A stretch of 64,000 bases of DNA from Buttiauxella selenatireducens. GTDB taxonomy: Bacteria > Pseudomonadota > Gammaproteobacteria > Enterobacterales > Enterobacteriaceae. Positions within the stretch are counted from its first letter, which is position 1. Each line of letters starts with the position of its first letter. Below are positions 1 to 64,000 of the stretch, piece by piece. The notes beneath the pieces are model-generated. The model was not told the DNA's origin. It saw only the letters and a program-made list of their open reading frames with translations, and ran no database searches. The translations under genes and the position numbers were made by a program. The stretch lies in assembly GCF_031432975.1 (NCBI RefSeq), contig NZ_CP133838.1, positions 744,001 to 808,000 on the forward strand. The letters are read 5' to 3'.

Positions 1-202
1 CAAGCTTTGATCGCTTGCCGCGCCCGGCTTCGGCTTGCCAGCTTAACCAGCCATTTTCCTGCATCGCGCTGAGCAACGTTCGCATATGGCGGCGGGAGCA
101 ATTCAGCAGTTCGGCCAAATCATTCAGCGTCGTTTCTTGCGGCTTGCCTTCGAAGCTTTGCCAGAGGCGAATGAATTGTTGCTGTAGACGACCTGTAGAC
201 AT
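1..202 (-). CDS. sgrR: SgrR, transcriptional regulator of glucose-phosphate stress (N-terminal part)
   Basis: Only the first ~67 codons are in the window; the gene runs off the left edge. The start ATG is at 202 on the minus strand and the protein opens [20 protein letters not shown]. The segment [20 protein letters not shown] and the basic GRGKRSKL stretch are the winged-helix DNA-binding domain of the SgrR family, very close to E. coli SgrR. In the family this domain is followed by a solute-binding-like domain, not visible here. SgrR activates sgrS when phosphosugars accumulate. It is divergent from sgrS, about 67 bp away, the arrangement needed for autoregulation and sgrS activation from a shared control region. 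The identification is firm; the C-terminal part cannot be judged. Confidence 0.93.
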
Positions 203-290
203 AAAAGAGGAACTCCTGGCAGAAACTCATCAATTTAACTTTCCTCATATTACGCCAATAATCATCAACGATGAAAGCGAGGAGGTACAT

Positions 291-452
291 ATGAAACGGT
301 CACCGGTTGTTAAGTTTTATCAACAGTATTTTGCCGCAACACAACGTGTTTCTGCTGGATGGCTGGCTCGCCAGACAGCGTCGCAACGTCTGAGGATGCT
401 CGAGGACTTAATGCAGTGGGAAGTCACCACTTCCGCAACCGTGAAGTACTAA
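291..452 (+). CDS. sgrT: SgrT, small inhibitor of glucose PTS transport
   Basis: A 53-residue protein encoded inside the SgrS RNA. In E. coli SgrT (43 aa) blocks glucose entry through PtsG. The hallmark pattern is present: FYQQYFAAT, a W in the middle, then QRLRMLEDLMQW. Most of the extra length is around the N-terminus (MKRSPVV) and the middle. The ATG at 291 is preceded by an excellent ribosome site, GGAGG, at 281-285, stronger than usual for this gene. The same frame is open further upstream, but the SgrS start and the GGAGG argue for 291. The stop is TAA at 452, just before the base-pairing segment of SgrS. Confidence 0.88.
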   Translation: MKRSPVVKFYQQYFAATQRVSAGWLARQTASQRLRMLEDLMQWEVTTSATVKY

Positions 453-494
453 CTCGTTGATTCATGTGTGACTGAGAATTGGTGATGTTCACCC

Positions 495-525
495 AGCCAG
501 CGGTTTTTTACCGCTGGCTTTTTTA
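495..525 (+). terminator. Rho-independent terminator of SgrS
   Basis: A perfect 9-bp stem AGCCAGCGG/CCGCTGGCT (495-503 and 511-519) with a short loop is followed by a run of six T (519-524). It forms the 3' end of SgrS and provides the poly-U tail needed for Hfq binding. It separates sgrS from setA, though readthrough into setA is known in E. coli. Confidence 0.9.
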
Positions 526-584
526 TTCGGTATAGTGGACGGCTTGCACATTTATCACCCGCTCAAGCAAAAGGATCTCTCTGC

Positions 585-1763
585 ATGGCCTGGTTTTTGA
601 CAAAAGGACGACGCCTCAATCCGGTGTACACGGCATTTATGGTTGTGGCATTTATGATGGGGATTGCAGGGGCACTTCAGGCGCCCACGCTGAGCCTGTT
701 TTTAACGCGTGAAGTGCAAGTGCGGCCGTTCTGGGTCGGGTTATTTTATACCGTCAATGCGATAGCCGGGATTCTGGTCAGCCTGATGCTGGCGAAGCGT
801 TCCGATAGCCGGGGCGACAGGCGCAAACTGATTATGATTTGCTGCGCGATGGCCGTAGCAAACTGCATTTTATTTGCTTTTAACCGTCACTACCTGACGT
901 TAATCACCGTGGGCGTCATGTTCGCTTCCATTGCTAACACGGCGATGCCGCAAATCTTCGCCCTGGCTCGCGAGTATGCGGATAGGTCAGCTCGTGAAGT
1001 CGTGATGTTCAGCTCGATAATGCGTGCGCAATTGTCGCTTGCCTGGGTCATTGGCCCGCCGTTGTCGTTTATGCTGGCGTTAAACTACGGCTTTACCACC
1101 ATGTTTCTTATCGCGGCGGGGATTTTTGTTATTTCGCTGGCGCTTATCTTTTTTGCTCTGCCGTCGGTCAGCCGAATTGAGCAGCCCGCCGATCTGGCGC
1201 TTACGGAAGTTAGCGGCTGGAAAGACAAGAACGTCCGTATGTTGTTCATCGCATCGATGCTGATGTGGACTTGCAACACCATGTACATCATAGATATGCC
1301 GCTGTGGGTCAGCAGTGATTTAGGGTTGCCTGAGTCGCTGGCGGGGCTACTGATGGGGACGGCTGCGGGGCTTGAAATCCCGGCGATGATCCTTGCGGGC
1401 TATTATGTGAGGCGTTTTGGTAAGCGGCGCATGATGGTGATTGCGGTGGCGGCGGGCGTGCTGTTTTACGTTGGACTGATTCTGTTCCACAGCCGCACGG
1501 CGCTGCTGTTGCTCCAATTATTTAATGCGGTATTTATTGGCATTGTCGCCGGGATTGGAATGCTATGGTTCCAGGATTTAATGCCGGGCAAGCCGGGGTC
1601 CGCGACCACATTATTTACCAACAGTATCTCTACCGGCGTGATTCTGGCAGGGGTGTTACAAGGCGCGCTGGCTGAGAGTTTTGGGCACTATTCGGTGTAT
1701 TGGCTGATTGCGGGATTGGCGGTGTTAGCGCTGGTTTTGACCAGTAGGGTCAAAAATATCTAA
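585..1763 (+). CDS. setA: SetA, sugar efflux transporter (MFS)
   Basis: A 392-residue major facilitator protein of the SET family, the same length as E. coli SetA. Segments such as FMMGIAGALQAPTLSLFL, FYTVNAIAGI, ALAREYADRSAREVVMFSS and MLWFQDLMPG are near-identical in the family. Twelve hydrophobic segments are expected. E. coli SetA exports glucose analogues and lactose and helps cells recover from glucose-phosphate stress. Its place just after sgrS fits co-transcription by readthrough of the sRNA terminator. The ATG at 585 follows AAGGA at 570-574. An ERIC element begins immediately after the stop codon, and the next gene (hemW) is convergent. Confidence 0.95.
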   Translation: MAWFLTKGRRLNPVYTAFMVVAFMMGIAGALQAPTLSLFLTREVQVRPFWVGLFYTVNAIAGILVSLMLAKRSDSRGDRRKLIMICCAMAVANCILFAFNRHYLTLITVGVMFASIANTAMPQIFALAREYADRSAREVVMFSSIMRAQLSLAWVIGPPLSFMLALNYGFTTMFLIAAGIFVISLALIFFALPSVSRIEQPADLALTEVSGWKDKNVRMLFIASMLMWTCNTMYIIDMPLWVSSDLGLPESLAGLLMGTAAGLEIPAMILAGYYVRRFGKRRMMVIAVAAGVLFYVGLILFHSRTALLLLQLFNAVFIGIVAGIGMLWFQDLMPGKPGSATTLFTNSISTGVILAGVLQGALAESFGHYSVYWLIAGLAVLALVLTSRVKNI

Positions 1764-1887
1764 TACCCGTCATACTTCAAGCTGCAGATGCGTTGGCTGC
1801 GCTCCCTCACCCCAGTCACTTACTTGTGTAAGCTCCTGGGGATTCACTCTCTTGCCGCCTTTCTGCAACTCGAATTATTTAGGGTAT
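1764..1887 (+). repeat. ERIC element
   Basis: The full-length enterobacterial repetitive intergenic consensus is recognisable by its ends (TACCCGTCATACTTCAAG ... CAACTCGAATTATTTAGGGT) and by the core CTTACTTGTGTAAGCTCCTGGGGATTCAC. It fills almost all of the gap between the convergent setA and hemW genes and could fold into a long hairpin that separates the two transcripts. Confidence 0.93.
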
Positions 1888-1905
1888 TTTTGATAGTGTT
1901 GATTT

Positions 1906-3042
1906 TTATTCAGCTAAAAACAGTTCCAGCAGCGAATTCAAAAACAGCTTCCCGTGCTCGGTAATTTGCCAATATTCCTCAGTTTCAATCAGGTAGTCTT
2001 TGGCAATGGCTTCATCTAACTGTGCACGAATCACGGTTTCGTCCAGCCCGGTATACAGGCTAAATTCATTGCGCGGTGCGGCTTCCAGCAGGCGGAAACG
2101 GTTCATAAAGAACTCGAACGGTTTATCCGCTTGCTCAACATCGTGCTGGCGATCGAGGTATTTACCTTCCATATAGCCGCGTGGGTGTCGCGTTTTGGCG
2201 GTACGCATAATGCGCCCGTCTTCGAACGTCACTTTACCGTGTGCGCCACAGCCAATTCCCAGGTAGTCGCCAAAACGCCAGTAGTTCAGGTTGTGCTGAC
2301 ACTGATAACCCGGTTTTGCGTATGCCGAGGTTTCGTATTGCTGATATCCCGCAGCCGTTAGCAGTTTGTCGCCCTGTTCGAAAATATCCCACAGCGCGTC
2401 GTCGTCCGGCAGTTTTGGCGGACGTGAGCTAAACAGCGTGTTCGGTTCAATCGTCAACTGATACCAGGAAAGATGCGGGGGATTAAGCTCAATGGCCTGG
2501 CGCAAATCATCCAGTGCTTCTTCAAGCGACTGGTCTGGCAAACCGTGCATCAAATCCAGATTGAAACTACGCAGCCCTAATCCGCTAGCCAGATTTGCCG
2601 CACGTTTCGCTTCACCCGCATCATGAATACGGCCCAGGCGTTTGAGTTTTTCTTCGCTAAAACTCTGCACACCGATAGAAATGCGGTTCACGCCAGCACG
2701 TTGATAGCCAACGAAACGGTCGGCCTCAACGGTGCCAGGGTTCGCTTCCATGGTAATTTCTGCATTCGCTGCCAGCGGCAGACGTGCACGCACGCCATCG
2801 AGCAACGTTTGCATCGCCTCGCTTGAAAGCAAGCTAGGCGTACCGCCACCAATAAAGATGGTCTTTATTTCACGTCCTTGTGCCAATGGCGCGTCGTTGT
2901 CCAGATCGCGCAACAGGTGGGCGACATACTCGTCGTGCGGGACGTCGCCTTTTAGTGCATGAGAATTGAAGTCACAGTAGGGGCACTTCTGCACGCACCA
3001 CGGGATGTGAATATAGAGACTCAGTGGTGGCAAATTAGCCAT
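1906..3042 (-). CDS. hemW: HemW, radical SAM heme chaperone
   Basis: A 378-residue protein, the same length as E. coli HemW (YggW). The radical SAM [4Fe-4S] motif CVQKCPYC (Cys16, Cys20, Cys23) sits at the N-terminus, followed by [20 protein letters not shown] and [10 protein letters not shown], the usual SAM-barrel landmarks. It resembles coproporphyrinogen dehydrogenase HemN but lacks the extra N-terminal Cys, as expected for the heme-trafficking chaperone that delivers heme to respiratory enzymes. Its start overlaps the end of rdgB by 8 bases, so it is translationally coupled and the last gene of a yggT-yggU-rdgB-hemW transcript. Confidence 0.95.
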
Positions 3043-3628
3043 TTTTCATTGCTTCCAGTAACAGTTTTAGTGCTTGCCCACGGTGGGAAATCGCGCGTTT
3101 TTCATCACGAGTGAGTTCAGCCGCAGTTTTTCCCTCGGTAGGGACAAAGAAAATCGGGTCGTAGCCAAAGCCGCCAGCTCCTGCGGCCTCGCGGGTAATC
3201 TGACCTTCCCAACTGCCGTGACACACCAGCGGTGTTGGATCTTCTGCATGACGCATATACACCAGCACACAATGGAACCGCGCTTTGCGTTGTTCGTCCG
3301 GCACATCTTTCAGTGTAGCCAGTAGCTTTTCCAGATTCTGCTGATCCGTTGCGTCAATGCCTGCGTAACGTGCCGAGTAAATACCCGGGGCGCCGCCCAA
3401 AACATCGACAGCCAGACCAGAATCATCAGCGATGGCAGGCAAACCCGTAATCTGCGCCGCGTGACGGGCTTTCAGAACGGCGTTTTCGATAAACGTCAGG
3501 CCAGTTTCTTCGGCTGACTCCACGCCTAACTCAGTTTGTGCCACAACATCCAGACCAAAATTGCCCAGTAAATCGGCAAGTTCACGCACTTTACCGGCGT
3601 TACCGGTCGCGAGGACAACTTTTTGCAT
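3035..3628 (-). CDS. rdgB: RdgB, dITP/XTP pyrophosphatase
   Basis: A 197-residue HAM1/RdgB-family enzyme that hydrolyses dITP, ITP and XTP to monophosphates, removing deaminated purines from the nucleotide pool. The family signature [12 protein letters not shown] is at the N-terminus, and the catalytic and metal-binding [20 protein letters not shown] region is around residues 67-86. The ATG at 3628 is chosen because the protein then starts [10 protein letters not shown] as in E. coli; an in-frame extension upstream to 3751 overlaps yggU and is not conserved. Its stop overlaps the hemW start by 8 bases. Confidence 0.95.
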
Positions 3629-3656
3629 AGTGAGATAATCCTGTGAAATTCGGTAA

Positions 3657-3947
3657 TTATTCGAGCAATGCCGCGACTTCCGTCGGGATTTGTTGCGGGT
3701 CGATAATCTTAACTTGCTTATGACGGCCCAACTCGCCTTTCTCAACCACAACCTGGCTTTTGGCGACGCGGAACTGTTTAGCCAGATATTTTACCAGATG
3801 GGCATTGGCTTTGCCGTCAATTGGCGGCGCGGTGATGGCGACTTTTAGTTCGTCGCCATGCAACCCAATAATGCTATCCCGGCTGGCTTTAGGCTGAATA
3901 TACAGCCGTAAAACCAGCCCGTCTGCGGTTTGACTCACTGCACTCAC
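3657..3947 (-). CDS. yggU: YggU, DUF167 family protein
   Basis: A small conserved protein of 96 residues (DUF167), function not established. The recognisable core is [21 protein letters not shown] followed by [26 protein letters not shown] start at 3947 gives exactly the E. coli length and overlaps the yggT stop in the sequence GTGA, a classic coupled junction. An ATG four codons upstream (3959) is the alternative. It lies in the yggS-yggT-yggU-rdgB-hemW gene string. Confidence 0.88.
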
Positions 3948-4498
3948 AGCAAATACCACAGCCCCGGGAACAGATCCATGCCAAGGTAATTCAGTGCATA
4001 CAGAATCAAAATCACGACCATCGCGGAGAAATCAATGCCGCCCATTGCCGGAATAACACGGCGAATTGGCGCCATCATCGGTTCGGTCAATTGCATCAGC
4101 ACGTATTCAATTGGACTGCGACCCTGGCTAATCCAACTCATCAGCGAACGAATAATAATGACCCAGAACACCAGCGTACCGGCGGACTTGAACAGCGATA
4201 ACAGGCCAACCAGCAGATTCATTGGGTCAAGCGACAGCGCGCCTACCTGAATCAGCAGCAGAACAGGATACTTCAGCGTGGTGAGAATAAACGCCACCAG
4301 CAACGAAGAGGTATCAATTGGCCCAATCGAAGGGATTATCCGGCGCAATGGCCCGACAATCGGTTGGGTAATCTTGACGATAAATTGGGCAAAAGGATTG
4401 TAAAAATCACAACGCGACCACTGCATCCAGATGCGAATTAACAGCACCATCACATACAGTTCAATCAGTGTTTTGACCAGGAAAGTCAACGTTAGCAT
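3944..4498 (-). CDS. yggT: YggT, integral membrane protein of the YggT family
   Basis: A 184-residue membrane protein with two copies of the YggT repeat: [22 protein letters not shown] in the first half, and the [27 protein letters not shown] region with PAMGGIDFS in the second. Four or more hydrophobic segments are visible. In E. coli it has been linked to recovery from osmotic stress, but no biochemical activity is established. The ATG at 4498 ([10 protein letters not shown]) matches the E. coli start; an upstream ATG at 4525 is less likely. It is coupled to yggU by a 4-base overlap. Confidence 0.92.
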
Positions 4499-4585
4499 GG
4501 TGTTCCTCAATAATAAGCCCTGCATCTTTCTGGCTGTAGATGCATAATTTTGCGTCCTACAACCTGAAATCTATTGGGCTACGGT

Positions 4586-5290
4586 TTAGCTGGCGGAGTA
4601 ATCCCGCGCGCCGAAAATAGCGGTTCCAATGCGCACCATGGTGCTGCCTGCGGCAATCGCGGCGTCCATGTCATCGGTCATGCCCAGAGACAACGTATCA
4701 ACCGTTGCATAGCGGTTTTTGAGCGATGTGAAAGCGGCTGCCATTTTCTGGCAAACTGCTAACTGATGCTCGTAATCAGGTTCAGGGGCAGGGATCGCCA
4801 TTAAACCTCGTAACACCAAACCCGGTAGTGCAGCGACGTCAGCCGCCAGCGCATCAAGCTCACTTAGCGCAATACCAGACTTGCTTTGTTCATCACTAAT
4901 GTTTATTTGGATCAGCACGTTAAGCGGTGCAAGTTCGGCCGGACGCTGTTCGCTTAAACGGGTGGCGATACGAAGCCTGTCGACGGTGTGGCACCAGTCA
5001 AAATGTTCAGCGACCAGACGGCTTTTGTTCGACTGTAAAGGGCCGATAAAGTGCCATTCCAGTGTGGCTTCGCTGTTCTCGGCAAAGTAACGAATTTTAT
5101 CCACGCCTTCTTGCACGTAGTTTTCACCGAAAGCGCGTTGCCCGGCAGCAATCGCTTCTGCGAGGGCGCTCGCAGGCTTCGTTTTGCTTACTGCAAGCAA
5201 AGTAACTTCCTCTGGAGCACGGCCGCAGCGTTTAGTTGCCGCTAAGATTTTGTGCTGAACCTGTGCCAGATTGTGCGTTATCTCATTCAT
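4586..5290 (-). CDS. yggS: YggS, pyridoxal phosphate homeostasis protein
   Basis: A 234-residue PLP-binding protein of the PLPBP/YggS family with a TIM-barrel resembling the alanine racemase N-domain. The PLP lysine is in LLAVSKTKP (Lys36); further landmarks are FGENYVQE, LEWHFIGPLQSNK, LIQINIS and LSLGMTDDMDAAI. It controls the cellular PLP pool rather than catalysing a known reaction. The ATG at 5290 gives the E. coli length. The divergent yggR starts only 15 bp away, so the two genes share a very compact control region. Confidence 0.94.
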   Translation of the reverse strand: MNEITHNLAQVQHKILAATKRCGRAPEEVTLLAVSKTKPASALAEAIAAGQRAFGENYVQEGVDKIRYFAENSEATLEWHFIGPLQSNKSRLVAEHFDWCHTVDRLRIATRLSEQRPAELAPLNVLIQINISDEQSKSGIALSELDALAADVAALPGLVLRGLMAIPAPEPDYEHQLAVCQKMAAAFTSLKNRYATVDTLSLGMTDDMDAAIAAGSTMVRIGTAIFGARDYSAS

Positions 5291-5305
5291 AGGTTGGAAA
5301 GTGAT

Positions 5306-6370
5306 ATGGATATCGAAGAAATTGTGGCCCTTAGTGTAAAGCATAATGTCTCTGATCTACACCTGTGCGCGCACCTTCCTGCTCGCTGGCGCAGGCAAGG
5401 GCGGCTTGAACTGCTGCCTGGAGGTGCTCCTGAGCCGGATGTTTTGCTGGAAGACTGGCTGTCGAAAGCACAAAAGGTGCAACTGCAAGAAACCGGGCAG
5501 GTTGATTTTGCCGTGACCCTACAATCAGGGGTGCGATTGCGGGCTAACGCATTTCACCAGTTGCATGGGCACTCTCTTGCCTTGCGGTTATTGCCTTTAA
5601 ACTGCCCCAAACTTGAGGCGTTAAATGTCCCGCCACTGATACCCGAATTGCTACAGTCGCGAGATGGCCTGATTCTGGTCACTGGTGCGACGGGCAGCGG
5701 TAAATCCACCACGCTTGCGGCAATGGTTGATCATCTCAATCATCGGCTTGATGGGCATATACTGACGCTGGAAGATCCAATTGAGTTTGTTCATTCCTCT
5801 CATCACAGTCTGATTCAGCAGCGTGAACCCGGCACGCATTGCCGCTCTTTTGCCGCCGCTTTACGTGCCGCATTACGTGAAGACCCGGATGTGATTTTGC
5901 TGGGGGAATTACGCGATAGCGAAACTATCCGTCTGGCGCTCACTGCTGCGGAAACCGGCCATCTGGTACTGGCAACATTGCATACTCGCGGTGCCGCACA
6001 AGCGGTGGAACGGCTGGTGGATGTCTTTCCTGCAGAGGAAAAAAGCATGGTGCGCAGCCAGCTAGCCGGTAGCTTAAAAGCTGTGCTTGCGCAGAAATTA
6101 CAACCTGATGCTCAAGGTGGAAGGGGGGCTTTGTTTGAATTATTGGTAAATACCCCTGCTGTGGCGAGTCTTATCCGCGAGGGGAAAACGCATCAATTAC
6201 CCGGGCTAATTCAAACCGGCCAGCAATATGGCATGCAGAGTTTTGCGCAAAGCGAGGCGATGTTTCTTGGGAAAGGTCAGCTTGCAACGGCGGAGTGCGG
6301 AGTCGCGAGTGCGCCTTCCGCCGTAGAGGTAACAATCAAGGGTTATAGTCAAACCAACTTTCAAGAATGA
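5306..6370 (+). CDS. yggR: YggR, PilT-like secretion/retraction ATPase
   Basis: A 354-residue member of the PilT/GspE ATPase family. It carries Walker [11 protein letters not shown] at about 127-136, the Asp box with [13 protein letters not shown], Walker [13 protein letters not shown] and the His box [15 protein letters not shown]. PilT enzymes power retraction of type IV pili, but the function of YggR in enterics is unproven. It is about 28 residues longer than E. coli YggR (326 aa as I recall), the extra residues being at the C-terminus. The ATG at 5306 ([20 protein letters not shown]) matches E. coli. The 3' end overlaps the convergent ruvX by 35 bases. Confidence 0.92.
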
Positions 6371-6755
6371 TGACTGCGGAGGCTGAGTCAATGCTACCTT
6401 TGTTTAAAGCCCGGAAACCGCCGTGTTCAAACAAGCCTGCACGGGCTTCAACGGTGCTCAGGCGCTCATCCTGCAGAGAAACTTTTACGCCAAAACGCCC
6501 ATGCAGGCGGTTGGCAAACTTACGCGCACGGACGGTAAGTGGCTGTTCGGTGCCATCCATATTCAGGGGTAAGCCAACGATGACTTCATCGGGCTGCCAC
6601 TCTTTAAGGATTTTTTCGATAGCATTCCAGTCTGGCGTACCATCTTGTGCTTTCAGCGCGGTTAAAGGGCGCGCCGTTCCGGTAATACGCTGCCCGATGG
6701 CGACACCAATGCTTTTAGTACCGAAATCAAAGGCTAACAATGTCCCACTGCCCAT
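6336..6755 (-). CDS. ruvX: RuvX/YqgF, Holliday-junction-resolvase-like RNase
   Basis: A 139-residue RNase H-fold protein of the YqgF family. The acidic active-site segments are visible: [14 protein letters not shown] at the N-terminus, [21 protein letters not shown] and [14 protein letters not shown] at the C-terminus. In E. coli it is essential and implicated in 16S rRNA 5' maturation. The start codon shares one base with the yqgE stop (TAATG), so the two genes are translationally coupled. The 3' end runs 35 bases into the convergent yggR. Confidence 0.94.
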
Positions 6756-7318
6756 TATGCGTGCCCCGCTTCGCTTGGCATATTATGAATATCAATGCCG
6801 ATTAATTTCGCGGCTTCACGCCAGCGTTCGGAAATTGGGGTGTGGAAAATAATCGATGCATCTGCTGGCGCAGTTAACCAGGCGTTGTCCAAAATCTCTT
6901 GTTCCAGTTGCCCTTTTTCCCAGGAAGAGTAGCCCAGTGCCACAATCACATCCGTAGGTTGGTTGGCCGTGCCGATAGTTTCGAGCACATCACGGGAAGT
7001 GGTGATCACCGTTTCATCAGAAATACAGATGCTTGAAGCGAAACAGTCCGGTGGCGAGTGCAAAATAAAACCCCGGTCTTCCGCTAATGGGCCGCCGATA
7101 AAAACAGGTTTATCAAGACGAATGGATGGGTCGCGCGGTTCTGGTTCGATTTTTAATTTTTCAAGAACACCGTCAACCTGAAGATTTTCGAGGGGTTTAT
7201 TGATGATTATCCCCATAGCGCCTTCGTCGCTATATTCACAAATATAAACGACTGCTCGCTTAAACAGAGGATCCTGGAGCGCCGGCATGGCAATTAGAAA
7301 GTGATGCTGTAAATTCAT
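6755..7318 (-). CDS. yqgE: YqgE, UPF0301 family protein
   Basis: A 187-residue protein of the AlgH/UPF0301 family, the same length as in E. coli, of unknown molecular function. Typical segments are [50 protein letters not shown] and [15 protein letters not shown]. The ATG at 7318 gives the conserved start MNLQHHF; a longer in-frame start at 7354 is not conserved. It is coupled to ruvX by a one-base stop/start overlap. Confidence 0.92.
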
Positions 7319-7406
7319 TGTCAGAGGTTCTGGTTCCGGTTGAAAAAGCGGCATTAAACGCGCGAGGAATAGTCAGTTTATCACTATTAAACTACTCCGG
7401 ACACTT

Positions 7407-7433
7407 GACCCATACCAAAGGTATGGGTCTTTT
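7407..7433 (+). terminator. Strong hairpin with T-run on the + strand between yqgE and gshB
   Basis: A perfect 10-bp stem GACCCATACC/GGTATGGGTC (7407-7416 and 7420-7429) with loop AAA is followed by TTTT on the plus strand only. Both neighbouring genes are on the minus strand, where no T-run follows the stem. As an intrinsic terminator it would therefore stop antisense transcription; on the minus strand it could be an mRNA-stabilising hairpin after gshB. Confidence 0.55.
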
Positions 7434-7454
7434 CCCTAAAGGGAGCGTGCACAA

Positions 7455-8402
7455 TTATTTAGCCAGACGTTTCTCGATAGCGTCGAACAACATTCCGGTG
7501 ATCGATACCGGGAATTCGGCTTCGATTTCGCGAATGCATGTTGGGCTGGTGACATTAATCTCGGTCAGGCGATCGCCGATGATATCCAGACCAACAAAGA
7601 TGAGCCCTTTGGCTTTCAATGTTGGGCCGACGCGGCGGGCAATTTCCCAATCGCTGTCAGTCAATGGACGCGGTTCGCCACGGCCACCGGCGGCCAGATT
7701 GCCACGGGTTTCGCCACCTTGTGGAATACGCGCCAGGCAATACGGAACGGGTTCGCCATCGACGACCAGAACACGTTTGTCGCCATCGACAATAGCAGGC
7801 AGGTAGTTTTGTGCCATGCAGTAACGATTACCGAGTTCAGTCAGCGTTTCAGCAATGACGCCGATGTTAGGATCGCCTTCTTTAACGCGGAAGATTGATG
7901 TGCCGCCCATGCCGTCCAGCGGCTTGAGAATGATGTCGCCGTGTTTTTGCCAGAACGCTTTAAGCTGCGCTTTGTTACGGGTTACCAGCGTTTCTGGGGT
8001 CAAATCAGCAAACCAGGCGGTGAACAGCTTTTCGTTACAGTCGCGCAGGCTTTGCGGTTTGTTAACGATCAGCGTGCCTTGTTCTTCTGCACGCTCAAGA
8101 ATGTAGGTCGCGTAGATAAATTCGGTATCAAAAGGCGGATCTTTACGCATTAAAATAACGTCGAGATCGGCAAGCTGGATATCTTGCTCACTACCAAATT
8201 CGACCCATTTATCGTAGTTCTGCTCGACACTGATCAGACGTGTGCGTGCGTGCGCTTCACCGTTGATCAAATACAGATCTGCCATTTCCATATAGTGGAG
8301 TTCGTATCCACGGCGCTGTGCTTCCAGCAACATGGCAAAACTGGAGTCTTTCTTGATGTTAATGTTTGCGATGGGGTCCATCACGATGCCGAGCTTGATC
8401 AT
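7455..8402 (-). CDS. gshB: GshB, glutathione synthetase
   Basis: A 315-residue ATP-grasp enzyme that joins gamma-glutamylcysteine and glycine to form glutathione, the second step of the pathway, in the cytosol. The N-terminal MIKLGIVMDPIANINIKKDSSFAML, the ATP-binding KPLDGMGGTSIFR, GDKRVLVVDGEPVPYCLARIP and GLIFVGLDIIGDRLTEINVTSPT are all family landmarks. The length is within one residue of E. coli. It lies 50 bp downstream of rsmE on the same strand, so it may be partly co-transcribed with it. Confidence 0.96.
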   Translation of the reverse strand: MIKLGIVMDPIANINIKKDSSFAMLLEAQRRGYELHYMEMADLYLINGEAHARTRLISVEQNYDKWVEFGSEQDIQLADLDVILMRKDPPFDTEFIYATYILERAEEQGTLIVNKPQSLRDCNEKLFTAWFADLTPETLVTRNKAQLKAFWQKHGDIILKPLDGMGGTSIFRVKEGDPNIGVIAETLTELGNRYCMAQNYLPAIVDGDKRVLVVDGEPVPYCLARIPQGGETRGNLAAGGRGEPRPLTDSDWEIARRVGPTLKAKGLIFVGLDIIGDRLTEINVTSPTCIREIEAEFPVSITGMLFDAIEKRLAK

Positions 8403-8452
8403 TGTTTTTCTCCTTTAAAGCTGGCTATAAGGCGTAAGCCTTGTACCAGTTT

Positions 8453-9184
8453 TTAGCCCAGGTCGCCAAAACGCACTTGCAGCGCGGTAATGGCGGTGAG
8501 CGCGGTAGTCTCAGTACGCAGAACGCGAGGTCCCAACAGAATATCAGTAAACTGATGGCGTGCGGTCATCGCAATTTCATCAGCCGTTAAACCGCCTTCA
8601 GGGCCAATCAGCAGACGCACACGTTCAACAGGTTGCGGCAACGTGTTGATACTGGCGTTGGCGCGAGGATGGAGGTTCAGCTTCAGGCTGTTATCAAGTT
8701 CTGCACACCACGCTTCGAGGTCCATTGCCGGGCGAACTTCTGGCACGATATTGCGGCCACATTGTTCGCAGGCAGCAACGGCAATTTTCTGCCATTGCGT
8801 GAGCTTCTTATGCAGACGCTCGGCATCCAGTTTTACGCCACAGCGTTCAGAAAACAAAGGGGTAATCACATTCACGCCGAGTTCGACGGCTTTCTGAATC
8901 GTGAACTCCATTTTCTCACCGCGAGACATGACCTGACCGAGATGTAGGTGCAGTGGGGATTCGCGGTTATCGAGGGTGGCACTAATTACCTTTACTCGCA
9001 CACTTTTCTTATCTGCCTGAACGATTTCTGCGTCAAAGATCTGATTACTTCCATCAAATAATTGCAGTGCGTGGCCTGCGCTCATGCGCAATACGCGACC
9101 GACGTGGTTCGCAGCATCTTCGCAAAGTGCGACGTCCTGGCCGACGGCGAGGTGTTCAGGATGATGAATGCGGGGGATACGCAT
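8453..9184 (-). CDS. rsmE: RsmE, 16S rRNA m3U1498 methyltransferase
   Basis: A 243-residue SPOUT-family methyltransferase that modifies U1498 of 16S rRNA. An N-terminal PUA-like part ([34 protein letters not shown]) is followed by the knotted domain with [39 protein letters not shown] and [16 protein letters not shown]. The ATG at 9184 gives the E. coli length and start. In-frame sequence upstream to 9307 translates a palindromic repeat and is not coding. Confidence 0.95.
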
Positions 9185-9221
9185 GATTGATAGGATCCAG
9201 TTGCTAAGGCGAACTGTTTTA

Positions 9222-9250
9222 ATCCCCTCTCCTGGAGGAGAGGGAGAAAA
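9222..9250. repeat. Short palindromic repeat (CCCTCTCC family)
   Basis: The hairpin CCCTCTCCTGGAGGAGAGGG at 9225-9244 lies between rsmE and endA. It shares its arm with the larger palindromic clusters after speA, between gcvH and gcvP and after gcvP, so it is a minimal member of that dispersed family. Confidence 0.7.
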
Positions 9251-9285
9251 CATCGCGCGGTAATGAATATGACCGCTAGTGTAGG

Positions 9286-9993
9286 TTAGCTGTTTTGTGC
9301 CTGGCAAGCCCGCAGCACATAAGGGTTATGATTGCCCTGAACTTTAGCGATGCGCTCATCGCGTTCGCACTCCCAGGCTGTGACCGGATATTGTTTATTC
9401 CAGGCCTCAAATAGCTGGGTCTGTTGGCGAGAAAGGTTGAGCTGATACTGGTCACGCATGTAGAAGTAGGTGCGGGCGATAGCGCCGCGAGCCCGCGCTG
9501 GTGGCTCGGCAATCTTATCTTTAAAGTCGACTTTCATTTCACACTGCCCGTATTGCCCTTCACCACCATTCCACTGGCTGTACATGAAGTTGTTACGATC
9601 AGCGTTTACTTCGCCTACTGCGGGTTGCAGGTTGTGCATATCGCTTTCCATTTTGCGATATTCTGGGTCTTTGGCACAGTTTTTACGACCGCCATCTTGC
9701 CAACACTGGCGCTGATGACCGAACTGCCAGGCCGGTACGACGTGCTCCCACTCGATACGCGTCGCGCGATTTTCATTCTTCCGAACTTTGTAGCCGCAGG
9801 ACTCAAGATCGGGAATACCCTTTTTCCCTTCCCAGCTGATTTTACATCCACAATAGAAGTCGCCCGGCGCGTCGGCATTCACTTTTGCGCCAGCGGCTTT
9901 GGCTTGAGAGAAATTATTGATACCAGCACTGAGTGCAGAAAAAGAGGAGAGGGCTGCAATAACTGCAACAGCCAAAGAATATTTGCGAGACAT
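9286..9993 (-). CDS. endA: EndA, periplasmic DNA-specific endonuclease I
   Basis: A 235-residue secreted nuclease. An N-terminal signal peptide ([23 protein letters not shown]) precedes the mature protein; the catalytic region carries [20 protein letters not shown] and [18 protein letters not shown], the beta-beta-alpha-metal features of the endonuclease I family, plus many paired cysteines ([15 protein letters not shown]) expected in a disulfide-bonded periplasmic enzyme. It cuts double-stranded DNA in the periplasm. The ATG at 9993 gives the E. coli length; the upstream in-frame ATG at 10038 would bury the signal peptide. Confidence 0.95.
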
Positions 9994-10085
9994 TTCCAGA
10001 ATCCTTACTAAAACGAGCCTGAACCCTACCTGATGCATTTTTGGGATTCAATCAGCTAAATCAGGAAACTTTAAGATTAATGTTT

Positions 10086-10601
10086 TTAATTACAGGGAGT
10101 TGTAGCGTCTGGCTTTAACAGGTCGCCGCATTGAACACAGCGGTATTCCGCTTCACCACGTACGACACGGTTATGACGCCTGACCGTAAGTTGGTGTAAT
10201 TGGCAGCGGCAGCGATAAGGGAAGGTATTCTTACGCACCGATTGCACTTCAAATTTGTGTGTGCGCCTTGCAGGAACGCCAAGCACGCTTTCCATCATCC
10301 ATTTCCACTCTTTGCCGTGTGGTGCAACGCGACCAAAGTGTTTCCAGACCAACAAATGAGCCAGTTCGTGCGGGACAACTTCATCAATGAAGGTTTGCTG
10401 ATTTTCCATCAACAGCACGGGATTTAGACGAATTTCGTAGCTATCCATCCATGCGGTGCCCGCAGCGGTGCCACGCTGCTGATAGACCAGTTTCGGTTCG
10501 GGATAATTTCGTCCCAGGTGTTGATTGGCCTGTTGGAGTTTTTCCCGCAGGCAGCGCATAACGGCCTGTTGGATTGCGATGGGGAGTCTTGGGGATTTCA
10601 T
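10086..10601 (-). CDS. sprT: SprT family zinc metalloprotease-like protein
   Basis: A 171-residue SprT-family protein, slightly longer than E. coli SprT (165). The zinc motif HELAH with the following H ([14 protein letters not shown]; His78, Glu79, His82) is intact. A C-terminal zinc ribbon with CRCQLHQ and CVQCGD provides further Cys pairs. The family resembles the protease domain of eukaryotic Spartan; its bacterial role is not settled. The ATG at 10601 ([16 protein letters not shown]) corresponds to the E. coli start. It sits between galP and endA as in E. coli. Confidence 0.93.
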
Positions 10602-10638
10602 AGCGGGCAAGAATAGTGCGAGGTGGGGCAGGGTGCAA

Positions 10639-10663
10639 GCCCCTATCCGCAGTGGATAGGGGC
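10639..10663 (-). terminator. GC hairpin after galP
   Basis: A perfect 10-bp stem GCCCCTATCC/GGATAGGGGC (10639-10648 and 10654-10663) lies 10 bases after the galP stop on the minus strand. Only a short CTTG follows, so it is a weak intrinsic terminator or a 3'-end-stabilising hairpin. Confidence 0.55.
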
Positions 10664-10672
10664 GGGAGTAAT

Positions 10673-12067
10673 TTACTCGTGAGCGCCAATCTCGCGTAAG
10701 CGACGGCCTTTCATTAAGTTACGTTCAATGTGTTCCAGGGAAACGTGTTTGGTTTCTGGAATCAACCAAAGAGTCAGCACAATAAAGAACAGGTTTAGCG
10801 CCGCATAGACCCAGAAGGTATTCGCGTTGCCCAGAGTGTTAAGCATGGTCAGGAATGTTGCACCGACAATCATGTTCGCAATCCAGTTGGTGGCGGTCGA
10901 GCAAGTGATACCAAAATCACGGCCTTTCAGCGGCTGAATTTCAGAACACAGCACCCAAATCAGCGGGCCAGCACTCATTGCAAAACCTACGATGAACATT
11001 AACAGCATCGCGATGGCGAAGTATTGCGCACCCTGAGAGTGAATCCCGATGTGCAGCATTGTGCCCAATACGCCCATGCCGACCGCCATCACCATGAAGC
11101 CCAGCACCAACGTAGGTTTACGACCCCATCTGTCCACCAGACCGATAGCAATAAAGGTCGCCAGTACGTTGATAAGCCCAACGATGACGGTGCCCCACAT
11201 TTGCTGAGTGGTGTTGGTGAAGCCTGCGATTTCAAAGATCTTCGGTGCGTAATACATAATTACGTTCATACCGGTGAACTGCTGCATGACCTGAAGCAAG
11301 ATGCCGAGGAACACCGCACGACGGAAGTTACTGTTGTCTTTAAACAGTGACCAGCCGCTTTGTTTAACCTTCAGGCTTTCGCGGATTTCTTCCAGTTCGC
11401 GTTTTGCTTCTGCACTGGTATCACGCAGACGCATCAGTACGCGTTCGGCATCGTGGAAACGACGTTTCGCAGCGAACCAGCGCGGGCTGTCCGGCAGGAA
11501 GAACACGCCTACCAGTAAAATCAGAGCAGGAATGGTGATAACCCCCAACATCCAGCGCCATGAACCGCTGTAACTGAAGGCGGTGTCAGAAAGGTAAGCG
11601 CCGAGAATACCGATGGTAATCATCAACTGGTACATCGAAATCATGCTGCCGCGAATTTTTTCTGGTGCAATTTCAGACAGATAAAGCGGTGCGGTATATG
11701 ACGCAACACCGACTGCCAGGCCCAGCAGCACGCGGGAGAGGATCAGGATTTCAGTATTCGGCGCGAATGCAGAGCAAAGCGAACCGGCAACGAAAAGCAC
11801 TGCGCCAATCATCAGGCTGTATTTACGCCCGATGCGGAAAGAGAGCCAGCCGCTACCAACAGCACCAACAGCCGCACCAAACATCATCGAACTGACGACC
11901 CATTCTTGCTGGTGCGCAGTAATCTGGAAATCTTTAGCAATAAACGGTAGTGCACCGGCGATAACACCGATATCCAGGCCAAATAACAAACCGGCCAGGG
12001 CTGCAAGGAAACAGACGAAAAAGGTCATGCTTTTGTTCGAGCGCCCTTGTTTTTTTGTATTAGGCAT
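10673..12067 (-). CDS. galP: GalP, galactose-proton symporter
   Basis: A 464-residue MFS sugar porter, the same length as E. coli GalP. It has the sugar-porter signatures [10 protein letters not shown] and [17 protein letters not shown]-type motif [30 protein letters not shown] and the C-terminal [15 protein letters not shown]. It imports galactose, and glucose, with a proton across the inner membrane. The 5' region holds a perfect GalR/GalS operator and a CRP-like site, so galactose induction and catabolite control are expected. The neighbours metK and sprT are as in E. coli. Confidence 0.96.
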
Positions 12068-12130
12068 ACAGCTCTCCAGTTGAGTGATTCTTCGTATCTG
12101 TATCTAGGGTAGGGTAACGCCGCATGAATT

Positions 12131-12167
12131 TGTGTGATTAAACTCACGTTAGTGTAATCGGTTACAC
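12131..12167 (-). promoter_or_regulatory. galP control region: CRP-like site and GalR/GalS operator
   Basis: GTGTAATCGGTTACAC at 12152-12167 is a perfect fit to the gal operator consensus GTGNAANCGNTTNCAC. Next to it, TGTGATTAAACTCACG at 12133-12148 matches the CRP pattern TGTGA-N6-TCACA at nine of ten core positions. Both lie 65-100 bp upstream of the galP start codon on the minus strand, where promoter elements are expected. Confidence 0.8.
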
Positions 12168-12334
12168 AAGTGTCAAGAAGTGTATGTGATATTTTTTGAT
12201 ATAAAACAGTGTGTTATGTGTGTAAAATTAAACCAAAAATTTATACTCAGGACTATTCTGAAATGTTATGTAACTAGCACGACAATGCAATGTTGCAATA
12301 AAGAATCATCTTAATTAAAGATTGGTGAACTGGT

Positions 12335-12350
12335 GTGTAACCGCTTTCAT
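12335..12350. promoter_or_regulatory. Second candidate GalR/GalS operator
   Basis: GTGTAACCGCTTTCAT matches the gal operator consensus at all defined positions except the last base. It lies 183 bp from the first operator, further upstream of galP and close to the metK terminator. The spacing would suit repression by looping, as in galETK, but that is inference. Confidence 0.5.
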
Positions 12351-12406
12351 TGAGGTGTTTGATTATGGAGATGGAATGTTTGCAGAAAGGAGCAGAGTGT
12401 TTTCGA

Positions 12407-12436
12407 CAAAAAAAAGGCCAGCGTTAGGCTGGCCTT
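12407..12436 (-). terminator. Rho-independent terminator of metK
   Basis: On the minus strand a perfect 9-bp stem (AAGGCCAGC/GCTGGCCTT; 12414-12422 and 12428-12436) is followed by a run of seven or more T (12407-12413). It lies about 20 bases after the metK stop codon. Confidence 0.92.
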
Positions 12437-12457
12437 CAGAGTCTAGCTGTTGGCGGG

Positions 12458-13612
12458 TTATTTCAGACCGGCAGCTTCACGCAGCAATTCTGCTTTGTCG
12501 GTTTTTTCCCAAGGGAAATGCTCACGACCAAAGTGACCGTATGCCGCGGTTTCTTTGTAGATTGGGTGCAGCAGATCCAGCATCTGGATCAGGCCGTATG
12601 GACGCAGGTCGAAGAACTCGCGTACCAACAGGGTCAGTTGTTCGGTAGAGATTTTCTCAGTACCGAAGGTTTCAACCATGATTGACGTTGGCTCTGCCAC
12701 GCCGATTGCGTAGGAAACCTGGATTTCACAACGGTCAGCAAGGCCAGCAGCAACGATGTTTTTCGCCACATAACGCGCCGCGTACGCCGCAGAACGGTCA
12801 ACTTTAGAAGGATCTTTACCGGAGAACGCACCGCCACCGTGACGAGCCATACCGCCGTAGGTATCAACGATAATTTTACGACCGGTCAGACCGCAGTCAC
12901 CCATTGGGCCACCGATAACAAAACGGCCAGTCGGGTTGATGTGGAATTTGGTGGAAGCGTTCAACCATTCTGCTGGCAGAACCGGTTTAATGATTTCTTC
13001 CATCACCGCTTCTTGCAGTGTTTTCAACGCAACGTCTTCGGAATGCTGGGTCGACAGAACCACGGCATCAATACCGACGATTTTACCGTCGTCGTACTGG
13101 AAGGTGATCTGGCTTTTTGCATCCGGACGCAACCACGGCAGTGAGCCATTCTTACGGACTTCAGCCTGGCGTTGAACCAGACGGTGTGCGTAAGTGATCG
13201 GCGCAGGCATCAGCACGTCAGTTTCGTTGGTCGCATAACCAAACATCAGACCCTGGTCGCCAGCGCCTTGTTCCAGTGGATCGGTACGGTCAACGCCCTG
13301 GTTAATGTCAGGTGACTGTTTACCGATAGCACTCAGAACAGCACAAGAGTTGGCATCAAAGCCCATATCAGAATGCACATAACCGATTTCGCGGACGGTC
13401 TGGCGGGTGATTTCTTCGATATCAACCCATGCGCTGGTGGTGATTTCGCCGCCAACCAGAACCATGCCGGTTTTGACGTAAGTTTCACACGCTACGCGAG
13501 CTTTTGGATCCTGCTCGAGGATTGCATCAAGAACCGCGTCAGAGATTTGGTCAGCGATTTTATCGGGATGTCCTTCTGATACAGACTCGGACGTAAAGAG
13601 GTGTTTGGCCAT
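12458..13612 (-). CDS. metK: MetK, S-adenosylmethionine synthetase
   Basis: A 384-residue enzyme, identical in length to E. coli MetK. It makes S-adenosylmethionine from methionine and ATP in the cytosol. Signatures are [18 protein letters not shown] at the N-terminus, [29 protein letters not shown] and [10 protein letters not shown] near the C-terminus. It provides methyl groups and the aminopropyl donor for polyamines, which links it to the neighbouring speA/speB. Tandem met boxes about 130-150 bp upstream indicate MetJ repression by SAM. Confidence 0.97.
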
Positions 13613-13743
13613 GTTTTATTCACCCTAAGAGAATTAGGTTAGTGCAGACTGCTGCTAACTGGCGCTCGTATCAGTGCGATGTACTGATATCTGGAGTTTT
13701 AGCCACAGGATTAATTTCAGGCAGTCTAACAGTTAATCGGTAT

Positions 13744-13767
13744 AGATGGATTAACATCTGGACGTCT
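13744..13767. promoter_or_regulatory. Tandem MetJ boxes upstream of metK
   Basis: Three consecutive 8-mers AGATGGAT, TAACATCT and GGACGTCT lie head to tail. The third matches the AGACGTCT met-box consensus at 7 of 8 positions and the second at 5 of 8. Tandem degenerate boxes are the way MetJ sites are built. They lie upstream of metK in the metK-speA divergent region. Confidence 0.7.
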
Positions 13768-13889
13768 ATTCTAGGTTATCCATTAATCAGATTACCAGTG
13801 ATTTTTGTGCTCGCAAGTTTCTGTCGATAATCTGGCATGGAAATTTTTACTGACAGCGCCGCAAAGTGGGGATTTTTGTTTTGCATTTT

Positions 13890-14271
13890 TTAGCCGTTGT
13901 CGGTATAAAGCGGCGCGCGCGGCTCATTCAACAAGCACACATTTTTGTGTTGCCCACTTCCAGCCGGGTTGAGCAAATATCTTAGCTTTGGCTTGTCGCA
14001 TGCTTCTGGTATGCGTGGAGGTGTCAGGATTGAAAAACCGCTGTAATTCGCAGAATCTGGCTCACCGTTCTGGTGTGCATTTACTCCTCGCAACCTGCAT
14101 TCCGTGCATCTATTCCTGCCGATGTTATACCCATCTCGGCGCTTCTCAGGACTCTCGGGCCGGTCATCTCACTCCGTGATAACTGAACAAGGGCTCTCTT
14201 GTCTTTGACAGGAGTATTCTCGTGGTTTCACCGACCCGTTAAACGGAGTTCGGTAACGTGTTTACAATGAT
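13890..14271 (+). other. Long leader region upstream of speA
   Basis: Between the metK promoter and the yqgB-like frame lie about 380 bases without a clear gene. A 63-codon open frame on the plus strand (13988-14179) and a 67-codon frame on the minus strand (13890-14093) are present, but neither shows recognisable protein features. A strong AGGAG at 14210-14214 precedes GTG at 14222, opening a frame of only six codons (VVSPTR). In E. coli this interval holds doubtful small ORFs (yqgC, yqgD). I see no certain gene; a regulated speA leader RNA is plausible. Confidence 0.4.
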
Positions 14272-14418
14272 ATGAAAAAGAAACCGGTCGCACAGTTAGT
14301 CTGTCAGCGTCTTATGCTGCCGCTATGCGCTGTTAATGGGTTGTTATTGCGGGATACCCCTGCGATAGTAGTCAACTGTTTTGCACATTTGTATAAATTT
14401 GAGGTTCGCCATGTCTGA
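14272..14418 (+). CDS. yqgB: YqgB-like small protein upstream of speA
   Basis: A 48-codon frame that opens MKKKPVAQL and contains AIVVNCF near its end; both blocks also occur in the 43-residue E. coli YqgB as I recall it, at the same place. The middle ([17 protein letters not shown]) is diverged and the C-terminal tail is longer. The frame ends at a TGA (14416-14418) inside speA, overlapping the speA start (14411) by 8 bases, which suggests translational coupling or a leader-peptide role. There is no strong ribosome site before the ATG. Function is unknown; in E. coli it has been connected with acid-related physiology and speA expression. Confidence 0.6.
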
Positions 14419-16387
14419 CAAAATCTCTTCTGTTTCGGGTTCGTCAGTGGGCGAGCAGGATGTACACCGCTCCATGCAGGAGGTTGCCATGAGCTCCCAG
14501 GAAGCCAGCAAAATGCTGCGTACTTACAATATTGCCTGGTGGGGCAATAACTATTACGACGTCAACGAACTCGGTCACATTACCGTTTGCCCGGACCCAG
14601 ATGTTCCACAAGCGCGTGTTGATCTCGCTGAACTCGTAAAAGCCCGTGAAGCGCAGGGGCAGCGTTTGCCTGCACTGTTCTGTTTCCCGCAGATTTTACA
14701 GCATCGCCTGCGTTCGATTAACGCCGCGTTCAAACGTGCTCGTGAATCTTACGGTTATAACGGTGACTACTTCCTCGTTTATCCAATCAAGGTGAACCAG
14801 CACCGCCGCGTCATTGAATCGTTGATTCATTCTGGCGAACCGCTGGGTCTTGAAGCCGGTTCTAAAGCTGAATTGATGGCTGTGTTAGCGCATGCGGGCA
14901 TGACGCGTTCAGTTATCGTGTGTAACGGCTATAAAGACCGTGAATACATCCGCCTGGCGTTGATCGGCGAGAAGATGGGCCACAAGGTTTATCTGGTCAT
15001 CGAGAAGATGTCAGAAATTCGCATCGTGCTGGAAGAAGCCGAGCGTCTGAATGTGGTGCCGCGTCTTGGTGTGCGTGCGCGTCTGGCGTCGCAAGGTTCC
15101 GGTAAATGGCAGTCTTCTGGCGGCGAGAAATCCAAATTTGGTCTGGCGGCGGTTCAGGTTCTGCAACTGGTTGAAATGTTGCGTGAAGCGGGTCGTATCG
15201 ACAGCCTGCAATTACTGCACTTCCACCTCGGTTCGCAAATGGCGAACATTCGCGATATCGCCACTGGCGTACGTGAATCAGCGCGCTTCTACGTTGAACT
15301 GCACAAGATGGGCGTTAACATCGAATGTTTCGATGTCGGCGGTGGTCTGGGCGTGGATTATGAAGGTACGCGTTCGCAGTCCGATTGTTCGGTCAACTAT
15401 GGCCTGAACGAATACGCGAACAACATCATTTGGGCGATTGGTGATGCATGTGAAGAACATGGCCTGCCGCACCCAACGGTGATTACCGAGTCTGGCCGTG
15501 CGGTGACCGCGCACCACACCGTGCTGGTTTCTAACATCATCGGTGTCGAGCGCAACGAATACACCACGCCAACGGCTCCTGCTGAAGATGCATCGCGCGC
15601 GCTGCAAAGCATGTGGGAAACCTGGGGTGAAATGCACGAGCCGAATAACCGTCGCTCGCTGCGCGAATGGCTGCACGATAGCCAGAACGATCTGCATGAT
15701 ATCCACACCGGCTATTCGGCGGGGAACTTCTCCTTGCAGGAACGTGCCTGGGCAGAGCAACTTTATCTGAGCATGTGCCATGAAATTCAGCGCCTGCTGG
15801 ATCCAAGCAACCGTGCGCACCGTCCGATTATTGACGAACTGCAAGAGCGTATGGCGGATAAAATTTACGTCAACTTCTCGCTATTCCAGTCAATGCCGGA
15901 TGCATGGGGTATCGACCAGCTGTTCCCGGTACTGCCGTTAGAAGGGCTGAACCAGATCCCTGAGCGCCGCGCTGTTCTGTTGGATATCACCTGCGATTCC
16001 GACGGTGCTATCGATCACTATATCGACGGTGACGGTATTGCGACCACTATGCCAATGCCAGAATACGATGCGGAAAACCCGCCTCTGCTGGGCTTCTTTA
16101 TGGTCGGTGCTTACCAGGAAATTCTGGGCAACATGCACAACTTGTTCGGCGATACTGAAGCGGTTGATGTGTTTGTATTCCCTGATGGTAGCGTGGAAGT
16201 TGAGCTTTCTGATGAAGGCGATACCGTTGCGGATATGCTCCAGTATGTACAGCTCGACCCGAACACGCTGCTGACTCATTTCCGCGATCAGGTGAAACAG
16301 ACCGATCTGGATGCTGGCTTACAGCAGCAGTTCCTTGAAGAGTTTGAAGCGGGTTTGTACGGCTATACTTATTTAGAAGACGAGTAG
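14411..16387 (+). CDS. speA: SpeA, biosynthetic arginine decarboxylase
   Basis: A 658-residue PLP enzyme (alanine-racemase fold type III), the same length as E. coli SpeA. It decarboxylates arginine to agmatine. The PLP lysine lies in [10 protein letters not shown] (Lys127); [24 protein letters not shown] and [11 protein letters not shown] are cofactor and substrate motifs, and ITCDSDG is near the C-terminal barrel. The ATG at 14411 (MSDKISS) matches E. coli; an in-frame ATG at 14381 is the alternative. It starts the SpeA-SpeB route to putrescine and is separated from speB by a palindromic repeat cluster and a terminator-like hairpin. Confidence 0.96.
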
Positions 16388-16399
16388 TTTTTAAAACCA

Positions 16400-16578
16400 C
16401 CCTCACCCTAGCCCTCTCCCTGAGGGAGAGGGGATCGATCGGCGTTATTGCTTTTCCGAGGGAGAGGGGACAGGCTGGTTTTTCTCCTGTGGGTGAGGGC
16501 GACTACCTTCTCCCTCTCCTGTGGGTGAGGGCGGCTCTCTTTTCTCCCTCTCCAGGGGGAGAGGGTCGGGGTGAGGGC
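16400..16578. repeat. Cluster of CCCTCACCC/GGGTGAGGG palindromic repeats
   Basis: This 180-bp block starts with CCCTCACCCTAGCCCTCTCCC and ends with its near-inverse GGGAGAGGGTCGGGGTGAGGG. Inside are partial copies (GAGGGAGAGGGG, CTCCTGTGGGTGAGGGC twice). The same words recur at 55732-55823 and 58732-58848. It behaves like a composite REP/BIME-type element placed in the speA-speB gap and should fold into strong hairpins. Confidence 0.85.
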
Positions 16579-16663
16579 GCTAATGAATGTATAAATTACG
16601 CACTATTGAACCCGAGCGAAATTACGGCGATAATTCGCGCCAACAAGCAGTCTGAATGAATAC

Positions 16664-16709
16664 AGTCCCTTCCTCGTCGGGTTTAACGACGCGGAAGGGA
16701 CTTTTTTTT
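16664..16709 (+). terminator. Terminator-like hairpin between speA and speB
   Basis: The arm AGTCCCTTCC (16664-16673) pairs with GGAAGGGACT (16693-16702), extended inwards by CGTCG/CGACG, and is followed by TTTTTTTT. A similar hairpin occurs at this position in E. coli. It separates speA and speB transcription. Confidence 0.85.
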
Positions 16710-16752
16710 GACATAAATTCAACTATTCACCTACATCACATGAGGTCAGGTA

Positions 16753-17673
16753 ATGAGCACATTAGGCCATCAGTACGACAATTCCCTGGTATCCAATGCC
16801 TTCGGTTTTTTACGTTTTCCGCTGAACTTCATGCCCTATGACAGTGATGCTGATTGGGTTATTACAGGCGTTCCTTTTGACGCAGCAACGTCTGGTCGTG
16901 CGGGTGGACGCCACGGCCCTGCGGCTATTCGCCAGGTTTCTACCAACCTGGCATGGGAAGGCAACCGCTTCCCGTGGAACTTCGACATGCGTGAGCGCCT
17001 GAACGTTGTTGACTGTGGCGACCTGGTTTACGCTTTTGGTGACGCGCGTGATATGAGCGAACGTCTGCAAGCCCATGCAGAAAAACTGCTGGCTGCCGGT
17101 AAACGTATGCTCTCCTTCGGTGGCGACCACTTCGTGACTCTGCCGCTGCTGCGTGCTCACGCTAAGCACTTTGGCAAAATGGCACTGGTACATTTTGATG
17201 CGCACACTGACACCTACGCGAACGGCTGCGAGTTCGACCACGGCACAATGTTCTACACCGCGCCAAAAGAAGGTCTGATCGACCCGAACCATTCTGTGCA
17301 AATTGGTATTCGTACCGAGTTCGACAAAGACAACGGTTTTACCGTGCTGGACGCGGGCCAGGTGAATGACCGTACCGTTGACGACGTGCTGGCGCAGGTG
17401 AAGCAGATTGTTGGGGATATGCCGGTTTACCTGACATTTGACATCGACTGTATTGATCCTGCTTTTGCACCAGGTACCGGGACTCCGGTAATTGGCGGCC
17501 TGACAACTGACCGTGCGCTGAAGCTGGTTCGTGGTTTGAAAGATCTCAACATCGTGGGTATGGATGTCGTGGAAGTGGCTCCAGCTTATGACCAGTCTGA
17601 AATCACGGCGCTGGCAGGTGCAACGTTAGCGCTGGAAATGCTGTACATTCAGGCCGCTAAAAAAGGCGAGTAA
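16753..17673 (+). CDS. speB: SpeB, agmatinase
   Basis: A 306-residue ureohydrolase, identical in length to E. coli SpeB, converting agmatine to putrescine and urea. The dinuclear manganese motifs are intact: [22 protein letters not shown] and [17 protein letters not shown]. It follows speA and completes the arginine-to-putrescine pathway. Despite the proximity, a terminator hairpin just upstream and the 365-bp gap point to its own promoter, which agmatine could induce as in E. coli. The ATG at 16753 follows AGGT at 16744-16749. Confidence 0.97.
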
Positions 17674-17682
17674 GTCATTACA

Positions 17683-17806
17683 TACCCGAAATAATTCAAG
17701 TTGCTTGAAGGCGGCAAACCCGCAAATCCCCAGGAGCTTACTTGAGTAAGTGACTGGGGTGAGCGGGTGCAGCCAACGCGTAAGCAGCTTGAAGAATGAT
17801 GGGTAT
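17683..17806 (-). repeat. ERIC element
   Basis: A full-length ERIC in reverse orientation: ATACCCGAAATAATTCAAGTTGC at one end, core AATCCCCAGGAGCTTACTTGAGTAAGTGACTGGGG, and CAGCTTGAAGAATGATGGGTAT at the other. It fills the gap between the convergent speB and loiP genes. Confidence 0.93.
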
Positions 17807-17808
17807 GG

Positions 17809-18567
17809 TTATTTCAGCCCATCAGCAGCCATACGGTCGCGAATATGTTGCGCACGTTCAGCAGAAGCCGGGTGGTCGTCGAGCATTGAGCTTTGGCGAC
17901 CCCCTTCCTCTTTGGCTAATTTCTCAAAGCTGGTCGCCAGACCAATGGGGTTAATCCCACGTTTTTTCAATAAATCATACGAGTAGTCATCGGCTTCAGA
18001 CTCCTGGCGCTGGGAGAACTGTGCATTCACCAGTTTTTCACCTAAATCGCCAAGCTGTGACTGTGACAAACTGCCCACCACACCTCCCGCTGAAGCTGCT
18101 GCAACACGCGCCGCATTAGTGCCTAGCGCCACTTGCATCCCTTTCTTCACGTGACCCAGTGCGACGTGACCCATTTCGTGGCCGATAACCGCTTCGACTT
18201 CGTTATCGTTCATCATGTCCATCAGGCCGCTGTATACACGAATACAACCGTTGGCCATCGCAAAGGCATTCACATCTTTGGTGACGTAAACCTTGTAGTT
18301 CACCGGCATGCCGTTGATGTTGTCGCCCAGTGCTGAGGCTATTTTGTTCAGGCGTTGCGCATACTCGCTGCTGGCTGGGGCGATAGAAGCTTTGCTGTCC
18401 AGCTCGGCACAGGATTTATCGCTCAGTGCTTTGACTTGAGCATCACTGAGTGTGTACGCCTGAAATGCTTCCGCACCGGAAGCCAGCAGGCCATTGGAAT
18501 CCATATTCTGGCAACCGCTCAGTAGGGCAGCAACGCTCAGGCTCAGTAAAATTGGGCGCATCTTCAT
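17809..18567 (-). CDS. loiP: LoiP, outer-membrane M48 metalloprotease lipoprotein
   Basis: A 252-residue lipoprotein metallopeptidase, the same length as E. coli LoiP (YggG). The signal sequence ends in the lipobox LSGC (Cys19). The zinc motif HEMGH is in VEAVIGHEMGHVALGHVKKG, and the third ligand region follows in SQRQESEADDYSYDLL. E. coli LoiP is an outer-membrane protease induced by low osmolarity that works with BepA. It is convergent with speB across an ERIC and divergent from tktA. Confidence 0.94.
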   Translation of the reverse strand: MKMRPILLSLSVAALLSGCQNMDSNGLLASGAEAFQAYTLSDAQVKALSDKSCAELDSKASIAPASSEYAQRLNKIASALGDNINGMPVNYKVYVTKDVNAFAMANGCIRVYSGLMDMMNDNEVEAVIGHEMGHVALGHVKKGMQVALGTNAARVAAASAGGVVGSLSQSQLGDLGEKLVNAQFSQRQESEADDYSYDLLKKRGINPIGLATSFEKLAKEEGGRQSSMLDDHPASAERAQHIRDRMAADGLK

Positions 18568-18832
18568 GCCAATATCCTTAATAAATGACTACTGCTCAGA
18601 AATGATTTAGCCACAGAAAACGGGCCAGTCTCTTTAGTATAAAGAAGTTAGCCAGACTCGCGCAGCAACTTGCGCAACTTGCGAGCAGGTTCCAGAGATT
18701 TCTTAACCGGACAAAAGGATGCTCCATGTACATGGCACACGGCTTGCGGTACATTGATGGCAATTTTTTGGGCGTAGCCCATAACGCATAGTAGTCAAGG
18801 CCTGACCTTCAACCATCCGATCTGGAGTCAAA

Positions 18833-20824
18833 ATGTCCTCTCGTAAAGAGCTTGCCAATGCTATTCGTGCACTCAGCATGGACGCAGTACAAAAAGCCAA
18901 ATCCGGTCACCCGGGTGCCCCTATGGGTATGGCCGACATTGCCGAAGTCCTGTGGCGCGATTTCCTGAACCATAATCCGCAGAACCCTGCATGGGCTGAC
19001 CGCGACCGTTTCGTTCTTTCTAACGGCCATGGTTCAATGCTGATTTACAGCCTGTTGCACCTCACAGGTTATGACCTGCCGATTGAAGAACTGAAAAACT
19101 TCCGTCAGCTGCATTCCAAAACTCCGGGTCACCCGGAAGTGGGCTACACCGCAGGTGTAGAAACCACCACTGGCCCACTGGGTCAGGGTGTTGCGAACGC
19201 AGTCGGTATGGCAATTGCAGAACGCACCATGGCGGCACAATTCAACCGTCCTGGCCACGATATCGTTGACCACTTCACCTACACATTCCTGGGTGATGGC
19301 TGCATGATGGAAGGCATTTCCCATGAAGTTTGCTCTCTGGCGGGTACGCTGGGTCTGGGTAAACTGGTTGCTTTCTATGATGACAACGGTATCTCTATCG
19401 ACGGCCACGTTGAAGGCTGGTTCACAGACGATACGGCTAAACGTTTCGAAGCTTACGGCTGGCATGTCGTACGCGGCGTTGACGGCCACGATGCTGACGC
19501 AATCAAACGCGCAGTTGAAGAAGCCAAAGCGGTTACCGACAAACCTTCACTGCTGATGTGCAAAACCATCATCGGTTTCGGTTCTCCAAACAAAGCCGGT
19601 ACACACGATTCCCACGGCGCACCGCTGGGTGATGCAGAGATTGCTCTGACTCGTGAAGCGCTGGGCTGGAAACACGCTCCATTCGAAATCCCGCAGGACA
19701 TTTATGCTCAGTGGGATGCGCGTGAAGCAGGCCAGGCTAAAGAAGCGGCATGGAACGAGAAGTTCGCCGCTTACGCAAAAGCCTTCCCACAGGAAGCGGC
19801 AGAATTTACCCGTCGTATGAAAGGCGATATGCCTGCTGACTTCGCTGCGAAAGCGCAAGAGTTCATCAAGAACCTGCAAGCTAACCCGGCAAAAATCGCC
19901 AGCCGTAAAGCGTCCCAGAACACCATCGAAGCATTCGGTCACCTGCTGCCAGAATTCCTCGGCGGCTCCGCTGACCTGGCACCTTCTAACCTGACTATCT
20001 GGTCTGGTTCTAAAGCCATCAACGAAGACCTGGCCGGTAACTACATCCATTACGGTGTACGTGAATTCGGTATGACGGCGATTGCTAACGGTATCGCGCT
20101 GCACGGTGGTTTCCTGCCGTACACCTCTACCTTCCTGATGTTTGTTGAATATGCCCGTAACGCGGTGCGTATGGCAGCATTGATGAAGCAACGCCAGGTG
20201 ATGGTTTACACCCACGACTCTATCGGTCTGGGCGAAGATGGCCCAACTCACCAGCCTGTAGAGCAGCTTGCTGCCCTGCGCGTTACACCAAACATGAGCA
20301 CATGGCGCCCATGTGACCAGGTTGAATCTGCGGTTGCGTGGAAATACGCAGTAGAACGTCATGACGGCCCAACCGCTCTGATCTTCTCCCGTCAGAACCT
20401 GGCACAGCAGGATCGTACTGAGCAGCAACTGGCGGATATCGCTCGTGGCGCATACATCCTGAAAGATTGTGCAGGCACGCCTGAGCTTCTCCTGATTGCG
20501 ACCGGTTCTGAAGTTGAACTGGCTGTTGCCGCGTGGGATCAACTGACTGCTGAAGGCATCAAAGCGCGTGTGGTTTCCATGCCGTCTACTGATGCATTCG
20601 ACAAGCAAGATGCGGCTTACCGTGAAGCGGTTCTGCCGAAAGCGGTTGCTGCCCGTGTTGCTATCGAAGCCAGCATCGCTGACTACTGGTACAAATACGT
20701 TGGCCTGAACGGCGCTGTTGTAGGCATGACCACCTTCGGTGAGTCAGCACCTGCAGAGCAACTGTTCGAAGAGTTTGGCTTCACCGTTGAAAACGTGGTG
20801 AAACAGGCTAAAGCCGTTCTGTAA
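18833..20824 (+). CDS. tktA: TktA, transketolase
   Basis: A 663-residue thiamine-diphosphate enzyme, the same length as E. coli TktA, transferring two-carbon units in the non-oxidative pentose phosphate pathway. Features: [21 protein letters not shown] near the N-terminus, the ThDP motif [18 protein letters not shown] ending about 30 residues later in DDNGISIDG, the pyrimidine domain with [32 protein letters not shown], and a C-terminal domain with [12 protein letters not shown]. Codon use is strongly biased, as expected for a highly expressed gene. Its neighbours rpiA, epd, pgk and fbaA in this window belong to the same central pathways. Confidence 0.97.
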
Positions 20825-20838
20825 AAGGTAATACCACT

Positions 20839-20873
20839 AAGGCCAGCAAACACTGATTGCTGGCCTTTTTTTA
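20839..20873 (+). terminator. Rho-independent terminator of tktA
   Basis: An 11-bp perfect stem AAGGCCAGCAA/TTGCTGGCCTT (20839-20849 and 20857-20867) is followed by a T-run to 20872, 15 bases after the tktA stop. Confidence 0.94.
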
Positions 20874-20888
20874 TCTATTGTTGATAAT

Positions 20889-20907
20889 GCAATTGAAAAT
20901 CATTATC
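20889..20907. promoter_or_regulatory. Fur box before the yncE-like gene
   Basis: The 19-mer GCAATTGAAAATCATTATC matches the Fur consensus GATAATGATAATCATTATC at 15 of 19 positions, with the right half perfect. A GATAATG half-site lies just before it and an ATCATTC half-site just after, so overlapping Fur dimers could bind. It is 35 bp before the start codon of the yncE-like gene, consistent with iron repression of the two-gene unit. Confidence 0.75.
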
Positions 20908-20941
20908 ATTCACATTCGTAAATAAATGTGAATCTAAGTAA

Positions 20942-22012
20942 ATGAATCGACATACTTTCTATGGTTATAAGAAATCGGGCTTCATTGCTTTCGCCGCTGC
21001 ACTATTAATTAATTCTCTGAGCGCCAACGCAGCACCGCTTCCTGAAAAAGATTTCCTCGCTGCACCTGTTGGCCACGGGGTTTACGAACTGGCCTATGAT
21101 GCTTCACAGAACGTTCTATTCGCAGCGTCTGCCCCTTCTTTCGATAAAGATAAAACCGATGGCCTGGTCTACAAATTAAATCCTGAAACACTTAAAACGA
21201 CGGGAAATATCAACACCCATCGACGGGCATTTGCCACTGTGTTGGATGAAGACAACCCTATCCTTTATATCGGTAATACTCTTGAAGGATCAGTAACGCT
21301 AATTGATACGCGCAGCGGTAAAGAGATCAAGACTGTACAACTGAGTGACACCCGTAATCCCAAAGAAATTGTTCACACCCGTGAAATGGTGCTCGATAAA
21401 AAACGCCAGAGATTGTATGTATCGGGTGTGACGCAGAAAGGGATTATTTGGGTTATCGATACGCAAAAGCAACAGCATATTGGCACCATTGAAAATGTGG
21501 GTGAATATCCAACGGGGTTAGCGGTTGATGAAGAAAAAGGACGACTTTATAGCGTAAATGGTAATGGGGAGTTAATCGTTCTTGATGCCAACACTAATAA
21601 AATTGTTTCACGCATAAAAGTAGAACCACAGAAAAAACACTTCTTCTTAAATATCGCGCTGGATAGCAAACACGATCGCGCATTTATTACCGACCCGGAT
21701 TTACCGAGTGTGTTGGTCGTTTCGCTTAAAGACGGGAGTATCATTCACCACATCGACGTCATAAATTCCCTGGCAGTGATGTATAACGATGCGCGTAATG
21801 AAATATATATTACACATCGAAATGCCCAATTGATCACTATTGTCGACAGTGAAACCTACAAAGTGAAAGCCAGTATCGCGACAGCAGCATTGCCGAATAG
21901 TCTGGCTCTTTCACCAGATGGCCACATTCTCTATGCCAGCGTGAAGCAGGGCGAGAAAGAAATTGGCAAAAAGCCGGATTACATTATTAAAGTAGAACTC
22001 GACAAAATCTAA
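20942..22012 (+). CDS. YncE-like periplasmic beta-propeller protein
   Basis: A 356-residue secreted protein with a signal peptide (hydrophobic core FIAFAAALLINSLSANA, cleavage near ANA-AP). The mature part carries repeated propeller blades such as LYVSGVTQKGIIWVIDTQ, GRLYSVNGNGELIVLDANTN, DRAFITDPDLPSVLVVSLKDG and SLALSPDGHILYASVKQG, closely following E. coli YncE, a Fur-regulated seven-bladed propeller of unsettled function. It is directly followed by a TonB-dependent receptor; in E. coli yncE also neighbours a receptor gene (yncD/pqqU). The Fur box upstream suggests expression under iron limitation. It is not present at the tktA locus of E. coli, so it is an insertion here. A partner role in siderophore or cofactor uptake is inferred. 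Confidence 0.82.
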   Translation: MNRHTFYGYKKSGFIAFAAALLINSLSANAAPLPEKDFLAAPVGHGVYELAYDASQNVLFAASAPSFDKDKTDGLVYKLNPETLKTTGNINTHRRAFATVLDEDNPILYIGNTLEGSVTLIDTRSGKEIKTVQLSDTRNPKEIVHTREMVLDKKRQRLYVSGVTQKGIIWVIDTQKQQHIGTIENVGEYPTGLAVDEEKGRLYSVNGNGELIVLDANTNKIVSRIKVEPQKKHFFLNIALDSKHDRAFITDPDLPSVLVVSLKDGSIIHHIDVINSLAVMYNDARNEIYITHRNAQLITIVDSETYKVKASIATAALPNSLALSPDGHILYASVKQGEKEIGKKPDYIIKVELDKI

Positions 22013-22036
22013 TTAAAATTTAATTAAAAGAAAAAT

Positions 22037-22077
22037 AAAGCCCTGTGATGAAAATTCACAGGGTCGGTTGGCTTTTT
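22037..22077 (+). other. Hairpin between the yncE-like gene and the receptor gene
   Basis: CCCTGTGA/TCACAGGG (22041-22048 and 22055-22062) forms a perfect stem. An outer AAAGCC/GGCTTT pairing with a bulge could extend it, ending in TTTTTT. It is either a leaky terminator or an mRNA-stabilising element that sets the ratio of the two products. Confidence 0.5.
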
Positions 22078-22100
22078 TAAATATCTCAGGAAATTAGAAA

Positions 22101-24104
22101 ATGAGAAGTAATAAGCGTTTGGCATTGGCAGGGATAGTTGCGCTAGCTGGAGGCACGATGCTTCCTGTGCTGGCCGAAGAAAATACAGCACCTCTTAGTG
22201 AATCTGAAGATCAAATGGTGGTTACGGCATCGGGTTTTTCTCAGCAAAAGAAAGATGCTCCAGCCACTATTTCCGTAGTTGATCGTAAACAGCTTGATGA
22301 GAAGCCAAATCGTAATGTCGCCGAGGCTATTCAGGATTTACCTGGCGTCAATGTCGGCACGGGTTCAAGTGATATGTCATCTGGCGATATAATGATGCGC
22401 GGCATGGACTCCAGCTATACCGCATATATGGTCAACAGCGTTAAACAGAATACCGGAGAGTCGCGCCCGTACGGCCAGGATATTGGTGCAGAAGTTAACT
22501 TCTTACCGCCGATGGAAGCCATTGAGCGTATTGAAGTTATCCGTGGGCCCATGTCTTCGCTCTATGGCTCTGACGCAATTGGCGGTGTGGTTAACGTTAT
22601 TACCAAAAAGCCCTACGGCGTAAACGACTGGACCGGAGCACTGGCGGCAAATACCTTCATTCAGGAAGACAGTTCATTTGGAAATACCAACCAGATGAAT
22701 TTGTTTGCCATGGGGCCAATTGTGCCAAATGTGTTGGGTGTAAGCGTCGCGGCTGACTGGCTAAATCGTCGCGATGACGAACGGGATAACTACTTCAGTA
22801 AAAACGACCGTAAATCGATAGATATGACCGTGGGTCTGGCGGCAAATGAAACTAACGTATTTGACCTGAATGTTGTCACGGGAAAGCAAAAGAAGAATCG
22901 TGATGAAGCACCGTGGATGTGGACGTTTGATCGGGATGCCGTGACGCTCAGTCACAGCGGCTGGTACGCTGAAGACACCATCACCACTAACAACTACATC
23001 AATTACGAAAAAGGGCGTTCAAAATACGAGCTGGAGGGGAATTCCCCCCAATATATCGAAACCGAAAACTATGTCGCTAATAGCCAGACGACCTTCACGC
23101 TCGACACCCACAAATTAACCGTTGGCGCGAACTTTACGCGTGAAGAGCTCAACGATCAGTTTGCTGTATCAAGCAAAGAAGCGCCAGGTGTAACGCCCGT
23201 GACCAAAATCAGCCGCGATGGTTGGGCGCTGTTTGCTGAAGACGGTTGGCAAATGGGGGACTTTACACTCACGACTTCCGCTCGTTTAGATCGCGATAAC
23301 TACTTTGGTACGCATATTACGCCAAAACTTTACGGCAACTGGACGATCACGGATGCCTGGGCGCTGAAAGGGGGCGTGTCTGCGGGTTATAAAAAACCAG
23401 AGTTGCGTGAGACATCTGCCGACTTTGTGACACCGCGCGGTTCGTTACCGCCGTACCCCTATTTGACAGTGGGTAACGACGATCTCAAACCTGAGAAAAG
23501 TGTTAACTCCGAACTGGGCCTGTATTGGGTTGGAGAGAAACTGGCTTTAGACGGCACGGTCTTCTACACCCAATTCAAAGATAAAATTTCCGAAGAAACT
23601 ATCTGTGAAACTACGGAGAGTCATCAGTGCCAGATGAACGGTTATAAAGCCGACTCCATCAGCCAATACTTCAACGTCGGTAAAGCCGATGTGTACGGTG
23701 TGGAACTGAATGCTGACTGGCAGGTAACCGAAACGGTGAGAGCCAACGCAAACTATACCTACAACCACAGCGAGCAGAAAACTGGTGTTAACAAAGGCTA
23801 TGCACTCAATGACTTCCCGCGCCATATGGCTAATCTTTCGCTAACCTGGTCTGCAACCGAAGCGCTGGATCTGTGGAGTAAAGCGAATTACCGTGGCAGC
23901 AACCGCGATAATGGCGATCATATTGATTACGATACCTGGACGATGATCGATCTTGGCGCGCGTTATCGCCTGAACAAAAACACGCAGCTTCTGGCAGGGA
24001 TCTACAACCTGTTCGATGCCGATCCGCAACGTATCAGCCCATGGGGTGAGTATGGTCTGGTAGAAGGGCGTCGTTACAATCTTGGGGCGCGTATCGAGTT
24101 TTGA
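22101..24104 (+). CDS. TonB-dependent outer-membrane receptor, CirA/FepA-like
   Basis: A 667-residue receptor. A signal peptide ends near LPVLA-EEN; the TonB box follows (DQMVVTAS, residues ~38-45). The plug carries DAPATISVVDRKQL, VAEAIQDLPGVNV, GDIMMRGMDSSYT, IERIEVIRGPMSSLYGSDAIGGVVNVITKK. The rest is a 22-strand barrel with GGVSAGYKKPELRETS and NDDLKPEKSVNSELGLYW, ending in ARIEF with a terminal Phe. A Cys pair in an extracellular loop (ICETTESHQC) probably forms a disulfide. Family resemblance is strongest to the catecholate receptor CirA, but the substrate cannot be assigned. It lies 88 bp after the Fur-boxed yncE-like gene, so iron control of both is likely. Confidence 0.85.
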   Translation: MRSNKRLALAGIVALAGGTMLPVLAEENTAPLSESEDQMVVTASGFSQQKKDAPATISVVDRKQLDEKPNRNVAEAIQDLPGVNVGTGSSDMSSGDIMMRGMDSSYTAYMVNSVKQNTGESRPYGQDIGAEVNFLPPMEAIERIEVIRGPMSSLYGSDAIGGVVNVITKKPYGVNDWTGALAANTFIQEDSSFGNTNQMNLFAMGPIVPNVLGVSVAADWLNRRDDERDNYFSKNDRKSIDMTVGLAANETNVFDLNVVTGKQKKNRDEAPWMWTFDRDAVTLSHSGWYAEDTITTNNYINYEKGRSKYELEGNSPQYIETENYVANSQTTFTLDTHKLTVGANFTREELNDQFAVSSKEAPGVTPVTKISRDGWALFAEDGWQMGDFTLTTSARLDRDNYFGTHITPKLYGNWTITDAWALKGGVSAGYKKPELRETSADFVTPRGSLPPYPYLTVGNDDLKPEKSVNSELGLYWVGEKLALDGTVFYTQFKDKISEETICETTESHQCQMNGYKADSISQYFNVGKADVYGVELNADWQVTETVRANANYTYNHSEQKTGVNKGYALNDFPRHMANLSLTWSATEALDLWSKANYRGSNRDNGDHIDYDTWTMIDLGARYRLNKNTQLLAGIYNLFDADPQRISPWGEYGLVEGRRYNLGARIEF

Positions 24105-24120
24105 TTAAAAGCTTGTAAGA

Positions 24121-24165
24121 ACAAAACAGCTATTCAGCGTTACGCCTGACTGGCTGTTTTGTTTT
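24121..24165 (+). terminator. Terminator after the TonB receptor gene
   Basis: A 10-bp perfect outer stem ACAAAACAGC/GCTGTTTTGT (24121-24130 and 24153-24162) encloses a partly paired CAGCGTTACGCCTG loop and ends in GTTTTGTTTT. It lies 16 bases after the receptor stop codon. Confidence 0.85.
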
Positions 24166-24462
24166 GCAGATGTCGCATTTAACCTCTGGTGCAATATCTC
24201 AAAAAAAGTTCAATCAAGCCCTTTATTGTGATCTGAATTGCAAATTTGATATTAATGTGATTTGTATATTTGAGATTCAAGTCAAATTATAGCTATTGAC
24301 AAAATAAATTATTATAAATGATGTTGTTTAATGCTTTGAATTAATTGATTAATTTATCCTCACCTAAAAATGCATGCATTTCCAGCACTCATTTGATTTA
24401 TTTTTCTCGCCGACATACTTTAATTGAAAATAAAAAACACCCTACAAGGCGAGGAAGTTATT
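24166..24462 (+). promoter_or_regulatory. AT-rich control region of the cmt operon
   Basis: This stretch of about 300 bases is markedly AT-rich and holds no gene. TGTGATCTGAATTGCAA at about 24227 and AATGTGATTTGTATATTTGA shortly after each show one good CRP half-site (TGTGA) with a poor second half, so they are weak CRP candidates. AAGGCGAGGAAG just before 24463 is the ribosome site of cmtB. The base composition would suit H-NS silencing, consistent with a cryptic operon. Confidence 0.45.
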
Positions 24463-24906
24463 ATGCGATTAATAGATTATTTCCCTGATGCTGCCATATC
24501 CATAAAAAACTCTGCCAATGACTGGAGGCAGGCAATAGATTATTCAATGGAAGTTCTATTGCAAAAAGGATATGTGACCTCTTCTTACATAGGTGCAATA
24601 AAATCCACCACACAAGAAAATGGCCCATATTATATTCTGGCGCCGTTTGTTGCTATGCCTCATGCCAGGCCGGAATGCGGTGCAATGAAAACGGGTTTAT
24701 CCCTTACGTTATTAAAAAATGCCGTGACCTTTGGTGAGGATAAAGAACCGATAAAACTTCTAATAGGTTTATCTGCCGCTGATTCTGATGAGCATATTGG
24801 TGCTATTCAGGCATTAAGCGAAATGTTTTGCGAAGAATCTCAGATTGAAGCGTTGTTGAACGCAAATACCGATCAGCAATTAATGGATATAATCTCTCAG
24901 GGATAA
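24463..24906 (+). CDS. cmtB: CmtB, mannitol-type PTS enzyme IIA
   Basis: A 147-residue PTS EIIA of the mannitol/fructose family, the same length as E. coli CmtB. The phospho-acceptor histidine is in APFVAMPHARPE (His67). It receives phosphate from HPr and passes it to the IIB domain of CmtA. The ATG at 24463 (MRLIDYFPDA) matches E. coli and follows GAGGAAG; an upstream in-frame ATG at 24424 is less likely. It opens the operon cmtB-cmtA-yggP-yggF-yggD-yggC. The name cryptic mannitol reflects sequence similarity; the true substrate is not known. Confidence 0.93.
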   Translation: MRLIDYFPDAAISIKNSANDWRQAIDYSMEVLLQKGYVTSSYIGAIKSTTQENGPYYILAPFVAMPHARPECGAMKTGLSLTLLKNAVTFGEDKEPIKLLIGLSAADSDEHIGAIQALSEMFCEESQIEALLNANTDQQLMDIISQG

Positions 24907-24928
24907 TCATTCACTCGTCAGGATAAAT

Positions 24929-26314
24929 ATGAAAAACAAATCAGCTCGTGCCAAAGTCCAGGCATTCGGGGGATTTCTTACCGCCATGGTTATCCCCAAT
25001 ATTGGCGCTTTTATTGCGTGGGGTTTTATTACCGCATTATTTATTCCAACCGGTTGGATGCCCAACGAACATTTCGCCAAAATAGTTGGCCCGATGATCA
25101 CCTATTTGCTACCCGTTATGATTGGCTCGACCGGCGGGCATTTAGTGGGGGGTAAGCGTGGCGCTGTAATGGGCGGGATCGGCACCATCGGCGTGATTGT
25201 GGGTGCAGACATCCCCATGTTTATTGGCGCGATGATCATGGGGCCGCTCGGCGGTTGGGTCATTAAAGTTATCGACAGAACCCTGGAAAAACGTATTCCA
25301 CCGGGCTTTGAGATGGTTATCAATAACTTCTCTCTGGGTATTGCGGGGATGCTTTTATGCCTCTTGGCCTTTGAGGTCATCGGTCCAGCGGTCCTGGTGG
25401 CGAACAACTTCGTAAAAGAGTGCATCGAAGCGTTGGTTAGCACTGGCTATTTGCCGCTGCTGTCATTGATTAACGAACCGGCAAAAATTCTGTTCCTGAA
25501 CAACGCTATCGATCAGGGGGTTTACTACCCACTTGGAATGCAGCAAGCCTCTGACACCGGTAAATCCATCTTCTTTATGGTGGCGTCGAATCCAGGTCCC
25601 GGACTTGGTCTGTTACTTGGGTTCGCTGTATTTGGCAAAGGGATGGCAAAGAAATCGGCTCCTGGGGCGATGATTATTCACTTCCTCGGTGGCATTCATG
25701 AACTCTATTTCCCTTATGTATTGATGAAGCCGCTGACGCTGATTGCCATGATCGCAGGTGGCATGTCCGGGATTTACACCTTTAACCTTTTGGGCGGTGG
25801 ACTTGTCGCGGGGCCAAGCCCTGGCTCAATCTTTGCCTATCTTGCACTGACACCGCGGGGTGCCTTCTTTGCCACCATCGCTGGGGTCACTGTCGCAACA
25901 GTCGTGTCGTTTGTCATCACCTCGTTGATCCTTAAGATGGATCGCAGCAAAGAAGCCGAGAAAGATGACAGCTTTGATGAAACGGCAAACGCCATGAAGA
26001 CGATGAAGCAAGAAGGGGCGTGGAGCGCAGCACCAGTGAAACTGATTGCTTTCGTTTGTGATGCGGGAATGGGCTCAAGCGCAATGGGAGCGACAACATT
26101 CCGTAAACGCCTGCAAAAACAGGGAATGGAAATGGACGTTAAACACTATGCGATTGAAAACGTCCCGGAACATGCAGAAATCATTGTCACTCATGCAAGC
26201 CTTGAAGGCCGTGTAAAACGGGTGTCTGACAAACCGCTAATACTCATTAATAACTATATTGGCGACCCTAAGCTTGATGTTTTATTTAATGAACTCACCT
26301 CTCAGGCAAAATAA
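24929..26314 (+). CDS. cmtA: CmtA, mannitol-type PTS enzyme IICB
   Basis: A 461-residue PTS permease, close to E. coli CmtA (462). The membrane IIC domain covers about 1-340 with GGFLTAMVIPNIGAFIAWG, MIGSTGGHLVGGKRGAVMGGIGTIG, GFEMVINNFSLG and IHFLGGIHELYFPYVLMKP; the cytosolic IIB domain follows a linker and carries the phospho-cysteine in FVCDAGMGSSAMG (Cys377). It would import and phosphorylate a hexitol-like sugar. It has no IIA domain; CmtB supplies it in trans from 22 bp upstream. Confidence 0.94.
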   Translation: MKNKSARAKVQAFGGFLTAMVIPNIGAFIAWGFITALFIPTGWMPNEHFAKIVGPMITYLLPVMIGSTGGHLVGGKRGAVMGGIGTIGVIVGADIPMFIGAMIMGPLGGWVIKVIDRTLEKRIPPGFEMVINNFSLGIAGMLLCLLAFEVIGPAVLVANNFVKECIEALVSTGYLPLLSLINEPAKILFLNNAIDQGVYYPLGMQQASDTGKSIFFMVASNPGPGLGLLLGFAVFGKGMAKKSAPGAMIIHFLGGIHELYFPYVLMKPLTLIAMIAGGMSGIYTFNLLGGGLVAGPSPGSIFAYLALTPRGAFFATIAGVTVATVVSFVITSLILKMDRSKEAEKDDSFDETANAMKTMKQEGAWSAAPVKLIAFVCDAGMGSSAMGATTFRKRLQKQGMEMDVKHYAIENVPEHAEIIVTHASLEGRVKRVSDKPLILINNYIGDPKLDVLFNELTSQAK

Positions 26315-26325
26315 TAAGGACTATG

Positions 26326-27600
26326 ATGAAAACGAAAGTTGCAGCCATCTATGGTAAGCGGGATGTCCGTATTCGCGAGTTTGAATTACCCGAGATTACC
26401 GAAGACGAGTTATTAGTGAGTGTTATTTCTGATAGCGTTTGTTTATCAACATGGAAAGCGGCATTACTGGCAAGCGATCATAAACGCGTACCTGACGATC
26501 TGAGTAACCATCCGGTTATTACTGGGCATGAATGTGCGGGTGTCATTGTTGAAGTCGGTCATAATCTACGAGATAAATATAAGAAAGGTCAGCGTTACGT
26601 TTTACAACCAGCAATGGGTTTACCAAGTGGGTATTCCGCTGGATACAGTTACGAATATTTCGGTGGTAACGCGACATATATGATTATCCCGAAACTGGCG
26701 ATTGATATGGGGTGTGTATTACCTTATCGCGGATCATATTTTGCAGCAGCCTCTTTAGCAGAACCGATGTGCTGCATTATTGGCGCATATAAAGCCAACT
26801 ATCACACCACACAATATGTGTATGAACATCGTATGGGAATAAAGCCCGGCGGCAACCTGGCATTATTAGCTTGTGCCGGGCCGATGGGTATCGGCGCGAT
26901 TGATTATGCTATCAATGGCAATATTAAACCGGGCAAAGTGGTAGTGGTGGATATTGATGAAGCCCGACTGGCGCAAGCACAAAAACTCCTGCCAGTGGCG
27001 TTGGCAGCCAAAAATGGTATTGAGCTGGTTTATGTGAACAGCACGCAACTGGATAACCCTGCGGCTGCGTTGCGAGATCTCACTGGCGGTGCCGGTTTCG
27101 ATGATGTTTTCGTTTATGCTGCGGTGCCTGCGGTGATTGAGCTTGGCGACGATCTGCTTGCCGATGACGGTTGCCTGAATTTCTTTGCCGGACCCACCGA
27201 CAAAAACTTTAAAGTACCGTTTAACTTCTACAACGTACATTACGGTAGCACGCACATCGTCGGGACTTCCGGAGGCTCAACGGACGATATGCTGGAAGCT
27301 ATCGAACTGGCCGCCAGCGGAAGATTGCAGCCTTCGTTTATGGTTACGCATGTCGGTGGTCTGGATGCCGTTCCAGAAACGGTGATTAACCTGCCGGATA
27401 TCCCTGGTGGCAAAAAACTCATCTATAACGGCGTCACGATGCCGCTTACCGCGATTACCGATTTTGCCCGCTTAGGAGAAAGCGATCCGTTATATCGCCG
27501 CCTTGCGGAGCTGGTTGCAGAAACACACGGTGTCTGGAACGAAGCCGCAGAAAAACACCTGTTAGCGCATTTTGGCGTTGATATTGGTGTGGAGGCTTAA
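26326..27600 (+). CDS. yggP: YggP, zinc-type MDR dehydrogenase
   Basis: A 424-residue protein of the medium-chain dehydrogenase/reductase superfamily. HPVITGHECAGVIVEVG is the GHE-type zinc/GroES-domain motif; LALLACAGPMGIGAIDYA with GKVVVVDIDEARLAQA is the Rossmann NAD(P) site. Its neighbours (PTS IIA, PTS IICB, a bisphosphatase) suggest it oxidises a phosphorylated sugar alcohol; that is inference, as the substrate is unknown. Two adjacent ATG codons exist; the second (26326) has the better distance to AAGGA and matches the E. coli start MKTKVAAIYG. It ends 2 bp before yggF. Confidence 0.92.
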   Translation: MKTKVAAIYGKRDVRIREFELPEITEDELLVSVISDSVCLSTWKAALLASDHKRVPDDLSNHPVITGHECAGVIVEVGHNLRDKYKKGQRYVLQPAMGLPSGYSAGYSYEYFGGNATYMIIPKLAIDMGCVLPYRGSYFAAASLAEPMCCIIGAYKANYHTTQYVYEHRMGIKPGGNLALLACAGPMGIGAIDYAINGNIKPGKVVVVDIDEARLAQAQKLLPVALAAKNGIELVYVNSTQLDNPAAALRDLTGGAGFDDVFVYAAVPAVIELGDDLLADDGCLNFFAGPTDKNFKVPFNFYNVHYGSTHIVGTSGGSTDDMLEAIELAASGRLQPSFMVTHVGGLDAVPETVINLPDIPGGKKLIYNGVTMPLTAITDFARLGESDPLYRRLAELVAETHGVWNEAAEKHLLAHFGVDIGVEA

Positions 27601-27602
27601 GC

Positions 27603-28574
27603 ATGAAAACGCTGGCTTACCCTTTTTTCCGCACCACGGAGCAGGCAGCTTTGGCTGCCTGGCCGCTCATCGGTTGCGGTGACAAGAATCGTATCGACGG
27701 AGTCGCGGTGCAGGCAATGCGCGATGCGCTTAATCAAATCGATATGCAGGGGAAGATTGTCATTGGCGAAGGGGAAATAGACCATGCGCCGATGTTGTAT
27801 ATCGGCGAGATGCTAGGCAATGCGCAATCCCCGAAAATTGATATCGCCGTCGACCCGATTGAAGGCACGCGCATGGTCGCGATGGGGCAAAACAATGCTC
27901 TTGCGGTAATGGCCTGTGCGCCAGAAGGTTCGCTGCTTCATGCGCCCGACATGTATATGAAAAAGCTGGTGGTCGGCAAGAAGGCAAAAGGGGTGATTAA
28001 TCTGGCGGCAACGCTTGAAGACAATCTGTGCAATATTGCCAAAGCATTGGGCAAACCGCTTGAACGGTTACGAATGGTCACGCTCGACAAACCACGGCAT
28101 CAGGAGGCTATAGCGGTCGCCACAAGACTGGGTGTGAAAGTGATTGCCTTGCCAGATGGTGATGTTGCCGCCAGCGTGATGACGTGCTTGCTGGAAAACC
28201 AATACGATGTGATGTACAGCATCGGTGGTGCGCCAGAAGGGGTGATTTCAGCCTGTGCAGTGAAAGCGCTGGGAGGGGAAATGCAGATAGAGCTATTAGA
28301 TTTTTGCCAGGCAAAAGGGGAGTCTCCTGAGCATCGCCAGATTGCGGATTCAGAACATCGCCGCTGTGCTGAGATGGGCGTCGAAGTTAACCGCATTTAT
28401 AGCCTGAATGAGATTGTCAAAAGCGAGAACGTATTATTCTCCGCAACCGGTGTTACGGGAGGCGATATTCTGCAGGGCGTACGTGAAGAAGGTGATGTTG
28501 TGCGCACACAAACGCTCTTGATTAATGGTATAGAGCGCACCTGTAATATTATAGACTCCCTACATCACCTTTAA
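27603..28574 (+). CDS. yggF: YggF, class II fructose-1,6-bisphosphatase
   Basis: A 323-residue GlpX-family phosphatase, about the length of E. coli YggF. The N-terminal EQAALAAWPLIGCGDKNRIDGVAVQAMRDAL, VIGEGEIDHAPMLYIGE, DIAVDPIEGTRMVAMGQNNALAV and SIGGAPEGVISACAVKALGG are family signatures, including the metal-binding DPIEGT. It hydrolyses fructose-1,6-bisphosphate to fructose-6-phosphate in the family. Within this operon it may act on the sugar phosphate made by the PTS and YggP. It starts 2 bases after the yggP stop, so they are coupled. Confidence 0.94.
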   Translation: MKTLAYPFFRTTEQAALAAWPLIGCGDKNRIDGVAVQAMRDALNQIDMQGKIVIGEGEIDHAPMLYIGEMLGNAQSPKIDIAVDPIEGTRMVAMGQNNALAVMACAPEGSLLHAPDMYMKKLVVGKKAKGVINLAATLEDNLCNIAKALGKPLERLRMVTLDKPRHQEAIAVATRLGVKVIALPDGDVAASVMTCLLENQYDVMYSIGGAPEGVISACAVKALGGEMQIELLDFCQAKGESPEHRQIADSEHRRCAEMGVEVNRIYSLNEIVKSENVLFSATGVTGGDILQGVREEGDVVRTQTLLINGIERTCNIIDSLHHL

Positions 28575-28589
28575 TGTACTGAGCTATCG

Positions 28590-29099
28590 ATGACCACGTT
28601 GAACGAAGATGATGTGCTTGAACGGCTGGAAGCGCAAAGTGATCTGGCCTCGTTTATGAGCGCCGCTCACGATATTTTGCTATCCGGGATCAGGCAATTT
28701 CTCCCTTCGTTATTTGTTGATAATGATGAAGAGATAGTCGAGTACGCCGTTAAACCATTGCTTGCCAGAAGCGGGCCGCTGGATGATATCGACGTTGCGC
28801 TACGCCTGATCTACGCACTCGGGAAAATGGATAAATGGGTTTATGCCGACATTACCTGTATTGCTCAGTTCTGCGATTTTGTGCACCACAGTAAAGAGGC
28901 CATTCAGTTTCATGATGATGTCACTTACGATTTCGTCGCGAACCTTAATTCCATTACCCAAAACGCAACGCTGTTTAATGCAATTAAAAGCATGAAGTAT
29001 TCGGACTTCTCTATTTATTCCGAAGTGCGTTACGGCAATCTGGTGAAAACGGCGTTATCTCTGGCGGTGACTTCATTATTGAAGGAGCTAGTCTGGTGA
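28590..29099 (+). CDS. yggD: YggD, MtlR-family regulator
   Basis: A 169-residue protein of the mannitol-repressor (MtlR) family, the same length as E. coli YggD. Characteristic text is FVDNDEEIVEYAVKPLLARSGPLDDIDVALRLIYALGKMDKW. MtlR proteins repress the mannitol operon but have no classical DNA-binding domain, so the mechanism is open. Its place inside the PTS operon suggests autoregulation of cmtBA-yggPFDC. Its stop overlaps the GTG start of yggC by 4 bases. Confidence 0.92.
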   Translation: MTTLNEDDVLERLEAQSDLASFMSAAHDILLSGIRQFLPSLFVDNDEEIVEYAVKPLLARSGPLDDIDVALRLIYALGKMDKWVYADITCIAQFCDFVHHSKEAIQFHDDVTYDFVANLNSITQNATLFNAIKSMKYSDFSIYSEVRYGNLVKTALSLAVTSLLKELVW

Positions 29100-29803
29100 A
29101 TGTCACATTGATGATTAATGGTTTAGAGACGCAAGCACGTTTTAACGACGAAGAGGTCGAGAAGCTACACAAGCCATTGTTAAAGCTGTTAGTCGATAAG
29201 CAAAAGCAGTTACAGCGTAGGCTGGTTGTATTTCTGGCGGCACCTCCTGGCACCGGGAAATCGACTCTGGCGGCATTTTGGGAATACCTGGCGGCGAAAG
29301 AACCAGAATTGCCTGCAATTCAGGCTTTGCCGATGGATGGCTTTCATCACTACAACGATTATTTGCTGGCGAATAATCTCAAGCAGCATAAAGGGGCTCC
29401 GCAGACTTTTAATGTTCAAAAGCTGACTGATGCACTGTGCGCTCTGCATCAGCCCGAAAGTGATTGGCCACAGTACGATCGTAATTTGCACGACCCGGTG
29501 GAAAATGCGATTGCGGTAGAGGCTCCGATTGTTGTGGTTGAAGGGAATTGGTTACTGCTCAATCGACCTGAATGGCAATCGCTGCGCGTGCTGTGTGATT
29601 ATTCGGTCTTTATTTCTGCCCCGCCTGAACTACTCTCAGAAAGATTGATTGGCAGAAAAATGCGCGGTGGGTTGACCCGGCAACAGGCGGAAGAGTTTTT
29701 CCACACGACCGACGGGTTAAATGTGCTGCGTGTTCTGGAAAACAGTCAGCCTGCTGACATGCAGTTACGCATGGATGAGCAGGGCGGCTACCATCAAGAT
29801 TAA
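29096..29803 (+). CDS. yggC: YggC, P-loop kinase-like protein
   Basis: A 235-residue P-loop protein of the uridine-kinase/pantothenate-kinase-like group. Walker A is VFLAAPPGTGKSTLAAFWEY (about residues 42-61); LPMDGFHHYNDYL, WPQYDRNLHDPVE and VVVEGNWLLL correspond to the Asp-containing and Walker B-like segments. A GTG start at 29096 overlaps the yggD stop (GTGA). The substrate is unknown; the operon points to a sugar or sugar derivative. It is the last gene of the cmt operon. Confidence 0.9.
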   Translation: MNVTLMINGLETQARFNDEEVEKLHKPLLKLLVDKQKQLQRRLVVFLAAPPGTGKSTLAAFWEYLAAKEPELPAIQALPMDGFHHYNDYLLANNLKQHKGAPQTFNVQKLTDALCALHQPESDWPQYDRNLHDPVENAIAVEAPIVVVEGNWLLLNRPEWQSLRVLCDYSVFISAPPELLSERLIGRKMRGGLTRQQAEEFFHTTDGLNVLRVLENSQPADMQLRMDEQGGYHQD

Positions 29804-29813
29804 TATTCGAACG

Positions 29814-29840
29814 GGCCGCTAAAACGGCCTTGTCTTTTTT
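29814..29840 (+). terminator. Weak terminator after yggC
   Basis: A short stem GGCCG/CGGCC (29814-29818 and 29825-29829) is followed by TTGTCTTTTTT. It lies about 10 bases after the yggC stop and marks the probable end of the cmt operon. Confidence 0.65.
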
Positions 29841-29911
29841 CATTATTCTTGATTTTCCCTGGTCGTTATTCGTCCTCTTGCCCTTTTACGTTGCATTTAT
29901 TCCATCAAATT

Positions 29912-30000
29912 TGTGACGTACGTCAGAAGATTGGTCGCCTGTGATGGGGCAACGTTCCATTTATTCCCTGTATCGCTTAACATGGCTGAAGCGTTTCAGT
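29912..30000 (+). promoter_or_regulatory. CRP and Cra sites upstream of epd
   Basis: TGTGACGTACGTCAGA (29912-29927) fits TGTGA-N6-TCACA with one mismatch. GCTGAAGCGTTTCAGT (29985-30000) is a good Cra (FruR) operator of the GCTGAAACGTTTCAG type. Both kinds of site are known for the E. coli epd-pgk-fbaA operon. They lie 120-210 bp before the epd start; the rest of the 317-bp gap shows no gene. Confidence 0.75.
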
Positions 30001-30120
30001 CGAATAAATGTTCGACAATTAAGCAAACAATTGCAGTTTCGAGAGTGCGAGGATTCCCCTCAGACGATTGCTGGATTACTCTGTCAGCCACTTAGTCTCA
30101 GGGATTCTGGCAGGAGAGAT

Positions 30121-31140
30121 ATGACCGTACGCATAGCAATTAATGGCTTCGGTCGCATTGGGCGCAACGTGGTACGTGCTTTGTACGAATCCGGTCGCCG
30201 TGCGGAAATAACCGTCGTAGCAATCAATGAACTGGCTGATGCTGAGGGTATGGCGCATCTGTTGAAGTATGACACCAGCCATGGCCGTTTCGCCAGGGAC
30301 GTTCGTCAGGAACGCAACCAGTTATGGGTTGGTGATGACACCATCCGTATCTTGCACGAACCGGAAATTGCTCATTTACCGTGGCGTGAACTGGACGTGG
30401 ATGTGGTGTTGGATTGTACCGGTGTGTTTGGTTCCCGTGCAGACGGTGAAGCGCATCTGGCTGCCGGTGCCAAAAAAGTCCTCTTCTCTCATCCAGGCGG
30501 TAACGACCTCGACGCCACCGTTGTTTTCGGTGTGAATCATGAAAGTGTGGTTGCTGAACATTGCATCGTTTCGAATGCCTCCTGCACCACAAACTGCATT
30601 ATTCCCATTATCAAATTGCTTGATGATGCTTACGGCATTGAGTGGGGTACGGTGACCACCATCCATTCTGCCATGCATGATCAACAGGTTATCGACGCCT
30701 ATCATCCGGACTTGCGCCGCACCCGTGCCGCCAGCCAGTCCATTATTCCTGTCGATACGCGTCTTGCTGCTGGTATCACACGTATATTCCCGCAATTTAA
30801 CGACCGATTTGAGGCGATTGCGGTACGTGTTCCGACCATTAATGTCACGGCAATCGATTTAAGCGTGACAGTGAAAAATGCCGTTAATGCCAATGAAGTC
30901 AACAGGTTGCTGCAAAAAGCAGCACGTGATTCATTTCATGGTATAGTTGACTATACGGAATTACCGTTGGTCTCGACTGATTTTAACCACGATCCGCATA
31001 GCGCCATTGTTGATGGCACGCAAACTCGGGTCAGTGGGCAACATCTGATTAAAACTTTAGTCTGGTGTGATAACGAATGGGGCTTTGCTAACCGAATGCT
31101 CGACACGACGTTAGTCATGGCTGCAAGTGGTTTCAGGTAA
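30121..31140 (+). CDS. epd: Epd, erythrose-4-phosphate dehydrogenase
   Basis: A 339-residue GAPDH-family enzyme, the same length as E. coli Epd, oxidising D-erythrose 4-phosphate to 4-phosphoerythronate for pyridoxal phosphate synthesis. The Rossmann start [20 protein letters not shown], the catalytic cysteine in [27 protein letters not shown] and the C-terminal [14 protein letters not shown] are visible. The ATG at 30121 follows AGGAGAG and matches E. coli; the reading frame is open back to 29941 but that part overlies the promoter. First gene of epd-pgk-fbaA. Confidence 0.95.
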
Positions 31141-31190
31141 GGCACATAAAGTGTCTGCAAAACTTTAAGAGTCAATTGAGAGGATTCACC

Positions 31191-32354
31191 ATGTCTGTAA
31201 TTAAGATGACCGATCTGGATCTGGCTGGTAAACGCGTATTCATCCGTGCCGATCTGAACGTACCAGTTAAAGATGGTAAAGTGACCAGCGATGCGCGTAT
31301 CCGTGCTTCCCTGCCAACCATCGAGCTGGCACTGAAACAAGGTGCAAAAGTGATGGTAACTTCTCACCTGGGTCGTCCGACCGAAGGCGAGTACAACGAA
31401 GAATTCTCTCTGCTGCCAGTTGTTAACTACCTGAAAGACAAATTGTCTGCTCCAGTACGTCTGGTTAAAGACTATCTTGACGGCGTAGAAGTTTCTGCAG
31501 GTGAACTGGTTGTTCTGGAAAACGTTCGCTTCAACAAAGGCGAAAAGAAAGACGACGAAACCCTGTCTAAAAAATACGCTGCACTGTGCGACGTATTCGT
31601 CATGGATGCTTTCGGTACTGCACACCGTGCTCAGGCTTCTACTCACGGTATCGGTAAATTCGCAGACGTCGCTTGTGCAGGCCCGCTGTTGGCTGAAGAG
31701 TTAGACGCACTGGGTAAAGCACTGAAAGAACCTGCTCGTCCAATGGTTGCTATCGTTGGCGGTTCTAAAGTTTCTACCAAACTGACCGTTCTGGATTCCC
31801 TGTCTAAAATCGCTGACCAGCTGATTGTTGGTGGTGGCATCGCGAACACCTTCGTTGCTGCTCAAGGCCACAACGTCGGTAAATCCCTGTACGAAGCGGA
31901 TCTGGTTGATGAAGCTAAACGCCTGCTGACTACTTGTGACATCCCAGTTCCAGCGGATGTTCGCGTAGCGACTGAATTCTCTGAGTCCGCAGCGGCAACC
32001 CTGAAATCTGTAAACGACGTGAAAGCGGACGAGCAGATTCTGGATATCGGTGATGCATCTGCACAGCAACTGGCTGAAATTCTGAAGAATGCAAAAACCA
32101 TTCTGTGGAACGGCCCGGTTGGCGTGTTTGAATTCCCTAACTTCCGTAAAGGGACTGAAATCGTTGCTAACGCCATCGCAGACAGCGAAGCGTTCTCTAT
32201 CGCAGGCGGCGGTGACACTCTGGCAGCTATCGATCTGTTCGGTATTGCAGACAAAATTTCCTACATCTCCACTGGTGGCGGCGCATTCCTCGAGTTCGTG
32301 GAAGGCAAAGTTCTGCCAGCAGTAGCAATGCTCGAAGAGCGCGCTAAGAAGTAA
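31191..32354 (+). CDS. pgk: Pgk, phosphoglycerate kinase
   Basis: A 387-residue glycolytic enzyme, the E. coli length, making ATP from 1,3-bisphosphoglycerate. [17 protein letters not shown], the substrate-binding [16 protein letters not shown]-like [30 protein letters not shown] and the nucleotide-site [12 protein letters not shown] are typical. Codon use is that of a very highly expressed gene. It lies 50 bp after epd and shares its promoter; a hairpin in the gap before fbaA may process the message. The start ATG 31191 matches E. coli; an upstream in-frame ATG at 31176 is ignored. Confidence 0.97.
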
Positions 32355-32360
32355 TGATTA

Positions 32361-32380
32361 CGGGCAGGTTATCCTGCCCG
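32361..32380 (+). other. Intercistronic hairpin between pgk and fbaA
   Basis: A perfect 8-bp stem CGGGCAGG/CCTGCCCG with loop TTAT lies 6 bases after the pgk stop. Only TTGAATTTTT follows, so it is more likely a leaky terminator or RNA-stabilising hairpin that lets fbaA be transcribed separately or differently. Confidence 0.6.
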
Positions 32381-32455
32381 TTGAATTTTTGCCGCCATGA
32401 AGTCTTAGGTGGCACAAACGTTTTTTCTAACGGCCGATGATACAGGACAACAAAC

Positions 32456-33535
32456 ATGTCTAAGATTTTTGATTTCGTAAAACCAGGTGTGATCACTGGT
32501 GATGACGTACAGAAAGTTTTCCAGATTGCAAAAGAGAACAACTTTGCTCTGCCAGCAGTTAACTGTGTAGGCACCGACTCTATCAACGCCGTGCTGGAAA
32601 CCGCTGCAAAAGTTAAAGCACCCGTTATCGTTCAGTTCTCTAACGGTGGCGCTGCATTCATCGCGGGTAAAGGCGTTAAATCTGACGTTCCTCAGGGTGC
32701 TGCAATCCTGGGTGCTATCTCTGGCGCACACCATGTTCATCAGATGGCTGAACATTACGGCGTGCCAGTCATCCTGCACACTGACCACTGCGCTAAGAAA
32801 CTGCTGCCGTGGATCGATGGCCTGTTAGACGCGGGTGAAAAACACTTCGCAGCTACCGGCAAACCACTGTTCTCTTCTCACATGATTGACCTGTCTGAAG
32901 AGTCTCTGGAAGAAAACATCGAGATCAGCTCTAAATATCTGGCTCGTATGTCCAAAATCGGCATGACCCTGGAAATCGAACTGGGTTGCACCGGCGGCGA
33001 AGAAGATGGCGTAGACAACAGCCATATGGACGCTTCTGCTCTGTACACTCAGCCAGAAGACGTTGATTACGCTTACACCAAACTGAATGCAATCAGCCCA
33101 CGTTTCACCATCGCTGCTTCTTTCGGTAACGTACACGGTGTTTACAAACCAGGTAACGTGGTTCTGACCCCAACTATCCTGCGTGATTCTCAGGACTATG
33201 TTTCTAAGAAACACAACCTGCCGCACAACTCCCTGAACTTCGTGTTCCACGGTGGTTCCGGTTCAACTGCTCAAGAAATCAAAGATTCCGTGAGCTACGG
33301 TGTTATCAAAATGAACATCGATACCGACACCCAGTGGGCTACATGGGAAGGTATTCTGAACTACTACAAAGCTAACGAAGCTTATCTGCAAGGCCAGTTG
33401 GGTAACCCTAAAGGTGAAGACCAGCCGAACAAGAAATACTACGATCCACGCGTATGGCTGCGTTCTGCACAGACTTCTATGATTACTCGTCTGGAGCAGG
33501 CTTTCAAAGAACTGAACGCAGTCGACGTTCTGTAA
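32456..33535 (+). CDS. fbaA: FbaA, class II fructose-bisphosphate aldolase
   Basis: A 359-residue zinc-dependent aldolase of glycolysis and gluconeogenesis, the E. coli length. The metal-binding histidines are in VILHTDHCAKKLLPW, SFGNVHGVY and NFVFHGGSGS; the TGGEEDGVDN loop is the class IIA signature, and MNIDTDTQWATW binds the substrate phosphate. Strong codon bias shows high expression. It is the last gene of epd-pgk-fbaA; in E. coli mscS follows directly, whereas here the tdc operon is in between. Confidence 0.97.
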   Translation: MSKIFDFVKPGVITGDDVQKVFQIAKENNFALPAVNCVGTDSINAVLETAAKVKAPVIVQFSNGGAAFIAGKGVKSDVPQGAAILGAISGAHHVHQMAEHYGVPVILHTDHCAKKLLPWIDGLLDAGEKHFAATGKPLFSSHMIDLSEESLEENIEISSKYLARMSKIGMTLEIELGCTGGEEDGVDNSHMDASALYTQPEDVDYAYTKLNAISPRFTIAASFGNVHGVYKPGNVVLTPTILRDSQDYVSKKHNLPHNSLNFVFHGGSGSTAQEIKDSVSYGVIKMNIDTDTQWATWEGILNYYKANEAYLQGQLGNPKGEDQPNKKYYDPRVWLRSAQTSMITRLEQAFKELNAVDVL

Positions 33536-33560
33536 TTTGAAGCAGTAAATGCTTGAATCA

Positions 33561-33589
33561 AGCCCGCCTCGTGCGGGCTTTTTTTTTGC
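33561..33589 (+). terminator. Rho-independent terminator of fbaA
   Basis: A stem AGCCCGC/GCGGGCT (33561-33567 and 33573-33579) with loop CTCGT is followed by nine T. It ends the epd-pgk-fbaA transcript. Confidence 0.95.
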
Positions 33590-34057
33590 AATGTTGAGAG
33601 GGCAATCGTTTTTATCCCAACAATTATTATTGAAATATTTCAGCGGATTCATTTTTATTATTTCATCGATCAAATCGTATACATAACTATTTAAATAAAC
33701 AGTAATGACTTTTGCATTAATTATTTTTTAAAAATAACAAGATTATTTTAATATATTGAAATAAGCCTAAGATAAATCTTCTCTTGCTATTGTAAAAAAC
33801 AGCATAAACAGCGCCTTAATTAAGCTTATATGTTTAAATTATCTCCATAACTTAATTTTATTAGGGCGCACAAGGTTGATATTCATCATGTTAAAGGCAA
33901 ATAGTGATTTTATAACTATATGTTTTTAAATGGTATTTTTTGATTGTTTGCTTTGCGTGCAACGGTGAGTCGAGTATTTGTGAGTCAAGCCACATAACAT
34001 CTACAGTGCAATTCGTTATGATCTGCTGCATGGAACATTAATTAGGTGCAGAACTTC
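33590..34057 (+). promoter_or_regulatory. AT-rich tdc control region with CRP site
   Basis: This 470-base stretch is very AT-rich and contains no convincing gene. TGTGAGTCAAGCCACA (33979-33994) fits the CRP consensus with one mismatch and corresponds in position to the activating CRP site of the E. coli tdc promoter. Poly-A/T tracts upstream would favour bending by IHF and H-NS binding, both relevant to tdc in E. coli; exact sites could not be fixed by eye. No tdcR-like divergent gene was recognised. Confidence 0.7.
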
Positions 34058-34996
34058 ATGGACAATAATACATTACCTAAAACACAACAGTTGCTTGTCT
34101 TTCAGGAAGTGGTGAGGAGTGGTTCATTTGGTTCTGCTGCAAAACAACTTAGTTTGACTCAGCCAGCGGTCAGCAAAATTATCAGTGATATGGAAGCCTA
34201 TTTTGGCTTAGAACTGATTATCAGAAAAAACACCGGTGTAATATTAACTGAAGCAGGAAAAGTGCTACTGACTTATTCAGAATCCATCACACGTGAACTG
34301 ACAAACCTGTGTAGCGAAATGAATCGAATGGTAGGTAACAGCGTGGTCGACGTATCGTTCGGTTACCCTTCTTTGATTGGTTTTACTTTTTTGCCTGGGA
34401 TGATGAAAGAGTTTAAAGAGGTTTTCCCGCAGGCACAGGTTTCGATGTTTGAAGCCCAATTATCCTCTTTCTTACCTGCTATCCGTGATGGTCGTCTGGA
34501 TTTTGCCATTGGCACATTGAGCGATGAAATGCTGCTACAGGATTTGCATATCGAACCGCTGTTTGAGTCGGAATTTATTCTGGTGGCAAACCGAACACGG
34601 GCGATTCAAGGGACGAAAACACTCAGTGAGCTGGCTCAAGAGCAATGGGTGTTACCGCAAACGGAAATGGGATATTACAGTGAGCTTCTCACCACGCTAC
34701 AAAAAAATAATATTAAAAGCGAAAACATTGTTAAAACAGATTCAGTCGTCACCATTTATAATCTCGTATTGAATGCCGATTTTCTGACTGTTATTCCACG
34801 AGACATGATTTCACCGTTTGGGTCCAACTTATTTATTAAAGTCCCCGTTGAAGATAAATTACCCATCGCTCGCTATGCTGCCGTGTGGTCTAAAAACTAT
34901 AGTATTAATCAATCAGCAGCAACATTAGTTGAGCTTGCAAAAAAACATTCATTACGTAGCAGATTCCAATTTAATCAATTAACTGAAGTTGCTTGA
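34058..34996 (+). CDS. tdcA: TdcA, LysR-type activator of the tdc operon
   Basis: A 312-residue LysR-family regulator, the E. coli length. The N-terminal helix-turn-helix reads LVFQEVVRSGSFGSAAKQLSLTQPAVSKIISDME; the effector domain contains FGYPSLIGFTFLPGMMKEFKEVFPQAQVSMFEAQLSSFLPAIRDGRLDFAIGT in family-typical form. It activates anaerobic threonine/serine degradation genes. The ATG at 34058 (MDNNTLPKTQ) aligns with E. coli TdcA; an in-frame ATG at 34046 is also open. It heads tdcABCDE and has a CRP site 64 bp upstream. Confidence 0.94.
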   Translation: MDNNTLPKTQQLLVFQEVVRSGSFGSAAKQLSLTQPAVSKIISDMEAYFGLELIIRKNTGVILTEAGKVLLTYSESITRELTNLCSEMNRMVGNSVVDVSFGYPSLIGFTFLPGMMKEFKEVFPQAQVSMFEAQLSSFLPAIRDGRLDFAIGTLSDEMLLQDLHIEPLFESEFILVANRTRAIQGTKTLSELAQEQWVLPQTEMGYYSELLTTLQKNNIKSENIVKTDSVVTIYNLVLNADFLTVIPRDMISPFGSNLFIKVPVEDKLPIARYAAVWSKNYSINQSAATLVELAKKHSLRSRFQFNQLTEVA

Positions 34997-35097
34997 TTTA
35001 ATTCAGTGATTGATAACGAATTCTATAAATAATTTCAAGTGATAATTTAATAATATTGTCACCACCCCTATTTTTGTTTTTAAATGTTGAGGTCAAC

Positions 35098-36087
35098 ATG
35101 CATATCGACTATGAACTTCCTGTCACTATTATTGATGTACTTGAAGCAAAAAAAAGACTGACTGGTTATATCTATAAAACAGGAATGCCACGCTCTAATT
35201 ATCTTAGCGAATGCTGCAAAGGTGAAATATTTTTAAAGTTTGAAAACATGCAGCGTACAGGTTCATTTAAAATACGTGGCGCTTTTAATAAACTCAGCTC
35301 GTTAACTGAAGAAGAAAAAAGCAAAGGTGTTGTGGCGTGTTCTGCAGGTAACCACGCGCAGGGGGTTTCATTATCCTGTGCCATCCTGGGAATTAATGGC
35401 AAAGTGGTAATGCCGAATGGCGCACCTAAATCTAAAGTGGCCGCCACATCTGACTACTCTGCACAGGTGGTGATGCACGGCGATAACTTCAACGATACTA
35501 TCGCTAAAGTGAGCGAAATCGTTGAAATGGAAGGGCGCATCTTTATCCCACCGTATGATGATGAAAAAGTGATTGCAGGCCAGGGGACAATTGGCCTGGA
35601 AATCCTTGAAGATTTATACGACGTCGACAACGTGATTGTGCCCATTGGCGGCGGCGGATTAATTGCAGGCATTGCGTTGGCGATTAAATCCATTAACCCG
35701 ACAATCAATATCATCGGTGTTCAGGCAGAAAACGTTCATGGTATGGCGGCATCATTCTATAAAGGCGAATTAACGTCACATCGTACTTCAGGTACTTTAG
35801 CGGATGGTTGTGATGTCTCCCGTCCTGGTCGCATCACCTTTGAAATTGTCAAGAAATTGGTCACTGATATTATTTTAGTCAGTGAAGATGATATTCGTAA
35901 TAGCATGGTTGCGTTAATTCAACGTAATAAAGTCGTCACAGAAGGTGCGGGGGCATTAGCCACTGCAGCATTATTAAGCGGTAAATTAGACCATTATATT
36001 AAAGGGCGTAAAACAGTTAGCCTTATCTCTGGTGGAAATATCGACCTTTCTCGCGTTTCGCAGATTACAGGCTCAGCAGATATTTGA
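35098..36087 (+). CDS. tdcB: TdcB, catabolic threonine dehydratase
   Basis: A 329-residue PLP enzyme, the E. coli length, converting threonine to 2-oxobutyrate and ammonia (and serine to pyruvate). The PLP lysine is in [14 protein letters not shown] (Lys58); [18 protein letters not shown] binds substrate, and [14 protein letters not shown] binds the cofactor phosphate. There is no C-terminal ACT domain, as usual for the AMP-activated catabolic form. The ATG at 35098 follows GAGG at 35089-35092. An ERIC element begins directly after its stop codon. Confidence 0.95.
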
Positions 36088-36212
36088 TATATTCGCATGC
36101 TTCAAGTTTCATGTGCGTTGGCTGCTCTCGCTCGTCCCAGGAACTCACTTTAGTCAGTTTCTGGGGATCATCTTCTTTGCCGCCGTCCTGCAACTCGAAT
36201 TATTTAGAATAT
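36088..36212 (+). repeat. ERIC element between tdcB and tdcC
   Basis: A full-length, somewhat diverged ERIC: ATGCTTCAAGTTTCATGTGCGTTGGCTGC at the left, a degenerate core (CAGGAACTCACTTTAGTCAGTTTCTGGGG), and CTGCAACTCGAATTATTTAGAATAT at the right. It starts at the tdcB stop codon and ends 24 bp before tdcC, so it is transcribed within the operon and can fold into a long hairpin. Confidence 0.88.
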
Positions 36213-36235
36213 AAAATTACTTAAGGAATTTAATC

Positions 36236-37567
36236 ATGAGTAATGTAGATACCACTGTTATTGGTCAAAAAGTTACATCGCAATGGCGAAAATCTGATAC
36301 CACATGGACATTAGGTTTATTTGGAACGGCTATCGGTGCTGGGGTTTTATTTTTCCCTATTCGTGCAGGTTATGGCGGTTTAATTCCAATTCTCATCATG
36401 TTGTTTCTTGCCTTTCCGATAGCATTCTACTGCCACCGTGCGCTTGCTCGTCTGTGTCTTTCCGGCAGCAATCCTTCAGGAAATATCACTGAAACGGTAG
36501 AAGAGCATTTTGGTAAAACCGGCGGTGTGGTGATTACCTTCCTGTACTTTTTCGCCATCTGCCCGTTGTTATGGATTTACGGCGTCACGATAACCAATAC
36601 GTTCATGACGTTCTGGGAAAATCAGCTCCAGCTTATGCCGCTTAACCGTGGTGTAGTGGCGTTGTTCCTGCTGCTGTTGATGGCTTTTGTTATCTACTTT
36701 GGCAAAGATCTTATGGTCAAGGTCATGAGCTATCTGGTGTTCCCATTTATCGCCTGCCTGGTCTTGATTTCCGTATCGCTGATCCCTTACTGGAACTCTG
36801 CGGTTATCGATCAAGCCAGCCTCAGTGATATTTCGTTTACCGGAAGCGATGGCATTCTGGTGACCGTATGGCTGGGCATTTCCATCATGGTCTTCTCCTT
36901 TAACTTCTCACCGATTGTCTCCTCGTTCGTGGTTTCCAAACGTGAAGAGTATGAGAGTGAGTTTGGCCGCGAATACACCGAAGACAAATGCTCCAAAATC
37001 ATCTCCCGCGCCAGTATGCTGATGGTTGCCGTTGTCATGTTCTTTGCCTTCAGCTGCCTGTTCACGCTGTCACCACAGAATATGGCTGAAGCGAAAGCAC
37101 AAAACATTCCGGTGCTTTCCTACCTCGCGAACCACTTCTCATCGATGACGGGGACAAAATCGACCTTCGCAACCTCGCTCGAATATGGCGCGTCGATTAT
37201 TGCGCTGGTGGCAATCTTCAAATCCTTCTTCGGCCACTACCTCGGTACGCTGGAAGGGCTGAACGGTCTGATCCTCAAGTTCGGTTACAAAGGTGATAAA
37301 ACGAAAGTTTCTGGTGGTCGCCTCAACCTTATCAGCATGATTTTCATCATGGGTTCAACCTGGGTTGTCGCTTACGCGAACCCGAACATCCTCGATTTAA
37401 TTGAAGCGATGGGGGCACCGATTATCGCATCACTGCTTTGCTTGCTGCCGATGTATGCCATTCGCAAAACACCTGCACTGGCAAAATATAAAGGAAAAAC
37501 AGAAAACATTTTCGTCACCGTCATTGGTTTGCTGACCATTCTTAATATTGTCTACAAGCTGCTCTAG
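36236..37567 (+). CDS. tdcC: TdcC, threonine/serine-proton symporter
   Basis: A 443-residue membrane transporter of the SdaC/TdcC (hydroxy/aromatic amino acid permease) family, the E. coli length, with about eleven hydrophobic segments. Recognisable parts are [75 protein letters not shown] and [18 protein letters not shown]. It imports threonine and serine for TdcB. The ATG at 36236 follows AAGGAAT. ERIC elements flank it on both sides. Confidence 0.95.
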
Positions 37568-37580
37568 TTATTTACACTTC

Positions 37581-37647
37581 ATATCAAAAATAATTCGAGT
37601 TGCATGGACGTAGCCAACGCACATGCAGCTTGAAGTATGACGGATAT
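37581..37647 (-). repeat. Internally deleted ERIC between tdcC and tdcD
   Basis: A 67-bp element with both ERIC ends (ATATCAAAAATAATTCGAGTTGCA ... TGCAGCTTGAAGTATGACGGATAT) in reverse orientation, lacking the central ~60 bp. It should still form a hairpin from the terminal inverted repeats. It occupies most of the tdcC-tdcD gap. Confidence 0.85.
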
Positions 37648-37671
37648 ACTCAGGATGAGTGGAATTTAAAA

Positions 37672-38880
37672 ATGAATGATTACCCAGTAGTGTTGACGAT
37701 TAACTGTGGTTCTTCTTCGGTTAAGTTTTCAGTGTTAGATGCAGAAACTTGCGATGTACTTTTATCTGGAATTTGTGAAGGTATTAATACTGAGAAAGCA
37801 TTTATAACCGTCAATGATGGAGAGCCTATTATTCTGGCTCACCAGAATTATGAAGAAGCGTTATCTGCAATAGCGGCTGAACTGGAGATTCGGAATTTAA
37901 TCGATAGCGTCGCTTTTGTTGGCCACCGTATTGCCCACGGCGGATCTTTATTTAGTGAGTCAGTATTAATTACCGACGAGGTTATAGAACAAATTCGTCA
38001 GGTTTCACCTTTGGCTCCGTTACACAATTATGCCAATTTACATGGAGTGGAATCAGCGCGGCTTCGCTTCCCGGGTATTCCACAGGTCGCGGTATTCGAT
38101 ACCAGTTTCCATCAGACCCTGAAGCCTGAAGCTTATCTGTACGGTTTACCGTATCGCTACTTTGAAGAATACGGGGTGCGCCGTTATGGATTCCATGGCA
38201 CGTCGCATCGCTATGTTTCTCAGCAAGCACGCGAGTTACCCGGTCTGGAATCAGCAAACTCGGGGTTGGTGATTGCTCACTTAGGAAATGGGGCTTCGGT
38301 TTGCGCGGTGCAAAATGGCGAAAGCGTTGATACCTCGATGGGGATGACGCCGCTCGAAGGGCTGATCATGGGCACGCGTTGCGGTGATGTGGACTTTGGT
38401 GCAATGGCCTGGCTTGCCCGCCAAACTGAGCAATCAATGGATGACCTGGAACAGGTCGTCAATAAAGAATCCGGGCTATTGGGGCTTTCAGGAATATCGT
38501 CAGATTTACGTACTCTGGAAAAAGCCTGGCATAACGGCGATGTGCGTGCGCAATTAGCCATTAGAACATTTGTCCATCGAATAGCCCGAACTATAGGTGC
38601 ACATGCCGCTTCGTTAAATCGTTTTGACGGCGTTATTTTTACCGGTGGTATCGGTGAGAACTCAATACTTATTCGTCGCCTGGTGGCAGAACGTTTACGC
38701 GTTTTCGGTATTGAATTGGATATTGAGAGAAATAACCAATCTAATCGAATAGGGCAGCGAATTATTTCCAGTGACTTCTCACCCATCGTTTGTGCGGTAA
38801 TTCCAACTAACGAAGAAAAAATGATAGCGCTTGATGCCCTGCATTTAGGTAGAGAATGCCATATTGCTGAATACGCCTAA
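37672..38880 (+). CDS. tdcD: TdcD, propionate kinase
   Basis: A 402-residue acetokinase-family enzyme, the E. coli length, making ATP and propionate from propionyl phosphate. [61 protein letters not shown] and FTGGIGENS are family signatures, with catalytic Asp, His and Arg positions intact. It completes substrate-level phosphorylation from threonine after TdcE and phosphotransacetylase. The ATG at 37672 matches E. coli; an in-frame ATG at 37600 lies inside the truncated ERIC and is not used. Confidence 0.95.
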
Positions 38881-39008
38881 TATACCCGTCATACTTCAAG
38901 TTGCATCTTTGTTGGCTGCATTCATTCACCGGCATCACTTACTTGAGTAAGTTCAGCGGGATTCACTCACTTGCCGCCTCAATGCAACTCGAATTATTTT
39001 GGGTATAT
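38881..39008 (+). repeat. ERIC element between tdcD and tdcE
   Basis: A full-length ERIC: TACCCGTCATACTTCAAGTT on the left, core ATCACTTACTTGAGTAAGTTCAGCGGGATTCAC, and AATGCAACTCGAATTATTTTGGGTA on the right. It abuts the tdcD stop codon and ends 30 bp before tdcE. Confidence 0.93.
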
Positions 39009-39038
39009 ATTAATAATGTGCTTTAAAGGAATGAAGTA

Positions 39039-41333
39039 ATGAATGTGGATATTGATATTACCAACGATAATTATTCCCATGCCTGGCAACAATTTTCAGG
39101 CGACGAATGGAAAAAGACCATTAATGTTCGGGATTTTATTCAGCAGAACTATACCCCGTATGAAGGTGATGAATCATTCTTAGCGGGAGCTACGCCGGCG
39201 ACCACCGCGCTGTGGGAAAAAGTGATGGATGGCATTCGCATCGAAAATGCCACTCACGCACCCGTCGATTTCGATACCAATATTGCCACGACGATTACTG
39301 CACATGCCCCCGGTTATATCGTTAAAGAGCATGAAAAAATCGTAGGCTTACAAACCGACAAGCCGCTGAAACGCGCCTTACATCCGTATGGCGGCATCAA
39401 CATGATCAAAAGCTCGTTTGAAGCCTATGGTCGTGAAATGGACCCTGATTTCGAATACCAGTTTACTTCGCTGCGCAAGACGCATAATCAAGGCGTCTTT
39501 GATGTTTACTCACCGGATATTTTGCGTTGCCGCAAATCGGGCGTATTGACCGGCTTGCCTGATGGTTATGGACGTGGCCGCATTATTGGCGACTATCGCC
39601 GCGTGGCGCTGTATGGCATCGCGTATTTAGTGAGGGAGCGTGAATTGCAGTTTGCTGACCTACAGAATCAGCTCGAGCGGGGTGAAAAGCTTGAGGATGT
39701 CATCCGCCTACGTGAGGAGTTATCGGAGCATCGCCGTGCCTTGCTGCAAATTCAGGAGATGGCGGCAAATTACGGCTTTGATATTTCGCGGCCGGCGAGC
39801 AATGCACAGGAAGCATTACAGTGGCTCTATTTTGCCTACCTGGCCGCAGTGAAATCGCAAAATGGCGGAGCGATGTCACTGGGACGCACGACCACCTTTA
39901 TCGATATTTATATCGAACGCGATCTCAAAGCGGGCTTGTTGACAGAGCTTGAGGCGCAAGAGTTAGTCGATCATTTCATCATGAAGATCCGTATGGTGCG
40001 TTTCCTGCGCACACCGGAATTTGACTCACTGTTCTCAGGCGATCCAATTTGGGCGACTGAAGTTATTGGCGGTATGGGGCTTGATGGACGTACGCTGGTC
40101 ACCAAAAATGCGTATCGTTATTTGAACACTCTCTACACCATGGGGCCTGCGCCAGAACCTAATCTGACTATCTTGTGGTCTGAAGCGTTACCGAAGCCAT
40201 TCAAAGTCTATGCGGCCAAAGTTTCTATTGAAACCTCGTCATTACAGTACGAAAACGACGACCTGATGCGTTGTGATTTTGACAGTGATGACTACGCCAT
40301 TGCCTGCTGCGTCAGCCCAATGGTAATAGGTAAACAGATGCAGTTCTTTGGGGCGCGTGCCAACCTGGCAAAAACCCTGCTGTATTGCATCAACGGCGGT
40401 ATGGATGAAAAGCTAAAAATCCAGGTTGGGCCGAAAATGCCGATGCTTCTGGACGATGTGCTGGACTATGACAAGGTGATGAGCAGTCTGGATCACTTTA
40501 TGGACTGGCTGGCCACGCAATACGTGACTGCGCTTAATCTCATCCATTACATGCATGACAAATATAGCTACGAAGCGTCGCTGATGGCGCTGCACGACAG
40601 GGATGTTTATCGCACCATGGCGTGTGGGATTGCCGGTTTGTCAGTCGCGGTGGATTCGCTTTCCGCCATTAAGTACGCCACGGTGAAACCGGTGCGTGAC
40701 CATAGCGGCCTGGCGGTTGATTTCGTGATTGAAGGTGAATACCCGCAATACGGTAATAATGACGATCGTGTTGATGCCATAGCCTGCGATCTGGTTGAGC
40801 GCTTTATGAAGAAGATCCAGGCGCTGCCAACGTATCGCAACGCGGTGCCGACGCAATCGATCCTGACGATCACTTCAAACGTTGTTTATGGACAGAAAAC
40901 CGGAAACACACCGGATGGTCGTCGCGGCGGAACGCCATTTGCTCCTGGCGCGAACCCTATGCACGGAAGGGATCGTAAAGGTGCCGTTGCGTCATTAACC
41001 TCCGTGGCTAAACTTCCGTTTAGCTATGCGAAGGACGGCATCTCTTATACCTTCTCAATTGTGCCAGCGGCACTGGGGCGAGATGATGCGGTACGCCAAT
41101 TAAACCTGGTGGGCCTGCTGGATGGTTATTTCCATCATGATGTGAAAACCGAGGGTGGGCAGCATCTGAACGTGAACGTGATGAACCGCGAAATGCTGAT
41201 GGATGCCATTGAACACCCGGAAAATTATCCGACGTTAACCATTCGTGTTTCCGGTTACGCGGTGCGCTTTAATGCGTTAACGCGCGAGCAGCAGCAGGAT
41301 GTTATTTCGCGAACCTTCACACATTCGATTTAA
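39039..41333 (+). CDS. tdcE: TdcE, 2-ketobutyrate formate-lyase / pyruvate formate-lyase
   Basis: A 764-residue glycyl-radical enzyme, the E. coli TdcE length. The adjacent catalytic cysteines are in [10 protein letters not shown] (Cys423-Cys424) and the radical glycine in [13 protein letters not shown] (Gly739). It splits 2-oxobutyrate or pyruvate with CoA into propionyl- or acetyl-CoA plus formate, anaerobically. No activating enzyme is encoded here, so a PflA elsewhere is needed. It is the last tdc gene at this locus: tdcF and tdcG, which follow in E. coli, are absent. Confidence 0.95.
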
Positions 41334-41373
41334 TTTCTCGTCCTGAAATTAACGAAATTTGTGTTCCACTTTA

Positions 41374-41396
41374 AAGCCCGCCTTGTGCGGGCTTTT
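41374..41396 (+). terminator. Terminator after tdcE
   Basis: The stem AAGCCCGC/GCGGGCTT (41374-41381 and 41387-41394) with loop CTTGT is followed by TTTT in total. It is nearly identical to the fbaA terminator 7.8 kb upstream. Confidence 0.88.
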
Positions 41397-41511
41397 GCAT
41401 TCTTTGATCATTTTTGTGACAAAGTTGGCATATTCTGTTGTTTTGTTTACGCTTTAAAGTCTCTGATGTGCCTTTTGGGCGCGGAATTTTGGTAATCACA
41501 AGGTAGAGTGA

Positions 41512-42374
41512 ATGGAAGATCTCAACGTAGTAGACAGTATTAATAATGCCGGAGGCTGGTTGGTGCGCAACCAGGCGTTACTGCTGAGCTATGCGGTCAA
41601 CATTGTGGCGGCGATTGCGATTATTATCGTCGGGATGATCGTGGCCCGTATCGTGTCCAACGCCATCAACCGTGTGATGGTAGCGCGTAATATTGACGCC
41701 ACTGTGGCTGATTTCCTTTCTGCTCTGGTGCGTTACGGCATTATCGCCTTCACATTAATTGCCGCATTGGGACGCGTGGGCGTACAAACGGCGTCAGTCA
41801 TTGCCGTTCTGGGTGCCGCGGGCTTGGCCATCGGTCTGGCGCTACAAGGTTCGCTCTCTAACCTGGCAGCAGGCGTACTGCTTGTCACCTTCCGTCCATT
41901 CCGTGCCGGGGAATATGTCGATCTCGGGGAATTGCGGGCTCGGTACTTAATGTGCAGATCTTCTCCACCACGTTACGCACCCTGGATGGCAAAATTGTCG
42001 TCGTGCCAAACGGGAAAATTATCGCCGGTAATATTATTAACTTCTCCCGCGAACCGATGCGCCGTAACGAATTTATCATCGGCGTGGCATACGATTCGGA
42101 TATCGACAAGGTTAAGCAGATTTTAACCGACATCATCACCAGCGATGAGCGTGTACTGAAAGACCGCGAAATTACGGTACGACTCAATGAACTGGGGCCG
42201 TCATCCATTAACTTTGTGGTGCGCGCCTGGAGCAACAGCGCTGATTTGCAGGATGTCTATTGGGATGTGCTGGAACGTATCAAAAAAGCGCTGGATGCCA
42301 ACGATATTGGGATCCCACATCCGCAGATGGATGTGAATTTCAAACGTGTTAAACAACAGCCTGCGCAAGAGTGA
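41512..42374 (+). pseudogene. mscS: mscS, small-conductance mechanosensitive channel, with a one-base frameshift
   Basis: The first ~139 codons encode a normal MscS N-terminus: [18 protein letters not shown], the TM3 pore helix [27 protein letters not shown] and [13 protein letters not shown]. Then the frame shifts. From about 41930 the other frame continues the protein ([17 protein letters not shown] by adding one base, then [20 protein letters not shown] ... [10 protein letters not shown]) to a stop at 42374. The fault is a missing G in the run GGGG at 41926-41929, where GGGGG restores a 287-residue MscS. The uncorrected frame stops at 42126. It may be a true inactivating mutation or a homopolymer sequencing error; the rest of the gene is under no sign of decay. 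It encodes the osmotic-downshock safety valve of the inner membrane. Confidence 0.88.
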
Positions 42375-42379
42375 TTTTT

Positions 42380-42409
42380 CAGGGCCAGTTTCGGCTGGCC
42401 CTGGTTTTA
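42380..42409 (+). terminator. Terminator after mscS
   Basis: A perfect 9-bp stem CAGGGCCAG/CTGGCCCTG (42380-42388 and 42395-42403) is followed by GTTTTA, six bases after the mscS stop. Confidence 0.85.
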
Positions 42410-42508
42410 TTAGCAATACTTATAAACCATTAAAATTATCCATTTCCTCTAATAATTTTTCCCCACTACACTCTTCTCAAATCGCTAAATATTGAAGAGT
42501 GAATCATC

Positions 42509-43144
42509 GTGTTATCTTATTTTTTTCAAGGTCTTACATTAGGCGCGGCATTAATTTTGCCACTTGGGCCGCAAAACGCTTTTGTCCTGAACCAGGGAAT
42601 TCGTCGCCAATACCATCTGATGATTGCCTCGCTTTGTGCAATCAGTGATTTGCTGCTGATTTGTGGTGGGATCTTTGGTGGTAGTGCGTTGCTGATGCAG
42701 TCGCCCTGGCTGTTGGCAATTGTGACCTGGGGCGGCGTGGCATTTTTGCTTTGGTACGGTTGGGGCGCACTGCGTACCGCTTTGAGTAGTAGCGTGGAAC
42801 TGGCATCAGCGGAAGTTTTGAAGCAAGGGCGCTGGAAAATTGTCGCCACAGTGCTGGCCGTTACCTGGCTTAATCCGCATGTTTATCTGGATACCTTTGT
42901 GGTGTTGGGCAGTCTTGGCGGGCAATTGGCTGATGAACCTAAACGCTGGTTTGCATTGGGGACAGTGAGTGCGTCGATCCTTTGGTTCTATGGCCTCGCA
43001 CTTCTCGCCGCCTGGCTTGCACCACGTCTGCGCACAGCTAAAGCGCAGCGCATGATTAATGGGGTTGTCGGATTGGTGATGTGGTTTATCGCATTACAGC
43101 TGGCTCACGATGGTGTTCGCCATATTTCCTCTCTGATGGGTTAA
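42509..43144 (+). CDS. argO: ArgO, arginine exporter
   Basis: A 211-residue LysE-family membrane exporter, the E. coli length, expelling arginine (and toxic canavanine). The N-terminal [25 protein letters not shown] and the central [24 protein letters not shown] are LysE/ArgO signatures; six hydrophobic segments are expected. The start is GTG at 42509, as the conserved residues begin there. In E. coli it is activated by ArgP, encoded 1.6 kb downstream here. Confidence 0.94.
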
Positions 43145-43252
43145 TTCGCCTTAATCTGATAGACAAGTTACCATTACACGCTAAGCTTGCTGCCTGACGT
43201 CCGTGTATTCTGCGGGCGTAATGACAGTGGAATGTAGCATGGAGGAAATACA

Positions 43253-43984
43253 GTGAAGTTGAAAACCCTGGCATTAGCCGCTTTGGTGGGATTAGGTTCT
43301 TTTTCGGCAATGGCCGGAGAGCTGCCAAATGGTCCGCATATCGTGACATCCGGCACCGCAAGCGTGGATGCTGTTCCTGACATTGCCACGCTCGCTATCG
43401 AAGTCAATGTGTCTGCTAAAGATGCAGCATCGGCTAAAAAACAGGCTGATGACCGCGTTGCACAGTATCTGACCTTCTTACAGCAAAGTGGTGTCGAGAA
43501 GAAAGACATCAACGCTGCCAACCTGCGTACCCAACCAGAATATGAATATCTGAAAGACGGTAAAACACAGCTGAAAGGTTATCGTGCTGTGCGTCAGGTC
43601 GATGTCACACTCCGTAAACTCGACAAAATGAATGAGTTACTCGATGGCGCGCTCAAAGCGGGTCTTAACGAAATTCGTTCTGTATCGCTTGGCGTAGCAA
43701 ACCCTGAGCAATACAAAGATAAAGCGCGTAAAGCGGCTATCGACGATGCCAGCCGTCAGGCGAAACTGTTAGCCGAAGGCTTTAACAGCAAGTTGGGTCC
43801 GGTGTATAGCGTGCGTTATCACGTATCTAACTATCAACCCGCGCCGATGGTACGGATGATGAAAGCCGATGCAGCGCCGCCGGTTTCAGCTCAGGATACC
43901 TACGATCAGCAGACGATTCAGTTTGATGACCAGGTTGATGTGGTGTTTGAACTGGGAAGTGCTGCGGCTCCGGCTGCACAGTAA
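43253..43984 (+). CDS. yggE: YggE, periplasmic SIMPL-domain (DUF541) protein
   Basis: A 243-residue secreted protein. The signal peptide (LALAALVGLGSFSAMA) is followed by a SIMPL domain with HIVTSGTASVDAVPDIATLAIEV, DRVAQYLTFL and KGYRAVRQVDVTLRKLDKMNELLDGALKAGLNEIRSVSLGV. In E. coli it has been linked to lowered oxidative stress, but the mechanism is unknown. A GTG start at 43253 follows GGAGG at 43242-43246 (GGAGGAAATACA GTG). Confidence 0.92.
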   Translation: MKLKTLALAALVGLGSFSAMAGELPNGPHIVTSGTASVDAVPDIATLAIEVNVSAKDAASAKKQADDRVAQYLTFLQQSGVEKKDINAANLRTQPEYEYLKDGKTQLKGYRAVRQVDVTLRKLDKMNELLDGALKAGLNEIRSVSLGVANPEQYKDKARKAAIDDASRQAKLLAEGFNSKLGPVYSVRYHVSNYQPAPMVRMMKADAAPPVSAQDTYDQQTIQFDDQVDVVFELGSAAAPAAQ

Positions 43985-44000
43985 ATCATCGATATCTGGG

Positions 44001-44025
44001 GTGGATAACGCAAAAGTTTATCCAC
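44001..44025 (+). other. Hairpin after yggE
   Basis: A perfect 8-bp stem GTGGATAA/TTATCCAC lies 16 bases after the yggE stop and just before the bidirectional terminator; without a T-run of its own it may stabilise the yggE mRNA 3' end. Confidence 0.45.
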
Positions 44026-44038
44026 CCGACATAACAAA

Positions 44039-44068
44039 AAGGTCGCTATAGATGAGCGGCCTTTTTTT
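44039..44068. terminator. Bidirectional terminator between yggE and argP
   Basis: The stem AAGGTCGCT/AGCGGCCTT (one G-U pair) at 44039-44047 and 44055-44063 is followed by seven T on the plus strand and by five T on the minus strand. It serves the convergent yggE and argP genes and overlaps the argP stop codon. Confidence 0.88.
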
Positions 44069-44966
44069 ATTCAGCATCCTGTCGCAACACTTTGTGCCCA
44101 TATTCCAGCAGCGCGTCTGTGACATTACGCATCATACGGCTTTCTGGAGCAAAGCGGTGCCAATACAACATCCGGCGCTGCATAAGGCCAGGTGTCAGGT
44201 CAATCAACTCGCCGCTTTTCAGCTCTCTTTCTATTTGCAGATGCGGGATCATGCAACATGTGGTGCCCTGACGCGCTAATTGTACAAACGCTTCCGATGA
44301 GTTAACGATGTGGCACGGAACGCTACCCGGCGACAAATCGAAATTCTGCTGCAAGAACGCCTGGTGCATGTCGTCGAGATGGTCGAACGCCACGGCAGGT
44401 GCTTTCAGCAATGCGGAACGCGTGACGCCATTGGGGAAATAACGCGCCGCAAAATCTTTCGAACCGACAAACAGATAATCCAGCGCACCCAGTCTATCGA
44501 CCAGACAACTTGGTAACGGCTGTGGCTGAATGGACACCGCGCCGACCACTTCACCGCGACGCAGACGTTCCTGAGTTCGGGTTTCATCTTCAACCTGAAG
44601 GTTCAGACGAATAGGGGAGTCGGCCAGAACTGGCGCTAATGCTGGCAGCAACCAGGTTGCCAGACTGTCGGCGTTGACCGCAAGTGATAACAACAGCGGT
44701 GTGGAACCGGTTTGTTCATCGCCCAACCACTCTTCTTCAAGCAGTTCTACCTGACGCAATAATGCCAGTAACTTTTGCCCCTGCTCGGTTGGACGAGGGG
44801 GAACAGTGCGCACTAACAATGGCTGGCCGAACATATTTTCCAGTTGCTTGATTCGTTGCGAGACTGCGGATTGAGTAATACAGAGTTTTTGCGCTGCGCG
44901 CTCAAACCCTCGTTCACGAATCACGGCATCCAACGCCTGTAGCGTTCTATAGTCCGGGCGTTTCAT
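44067..44966 (-). CDS. argP: ArgP, LysR-type regulator of arginine/lysine genes
   Basis: A 299-residue LysR regulator, two residues longer than E. coli ArgP. The helix-turn-helix [37 protein letters not shown] is nearly unchanged; the effector part has [18 protein letters not shown] and [28 protein letters not shown]. It activates argO with arginine and is held inactive by lysine. It is divergent from rpiA; argO is 1 kb beyond yggE. The two extra residues are at the C-terminus. Confidence 0.95.
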
Positions 44967-45133
44967 TGTTGTTTGCTAACTCCTATTTTTGTTATGGCTG
45001 CACTATGACATAAATTTGCCGCTGATCCAGACCAAATCAGCAAAGTTCGTCCGAGTTCTGTGCCATTCGTGGGACATTTTTTGGCTGCTTGTTCTATAAT
45101 GCGCGTCAGTTTTCACAGCACAGGCAAATAACC

Positions 45134-45793
45134 ATGACGCAGGATGAACTGAAAAAAGCAGTCGGCTGGGCAGCATTACAATACGTGCAACCAGGCACTA
45201 TCGTGGGTGTGGGTACCGGCTCAACCGCCGCACACTTTATTGATGCTCTTGGAACTATCAAACACCAGATTGAAGGTGCCGTTTCTAGCTCCGACGCTTC
45301 CACCGCCAAACTGAAAAGCCTTGGTATCACGGTTTTCGATCTCAACGAAGTCGATACGCTCGGGATCTATGTCGATGGTGCCGATGAGATCAACGGCCAG
45401 ATGCAAATGATCAAAGGCGGCGGTGCAGCACTCACCCGCGAAAAGATCATTGCGTCTGTCGCGGAAAAGTTTATTTGTATCGCAGATGCGTCCAAGCAGG
45501 TGGGTATCCTGGGCAATTTCCCATTACCTGTTGAAGTGATCCCAATGGCACGCAGTTGCGTAGCCCGTGAACTGGTTAAACTGGGCGGTCGCCCTGAATA
45601 CCGTCAGGGTGTGGTAACGGATAACGGCAACATCATTCTCGATGTTTACGGCCTCAGCATCGTTGAGCCAATCGCGCTGGAAAATGCGATTAACGGCTTG
45701 CCGGGCGTAGTGACCGTTGGGCTGTTTGCTAACCGCGGCGCTGATGTTGCGTTGATTGGTACTGCCGATGGCGTGAAAACCATTGTGAAATGA
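45134..45793 (+). CDS. rpiA: RpiA, ribose-5-phosphate isomerase A
   Basis: A 219-residue isomerase, the E. coli length, interconverting ribose-5-phosphate and ribulose-5-phosphate in the pentose phosphate pathway. The signatures [53 protein letters not shown] and FICIADASK are intact. The ATG at 45134 matches E. coli; an upstream in-frame ATG at 45089 lies in the promoter region. It is divergent from argP. Confidence 0.96.
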
Positions 45794-45861
45794 TCGAGTG
45801 GGGCGTTTCATGCGCCCCATAACCACATAAAAAAAGACAAAATAATCTAACGGCAAATTTG

Positions 45862-45875
45862 GTGACATATGTCAC
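45862..45875. promoter_or_regulatory. CRP-like palindrome upstream of serA
   Basis: GTGACATATGTCAC is a perfect palindrome of the form GTGA-N6-TCAC, the CRP core, followed by A. It lies about 200 bp before the serA start codon. The site fits cAMP-CRP activation of serA reported for E. coli; Lrp sites could not be located by eye. Confidence 0.65.
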
Positions 45876-46072
45876 ATTATTACCAACTGCCTGTTATTCG
45901 TTCCTGGTTCTCTCTCCTGTTCAGTATTTTGTGCTGCCCACCGCCACTTATTCCCTTTTTGCTTAGCAGACTGCGCAATCGTTTATATTGCCCCGCCCGT
46001 AATTTTTGATATTTTGGCAGAAGGGTGTCTTATCACACAGCACAACATCAGTACTAAAAATAGGGTCGGGAA

Positions 46073-47311
46073 ATGGCAAAAGTATCACTGGATAAAGACA
46101 AGATTAAATTCCTGCTGGTGGAAGGCGTACACCAGAAAGCCGTGGATAACCTACGTGCGGCAGGCTATACCAACATCGAATACCATAAAGGTGCGCTGGA
46201 CAGCGATGCCCTGAAAGAGTCGATCCGTGATGCGCATTTCATCGGTCTGCGTTCCCGTACTAACTTAACTGAAGATGTTCTGGCAGTGGCTGAAAAGCTG
46301 GTGGCCGTGGGCTGTTTCTGTATTGGTACTAACCAGGTTGATCTGGATGCTGCCGCGACACGTGGCGTACCGGTATTTAATGCCCCGTTCTCGAACACGC
46401 GTTCTGTAGCGGAATTGGTTATTGGCCAACTGCTGTTACTGCTGCGTGGCGTTCCAGAAGCAAACGCCAAAGCACACCGTGGTGTCTGGAATAAGCTGGC
46501 GGTTGGTTCTTACGAAGCGCGCGGTAAAAAACTCGGCATTATTGGTTACGGTCATATCGGAACTCAGTTGGGTATTCTGGCTGAAGCGCTGGGGATGCAC
46601 GTCTATTTCTATGATATCGAGAACAAACTGACGCTGGGCAACGCAACCCAGGTTCAACACCTCTCTGACTTGCTCAATATGAGCGATGTGGTGAGTTTGC
46701 ATGTGCCTGAAAACGCATCGACCAAGAACATGATTGGTGCAAATGAACTGGCATTGATGAAACCGGGTGCGTTACTGATCAACTGTGCACGCGGTACGGT
46801 TGTTGATATTCCTGCTCTGTGTGATTCGCTGGCGCGTAAACATCTGGCAGGTGCAGCTATCGACGTCTTCCCAACCGAGCCTGCAACCAACAGCGATCCA
46901 TTCACTTCGCCACTGTGCGAGTTCGACAACGTGATCCTGACTCCTCACATTGGCGGTTCAACTCAGGAAGCGCAGGAAAACATCGGCCTGGAAGTGGCTG
47001 GCAAGCTGGCGAAATATTCCGACAACGGTTCTACCTTGTCTGCGGTGAACTTCCCTGAGGTTTCTTTGCCGTTACACGGCGGAAGCACCAGCCGTTTATT
47101 GCATATTCACGAAAACCGTCCGGGTATTTTGACCGCGCTGAACCAGATTTTTGCCGATCAAGGCATCAACATCGCCGCACAGTACCTGCAAACGACGCCG
47201 AAAATGGGTTATGTGGTCATTGATGTAGATGCTGAAGAAGATGTTGCTGAGGCTGCGCTGAAATCGATGAAGGCGATTCCTGGCACTATCCGCGCTCGAC
47301 TGCTTTACTAA
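46073..47311 (+). CDS. serA: SerA, D-3-phosphoglycerate dehydrogenase
   Basis: A 412-residue NAD-dependent enzyme, two residues longer than E. coli SerA, making the first committed step of serine synthesis. The Rossmann motif LGIIGYGHIGTQLGILAEALGM, catalytic Arg in NCARGTVVD, Glu in DVFPTEPA and His in TPHIGGSTQEAQ are present; a C-terminal ACT domain (LLHIHENRPGILTALNQIF) provides serine feedback inhibition. The two extra residues are near LHGGSTSRLLH. A strong hairpin follows 10 bases after the stop. Serine from SerA feeds the glycine cleavage genes further along. Confidence 0.96.
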   Translation: MAKVSLDKDKIKFLLVEGVHQKAVDNLRAAGYTNIEYHKGALDSDALKESIRDAHFIGLRSRTNLTEDVLAVAEKLVAVGCFCIGTNQVDLDAAATRGVPVFNAPFSNTRSVAELVIGQLLLLLRGVPEANAKAHRGVWNKLAVGSYEARGKKLGIIGYGHIGTQLGILAEALGMHVYFYDIENKLTLGNATQVQHLSDLLNMSDVVSLHVPENASTKNMIGANELALMKPGALLINCARGTVVDIPALCDSLARKHLAGAAIDVFPTEPATNSDPFTSPLCEFDNVILTPHIGGSTQEAQENIGLEVAGKLAKYSDNGSTLSAVNFPEVSLPLHGGSTSRLLHIHENRPGILTALNQIFADQGINIAAQYLQTTPKMGYVVIDVDAEEDVAEAALKSMKAIPGTIRARLLY

Positions 47312-47321
47312 TTTGTTGCAT

Positions 47322-47343
47322 GAGGACCCCGTTCGGGGTCCTC
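47322..47343 (+). terminator. Strong hairpin after serA
   Basis: A perfect 9-bp GC-rich stem GAGGACCCC/GGGGTCCTC (47322-47330 and 47335-47343) with loop GTTC. The following sequence (TGATAGTGTGTTT) is only moderately T-rich, so it is a likely though not classic terminator. Confidence 0.75.
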
Positions 47344-47418
47344 TGATAGTGTGTTTCCTGCATTGAATTTCCTCCCTATCCATCCGATAGTAGCGTTTTT
47401 AGCTACACGGCCAATGAC

Positions 47419-48042
47419 ATGACCATTCGATTTTCGACCCGATTAATTCTGCTCGGCGCAGGTATTCTTTTGTTGATTCTTGCTTATACGGGAAGCCATA
47501 CCCACGACAGGGTAACCTGGTTGCTGGAAGTGCTGCCGGTGATCATTATTATCCCACTGCTTTTAGCTACCCATTCGCGTTACCCGCTGACCCCGCTTCT
47601 TTATACGTTGATTTTCTTCCACGCAATTATTTTGATGATTGGCGGTTTGTATACCTATGCAAAAGTGCCTATTGGCTTTGACGTGCAAGAGTGGTTTGGC
47701 CTGAGCCGCAACCCTTACGATAAGCTAGGGCATTATTTCCAGGGGCTGGTTCCGGCACTCGCCGCGCGGGAAATACTGATTCGTGGCGGCTATGTTCAGG
47801 GGCGCAAAATGGTCGCTTTCCTGGTCTGCTGCGTTGCGCTGGCGATTAGCGCGATGTATGAGCTGATTGAATGGTGGACGGCGCTGGGATTGGGGCAGGG
47901 TGCGGATGATTTCCTGGGGACACAAGGTGACCCGTGGGATACGCAATCAGATATGTTCTGCGCACTGCTGGGGGCTTTGACGAGCGTTCTATTATTAGGA
48001 TACTGGCATACGAAGCAGTTAAATCAGTTACGCAGGAGCTGA
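47419..48042 (+). CDS. YjdF-like inner-membrane protein (DUF2238)
   Basis: A 207-residue membrane protein with about six hydrophobic segments. The family pattern is LLLATHSRYPLTPLLYTLIFFHAIILMIGGLYTYA, SRNPYDKLGHYFQGLVPALAAREIL, AISAMYELIEWWTAL and GTQGDPWDTQSDMFCALLGA, as in E. coli YjdF. Conserved His, Glu and Asp residues in or near the membrane (GHYFQG, YELIEWW, DTQSDM) suggest a function beyond structure, but none is known. It lies between serA and fau, where E. coli has no such gene, and is convergent with fau. Alternative ATG codons nearby do not change the picture. Confidence 0.8.
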   Translation: MTIRFSTRLILLGAGILLLILAYTGSHTHDRVTWLLEVLPVIIIIPLLLATHSRYPLTPLLYTLIFFHAIILMIGGLYTYAKVPIGFDVQEWFGLSRNPYDKLGHYFQGLVPALAAREILIRGGYVQGRKMVAFLVCCVALAISAMYELIEWWTALGLGQGADDFLGTQGDPWDTQSDMFCALLGALTSVLLLGYWHTKQLNQLRRS

Positions 48043-48069
48043 TATTTTACTCATTGCGCGACATGTGAA

Positions 48070-48093
48070 CCTTCTCCCTGGCTTGGGAGAAGG
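48070..48093. repeat. Short palindromic repeat (CCTTCTCCC family)
   Basis: The hairpin CCTTCTCCC/GGGAGAAGG (48070-48078 and 48085-48093) lies between the convergent yjdF-like gene and fau and ends 4 bases before the fau stop codon. It is a minimal relative of the palindromes near gcvP and could terminate either transcript. Confidence 0.65.
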
Positions 48094-48096
48094 GGA

Positions 48097-48693
48097 TTAC
48101 CACTCCCAAAGCTGCGACGGTGTGACTACCGCAGGCAAGGGGATATCCCACTCTTCAGCAGGTAATGCAGGAACGTGCTGGCAATCATGTGCCAGCCCAA
48201 CCGGCCAGACCCCATGCTTCTGCCAATTCTGCAAGGTCCTGTCGTAGAAACCGCCACCCATTCCTAACCTTTGCCCTTGCTCATCGAACGCCACTAATGG
48301 TGTGATAAGCACGTCCAGTTTATCCAGTGGCAATACGTCACGGACATCAAGCTTCGGCTCAAGGATTTTTAGACGATTCATCACTAAATGGCTGTTTTCC
48401 GCATACCGTAGAAACAGCAAATTGCCTTTACTGAACGGGTGAAGCACGGGGAGATACACGGTTTTCTCGGCTCGCCACAACGCACGAATGAGTGGCGTGG
48501 TATCCAGTTCGCCATCAAAAGACAAAAACAGAGCGACCGTACTTGCGTCGGATACGGGCTGATAAGCCAGCATTCGTTCGGCTGCAAGATGAGCAAAGTG
48601 TTGTTGTTCAGTTGGAGTGAGCGCCCGGCGACGTTGCCGAATATGCTGTCGAATTTCTTGACGAAGTGAAGGAATTAACTGAATTTTTGTCAT
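48097..48693 (-). CDS. fau: Fau/YgfA, 5-formyltetrahydrofolate cyclo-ligase family
   Basis: A 198-residue member of the 5-FCL family, converting 5-formyl-THF to 5,10-methenyl-THF with ATP. Landmarks: RQRRRALTPTEQ, FLSFDGELDTTPLI, VYLPVLHPFSKGNLLFL, LDVLITPLVAFDEQGQRLGMGGGFYDRTLQ and WDIPLPAVVTPS. The LGMGGGFYDR motif binds nucleotide. It lies downstream of the 6S RNA gene, with which it is co-transcribed in E. coli, and has a role in persister formation there. Start at 48693 (MTKIQLIPSLRQEIRQ) is about 15 residues before the conserved IRQRRRAL; a later start is possible. Confidence 0.93.
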   Translation of the reverse strand: MTKIQLIPSLRQEIRQHIRQRRRALTPTEQQHFAHLAAERMLAYQPVSDASTVALFLSFDGELDTTPLIRALWRAEKTVYLPVLHPFSKGNLLFLRYAENSHLVMNRLKILEPKLDVRDVLPLDKLDVLITPLVAFDEQGQRLGMGGGFYDRTLQNWQKHGVWPVGLAHDCQHVPALPAEEWDIPLPAVVTPSQLWEW

Positions 48694-48718
48694 AAGGATG
48701 ACTGATTGGTAGAAAGAG

Positions 48719-48902
48719 GGAATCTCCGAGATGCCGCCGCAGGCTGTAACCCTTGAACCCTTGGTTCAAGGTGAATGCAGCGTCAGAATCATCAGGCTTC
48801 TCGGACGGACCGAGCATGCTCACAGAATCTGGAGCACCACATTCTTGTGGTATGAAATATCGGCTCAGGGGACTGGCCCGCATGCAAACATCTCAGAGAA
48901 AT
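48719..48902 (-). ncRNA. ssrS: 6S RNA
   Basis: The 184-nt RNA that binds sigma-70 RNA polymerase in stationary phase. Read on the minus strand it begins ATTTCTCTGAGATG and ends CATCTCGGAGATTCC, the same ends as E. coli 6S RNA, which pair with each other in the closing stem. Conserved inner parts are GGGCCAGTCCCCTGAGCCGATATTTCATACCA at the 5' side of the open-promoter-like bubble, GAGCATGCTCGGTCCGTCCGAGAAGCC at the apical stem and CCTTGAACCAAGGGTTCAAGGG on the 3' side. It sits between zapA and fau as in E. coli. Confidence 0.97.
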
Positions 48903-48943
48903 TTGGTCTTCAAAGTCACTCTACCATAGGTAACTGTGAAGTG

Positions 48944-49273
48944 TTATTCAAAATTTGGACCCTGTCTTTCAGTTATGCGACCTTGCTCAAGCAACGCTTG
49001 TTCGATGGTCTGCTGTAACATCCGAATACGCTCTTCCATATTGGCTGCGTAGTCACGGGTTTTCGATTTTTCCTGAGCCAGCTCATAGCAAATGTTCAGT
49101 GCTGCGATGAAAACTAGCTGCTCAGTATTTGTGACTCTAGTGCGAACTTTTAAATCTTGCAACCGCTGATCAAGCTCCTGGGCCGCAAGATTCAGTGCAT
49201 CCTGTTGTTCAGGCGGACAATTCACGCGCAATGAACGACCGAAAATTTGGATATCGACTGGTTGTGCAGACAT
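48944..49273 (-). CDS. zapA: ZapA, FtsZ-ring-associated protein
   Basis: A 109-residue cell-division protein, the E. coli length, which crosslinks FtsZ filaments. The N-terminal globular part ([37 protein letters not shown]) is followed by a long C-terminal coiled-coil helix ([31 protein letters not shown]). It is followed by ssrS and fau on the same strand and is divergent from ygfB. Confidence 0.96.
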
Positions 49274-49439
49274 GCCACCTTCCTGCTGTTAACTCGCCTG
49301 CCTTCGTTAACCGTGCCTGGTAACGAAAGGGGCGTCACTATAGCTACCCCGTAATGAAGATACAAGCCCTTTTCTGGTGCCTCGAGGTCCCTGGTGGTAG
49401 CATAACATGAACTATCCCTGCCAACGATGGCGAATGCGC

Positions 49440-50018
49440 ATGTCTATACAGAACACAATGCCTGACTACGACTTAGTCGGCCAATTATTGCTCCAACAAG
49501 GTGTAGGTCTGACGGCCTCAGAAATGCACGGCTTAATCAGTGGAATGCTGTGCGGTGGCAACAAAGACACCAGTTGGCAACCGCTGCTTCATGACCTGAC
49601 AAACGAAGGCTTAGCCTTTGGTCAAAACCTTGCGGATACCCTGCGCCAGATGCACGGCGCAACTGGCGATGCGCTGGAAGATGACGGTTTTCTGTTCCAG
49701 CTTTATCTGCCAGATGGTGACGACGTATCGGTGTTTGACCGTGCAGATGCGCTGGCGGGCTGGGTTAACCACTTCTTGCTTGGCCTGGGTGTGACCCAAC
49801 CTAAGCTTGATAAAGTCACTGGCGAAACCGGCGAAGCGATCGACGATTTGCGTAACATCGCGCAGTTGGGCTACGACGAAGACGAAGATCAAGAAGAGCT
49901 GGAAATGTCGCTCGAAGAGATCGTCGAGTACGTGCGTGTTGCAGCACTGCTGTGCCATGACACCTTTACTCGTCCTGTCCCGACGGCGCCAGAAGTGCGC
50001 AAACCAACTTTACACTAA
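49440..50018 (+). CDS. ygfB: YgfB, UPF0149 family protein
   Basis: A 192-residue protein of unknown molecular function, the E. coli length. Characteristic text includes [67 protein letters not shown] and a very acidic stretch [20 protein letters not shown], with GFFL-type helices. In Pseudomonas a homologue modulates beta-lactamase gene expression. The ATG at 49440 (MSIQN) matches E. coli. It is 24 bp upstream of pepP and likely starts the ygfB-pepP-ubiH-ubiI operon. Confidence 0.93.
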
Positions 50019-50042
50019 AAATAATAAGCTTCAGGAGGTGTG

Positions 50043-51359
50043 ATGACTCAGCACGAATTTCTCCGGCGCCGCCAGGCGTTGTTGGCCAAAATGGCTCCGG
50101 CAAGCGCCGCGCTCATCTTCGCTGCTCCCGAGGTAACACGCAGTGCAGACAGCGAATACCCGTATCGCCAGAACAGCGATTTCTGGTACTTCACGGGTTT
50201 TAACGAGCCAGAAGCGGTACTGGTGTTGATTAAAAGCGATGAAACGCACAATCACAGCGTTTTGTTTAACCGTCTGCGCGATAAAACCGCTGAAATCTGG
50301 TTTGGCCGCCGTCTTGGTCAGGAAGCGGCACCTGAAAAACTGAGCGTAGATCGCGCGCTGGCGTTCTCTGAAATCGGTGAACAACTGCCTCAATTACTGA
50401 ACGGGTTGGATGTGGTGTATCACGCGCAGGGTGAATACGCTTATGCCGACACCCTCGTTTTTGCCGCTCTTGATAAGCTCCGCCGTGGTTCACGCCAGAA
50501 TCTTAGCGCGCCGGCAACACTGACTGACTGGCGACCAACGGTTCACGAGCAGCGCCTGTTTAAATCGGAAGAAGAGATCGTCGCGCTGCGTCGTGCAGGC
50601 GAGATCAGCGCACTGGCACATACCCGCGCGATGGAAAAATGCCGTCCCGGGATGTTTGAATATCAGCTTGAAGGTGAAATCCTTCATGAATTTAACCGCC
50701 ATGGTGCGAGATTCCCCTCTTACAACACCATCGTAGGCAGCGGCGAAAACGGCTGTATTTTGCATTACACCGAAAACGAGAGCCAAATGCGCGCCGGTGA
50801 TTTGGTGTTGATCGACGCCGGTTGCGAATACAAAGGTTATGCCGGTGATATCACCCGCACCTTCCCGGTGAGCGGCAAATTTAGTGCGCCGCAGCGGGCG
50901 ATTTACAACATTGTGCTCGAATCCCTGGAAACCGCGCTGCAACTTTATCGCCCAGGCACGTCGATGCAGGAAGTCACCGCGCAAGTGGTACGCATTATGG
51001 TTACAGGCCTGGTGAAGCTTGGCATTCTCCACGGCGAAGTCGATAAGCTGATTGCGGAAAATGCTCACCGTCCGTTCTTTATGCACGGTCTGAGCCACTG
51101 GTTGGGGTTAGATGTACATGATGTCGGCGGTTACGGCCCGGATCGTTCGCGCGTACTTGAGCCAGGCATGGTGATTACGGTTGAACCCGGTTTGTACATC
51201 GCGCCTGATGCGGATGTTCCTGTCGAGTACCGTGGTATTGGGATTCGTATTGAAGACGATATTCTTATCACCGCAAACGGAAACGAAAACCTGACCGCCA
51301 GCGTCGTGAAATCGGCAGACGATATCGAAGCGTTAATGGCGGCGGCGCATCAGTCATGA
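50043..51359 (+). CDS. pepP: PepP, Xaa-Pro aminopeptidase P
   Basis: A 438-residue manganese metallopeptidase (M24B), close to E. coli PepP (441), releasing N-terminal residues before proline. The N-terminal domain has EYPYRQNSDFWYFTGFNEPEA; the pita-bread catalytic domain supplies the metal ligands in LVLIDAGCEYKGYAGDITRTFP, GLSHWLGLDVHDVGG, VITVEPGLYI and GIRIEDDILI. The ATG at 50043 has AGGAGG four bases upstream; the GTG at 50040 is too close to that site. The stop overlaps the ubiH start by 4 bases (ATGA). Confidence 0.96.
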   Translation: MTQHEFLRRRQALLAKMAPASAALIFAAPEVTRSADSEYPYRQNSDFWYFTGFNEPEAVLVLIKSDETHNHSVLFNRLRDKTAEIWFGRRLGQEAAPEKLSVDRALAFSEIGEQLPQLLNGLDVVYHAQGEYAYADTLVFAALDKLRRGSRQNLSAPATLTDWRPTVHEQRLFKSEEEIVALRRAGEISALAHTRAMEKCRPGMFEYQLEGEILHEFNRHGARFPSYNTIVGSGENGCILHYTENESQMRAGDLVLIDAGCEYKGYAGDITRTFPVSGKFSAPQRAIYNIVLESLETALQLYRPGTSMQEVTAQVVRIMVTGLVKLGILHGEVDKLIAENAHRPFFMHGLSHWLGLDVHDVGGYGPDRSRVLEPGMVITVEPGLYIAPDADVPVEYRGIGIRIEDDILITANGNENLTASVVKSADDIEALMAAAHQS

Positions 51360-52534
51360 GCGTGATTATTGTTGGTGGAGGGATGGCTGGGGCAACGCTT
51401 GCGTTGGCGATTTCCCATTTGACCCACGGTAAGTTGCCGGTTCATTTAATTGAAGCGTCAGCCCCTGAATCTGCGGCGCATCCTGGTTTTGATGCCCGCG
51501 CTATCGCTATTGCCCAGGGCACCTGCCAGCAATTAACTCGCATTGGTGTGTGGCCTGCTATTAAAGATTGCGCGACCGGGATTACTTCCGTTCATGTCAG
51601 CGATCGCGGCCATGCCGGGTTTGTTACGCTGGAGGCCAGTGATTACCAGATCCCGGCATTGGGGCAGGTAGTGGAATTGCACGATGTGGGTTTGCGTTTA
51701 TTTGCCCTGCTGCGCAAAACACCTGGTGTGACATTGCATTGCCCGCAGCGAGTCGCTTCTTTTACCCGTGAAACCGATAAAGTCAGCGTTCAGCTTGATA
51801 ACGGTAAACTTCTTGAAGGCAAACTGCTGGTGGCGGCAGATGGTTCCCGTTCGTCACTTGCCACACAGTGTGGCATCACCTGGCAGCAACAGGATTACCG
51901 GCAGATTGCGATTATCGCCAACGTTGTTACTTCGCAACCCCACAATGGGCGGGCGTTTGAGCGCTTTACCGAACACGGCCCGCTGGCGATGTTGCCAATG
52001 TCTGATGGACGTTGTTCGTTAGTGTGGTGCCATCCGCAAGACGCACAGGCTGATATCGCCCAGTGGGACGATGAGCAGTTCTGCAATGAGTTGCAGCGTG
52101 CGTTTGGCTGGCGGCTCGGGCGAATCACATTTGCCGGTGTGCGTAAGCACTATCCATTAGCACTGACGACGGCTTCGCAGTCGGTTTCGCATCGCGTGGC
52201 GCTGGTGGGGAATGCCGCACAAACCCTTCATCCGATTGCGGGGCAGGGTTTTAACCTGGGTTTACGTGATGTGATGTCACTGGCTGAAAATTTGGCGACA
52301 GCGCACGAATTATCTCAGGACATTGGCAGTTATGCTGTTTTGGCTGATTATCAGCAGCGCCGTAGCGAAGATAAAATGGCGACCATCGGTGTGACAGATG
52401 GGTTAGTTCAGTTGTTCGCTAACCGTTGGGCTCCGCTGGTGGTGGGGCGTAATCTGGGACTGATGGCGATGGAACATTTTACTCCGGCACGTGATGTGCT
52501 GGCACAGCGCACGCTGGGTTGGGTTGCGCGTTAA
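51356..52534 (+). CDS. ubiH: UbiH, ubiquinone biosynthesis FAD hydroxylase
   Basis: A 392-residue flavoprotein monooxygenase, the E. coli length, hydroxylating 2-octaprenyl-6-methoxyphenol at C4 in ubiquinone synthesis. The dinucleotide motif IVGGGMAGATLALAI is at the N-terminus, VAADGSRSSLA in the middle, and GNAAQTLHPIAGQGFNLGLRD is the FAD-ribityl motif. Coupled to pepP by ATGA. Like UbiI, it acts in the soluble Ubi complex in E. coli. Confidence 0.96.
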   Translation: MSVIIVGGGMAGATLALAISHLTHGKLPVHLIEASAPESAAHPGFDARAIAIAQGTCQQLTRIGVWPAIKDCATGITSVHVSDRGHAGFVTLEASDYQIPALGQVVELHDVGLRLFALLRKTPGVTLHCPQRVASFTRETDKVSVQLDNGKLLEGKLLVAADGSRSSLATQCGITWQQQDYRQIAIIANVVTSQPHNGRAFERFTEHGPLAMLPMSDGRCSLVWCHPQDAQADIAQWDDEQFCNELQRAFGWRLGRITFAGVRKHYPLALTTASQSVSHRVALVGNAAQTLHPIAGQGFNLGLRDVMSLAENLATAHELSQDIGSYAVLADYQQRRSEDKMATIGVTDGLVQLFANRWAPLVVGRNLGLMAMEHFTPARDVLAQRTLGWVAR

Positions 52535-52568
52535 ATTATGCGTCAGTAAGGTTTACAGGAGAGTCAAT

Positions 52569-53771
52569 TTGCAAAGCGTTGATGTGGCAATTGTTGGTGG
52601 TGGTATGGTTGGTCTGGCGGTTGCCTGTGGCCTGCAAGGGAGTGGTTTGCGTGTTGCGGTACTGGAGAACCATCTGCCACAACCGTTGGCACCTGAATCT
52701 GCGCCAGCATTGCGTGTCTCGGCCATCAATGCCGCTAGTGAGAAATTGCTGACCCACCTTGGCGCCTGGCCGAAAATCATCGCCAGCCGCGCGAGTTGCT
52801 ATCACGGCATGGAAGTGTGGGATCAGGACAGCTTCGGGCATATAGCATTTGATGATAAATCCTTTGGCTTCAGCCACCTTGGCCACATTGTAGAAAATGC
52901 GGTGATTCATCATGCATTGTGGCAACGCGCTGAGCAGTGCAGTGATGTCACGCTGATGGCACCGGTCGAATTGCAACAAGTCGCCTGGGGTGAAAAGGAA
53001 GCGTTCATTACGCTCAAAGATGGCGCAATGCTGACGGCGCGTTTAGTTGTCGGGGCTGATGGCGCAAACTCGTGGCTTCGCAATCAGGCCGATATCCCGC
53101 TGACGTTTTGGGATTATCGCCACCATGCGCTGGTGGCCAACATTCGTACTGCTGAACCTCACCAGGCGGTTGCCCGTCAGGTTTTCCATGGCGACGGTAT
53201 CCTGGCTTTCTTACCGTTAAGCGACCCGCATTTATGCTCAATCGTCTGGTCGCTTCCCCCGCTGGAAGCCGAACGTATGCAACAGGTGAGTGCTGAAGAA
53301 TTTAATCAGGCGTTGTCTGTCGCATTCGATCTGCGTCTGGGTTTGTGCAGCGTAGAAAGTGAACGCCAGACGTTCCCGCTGACAGGCCGCTATGCACGTA
53401 GTTTTGCAGCACATCGACTGGCTCTGGTTGGCGATGCCGCCCACACCATTCATCCGTTGGCCGGGCAGGGCGTGAATCTGGGCTTTATGGACGCCGCTGA
53501 ACTGATTGATGAAGTCCGTCGTTTGCATCGTCAGGGTAAAGACATTGGGCAGCATTTGTACCTGCGCCGCTACGAGCGTAGCCGTAAACACAGTGCGGCA
53601 ATGATGCTCGCCAGCATGCAGGGGTTCCGCGACCTGTTTGCCGGAAACAACCCCGCGAAAAAACTGCTGCGTGATATCGGTCTGAAGCTGGCGGACACCC
53701 TTCCTGGTGTAAAACCGCAGTTAGTTCGTCAGGCGATGGGTTTGCACGATCTGCCTAATTGGTTGCGCTGA
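52569..53771 (+). CDS. ubiI: UbiI, ubiquinone biosynthesis C5 hydroxylase
   Basis: A 400-residue paralogue of UbiH (formerly VisC), the E. coli length, hydroxylating 2-octaprenylphenol at C5. VDVAIVGGGMVGLAVACGLQ, VVGADGANSWLRNQADIP and GDAAHTIHPLAGQGVNLGFMDAAELI are the FAD motifs. A TTG start at 52569 is chosen: the conserved N-terminus MQSVDVAIVGGG begins there and AGGAGA lies eight bases before. The frame is open further upstream into ubiH but without family similarity. It ends the pepP-ubiH-ubiI operon. Confidence 0.95.
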   Translation: MQSVDVAIVGGGMVGLAVACGLQGSGLRVAVLENHLPQPLAPESAPALRVSAINAASEKLLTHLGAWPKIIASRASCYHGMEVWDQDSFGHIAFDDKSFGFSHLGHIVENAVIHHALWQRAEQCSDVTLMAPVELQQVAWGEKEAFITLKDGAMLTARLVVGADGANSWLRNQADIPLTFWDYRHHALVANIRTAEPHQAVARQVFHGDGILAFLPLSDPHLCSIVWSLPPLEAERMQQVSAEEFNQALSVAFDLRLGLCSVESERQTFPLTGRYARSFAAHRLALVGDAAHTIHPLAGQGVNLGFMDAAELIDEVRRLHRQGKDIGQHLYLRRYERSRKHSAAMMLASMQGFRDLFAGNNPAKKLLRDIGLKLADTLPGVKPQLVRQAMGLHDLPNWLR

Positions 53772-54205
53772 TTTATTCTGATAACCACGTCACATTTCCC
53801 TTTTCGCATACAGAAAAGGGAAACGCTCTCCTCATTTGAAAAATTCTAATCTTACCCACTATCTCGGATTACTTTTTCTCATCCCACGTTTTTTCTAATG
53901 TAGTGAATTTGTTTCTGAAATGGTCGTAAATGTTAGCTAACGCTAAATTCTGGCTTAAACACTTCTTGTTTATGTGTGGTTAATCGCATTTTTGTAGTCG
54001 AATACTCTGCATCATTCGCTCCTGATTTTGGTCATAACCTAATGCCATGACCGTTTGTGCCTTATGGTTAAGTCCCCCATTCAATGGTAAGTTCAGACAA
54101 AAGGTAACGTTTGCGTCGCTATCGTGATCGGTGGCGATGTTGGGTTTCGTCTGACGAACGGAAAAGCGAATAGCGCTTTTCAACCAGATGGTTAAAGAGG
54201 AAAAA
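53772..54205 (+). promoter_or_regulatory. ubiI-gcvT intergenic region: hairpin and gcv control region
   Basis: TTTCCCTTTTC/GAAAAGGGAAA (53795-53805 and 53813-53823) forms a perfect 11-bp stem after ubiI, probably ending that operon. The rest is the gcvTHP control region: on the minus strand, 54101-54116 reads ACGCAAACGTTACCTT, close to the PurR operator ACGCAAACGTTTNCGT, and purine repression of gcv is known in E. coli. GcvA and Lrp sites are expected in the AT-rich part but could not be fixed. No gene was recognised in these 434 bases. Confidence 0.65.
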
Positions 54206-55303
54206 ATGACTCAAAAGACCCCTTTGTTTGAACAGCACAATATCTGCGGTGCGCGAATGGTGGATTTCCATGGCTGGATGATGCCATTGCACTATGGGTC
54301 GCAGATTGATGAACACCATGCTGTGCGCAACGATGCCGGTATGTTTGATGTTTCACACATGACCATTGTTGATCTTAAAGGCAGCCGTACCCGCGAATTC
54401 CTCCGTTATTTAGTCGCAAACGACGTTGCCAAACTGACCCAGCCGGGTAAAGCCCTCTACACCGCAATGCTCAACGCTTCCGGCGGTGTTATCGATGACC
54501 TGATTATCTATTTCCAGACTGAAGACTATTTCCGCCTGGTGGTGAACTCCGCCACTCGTGAGAAAGATCTGGCCTGGATAATCCAACATGCCGAACCGTA
54601 TTCTGTTTCTGTCACCGTGCGTGATGACCTTTCGCTGATTGCCGTTCAAGGGCCAAACGCTAAGGCAAAAGCCGCGCAGCTCTTCACAGAAGAACAACGT
54701 AATGCTGTTGCTGGCATGAAGCCATTCTTTGGTGTTCAGTCAGGCGATCTGTTTATTGCGACAACCGGTTACACCGGTGAAGCCGGTTACGAGATTGCCA
54801 TGCCGAATGAAAAAGCTGCCGAGTTTTGGGCGCATCTTTTCGAGATTGGTGTGCAACCTTGCGGTCTTGGTGCGCGCGACACGTTACGTCTGGAATCAGG
54901 TATGAACCTGTATAGCCAGGAAATGGATGAGAGCATTTCTCCTCTGGCCGCGAATATGGGTTGGACCATTGCCTGGGAGCCAGAAGATCGTGATTTCATT
55001 GGTCGCGAAGCACTGGAACTCCAGCGTGAGAAAGGAACCGACCAGCTCGTTGGTTTGATCATGACGGAAAAAGGCGTATTACGTAATGAGCTGCCTGTTC
55101 GTTTTACCGATGCATCAGGCAACATCCATGAAGGCGTAATCACCAGCGGGACTTTCTCTCCGACATTGGGTTACAGCATTGCTTTGGCTCGCGTACCAGC
55201 GGGCATTGGCGAAACGGCCATTGTGCAAATCCGTAACCGAGAAATGCCGGTAAAAGTCACTAAACCTATTTTTGTTCGCGGCGGTAAAGCTGTCGCGCAG
55301 TGA
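54206..55303 (+). CDS. gcvT: GcvT, aminomethyltransferase (T-protein)
   Basis: A 365-residue tetrahydrofolate-dependent enzyme, one residue longer than in E. coli. It transfers the methylene group from the aminomethyl-lipoyl H-protein to THF and releases ammonia. [79 protein letters not shown]-like segments and [17 protein letters not shown] are conserved. The ATG at 54206 follows AGAGGAAAAA. First gene of gcvTHP. Confidence 0.96.
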
Positions 55304-55326
55304 ATTTCGAAATCAGGAGAACAACA

Positions 55327-55713
55327 ATGAGCAATGTGCCGAACGAATTGAAATACAGCAAAGAACACGAATGGCTGCGTAAAGAAGCTGATGGCTCTTA
55401 CACCGTAGGTATTACCGAGCACGCGCAAGAGTTGCTGGGTGACATGGTGTTTGTTGACCTGCCAGACGTTGGCGCAACAGTAAGTACTGGCGATGATTGC
55501 GCCGTGGCTGAATCTGTAAAAGCGGCATCTGACATTTATGCACCGATCAGCGGCGAAATCATCGCTGTAAACAATGAACTGAGCGATACGCCAGAGTTGA
55601 TCAACAGCGAGCCGTACACCGCAGGTTGGATCTTCAAAATCAAAGCAAGCGACGAGTCTGAACTGGACGGTTTGCTGGACGCTGCGGCGTATGAAGCGCT
55701 GTTAGAAGATTAA
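55327..55713 (+). CDS. gcvH: GcvH, glycine cleavage H-protein
   Basis: A 128-residue lipoyl carrier protein, one residue shorter than in E. coli as I recall it. The lipoylated lysine lies in [15 protein letters not shown] (Lys65), and [12 protein letters not shown] and [23 protein letters not shown]-like text open the protein. It shuttles the aminomethyl group between GcvP and GcvT. The ATG at 55327 lies 23 bp after gcvT with AGGAG upstream. A palindromic repeat cluster separates it from gcvP. Confidence 0.96.
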
Positions 55714-55731
55714 TAACCGACACCAAATCAG

Positions 55732-55823
55732 TCCCCTCTCCCCTTGGGAGAGGGTTAGGGTGAGGGAAAAATTAGCGAATCCCCCCTTACCCCGGCCCTC
55801 TCCCTTCAAGGGAGAAGGGGAAA
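55732..55823. repeat. Palindromic repeat cluster between gcvH and gcvP
   Basis: Two hairpins in tandem: CCCCTCTCCCCTTGGGAGAGGG followed by TTAGGGTGAGGG, then CCTTACCCCGGCCCTCTCCCTTCAAGGGAGAAGGGG. The words match the speA-speB and post-gcvP clusters. Lying inside the gcvTHP operon, it may stabilise the upstream gcvTH message or reduce transcription into gcvP. Confidence 0.85.
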
Positions 55824-55844
55824 ACACCTCAGGAATCATCGCTC

Positions 55845-58718
55845 ATGACCCAGTCTTTACGTCAGCTTGAAAATCACGAAGCGTTTGTCGACCGTCACAT
55901 TGGACCGAACGCACAACAGCAACATGAAATGCTGGAAACAGTGGGCGCTCGTTCGTTGAATGAATTGATAGCCTCTATCGTTCCTGCTGATATCCAGCTT
56001 GCTGAGCCACCACAGGTGGGTGAGGCTGCTACCGAATTCGCGGCCCTGGCTGAATTAAAGACCATTGCCAGCCGTAATAAGCGTTTTAAAACGTATATCG
56101 GCATGGGTTACACCGCGGTACAAACTCCGCCGGTTATCCTGCGTAACATGCTGGAAAATCCAGGTTGGTACACGGCATACACGCCGTATCAGCCAGAAGT
56201 ATCACAAGGCCGTCTCGAAGCGTTGCTTAACTTCCAACAAGTGACGCTGGATTTGACGGGGCTGGATATCGCATCGGCTTCTTTGCTGGACGAAGCGACC
56301 GCTGCCGCAGAAGCCATGGCAATGGCAAAGCGCGTCAGCAAACTGAAAAACGCTAACCGTTTCTTTGTTGCCGCTGACGTACATCCGCAAACGCTGGATG
56401 TTGTCCGCACGCGTGCTGAAACCTTCGGCTTTGATGTGATTGTCGATGACGCCGCGAAAGTGCTGGATCATCAGGATGTGTTTGGTGTGCTGCTGCAACA
56501 AGTTGGCACCACCGGCGACGTTCATGACTACAGCGCTCTGATTACCGAACTGAAACAACGCAAAGTCATCGTGAGTGTTGCCGCTGACTTAATGACGCTG
56601 GTTCTGTTAACTGCACCTGGCAAACAAGGTGCTGACATCGTATTTGGTTCCGCACAGCGTTTTGGCGTGCCAATGGGTTACGGTGGCCCTCATGCTGCAT
56701 TCTTTGCCGCACGTGATGAATTCAAACGCTCCATGCCTGGCCGTATTATCGGTGTATCACGCGATGCTGCTGGGCGTACTGCGCTGCGCATGGCGATGCA
56801 AACTCGCGAGCAACATATCCGCCGCGAAAAAGCGAACTCCAACATTTGTACTTCCCAGGTTCTGCTGGCAAACATTGCCAGCCTGTATGCGGTATTCCAC
56901 GGCCCGGCTGGCCTGAAACGCATTGCTGGGCGCATTCATCGTTTGACCGATGTTCTGGCCGCTGGCCTGCAACAAAAAGGTTTGGTGCTGCGTCACAAAC
57001 ATTGGTTCGACACCCTATGTGTTGAAGTGACCGATAAAGCTGCCGTGCTGGCACGTGCTGAAGCGAATGAAATCAACTTGCGCAGTGACATTCTGAACGC
57101 GGTTGGTATCACGCTGGATGAAGCGACCACGCGTGAAGATGTGCAGGCACTGTTTAGCGTGCTGCTGGGTGACAACCACGGTCTGGACATTGATAAGCTC
57201 GACCAAAACGTGGCGGGCGATAGCCTGTCGATCCCAAAAGCGATGCTGCGTGAAGACGAATTCCTGACGCATCCGGTATTTAATCGCTACCACAGCGAAA
57301 CCGAAATGATGCGCTACATGCACTCACTTGAGCGCAAAGATCTGGCGCTGAACCAGGCGATGATCCCGCTGGGTTCTTGCACCATGAAGTTAAACGCTGC
57401 GGCTGAAATGATTCCTATCACCTGGCCGGAATTCGCTGAGCTGCATCCGTTCTGCCCGGCAAATCAGGCGGAAGGTTATCATCAGATGATCTCCCAGCTT
57501 TCTGACTGGCTGGTGAAACTGACGGGTTACGATGCGCTTTGCATGCAGCCAAACTCTGGCGCGCAAGGTGAATACGCAGGCCTGCTGGCTATTCGTCGTT
57601 ATCACGAAAGCCGTAACGAAGGCAGCCGTAACCTGTGCCTGATCCCAAGTTCCGCACACGGCACTAACCCTGCGTCCGCCCAAATGGCTGGCATGGAAGT
57701 CGTGGTCGTAGCCTGTGATAAACAAGGCAACATTGATCTGCACGATCTACGTGCAAAAGCTGAGCAAGCGGGTGATGCACTGTCCTGCATCATGGTGACC
57801 TATCCGTCAACTCACGGTGTGTATGAAGAGACGATCCGCGAAGTCTGCCAGATCGTTCATCAGTTCGGCGGCCAGGTTTACCTGGATGGCGCGAACATGA
57901 ACGCTCAGGTGGGGATCACCTCTCCAGGCTACATCGGCGCAGATGTTTCGCACCTTAACCTGCATAAAACCTTCTGCATTCCTCACGGCGGCGGCGGTCC
58001 AGGTATGGGACCTATCGGCGTGAAAGCACACCTGGCTCCGTTCGTGCCAGGCCACAGCGTGGTGCAGATTGAAGAGATGTTGACTCAACAGGGCGCTGTT
58101 TCTGCGGCACCGTTTGGTAGTGCTTCCATTCTGCCAATCAGCTGGATGTATATCCGCATGATGGGCGCGCAGGGGCTGAAGAAGGCAAGTCAGGTGGCTA
58201 TCCTGAATGCTAACTATATTGCAACGCGCCTGAAGTCGGCTTTCCCGATCCTCTATACCGGCCGTAGTGGGCATGTGGCGCACGAATGTATTCTCGACAT
58301 TCGCCCACTGAAAGAAGAAACCGGTATTAGCGAACTGGATATCGCTAAGCGACTGATTGACTTCGGTTTCCATGCGCCAACTATGTCGTTCCCGGTTGCG
58401 GGTACGTTGATGGTTGAACCAACCGAATCCGAAAGCAAACTGGAACTGGATCGTTTTATCGATGCGATGCTGACTATCCGCACTGAAATCGACCGTGTTG
58501 CACGTGGTGAATGGCCGCTGGAAGATAACCCGCTGGTTAACGCCCCGCACACACAGGACGAAATCGTGGCTGATTGGGGACATCCATACACTCGCGAACT
58601 GGCAGTGTTCCCGACAGGCCATGGCAACAAATACTGGCCGACCGTGAAGCGCCTTGATGATGTATTCGGCGACCGTAATCTGTTCTGTTCTTGCGTGCCG
58701 ATGAGCGAATATCAGTAA
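55845..58718 (+). CDS. gcvP: GcvP, glycine dehydrogenase (P-protein)
   Basis: A 957-residue PLP enzyme, the E. coli length, decarboxylating glycine and passing the aminomethyl group to GcvH. It is the fused alpha-beta form, with two homologous halves. The PLP lysine is in [26 protein letters not shown] (Lys708). Other landmarks: [17 protein letters not shown] at the N-terminus, [35 protein letters not shown] and HFVCSV-type end [12 protein letters not shown]. It forms the glycine cleavage complex with GcvT, GcvH and the shared lipoamide dehydrogenase (encoded elsewhere). A start at 55845 follows CAGGA. Confidence 0.97.
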
Positions 58719-58731
58719 CGTCTAAAAACAA

Positions 58732-58848
58732 CCCTCACCCTAACCCTCTCCCTGATGGAGAGGGGATTGCACGGTTTTCTCCCTCTCCTGTGGGAGAGGG
58801 GATTGCACGATTTTCTCCCTCTCCTGTGGGAGAGGGTCGGGGTGAGGG
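58732..58848. repeat. Palindromic repeat cluster after gcvP
   Basis: The block begins CCCTCACCCTAACCCTCTCCC and ends GGGAGAGGGTCGGGGTGAGGG, so its ends are inverted copies. Inside, a 35-bp unit (GGGGATTGCACGGTTTTCTC plus the CCTCTCCTGTGGGAGA hairpin) occurs twice in tandem with one mismatch. It lies 14 bp after the gcvP stop. Confidence 0.85.
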
Positions 58849-58883
58849 CTTTCAGAAGGTGAAAACAACTAGCCAGCGGTAAA

Positions 58884-58925
58884 TAAAAAATGACCGTTCG
58901 CCTGAAAGTGCAGACGAACGGCCAT
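58884..58925 (-). terminator. Terminator of the MXKDX-repeat gene
   Basis: On the minus strand the stem TGGCCGTTCG/CGAACGGTCA (58915-58924 and 58891-58900; one G-T pair) is followed by TTTTTTATTT, about 23 bases after the gene's stop codon. Confidence 0.88.
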
Positions 58926-58947
58926 TATCCTGGTGTCAGCGCGACTG

Positions 58948-59238
58948 TTATTTTTTACCCATCTCGTCTTTAGCCATACCATCTTTGGACATACCATCTT
59001 TGGACATATGGTCCTTCGCCATGCCGTCTTTAGACATATGATCCTTAGACATTGAATCTTTCTTCATTTCATCTTTAGCCATACAGTCTTTTTTCATACC
59101 GTCTTTAGAACAGTCATGGGACATTTTCCCCATATTATCTTTAGCCATATTGTCTTTCGCCATATTATCGGCAGCATTTGCTCCTGCGGCACCAAAGAAT
59201 AAAGCCGAGCACATCAGAGCAGTGTAGAGTTTTTTCAT
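58948..59238 (-). CDS. Pentapeptide MXKDX-repeat protein, secreted, Met-rich
   Basis: A 96-residue exported protein. A signal peptide (MKKLYTALMCSALFFGAAGANA) is followed by about 74 residues made of imperfect pentapeptides of the form M-x-K-D-x (MAKDN, MKKDC, MSKDH, MSKDG and so on). The mature part has 14 methionines, 2 cysteines and a very regular Lys-Asp charge pattern. It belongs to the MXKDX-repeat family (TIGR02953 in my memory), whose function is not established. The gene is followed by its own terminator; upstream on the same strand, across a truncated ERIC, lie a molybdoenzyme and a cytochrome b gene. A role as a methionine sink for oxidants, repaired by the molybdoenzyme, is my inference. 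Confidence 0.85.
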   Translation of the reverse strand: MKKLYTALMCSALFFGAAGANAADNMAKDNMAKDNMGKMSHDCSKDGMKKDCMAKDEMKKDSMSKDHMSKDGMAKDHMSKDGMSKDGMAKDEMGKK

Positions 59239-59275
59239 TTTTTATTTCCTCGTCGTTTTATTAATAACATTGTAG

Positions 59276-59335
59276 ATACCAAAAATAATTCGAGTTGCAG
59301 CCAACACCCCTGCAACTTGAAGTATGACGGGTATA
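59276..59335 (-). repeat. Internally deleted ERIC
   Basis: A 60-bp element with both ERIC ends (ATACCAAAAATAATTCGAGTTGCA ... TGCAACTTGAAGTATGACGGGTAT) in reverse orientation, with the central ~65 bp missing. It fills the space between the molybdoenzyme gene and the promoter or leader of the MXKDX-repeat gene. Its near-perfect inverted ends make a strong hairpin. Confidence 0.85.
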
Positions 59336-59337
59336 GG

Positions 59338-60126
59338 TTAACTTCCGCCGAACCAGTTATACCCCTGATCCTCCCAATAACCTCCGGGATAGCGGTTCGT
59401 AACTTCGATAACTAAAATATGCTTTGGATTTTTATAACCCAATTTGGTTGGCATTCTTAACTTCATCGGGAAACCATATTTACGAGGCAATATTTGGCCG
59501 TCGTAAGTCAGCGCAATAATGGTTTGTGGATGCAGCGCGGTTGCCATATCAATACTGGTGTAGTAATCATCAGCACATTTGAAGCTAACGTAACGGGCAT
59601 TCAAATCGGCGCCAATCGCTTTTAGAAAAAGGGAAAACGGCACGCCGCCCCATTTGCCAATGGCACTCCAGCCTTCCACGCAGATATGGCGTGTCACCTG
59701 GCTGACCTGGGCCATTTGATGCAGTTGCGCCAGTGTCCATGGGCGTTTATCCGATATCAACCCCGCAACCTCCAGACGATAATCGTCACCTTTTATATTG
59801 GGCGCTTCATCCTCACTATAAAAAGCATTAAAAGGAAACGGACGCGTCATCATGCTTTCGGGGTAAACCGGTGCCAGGTCATTGGCATTAAATAACCAGC
59901 CCTGAATTCGGTCATTAAATCGTGATATCCGACTTAAGGTATTTTCTACCGATTCATTGCTGCTAATATCGCAGCCCGTTAGCATTATTAACCCGCCGAG
60001 CGTTAAACCTTGTTTTAAAAAACGACGACGTCCTTCAGGCGATAACTGTTTATTAATTTGCTGAGTCGCATCCTGAATGATCGCGTTTTTATCGGCATCA
60101 GAAAAAATCTTATTTTTATTGTTCAT
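59338..60126 (-). CDS. Tat-exported molybdopterin oxidoreductase, sulfite-oxidase family
   Basis: A 262-residue protein with the oxidoreductase molybdopterin-binding domain. The N-terminus carries a twin-arginine motif RRRFLK (Arg33-Lys38) and a hydrophobic run that ends in LTGC (Cys52), a lipobox, so it may be a Tat-exported lipoprotein. The molybdenum-ligating cysteine is in VTRHICVEGWSAIGKWGGVPFSLFL (Cys149), the classic SUOX-family motif; FKCADDYYTSIDM and YGFPMKLRMPTKLGYKNPKHI follow. It resembles MsrP (YedY) in overall plan but is not close enough to assign methionine sulfoxide reductase activity. It is 9 bp from the cytochrome b gene, which probably feeds it electrons. Confidence 0.85.
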   Translation of the reverse strand: MNNKNKIFSDADKNAIIQDATQQINKQLSPEGRRRFLKQGLTLGGLIMLTGCDISSNESVENTLSRISRFNDRIQGWLFNANDLAPVYPESMMTRPFPFNAFYSEDEAPNIKGDDYRLEVAGLISDKRPWTLAQLHQMAQVSQVTRHICVEGWSAIGKWGGVPFSLFLKAIGADLNARYVSFKCADDYYTSIDMATALHPQTIIALTYDGQILPRKYGFPMKLRMPTKLGYKNPKHILVIEVTNRYPGGYWEDQGYNWFGGS

Positions 60127-60135
60127 GTTTTTCCC

Positions 60136-60747
60136 TTATCGCCCACGCAGCATAGCGAGTAAAGTTCGAGGAACCAGCGCCACCATAATGAGATGAACGA
60201 CAACAAACCCGACCATCCCGGACATGGCATAAAAATGAATAAAGCGCGCCATGTCATACCCGCCGAATAATTCCCGTAACAGCGGAAACTGTACTGATTT
60301 CCATACCACAAGGCCTGAGCAAACCAGGATGATCCCGTCGATCATGACAAACAGATACGCCAATTTCTGTACCGTGTTGTAATGACTGAGATCGTTATGA
60401 GCCAGTTTCCCCCGCAGCGCGGCGATAAAATTATTGATCAACTCTCGTGGCGACAGAGGCCAAAATTTGCGTTTCAGGCGGCCGCTAAAAATATTAATCA
60501 GCAGGTAAAGCACGCCGTTAATACCAAACAGCCACATCCCGGCAAAATGCCACTGCAACGCACCGCCCAGCCAACCACCGAGCGTTAACTCATTTGGGAA
60601 ACTGAAATTAAACAGCGGTGAAGCGTTATAAATCCGCCACCCGCTGGTCACCATGATGAGTATGGCGAAGGCATTCAACCAGTGGCAAATCCTCAGCCAC
60701 AATGGATGGATTGTGGCGGGTTTAATCTGAAACGTTGGCGTATCCAT
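60136..60747 (-). CDS. Cytochrome b/b561-type membrane subunit
   Basis: A 203-residue integral membrane protein with four hydrophobic segments and histidines placed for b-heme ligation: LRICHWLNAFAILIMVTSGWRIY, LQWHFAGMWLFGINGVLYLLINIF, and ARFIHFYAMSGMVGFVVVHLIMVAL. This matches the bacterial cytochrome b561/Ni-hydrogenase b-subunit family. It is distinct from MsrQ, which is an FRD-domain protein. It is upstream of and nearly contiguous with the molybdoenzyme gene, so the two likely form an electron-transfer pair from quinol to the periplasm. The ATG at 60747 (MDTPTFQIKP) is used; the frame is open upstream across the divergent promoter. Confidence 0.85.
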   Translation of the reverse strand: MDTPTFQIKPATIHPLWLRICHWLNAFAILIMVTSGWRIYNASPLFNFSFPNELTLGGWLGGALQWHFAGMWLFGINGVLYLLINIFSGRLKRKFWPLSPRELINNFIAALRGKLAHNDLSHYNTVQKLAYLFVMIDGIILVCSGLVVWKSVQFPLLRELFGGYDMARFIHFYAMSGMVGFVVVHLIMVALVPRTLLAMLRGR

Positions 60748-60889
60748 CGTTTTATATCCGTTATTGCGTTGAAATGAGTGTGCTCTAAATCTGTTCTCCA
60801 AAGCCTCACGAAAAGTTAAATTAAATGTGATAACTCGACCGACGAATGTTGTATAGACTTCCAGTAACTGGTGGATAAAAGGCGAAGTG
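60748..60889. promoter_or_regulatory. Divergent control region between the cytochrome b and response-regulator genes
   Basis: These 142 bases must hold the promoters for both divergent transcripts. CCAGTAACTGG at 60861-60871, 19 bases before the regulator start, is a perfect 11-bp palindrome. An AT-rich stretch around 60805-60835 (AAAAGTTAAATTAAATGTGATAA) could carry promoter elements. The binding site of the regulator cannot be fixed by eye. Confidence 0.45.
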
Positions 60890-61600
60890 ATGAAGTCCAA
60901 AAAGTTATTAATTGTTGAGGATGACGAAAATATTGCTGAACTCTTGCAGCTGCATTTGCGAGAAGAAGGCTATGAAATTGTTCATGCGGCTGATGGCTCC
61001 CTGGGACTCGAACTGCTCAAGCAGGGCGGTTGGGATGCGCTGATACTGGATCTGATGCTGCCAGGCGTCGATGGCCTGGAAATCTGTCGCCATGCGCGCA
61101 CCATGACGCGTTACACGCCGATCGTCATGATCAGCGCCCGCTCCAGTGAAACTCATCGGGTTTTGGGGCTGGAACTGGGCGCCGATGATTACCTGGCGAA
61201 ACCCTTCTCAATGCTGGAATTGGTTGCTCGCGTCAAAGCGCTTTTCCGCCGCCAGGAGGCGATGAGCCAGAACCTGTTGCAGGATGCCGGAACCCTCACG
61301 TTTGAAAGGTTGACTATTGACCCTTTGGCCCGCGACGTGCGCCTCAGACAACAGCCCGTCGAGCTGACGCCACGCGAGTTTGACCTGCTGTGGTTCTTTG
61401 CTAAAAATCCGGGCAAGGTGTTTTCCCGCCTCAACCTGCTTAACCAGGTTTGGGGATATCAACACGAAGGCTACGAACACACGGTTAATACCCACATCAA
61501 CCGGTTACGCATCAAGATTGAAGATAACCCCGCAGAGCCTGAATTCATTCTTACGGTGTGGGGAAAAGGGTATAAATTCATCGCACCGCGAAACGAGTAA
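60890..61600 (+). CDS. OmpR/PhoB-family response regulator
   Basis: A 236-residue regulator. The receiver domain holds the acidic pocket LLIVEDDENIAELL, the phospho-Asp in DALILDLMLPGVDGLE (Asp54), and the conserved Lys in GADDYLAKPFSMLELVARV. The C-terminal winged helix has VELTPREFDLLWFFAKNPGKVFSRLNLLNQVWGYQHEGYEHTVNTHINRLRIKIE and the usual WGKGYKF end. An ATG at 60890 is preferred to the GTG at 60887 because AAGG lies seven bases upstream. The kinase gene follows after 3 bp. It is divergent from the cytochrome b-molybdoenzyme pair, which it may control, as HprR controls msrPQ in E. coli. Confidence 0.9.
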   Translation: MKSKKLLIVEDDENIAELLQLHLREEGYEIVHAADGSLGLELLKQGGWDALILDLMLPGVDGLEICRHARTMTRYTPIVMISARSSETHRVLGLELGADDYLAKPFSMLELVARVKALFRRQEAMSQNLLQDAGTLTFERLTIDPLARDVRLRQQPVELTPREFDLLWFFAKNPGKVFSRLNLLNQVWGYQHEGYEHTVNTHINRLRIKIEDNPAEPEFILTVWGKGYKFIAPRNE

Positions 61601-61603
61601 ACC

Positions 61604-63070
61604 ATGCGAAAACTCTCTCTTTCACAGCGCCTGACTCTGGTTTTTGCGTTGCTGCTTATTACTTCTTGCTCTCTGCTGGGGTGGCTGCAAATTCGCACCA
61701 GCACCCAGTACAGCCAGGCGGTGATTCAACAACTTTCAGGCTCTCTTGCCGAGCATATTAACCAGAGCTACCCGCTGCTTGGGCAAGACGGTCTGAATAA
61801 TGACTCTGTGCGAAATCTGTTTGACCATCTGATGACGGTAAACCCAAGCGTTGAGGTTTATCTACTTGATGATAAAGGCAATATCATTGGTGATGCCGCA
61901 CCGCCTGACCATATCAAACGTCATCGCGTTGATTTGGAACCGATCCAATCTGCGCTAAACGATCGCCAGTATCCGATCTACGGTGACGATCCGCGCAGTG
62001 TGGATGGCAAAAAGGTGTTTAGCGTGGCCCCGATGCGGCAAAACGGGCAGGTTAAAGGCTACTTGTATGTCATTTTGCTGGGTGAAAATTACAATGCGCT
62101 AGCCAGTGATGCGCAATCTAACACGCTGTTTAAAGTCGTTTTGCTCTCTATTAGCCTGGTCGCATTGCTTGGGCTGGTTGTCGGTGCGCTGGCATTTCGC
62201 TGGATTACCCGTCCGCTGCGTGCGCTTTCACATCAGGTTAATGCGCTGGAAACCGGCGGCATGACGGAGATGAAAGCGATGGCCGAACTGCCGCTGGAAA
62301 AAGGACATAGTCACGATGAGATAAGCCTGTTGCGCCAGGGCGTGATCATGATGGCGCGACGGATTTCGGAACAGTGGCACCGGCTTTCGCAACAAGACCA
62401 ACTCCGCCGCGAGTTTATTGCCAATATCTCTCATGACTTACGCACGCCGTTAACCTCACTGCATGGCTACCTGGAAAGCTTATCCGTGATGTCATCGACG
62501 CTTTCTGACGCGGAGAAAAAACGCTATCTGGAAATCGCGTTAGCGCAAAGTCAGAAAGTCCGCACACTTGCACAATCATTATTTGAATTAGCCCGTCTTG
62601 AATATGGCGTAGTGAAGCCGCAGAAAGAACATTTCTGCCTCGGAGAATTATTGCAGGACGTTTTTCAGAAATTCGAACTGATGACGCAAACGCGGAAATT
62701 ACAATTAGTGGCCGATATCCAGCCGGGCTTGCCATTGATTGACGCCGATTTAGGGATGATTGAACGAGTACTGACCAACCTGCTGGATAACGCCATTCGT
62801 CATACGCCAGAGCAAGGTACTGTTGCAGTGCGGCTGTGGAAAGAGGCTGAAAAAGTGATGGTGCAGATAAGCGATAGCGGGCCGGGGATCCCACAAGAGC
62901 TGAAAGAGGGATTGTTTGTACGCCCTTCGATTGTGAACCAGTCGCATGTGAGAGTCGGGGGTTTAGGGTTAATGATTGTGCGCCAGATGTTGCAGTTACA
63001 CGGCAGTGATATTTCGCTGGTAGAAAGGCCAGAAACCGGGGCCTGTTTCCGTTTCGCGCTGCCGACGTAA
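61604..63070 (+). CDS. Sensor histidine kinase with HAMP domain
   Basis: A 488-residue membrane kinase. TM1 lies near residues 10-28 (LVFALLLITSCSLLGWL), a periplasmic sensor domain of about 150 residues follows, TM2 near 185-205 (VVLLSISLVALLGLVVGALAF), then a HAMP linker. The phospho-acceptor is in REFIANISHDLRTPLTSLHG (His277); the N box is VLTNLLDNAIRHTPEQG, with DSGPGIP and the G2 region VGGLGLMIVRQML. It starts 3 bp after the regulator gene and forms a two-component pair with it. The sensed signal is unknown; the sensor domain lacks any motif I recognise. A hairpin terminator follows. Confidence 0.9.
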   Translation: MRKLSLSQRLTLVFALLLITSCSLLGWLQIRTSTQYSQAVIQQLSGSLAEHINQSYPLLGQDGLNNDSVRNLFDHLMTVNPSVEVYLLDDKGNIIGDAAPPDHIKRHRVDLEPIQSALNDRQYPIYGDDPRSVDGKKVFSVAPMRQNGQVKGYLYVILLGENYNALASDAQSNTLFKVVLLSISLVALLGLVVGALAFRWITRPLRALSHQVNALETGGMTEMKAMAELPLEKGHSHDEISLLRQGVIMMARRISEQWHRLSQQDQLRREFIANISHDLRTPLTSLHGYLESLSVMSSTLSDAEKKRYLEIALAQSQKVRTLAQSLFELARLEYGVVKPQKEHFCLGELLQDVFQKFELMTQTRKLQLVADIQPGLPLIDADLGMIERVLTNLLDNAIRHTPEQGTVAVRLWKEAEKVMVQISDSGPGIPQELKEGLFVRPSIVNQSHVRVGGLGLMIVRQMLQLHGSDISLVERPETGACFRFALPT

Positions 63071-63099
63071 AAACACCGTTTGCCGGGAAACGGTGTTTT
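63070..63099. terminator. Bidirectional terminator between the kinase and peroxidase genes
   Basis: A perfect 12-bp stem AAAACACCGTTT/AAACGGTGTTTT (63070-63081 and 63088-63099) has T-rich sequence on both strands and separates the convergent kinase and cytochrome c peroxidase genes. Confidence 0.85.
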
Positions 63100-63116
63100 C
63101 TCGGCGAATGGGCCGA

Positions 63117-64000
63117 TTAATGGATCGGATAAGGGGTATAGACCCCATTCAACGTTTGCAAGAACGCGACGATATCATCGACATCTTTTTGCGGTAACGT
63201 CGTGCCGACCTGGTATTTCAGCATCTCTTTCACTGCATCATCCAGCGTCGCCACGTCACCACGATGGAAGTAAGGTGCGGTCAGTGCCACGTTGCGCAGT
63301 GTGGGTACTTTCTGGCGCAACCTGTCGCGCACCTCTTTGGTGACATTCATTCGCCCGATGTCTGCGCTTGTGACGGTACCAAAACCGAAATCTTCTTTCA
63401 GCCCCAGCGGTTCAAACGAGCGACTCCCTAACGTTTTCCCTGTGTGGCAGGTGGCGCATTTATTCTCTTTAAACAGCTGATACCCGTGTTTTTGCTGCGC
63501 GGTTATCGCGCCGTCATTCCCTCGTAAATACTGATCGAACGGTGAGTCTGGCGTAATCAGTGTTTTTTCGAACTCGGCAATAGCATCGGTTATCGACGCG
63601 CCAGAAAGCCCTTGCGGATAGACGGCGGTGAAATCGCGCATCAGGACAGGATCTTTTTCCAGCTTATCGGTGATTTGTTTCCAGGATGTCGAGGCCATTT
63701 CGATTGGATTAAGCGGCGGCCCACCTGCCTGCGCCTTGAGATCGGCGGCTCGTCCATCCCAGAACTGCTCGACATTAAACACGGAGTTATAAACGGTTGG
63801 GGCGTTAATCGGCCCGATGGCCCCGCCAACGCCCTGAGAAGTCTTACGCCCGTCCACGCCACCGGCACCCAGTTGGTGGCAATGCGCGCAGGAAATAGAG
63901 TTATCACCTGAAAGGCGTGGGTCGTGATAAAGCCTCATCCCTAACGCGACTTTTTGCGCATCGACCGGCAGGGATTTTGGAATCGGCTGTACCGGCTCGT
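63117..64000 (-). CDS. Di-heme cytochrome c peroxidase (C-terminal part, runs off the right edge)
   Basis: The gene enters from the right edge and its start is outside the window; 293 residues are visible, ending in ...NGVYTPYPIH. Two c-type heme motifs are seen: ISCAHCHQLGAGG (CAHCH) near the visible N-terminus and NKCATCHTGKTLG (CATCH) in the second half. LGMRLYHDPRLSGDNSISCAHC, NAPTVYNSVFN, FWDGRA and FHRGDVATLDDAVKEMLKYQ are typical of the bacterial CCP/MauG family. It reduces hydrogen peroxide to water in the periplasm. Whether it is Ccp or the longer, quinol-linked YhjA type cannot be told without the N-terminus. Confidence 0.88.
   Translation of the reverse strand, partial: EPVQPIPKSLPVDAQKVALGMRLYHDPRLSGDNSISCAHCHQLGAGGVDGRKTSQGVGGAIGPINAPTVYNSVFNVEQFWDGRAADLKAQAGGPPLNPIEMASTSWKQITDKLEKDPVLMRDFTAVYPQGLSGASITDAIAEFEKTLITPDSPFDQYLRGNDGAITAQQKHGYQLFKENKCATCHTGKTLGSRSFEPLGLKEDFGFGTVTSADIGRMNVTKEVRDRLRQKVPTLRNVALTAPYFHRGDVATLDDAVKEMLKYQVGTTLPQKDVDDIVAFLQTLNGVYTPYPIH

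What the first reader, a model, noticed from the sequence alone, without database searches (positions are those of the whole stretch)
58948..64000. Possible periplasmic oxidant-defence module: Met-rich MXKDX protein, Tat molybdoenzyme, cytochrome b, two-component system, cytochrome c peroxidase
Five adjacent functions act, or would act, in or at the periplasm. A known system in Azospira pairs a methionine-rich peptide (MrpX) with the molybdoenzyme YedY1 to scavenge hypochlorite, and in E. coli the HprSR two-component system controls the molybdoenzyme pair MsrPQ. The arrangement here combines both ideas with different parts: an MXKDX-repeat protein as possible sacrificial methionine source, a SUOX-family enzyme other than MsrP, a b561-type cytochrome instead of MsrQ, and a divergent OmpR-type regulator. 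The peroxidase may be an independent neighbour or part of the set. The linkage as one system is inference; it replaces what follows gcvP in E. coli.
Basis: partly seen in the sequence, partly recalled or inferred. Interest (0 to 1): 0.78.

Follow-up and report, generated by a model that had tools for sequence, protein, structure and literature searches.

The report
Periplasmic methionine-oxidation defence gene module
A bacterium of the genus Buttiauxella carries a switchable gene set that probably soaks up and repairs oxidant damage to methionine outside the inner membrane; a close relative of the set is already known from urinary E. coli, and its control switch sits beside other methionine-repair enzymes in other bacteria.

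Summary
The window (Buttiauxella) holds a three-gene operon (b561-type cytochrome, Tat-exported SUOX-fold molybdoenzyme, MXKDX protein) divergent from an OmpR-type two-component system (TCS). It is not a new kind: it matches, gene for gene and in order, OrhK/OrhR-C3566-C3567-C3568 of uropathogenic E. coli (PMC8550376). The peroxidase is a separate YhjA-like neighbour. New here, by computation: (1) in the 80 closest loci the cytochrome adjoins the enzyme in 80 and an MXKDX gene follows in at least 71; (2) a conserved site of about 40 bases, containing the published OrhR site, precedes the operon in 30 of 30 loci with the TCS (29 of them trained the model) and in 24 of 50 without it; all 24 of those genomes encode OrhR elsewhere; (3) there OrhR is divergent from other methionine sulfoxide reductases (MsrB with DsbD-like/MsrA in Pseudomonas, msrPQ in a Citrobacter), with the same site. 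So OrhRK looks like a general periplasmic methionine-oxidation regulator, which supports a methionine-sulfoxide role for the module. (4) The enzyme is not MsrP, the cytochrome not MsrQ; the enzyme has an invariant Tat-lipobox and is probably a membrane-anchored lipoprotein. Enzyme activity and MXKDX as substrate remain untested.

The parts
58948..59238 (-). MXKDX-repeat protein (96 aa; signal peptide, then, counted from residue 23, 74 residues with 14 Met, 11 MxKD units, no Trp/Phe/Tyr, 2 Cys)
   Evidence: TIGR02953 88.9 bits, cut-off 41; composition
59338..60126 (-). SUOX-fold molybdoenzyme (262 aa), clade separate from MsrP; Cys149, the likely cofactor ligand (recalled from the family), invariant
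   Evidence: PF00174; MsrP model 80.1 of 207 bits; tree; invariant columns; closest solved fold 1xdq/1xdy
59971..60030 (-). twin-arginine motif to lipobox (R33 R34 ... L49-T-G51-C52, then Asp53): predicted Tat lipoprotein signal
   Evidence: R33, R34, L49, G51, C52 invariant in 39 rows; residue after Cys52 is Asp in 17 of 39 rows; Tat-lipobox pattern also in 12 of 13 clade II enzymes, in 0 of 4 MsrP
60136..60747 (-). b561/Ni_hydr_CYTB-type cytochrome b, probable electron donor from quinol; His22, His67, His117, His171, His185 invariant
   Evidence: PF01292; invariant columns in 8 rows
60797..60836 (-). predicted OrhR operator GAGTTATCACATTTAATTTAACTTTTCGTGAGGCTTTGGA; the published core TCACA-N15-TGTGA corresponds to 60806-60830 read on the + strand
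   Evidence: conserved in 30 of 30 TCS loci and 24 of 50 others; a 30-base form occurs once in the genome at up to 3 mismatches; place
60887..61600 (+). OmpR-type response regulator, OrhR orthologue (66.5% to E. coli NU14)
   Evidence: PF00072 + PF00486
61604..63070 (+). sensor histidine kinase, OrhK orthologue (47.6% to E. coli NU14); Met77 (61832-61834) of the presumed periplasmic domain invariant in 39 of 39 aligned kinases
   Evidence: HisKA and HATPase over cut-off, HAMP just under

Best explanation
An OrhK/OrhR-controlled periplasmic methionine-sulfoxide module. Oxidants (peroxide, hypochlorite or related) are sensed by OrhK at the periplasmic face; phosphorylated OrhR binds the conserved operator in the shared intergenic region and activates the cytochrome-molybdoenzyme-MXKDX operon (binding and activation published for the E. 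coli orthologue, PMC8550376; inferred here from operator and orthology). The secreted MXKDX protein presents many methionines and is oxidised in place of other proteins (inferred; reported for MrpX of Azospira, which I know only through citing papers). The molybdoenzyme, exported folded by Tat and held at the membrane by a lipid anchor (inferred from the invariant lipobox), reduces methionine sulfoxide in MXKDX and in other envelope proteins, taking electrons from quinol through the b561-type cytochrome (inferred).
For: Orthology, in order, to OrhKR-C3566-C3568 (CFT073 holds the NU14 locus at 99.5%); OrhR binding, activation and tert-butyl hydroperoxide sensitivity of the c3564-c3567 mutants are published. 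Neighbourhood conservation. Operator and co-presence of OrhR: 24 of 24 operator-only genomes, against 7 of 26 with neither operator nor adjacent regulator (6 of the 7 at 67% identity or more). OrhR orthologues divergent from MsrB (followed by DsbD-like in 15, MsrA in 10) in 25 of 30 loci and from msrPQ in 1 (families confirmed on representatives). In a 398-genome sample 20 have OrhR: 8 beside MsrB-DsbD-like-MsrA, 7 beside this module, 1 beside a Met-rich frame under cut-off. One genome has cyb-Mo-MXKDX-MsrA in a row (L257). An ECF sigma gene lies in the locus in 9 of 26 loci with neither operator nor regulator (NrsF too in 8), in 0 of 54 with operator; that regulator type controls bcrXQP and Msr genes in Bradyrhizobium.
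Against: I met no measured activity for this enzyme clade. It is far from MsrP (27.6% reported for C3567) and fails the MsrP model, so the substrate could be another oxide. In the passages read, no phenotype of a c3568 deletion under oxidant is given. Some OrhR homologues have neither module nor Msr gene beside them: 4 of 20 in the phylum sample, 3 of 30, and the 3 further homologues (55-57% identity) of the class sample. In 10 of 24 genomes of the clade the MXKDX gene was not found near the enzyme gene (6 on different contigs). Operator scores are weak (10-21) in 5 of the 8 MsrB loci of the phylum sample. The second copy in this genome lacks the operator.
Confidence: 0.8

Rival explanations
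1. The molybdoenzyme acts on a small molecule (sulfite, chlorate/chlorite, an N- or S-oxide) and the MXKDX protein is a metal chelator or acid/metal-stress protein; the regulator senses metals.
For: The fold is shared with sulfite oxidases; Met/His/Asp-rich repeats can bind copper (recalled); the regulator beside a Sinorhizobium relative is annotated as heavy-metal type.
Against: OrhR orthologues sit beside MsrB, MsrA, MsrP with the same site; the closest solved structures by sequence and fold are 1xdq/1xdy (E. coli YedY, now MsrP: name recalled), ahead of sulfite oxidases; the E. coli orthologue responds to peroxide.
Confidence: 0.12
2. All six genes including the cytochrome c peroxidase form one regulated defence unit.
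For: Adjacent in this strain, in L106 and in one relative (L033); for E. coli YhjA an abstract proposes periplasmic peroxide defence fed by the quinol pool (start of abstract seen in a search listing).
Against: Present in 1 of the 80 closest loci; in 2 of 8 Buttiauxella relatives, in one of them (L042) on the other side of the operon; the genome has one operator, not in front of the peroxidase.
Confidence: 0.05
3. The operator similarity reflects a general promoter element or shared descent only, and OrhR does not act on the Msr operons.
For: 23 of the 24 operator-only loci are one genus, Pseudomonas, so counts are not independent; direct binding was read only for E. coli; the site is weak in 5 of 8 MsrB loci of the phylum sample.
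Against: The site is absent from loci with an ECF gene and from the paralog, present in front of unrelated gene types, and contains the repeat TCACA-N15-TGTGA pointed out in the EMSA-positive E. coli promoter.
Confidence: 0.1

Closest known systems
OrhK/OrhR-C3566-C3567-C3568 of uropathogenic E. coli (PMC8550376)
   Same: Same five genes, same order and orientation, matching site in the shared intergenic region; identities RR 66.5%, HK 47.6%, cytochrome 59%, enzyme 62%, Met-rich protein 43% to NU14.
   Different: Lies at gcvP-bglA in Buttiauxella, not beside haemolysin genes as the paper says of E. coli; MXKDX repeat more regular (11 MxKD units against 1 in NU14 and 5 in the plasmid form); a second copy in the genome.
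bcrXQP + BcrS/AbcS of Brucella (PMC8315932) and mrpX-yedYZ of Azospira (as cited there)
   Same: Met-rich MXKDX-type protein with a two-protein reductase; induced by hypochlorous acid (Brucella).
   Different: ECF sigma and anti-sigma in place of the TCS; gene order X-Q-P. I made no sequence comparison with the Brucella and Azospira proteins themselves.
MsrPQ + HprSR of E. coli
   Same: SUOX-fold molybdoenzyme with a membrane haem partner under a TCS.
   Different: Enzyme in another clade, with lipobox; partner PF01292, not PF01794; regulator not HprR (162.9 of 353 bits).
MsrB-DsbD-like-MsrA operons of Pseudomonas and others
   Same: Divergent from an OrhRK orthologue with the same site.
   Different: Thioredoxin-type chemistry, no molybdenum, no MXKDX.

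Membership tests
OrhKR-C3566-C3568 system | orthologous divergent TCS, then cytochrome, molybdoenzyme, Met-rich gene in order | tested here: met
OrhKR-C3566-C3568 system | OrhR site upstream of the cytochrome gene | tested here: met
   TCACG-N15-TGTGA at 60806-60830, beside matching stretches of the two E. coli forms; the 40-base model scores 55.3 on the plasmid form but -2.9 on NU14, whose spacer is one base shorter
OrhKR-C3566-C3568 system | peroxide induction through the TCS and co-transcription | not testable with these tools
   published for E. coli only
MsrP | NCBIfam equivalog cut-off 207 bits | tested here: not met
   80.1 bits; the Citrobacter On2M MsrP scores 499.6
MsrP | groups with MsrP in a tree | tested here: not met
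   clade I (21 rows) one side of a branch 100/97, 4 MsrP 100/100 (the program warns that long branches meet)
MsrQ | ferric-reductase-like domain PF01794 | tested here: not met
   PF01292 instead, in the window and in the E. coli NU14 protein; MsrQ of Citrobacter gives PF01794
HprR | NCBIfam HprR cut-off 353 bits | tested here: not met
   162.9 bits
bcrXQP / mrpX-type ECF-controlled module | ECF sigma and NrsF anti-sigma genes beside the module | tested here: not met
   no ECF or NrsF match in any of the 30 TCS loci, L106 (99% to the window) among them; the window ORFs there are a TCS
penta_MxKDx TIGR02953 | curated cut-off 41 bits | tested here: met
   88.9 bits; the two E. coli forms reach 35.2 and 38.1, under the cut-off
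methionine sulfoxide reductase (function) | reduction of methionine sulfoxide | not testable with these tools
   inferred from genomic association only

The most novel reading that the evidence does not exclude
OrhK/OrhR is a widespread, dedicated sensor of periplasmic methionine oxidation that commands at least three unrelated repair chemistries (lipid-anchored molybdoenzyme with b561 cytochrome and sacrificial MXKDX protein; msrPQ; exported MsrB-DsbD-like-MsrA) through one conserved operator of about 40 bases, in parallel with the unrelated ECF-NrsF system that controls the same kinds of targets; an invariant methionine in the OrhK sensor domain (Met77) may be the oxidised trigger.
Probability: 0.6. 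Interest if true: 0.65.

Novelty: new member of a known kind. Interest (0 to 1): 0.5.

Why it matters
The window's module extends a virulence-linked E. coli system to an environmental genus, which suggests that its original job is oxidant defence. The regulon-level result turns a regulator known from an E. coli pathogenicity island into a candidate general regulator of envelope methionine repair, gives a sequence motif that predicts its targets, and separates a probably lipid-anchored molybdoenzyme clade from MsrP. All of this is directly testable with gel shifts, reporters and purified enzyme.

Tried and rejected
Rejected: peroxidase as a member. Rejected: enzyme = MsrP, cytochrome = MsrQ. 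The published statement that C3566 is 23.1% identical to MsrQ does not make it a member of that family: Pfam places the NU14 protein in PF01292. Rejected: paralog under OrhR control, as no operator was found in the 300 bases upstream and no second site in the genome at up to 3 mismatches of a 30-base form. Led nowhere: TCACR-N15-TGTGA alone gave 10 genome hits (6 + 4) against 13 (6 + 7) for the reversed control, so the core is not specific. My first MXKDX detector found 58 of 80 loci, probably because of start choice and strict pattern; a frame-independent scan found 71 of 80, with 11 of 227 control stretches positive. Of its 9 misses, 4 (L113, L115, L116, L120) show an MXKDX-like start in the printed window, 2 (L121, L172) have less than 300 bases downstream, 3 (L157, L162, L176) look negative. 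The structure model is moderate (mean pLDDT 75.6; TM-score about 0.5 to 1xdq), so I use it only for fold class. The Azospira paper (PMC4436054) is not held; what I say of MrpX comes from passages of PMC8550376 and PMC8315932. Literature: searches of the held open-access library listed no paper that I could recognise as linking OrhR to MsrB/MsrA or msrPQ, or as describing a lipobox in this enzyme; I read listings, not all papers, and most subscription journals are not in the library. Papers: PMC8550376 abstract, sections 9, 10, 12 and passages; PMC8315932, PMC10151825, PMC3420878, PMC9751292 passages only; all others search listing only. Rows dropped: in the kinase alignment 39 rows were kept, the window, 30 of 32 module loci tried and 8 of 23 Msr loci tried (the rest gave no kinase frame of 300 aa at over 40% identity, mostly cut by locus ends). 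L125 was left out of the site model.
Full report
What is there. After gcvP the window holds the MXKDX gene, molybdoenzyme and cytochrome on the minus strand, response regulator and kinase on the plus strand, then a peroxidase on the minus strand that leaves the window. The genome is one contig of 5.2 Mb; the nearest named relative is Buttiauxella sp. A111 (enzyme 99% identical). Of 10 same-genus relatives, 8 have an MXKDX gene over cut-off; all 8 fetched loci carry cytochrome, enzyme, regulator and kinase, 6 with both gcvP and bglA in the stretch, 1 with gcvP only, 1 with bglA only. The same genome has a second cytochrome-enzyme-MXKDX operon without a regulator, beside a gene with a YdgH/BhsA/McbA-like domain.

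It is a known kind. PMC8550376 (abstract, sections 9, 10, 12 and passages read) describes OrhK/OrhR and c3566-c3568 in CFT073: OrhR binds the c3566 promoter, the three genes are an operon, and mutants in the TCS, c3566 or c3567 are sensitive to tert-butyl hydroperoxide. The distant DNA search has matches in 351 of 5426 E. coli genomes, 292 places on chromosomes and 75 on plasmids; no place covers 80% of the query, and some are short. The chromosomal form of NU14 is found at 99% or more in 283 of 5426 genomes, in 279 over at least 80% of its length, CFT073 included. The window's proteins are 43-66.5% identical to those of NU14. I therefore take the window's module as an orthologue of that system, not a new combination.

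What the enzyme and cytochrome are. The enzyme scores 80.1 bits on the MsrP model, which asks for 207. In a 40-row tree its clade I (21 rows) is one side of a 100/97 branch, apart from 4 MsrP (100/100); the program warns that long branches meet there. Clade II (13 rows, about 35-39% identical to the window's enzyme) is not resolved as one group. The closest solved structures by profile and by fold are 1xdq and 1xdy, which I recall as E. coli YedY, now MsrP. In 39 aligned clade I enzymes the twin arginines, the lipobox residues Leu49, Gly51, Cys52 and Cys149 are invariant. Twelve of 13 clade II enzymes match a Tat-lipobox pattern; the 13th (L277) has LNGC by eye; 4 of 4 MsrP and 2 of 2 short SUOX-like proteins do not match. 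The residue after Cys52 is Asp in the window and in 17 of 39 rows, Ser in 9, Asn in 5, others in 8; by Lol rules (recalled) Asp keeps a lipoprotein in the inner membrane, so that part of the inference holds for the window but not for every row. The cytochrome is PF01292, with five invariant histidines in 8 rows; MsrQ is PF01794.

Conserved linkage. In 398 sampled Pseudomonadota genomes clade I occurs in 28, of which 24 have an MXKDX gene over cut-off, against 11 of the other 370 (Fisher 3.8e-26; genomes of one genus are not independent). Of those 24, 14 have it within 2 kb on the same strand; in 10 it is elsewhere or on another contig.

Operator. In 30 of 30 regulator-bearing loci the intergenic region scores 34-67 on a 40-base site model (gAGTTATCACATTTaATTTAAcTTTgCGTGAGGacTtGGg) that was built from 29 of them, so those scores are partly circular. 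The 50 loci without the regulator are not: 24 score 46-64, the other 26 score -1.4 or less. Elsewhere in the loci the best score is 0.5 or less in 78 of 80; the exceptions are a second copy of the operon in L170 and a site of 28.5 in L180 that I did not follow. The site contains the published TCACA-N15-TGTGA; the core alone is not specific in this genome, a 30-base form occurs once. On the NU14 promoter the ungapped model fails (-2.9) because one spacer base is missing; the plasmid form scores 55.3.

Regulator in trans. All 24 operator-only genomes (23 Pseudomonas, 1 Citrobacter) encode an OrhR at 69-72% identity elsewhere; of the 26 with neither operator nor adjacent regulator 7 have a match, 6 of them at 67% or more. 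Of 30 such OrhR loci the regulator is divergent from MsrB in 25 (DsbD-like next in 15, MsrA next in 10; the stretches are short), from msrPQ in 1, from the module in 1, from none of these in 3 (two Edwardsiella, one Alcaligenaceae). The site is found in all 25 MsrB loci when the whole stretch is read (38.2 or more; in L199 it lies more than 330 bases from the regulator). Families were confirmed on representatives (MsrB TIGR00357, MsrA TIGR00401, MsrP NF003767, MsrQ NF003831 over cut-off; the DsbD-like protein has a thioredoxin-like C-terminal domain over cut-off, DsbD_TM just under). In the phylum sample 20 of 398 genomes have OrhR: 7 beside the module, 8 beside MsrB-DsbD-like-MsrA, 1 beside a Met-rich frame under cut-off, 4 beside neither. 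Site scores in those 8 MsrB loci are 43 or more in 3 and 10-21 in 5. Three further, more distant homologues (55-57%) from the class sample have none of these neighbours. One genome carries cyb-Mo-MXKDX-MsrA in a row (L257).

Alternative regulators. An ECF sigma gene is found in the stretch in 9 of 26 loci with neither operator nor regulator (with NrsF in 8), against 0 of 54 operator loci. Of 9 fetched clade II loci with order MXKDX-cytochrome-enzyme, 5 have an ECF match (4 of these with NrsF) and 3 another two-component system. This fits print: BcrS/AbcS controls bcrXQP in Brucella, EcfF/OsrA controls Msr and DsbD-like genes in Bradyrhizobium. Two unrelated sensors thus appear each to control both types of methionine sulfoxide defence; that is an inference across these data.

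Sensor. In 39 aligned OrhK kinases (31 from module loci with the window, 8 from Msr loci) Met77 in the presumed periplasmic domain is invariant and is the only column of residues 25-185 with Met in half or more. HprS is reported to sense through two periplasmic Met residues. That Met77 senses oxidation is speculation; it could be structural.

Shown and inferred. Shown here: gene content, orthology, clade, signal-sequence pattern, conserved linkage, site, its co-distribution with OrhR, and OrhR's Msr neighbours. In print for the E. coli orthologue: binding, activation, peroxide phenotype. Inferred: methionine sulfoxide reduction, quinol as donor, lipid anchor, MXKDX as sacrificial substrate, control of Msr operons by OrhR.

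Verdict. A real, functionally coherent module, but a new member of a known kind. The wider value is the regulon picture, which makes OrhRK testable as a general periplasmic methionine-oxidation regulator.

Noticed in passing
G000:C1:452375-453214 (-), locus L292: The genome's canonical msrP has its Tat/N-terminal part in a different frame from the catalytic part (frameshift or sequencing error); msrQ behind it is open.
   Followed up: partly
window 63117-64000 and on to 64508: YhjA-like cytochrome c peroxidase (N-terminal Haem_bd plus CCP_MauG), variable in position among Buttiauxella relatives (the name YhjA is recalled).
   Followed up: partly
L043 (Klebsiella variicola plasmid, 6376 bp): A small plasmid typed as mobilizable carries cytochrome, molybdoenzyme and MXKDX genes and an IS3 element; no regulator is annotated or matched.
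   Followed up: no
L023 (E. coli plasmid): A plasmid-borne copy of the full system between transposase remnants, near an annotated autotransporter gene.
   Followed up: no
L263, L265, L270: In three enterobacterial genomes (two genera) OrhRK orthologues sit beside an rlmC-like gene and potHI-like transporter genes without module or Msr genes; their target is unknown (gene names recalled).
   Followed up: no
L180 about 1716-1755: A further site scoring 28.5 on the operator model away from the operon, possibly another target of the same regulator.
   Followed up: no
window about 58735-58860: Repeated CTCTCC...GGAGAGG stretches between gcvP and the MXKDX gene, looking like REP-type elements.
   Followed up: no
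L132: A contig labelled Chryseobacterium sp. carries the enterobacterial-type module; probably a mislabelled or contaminated assembly.
   Followed up: no
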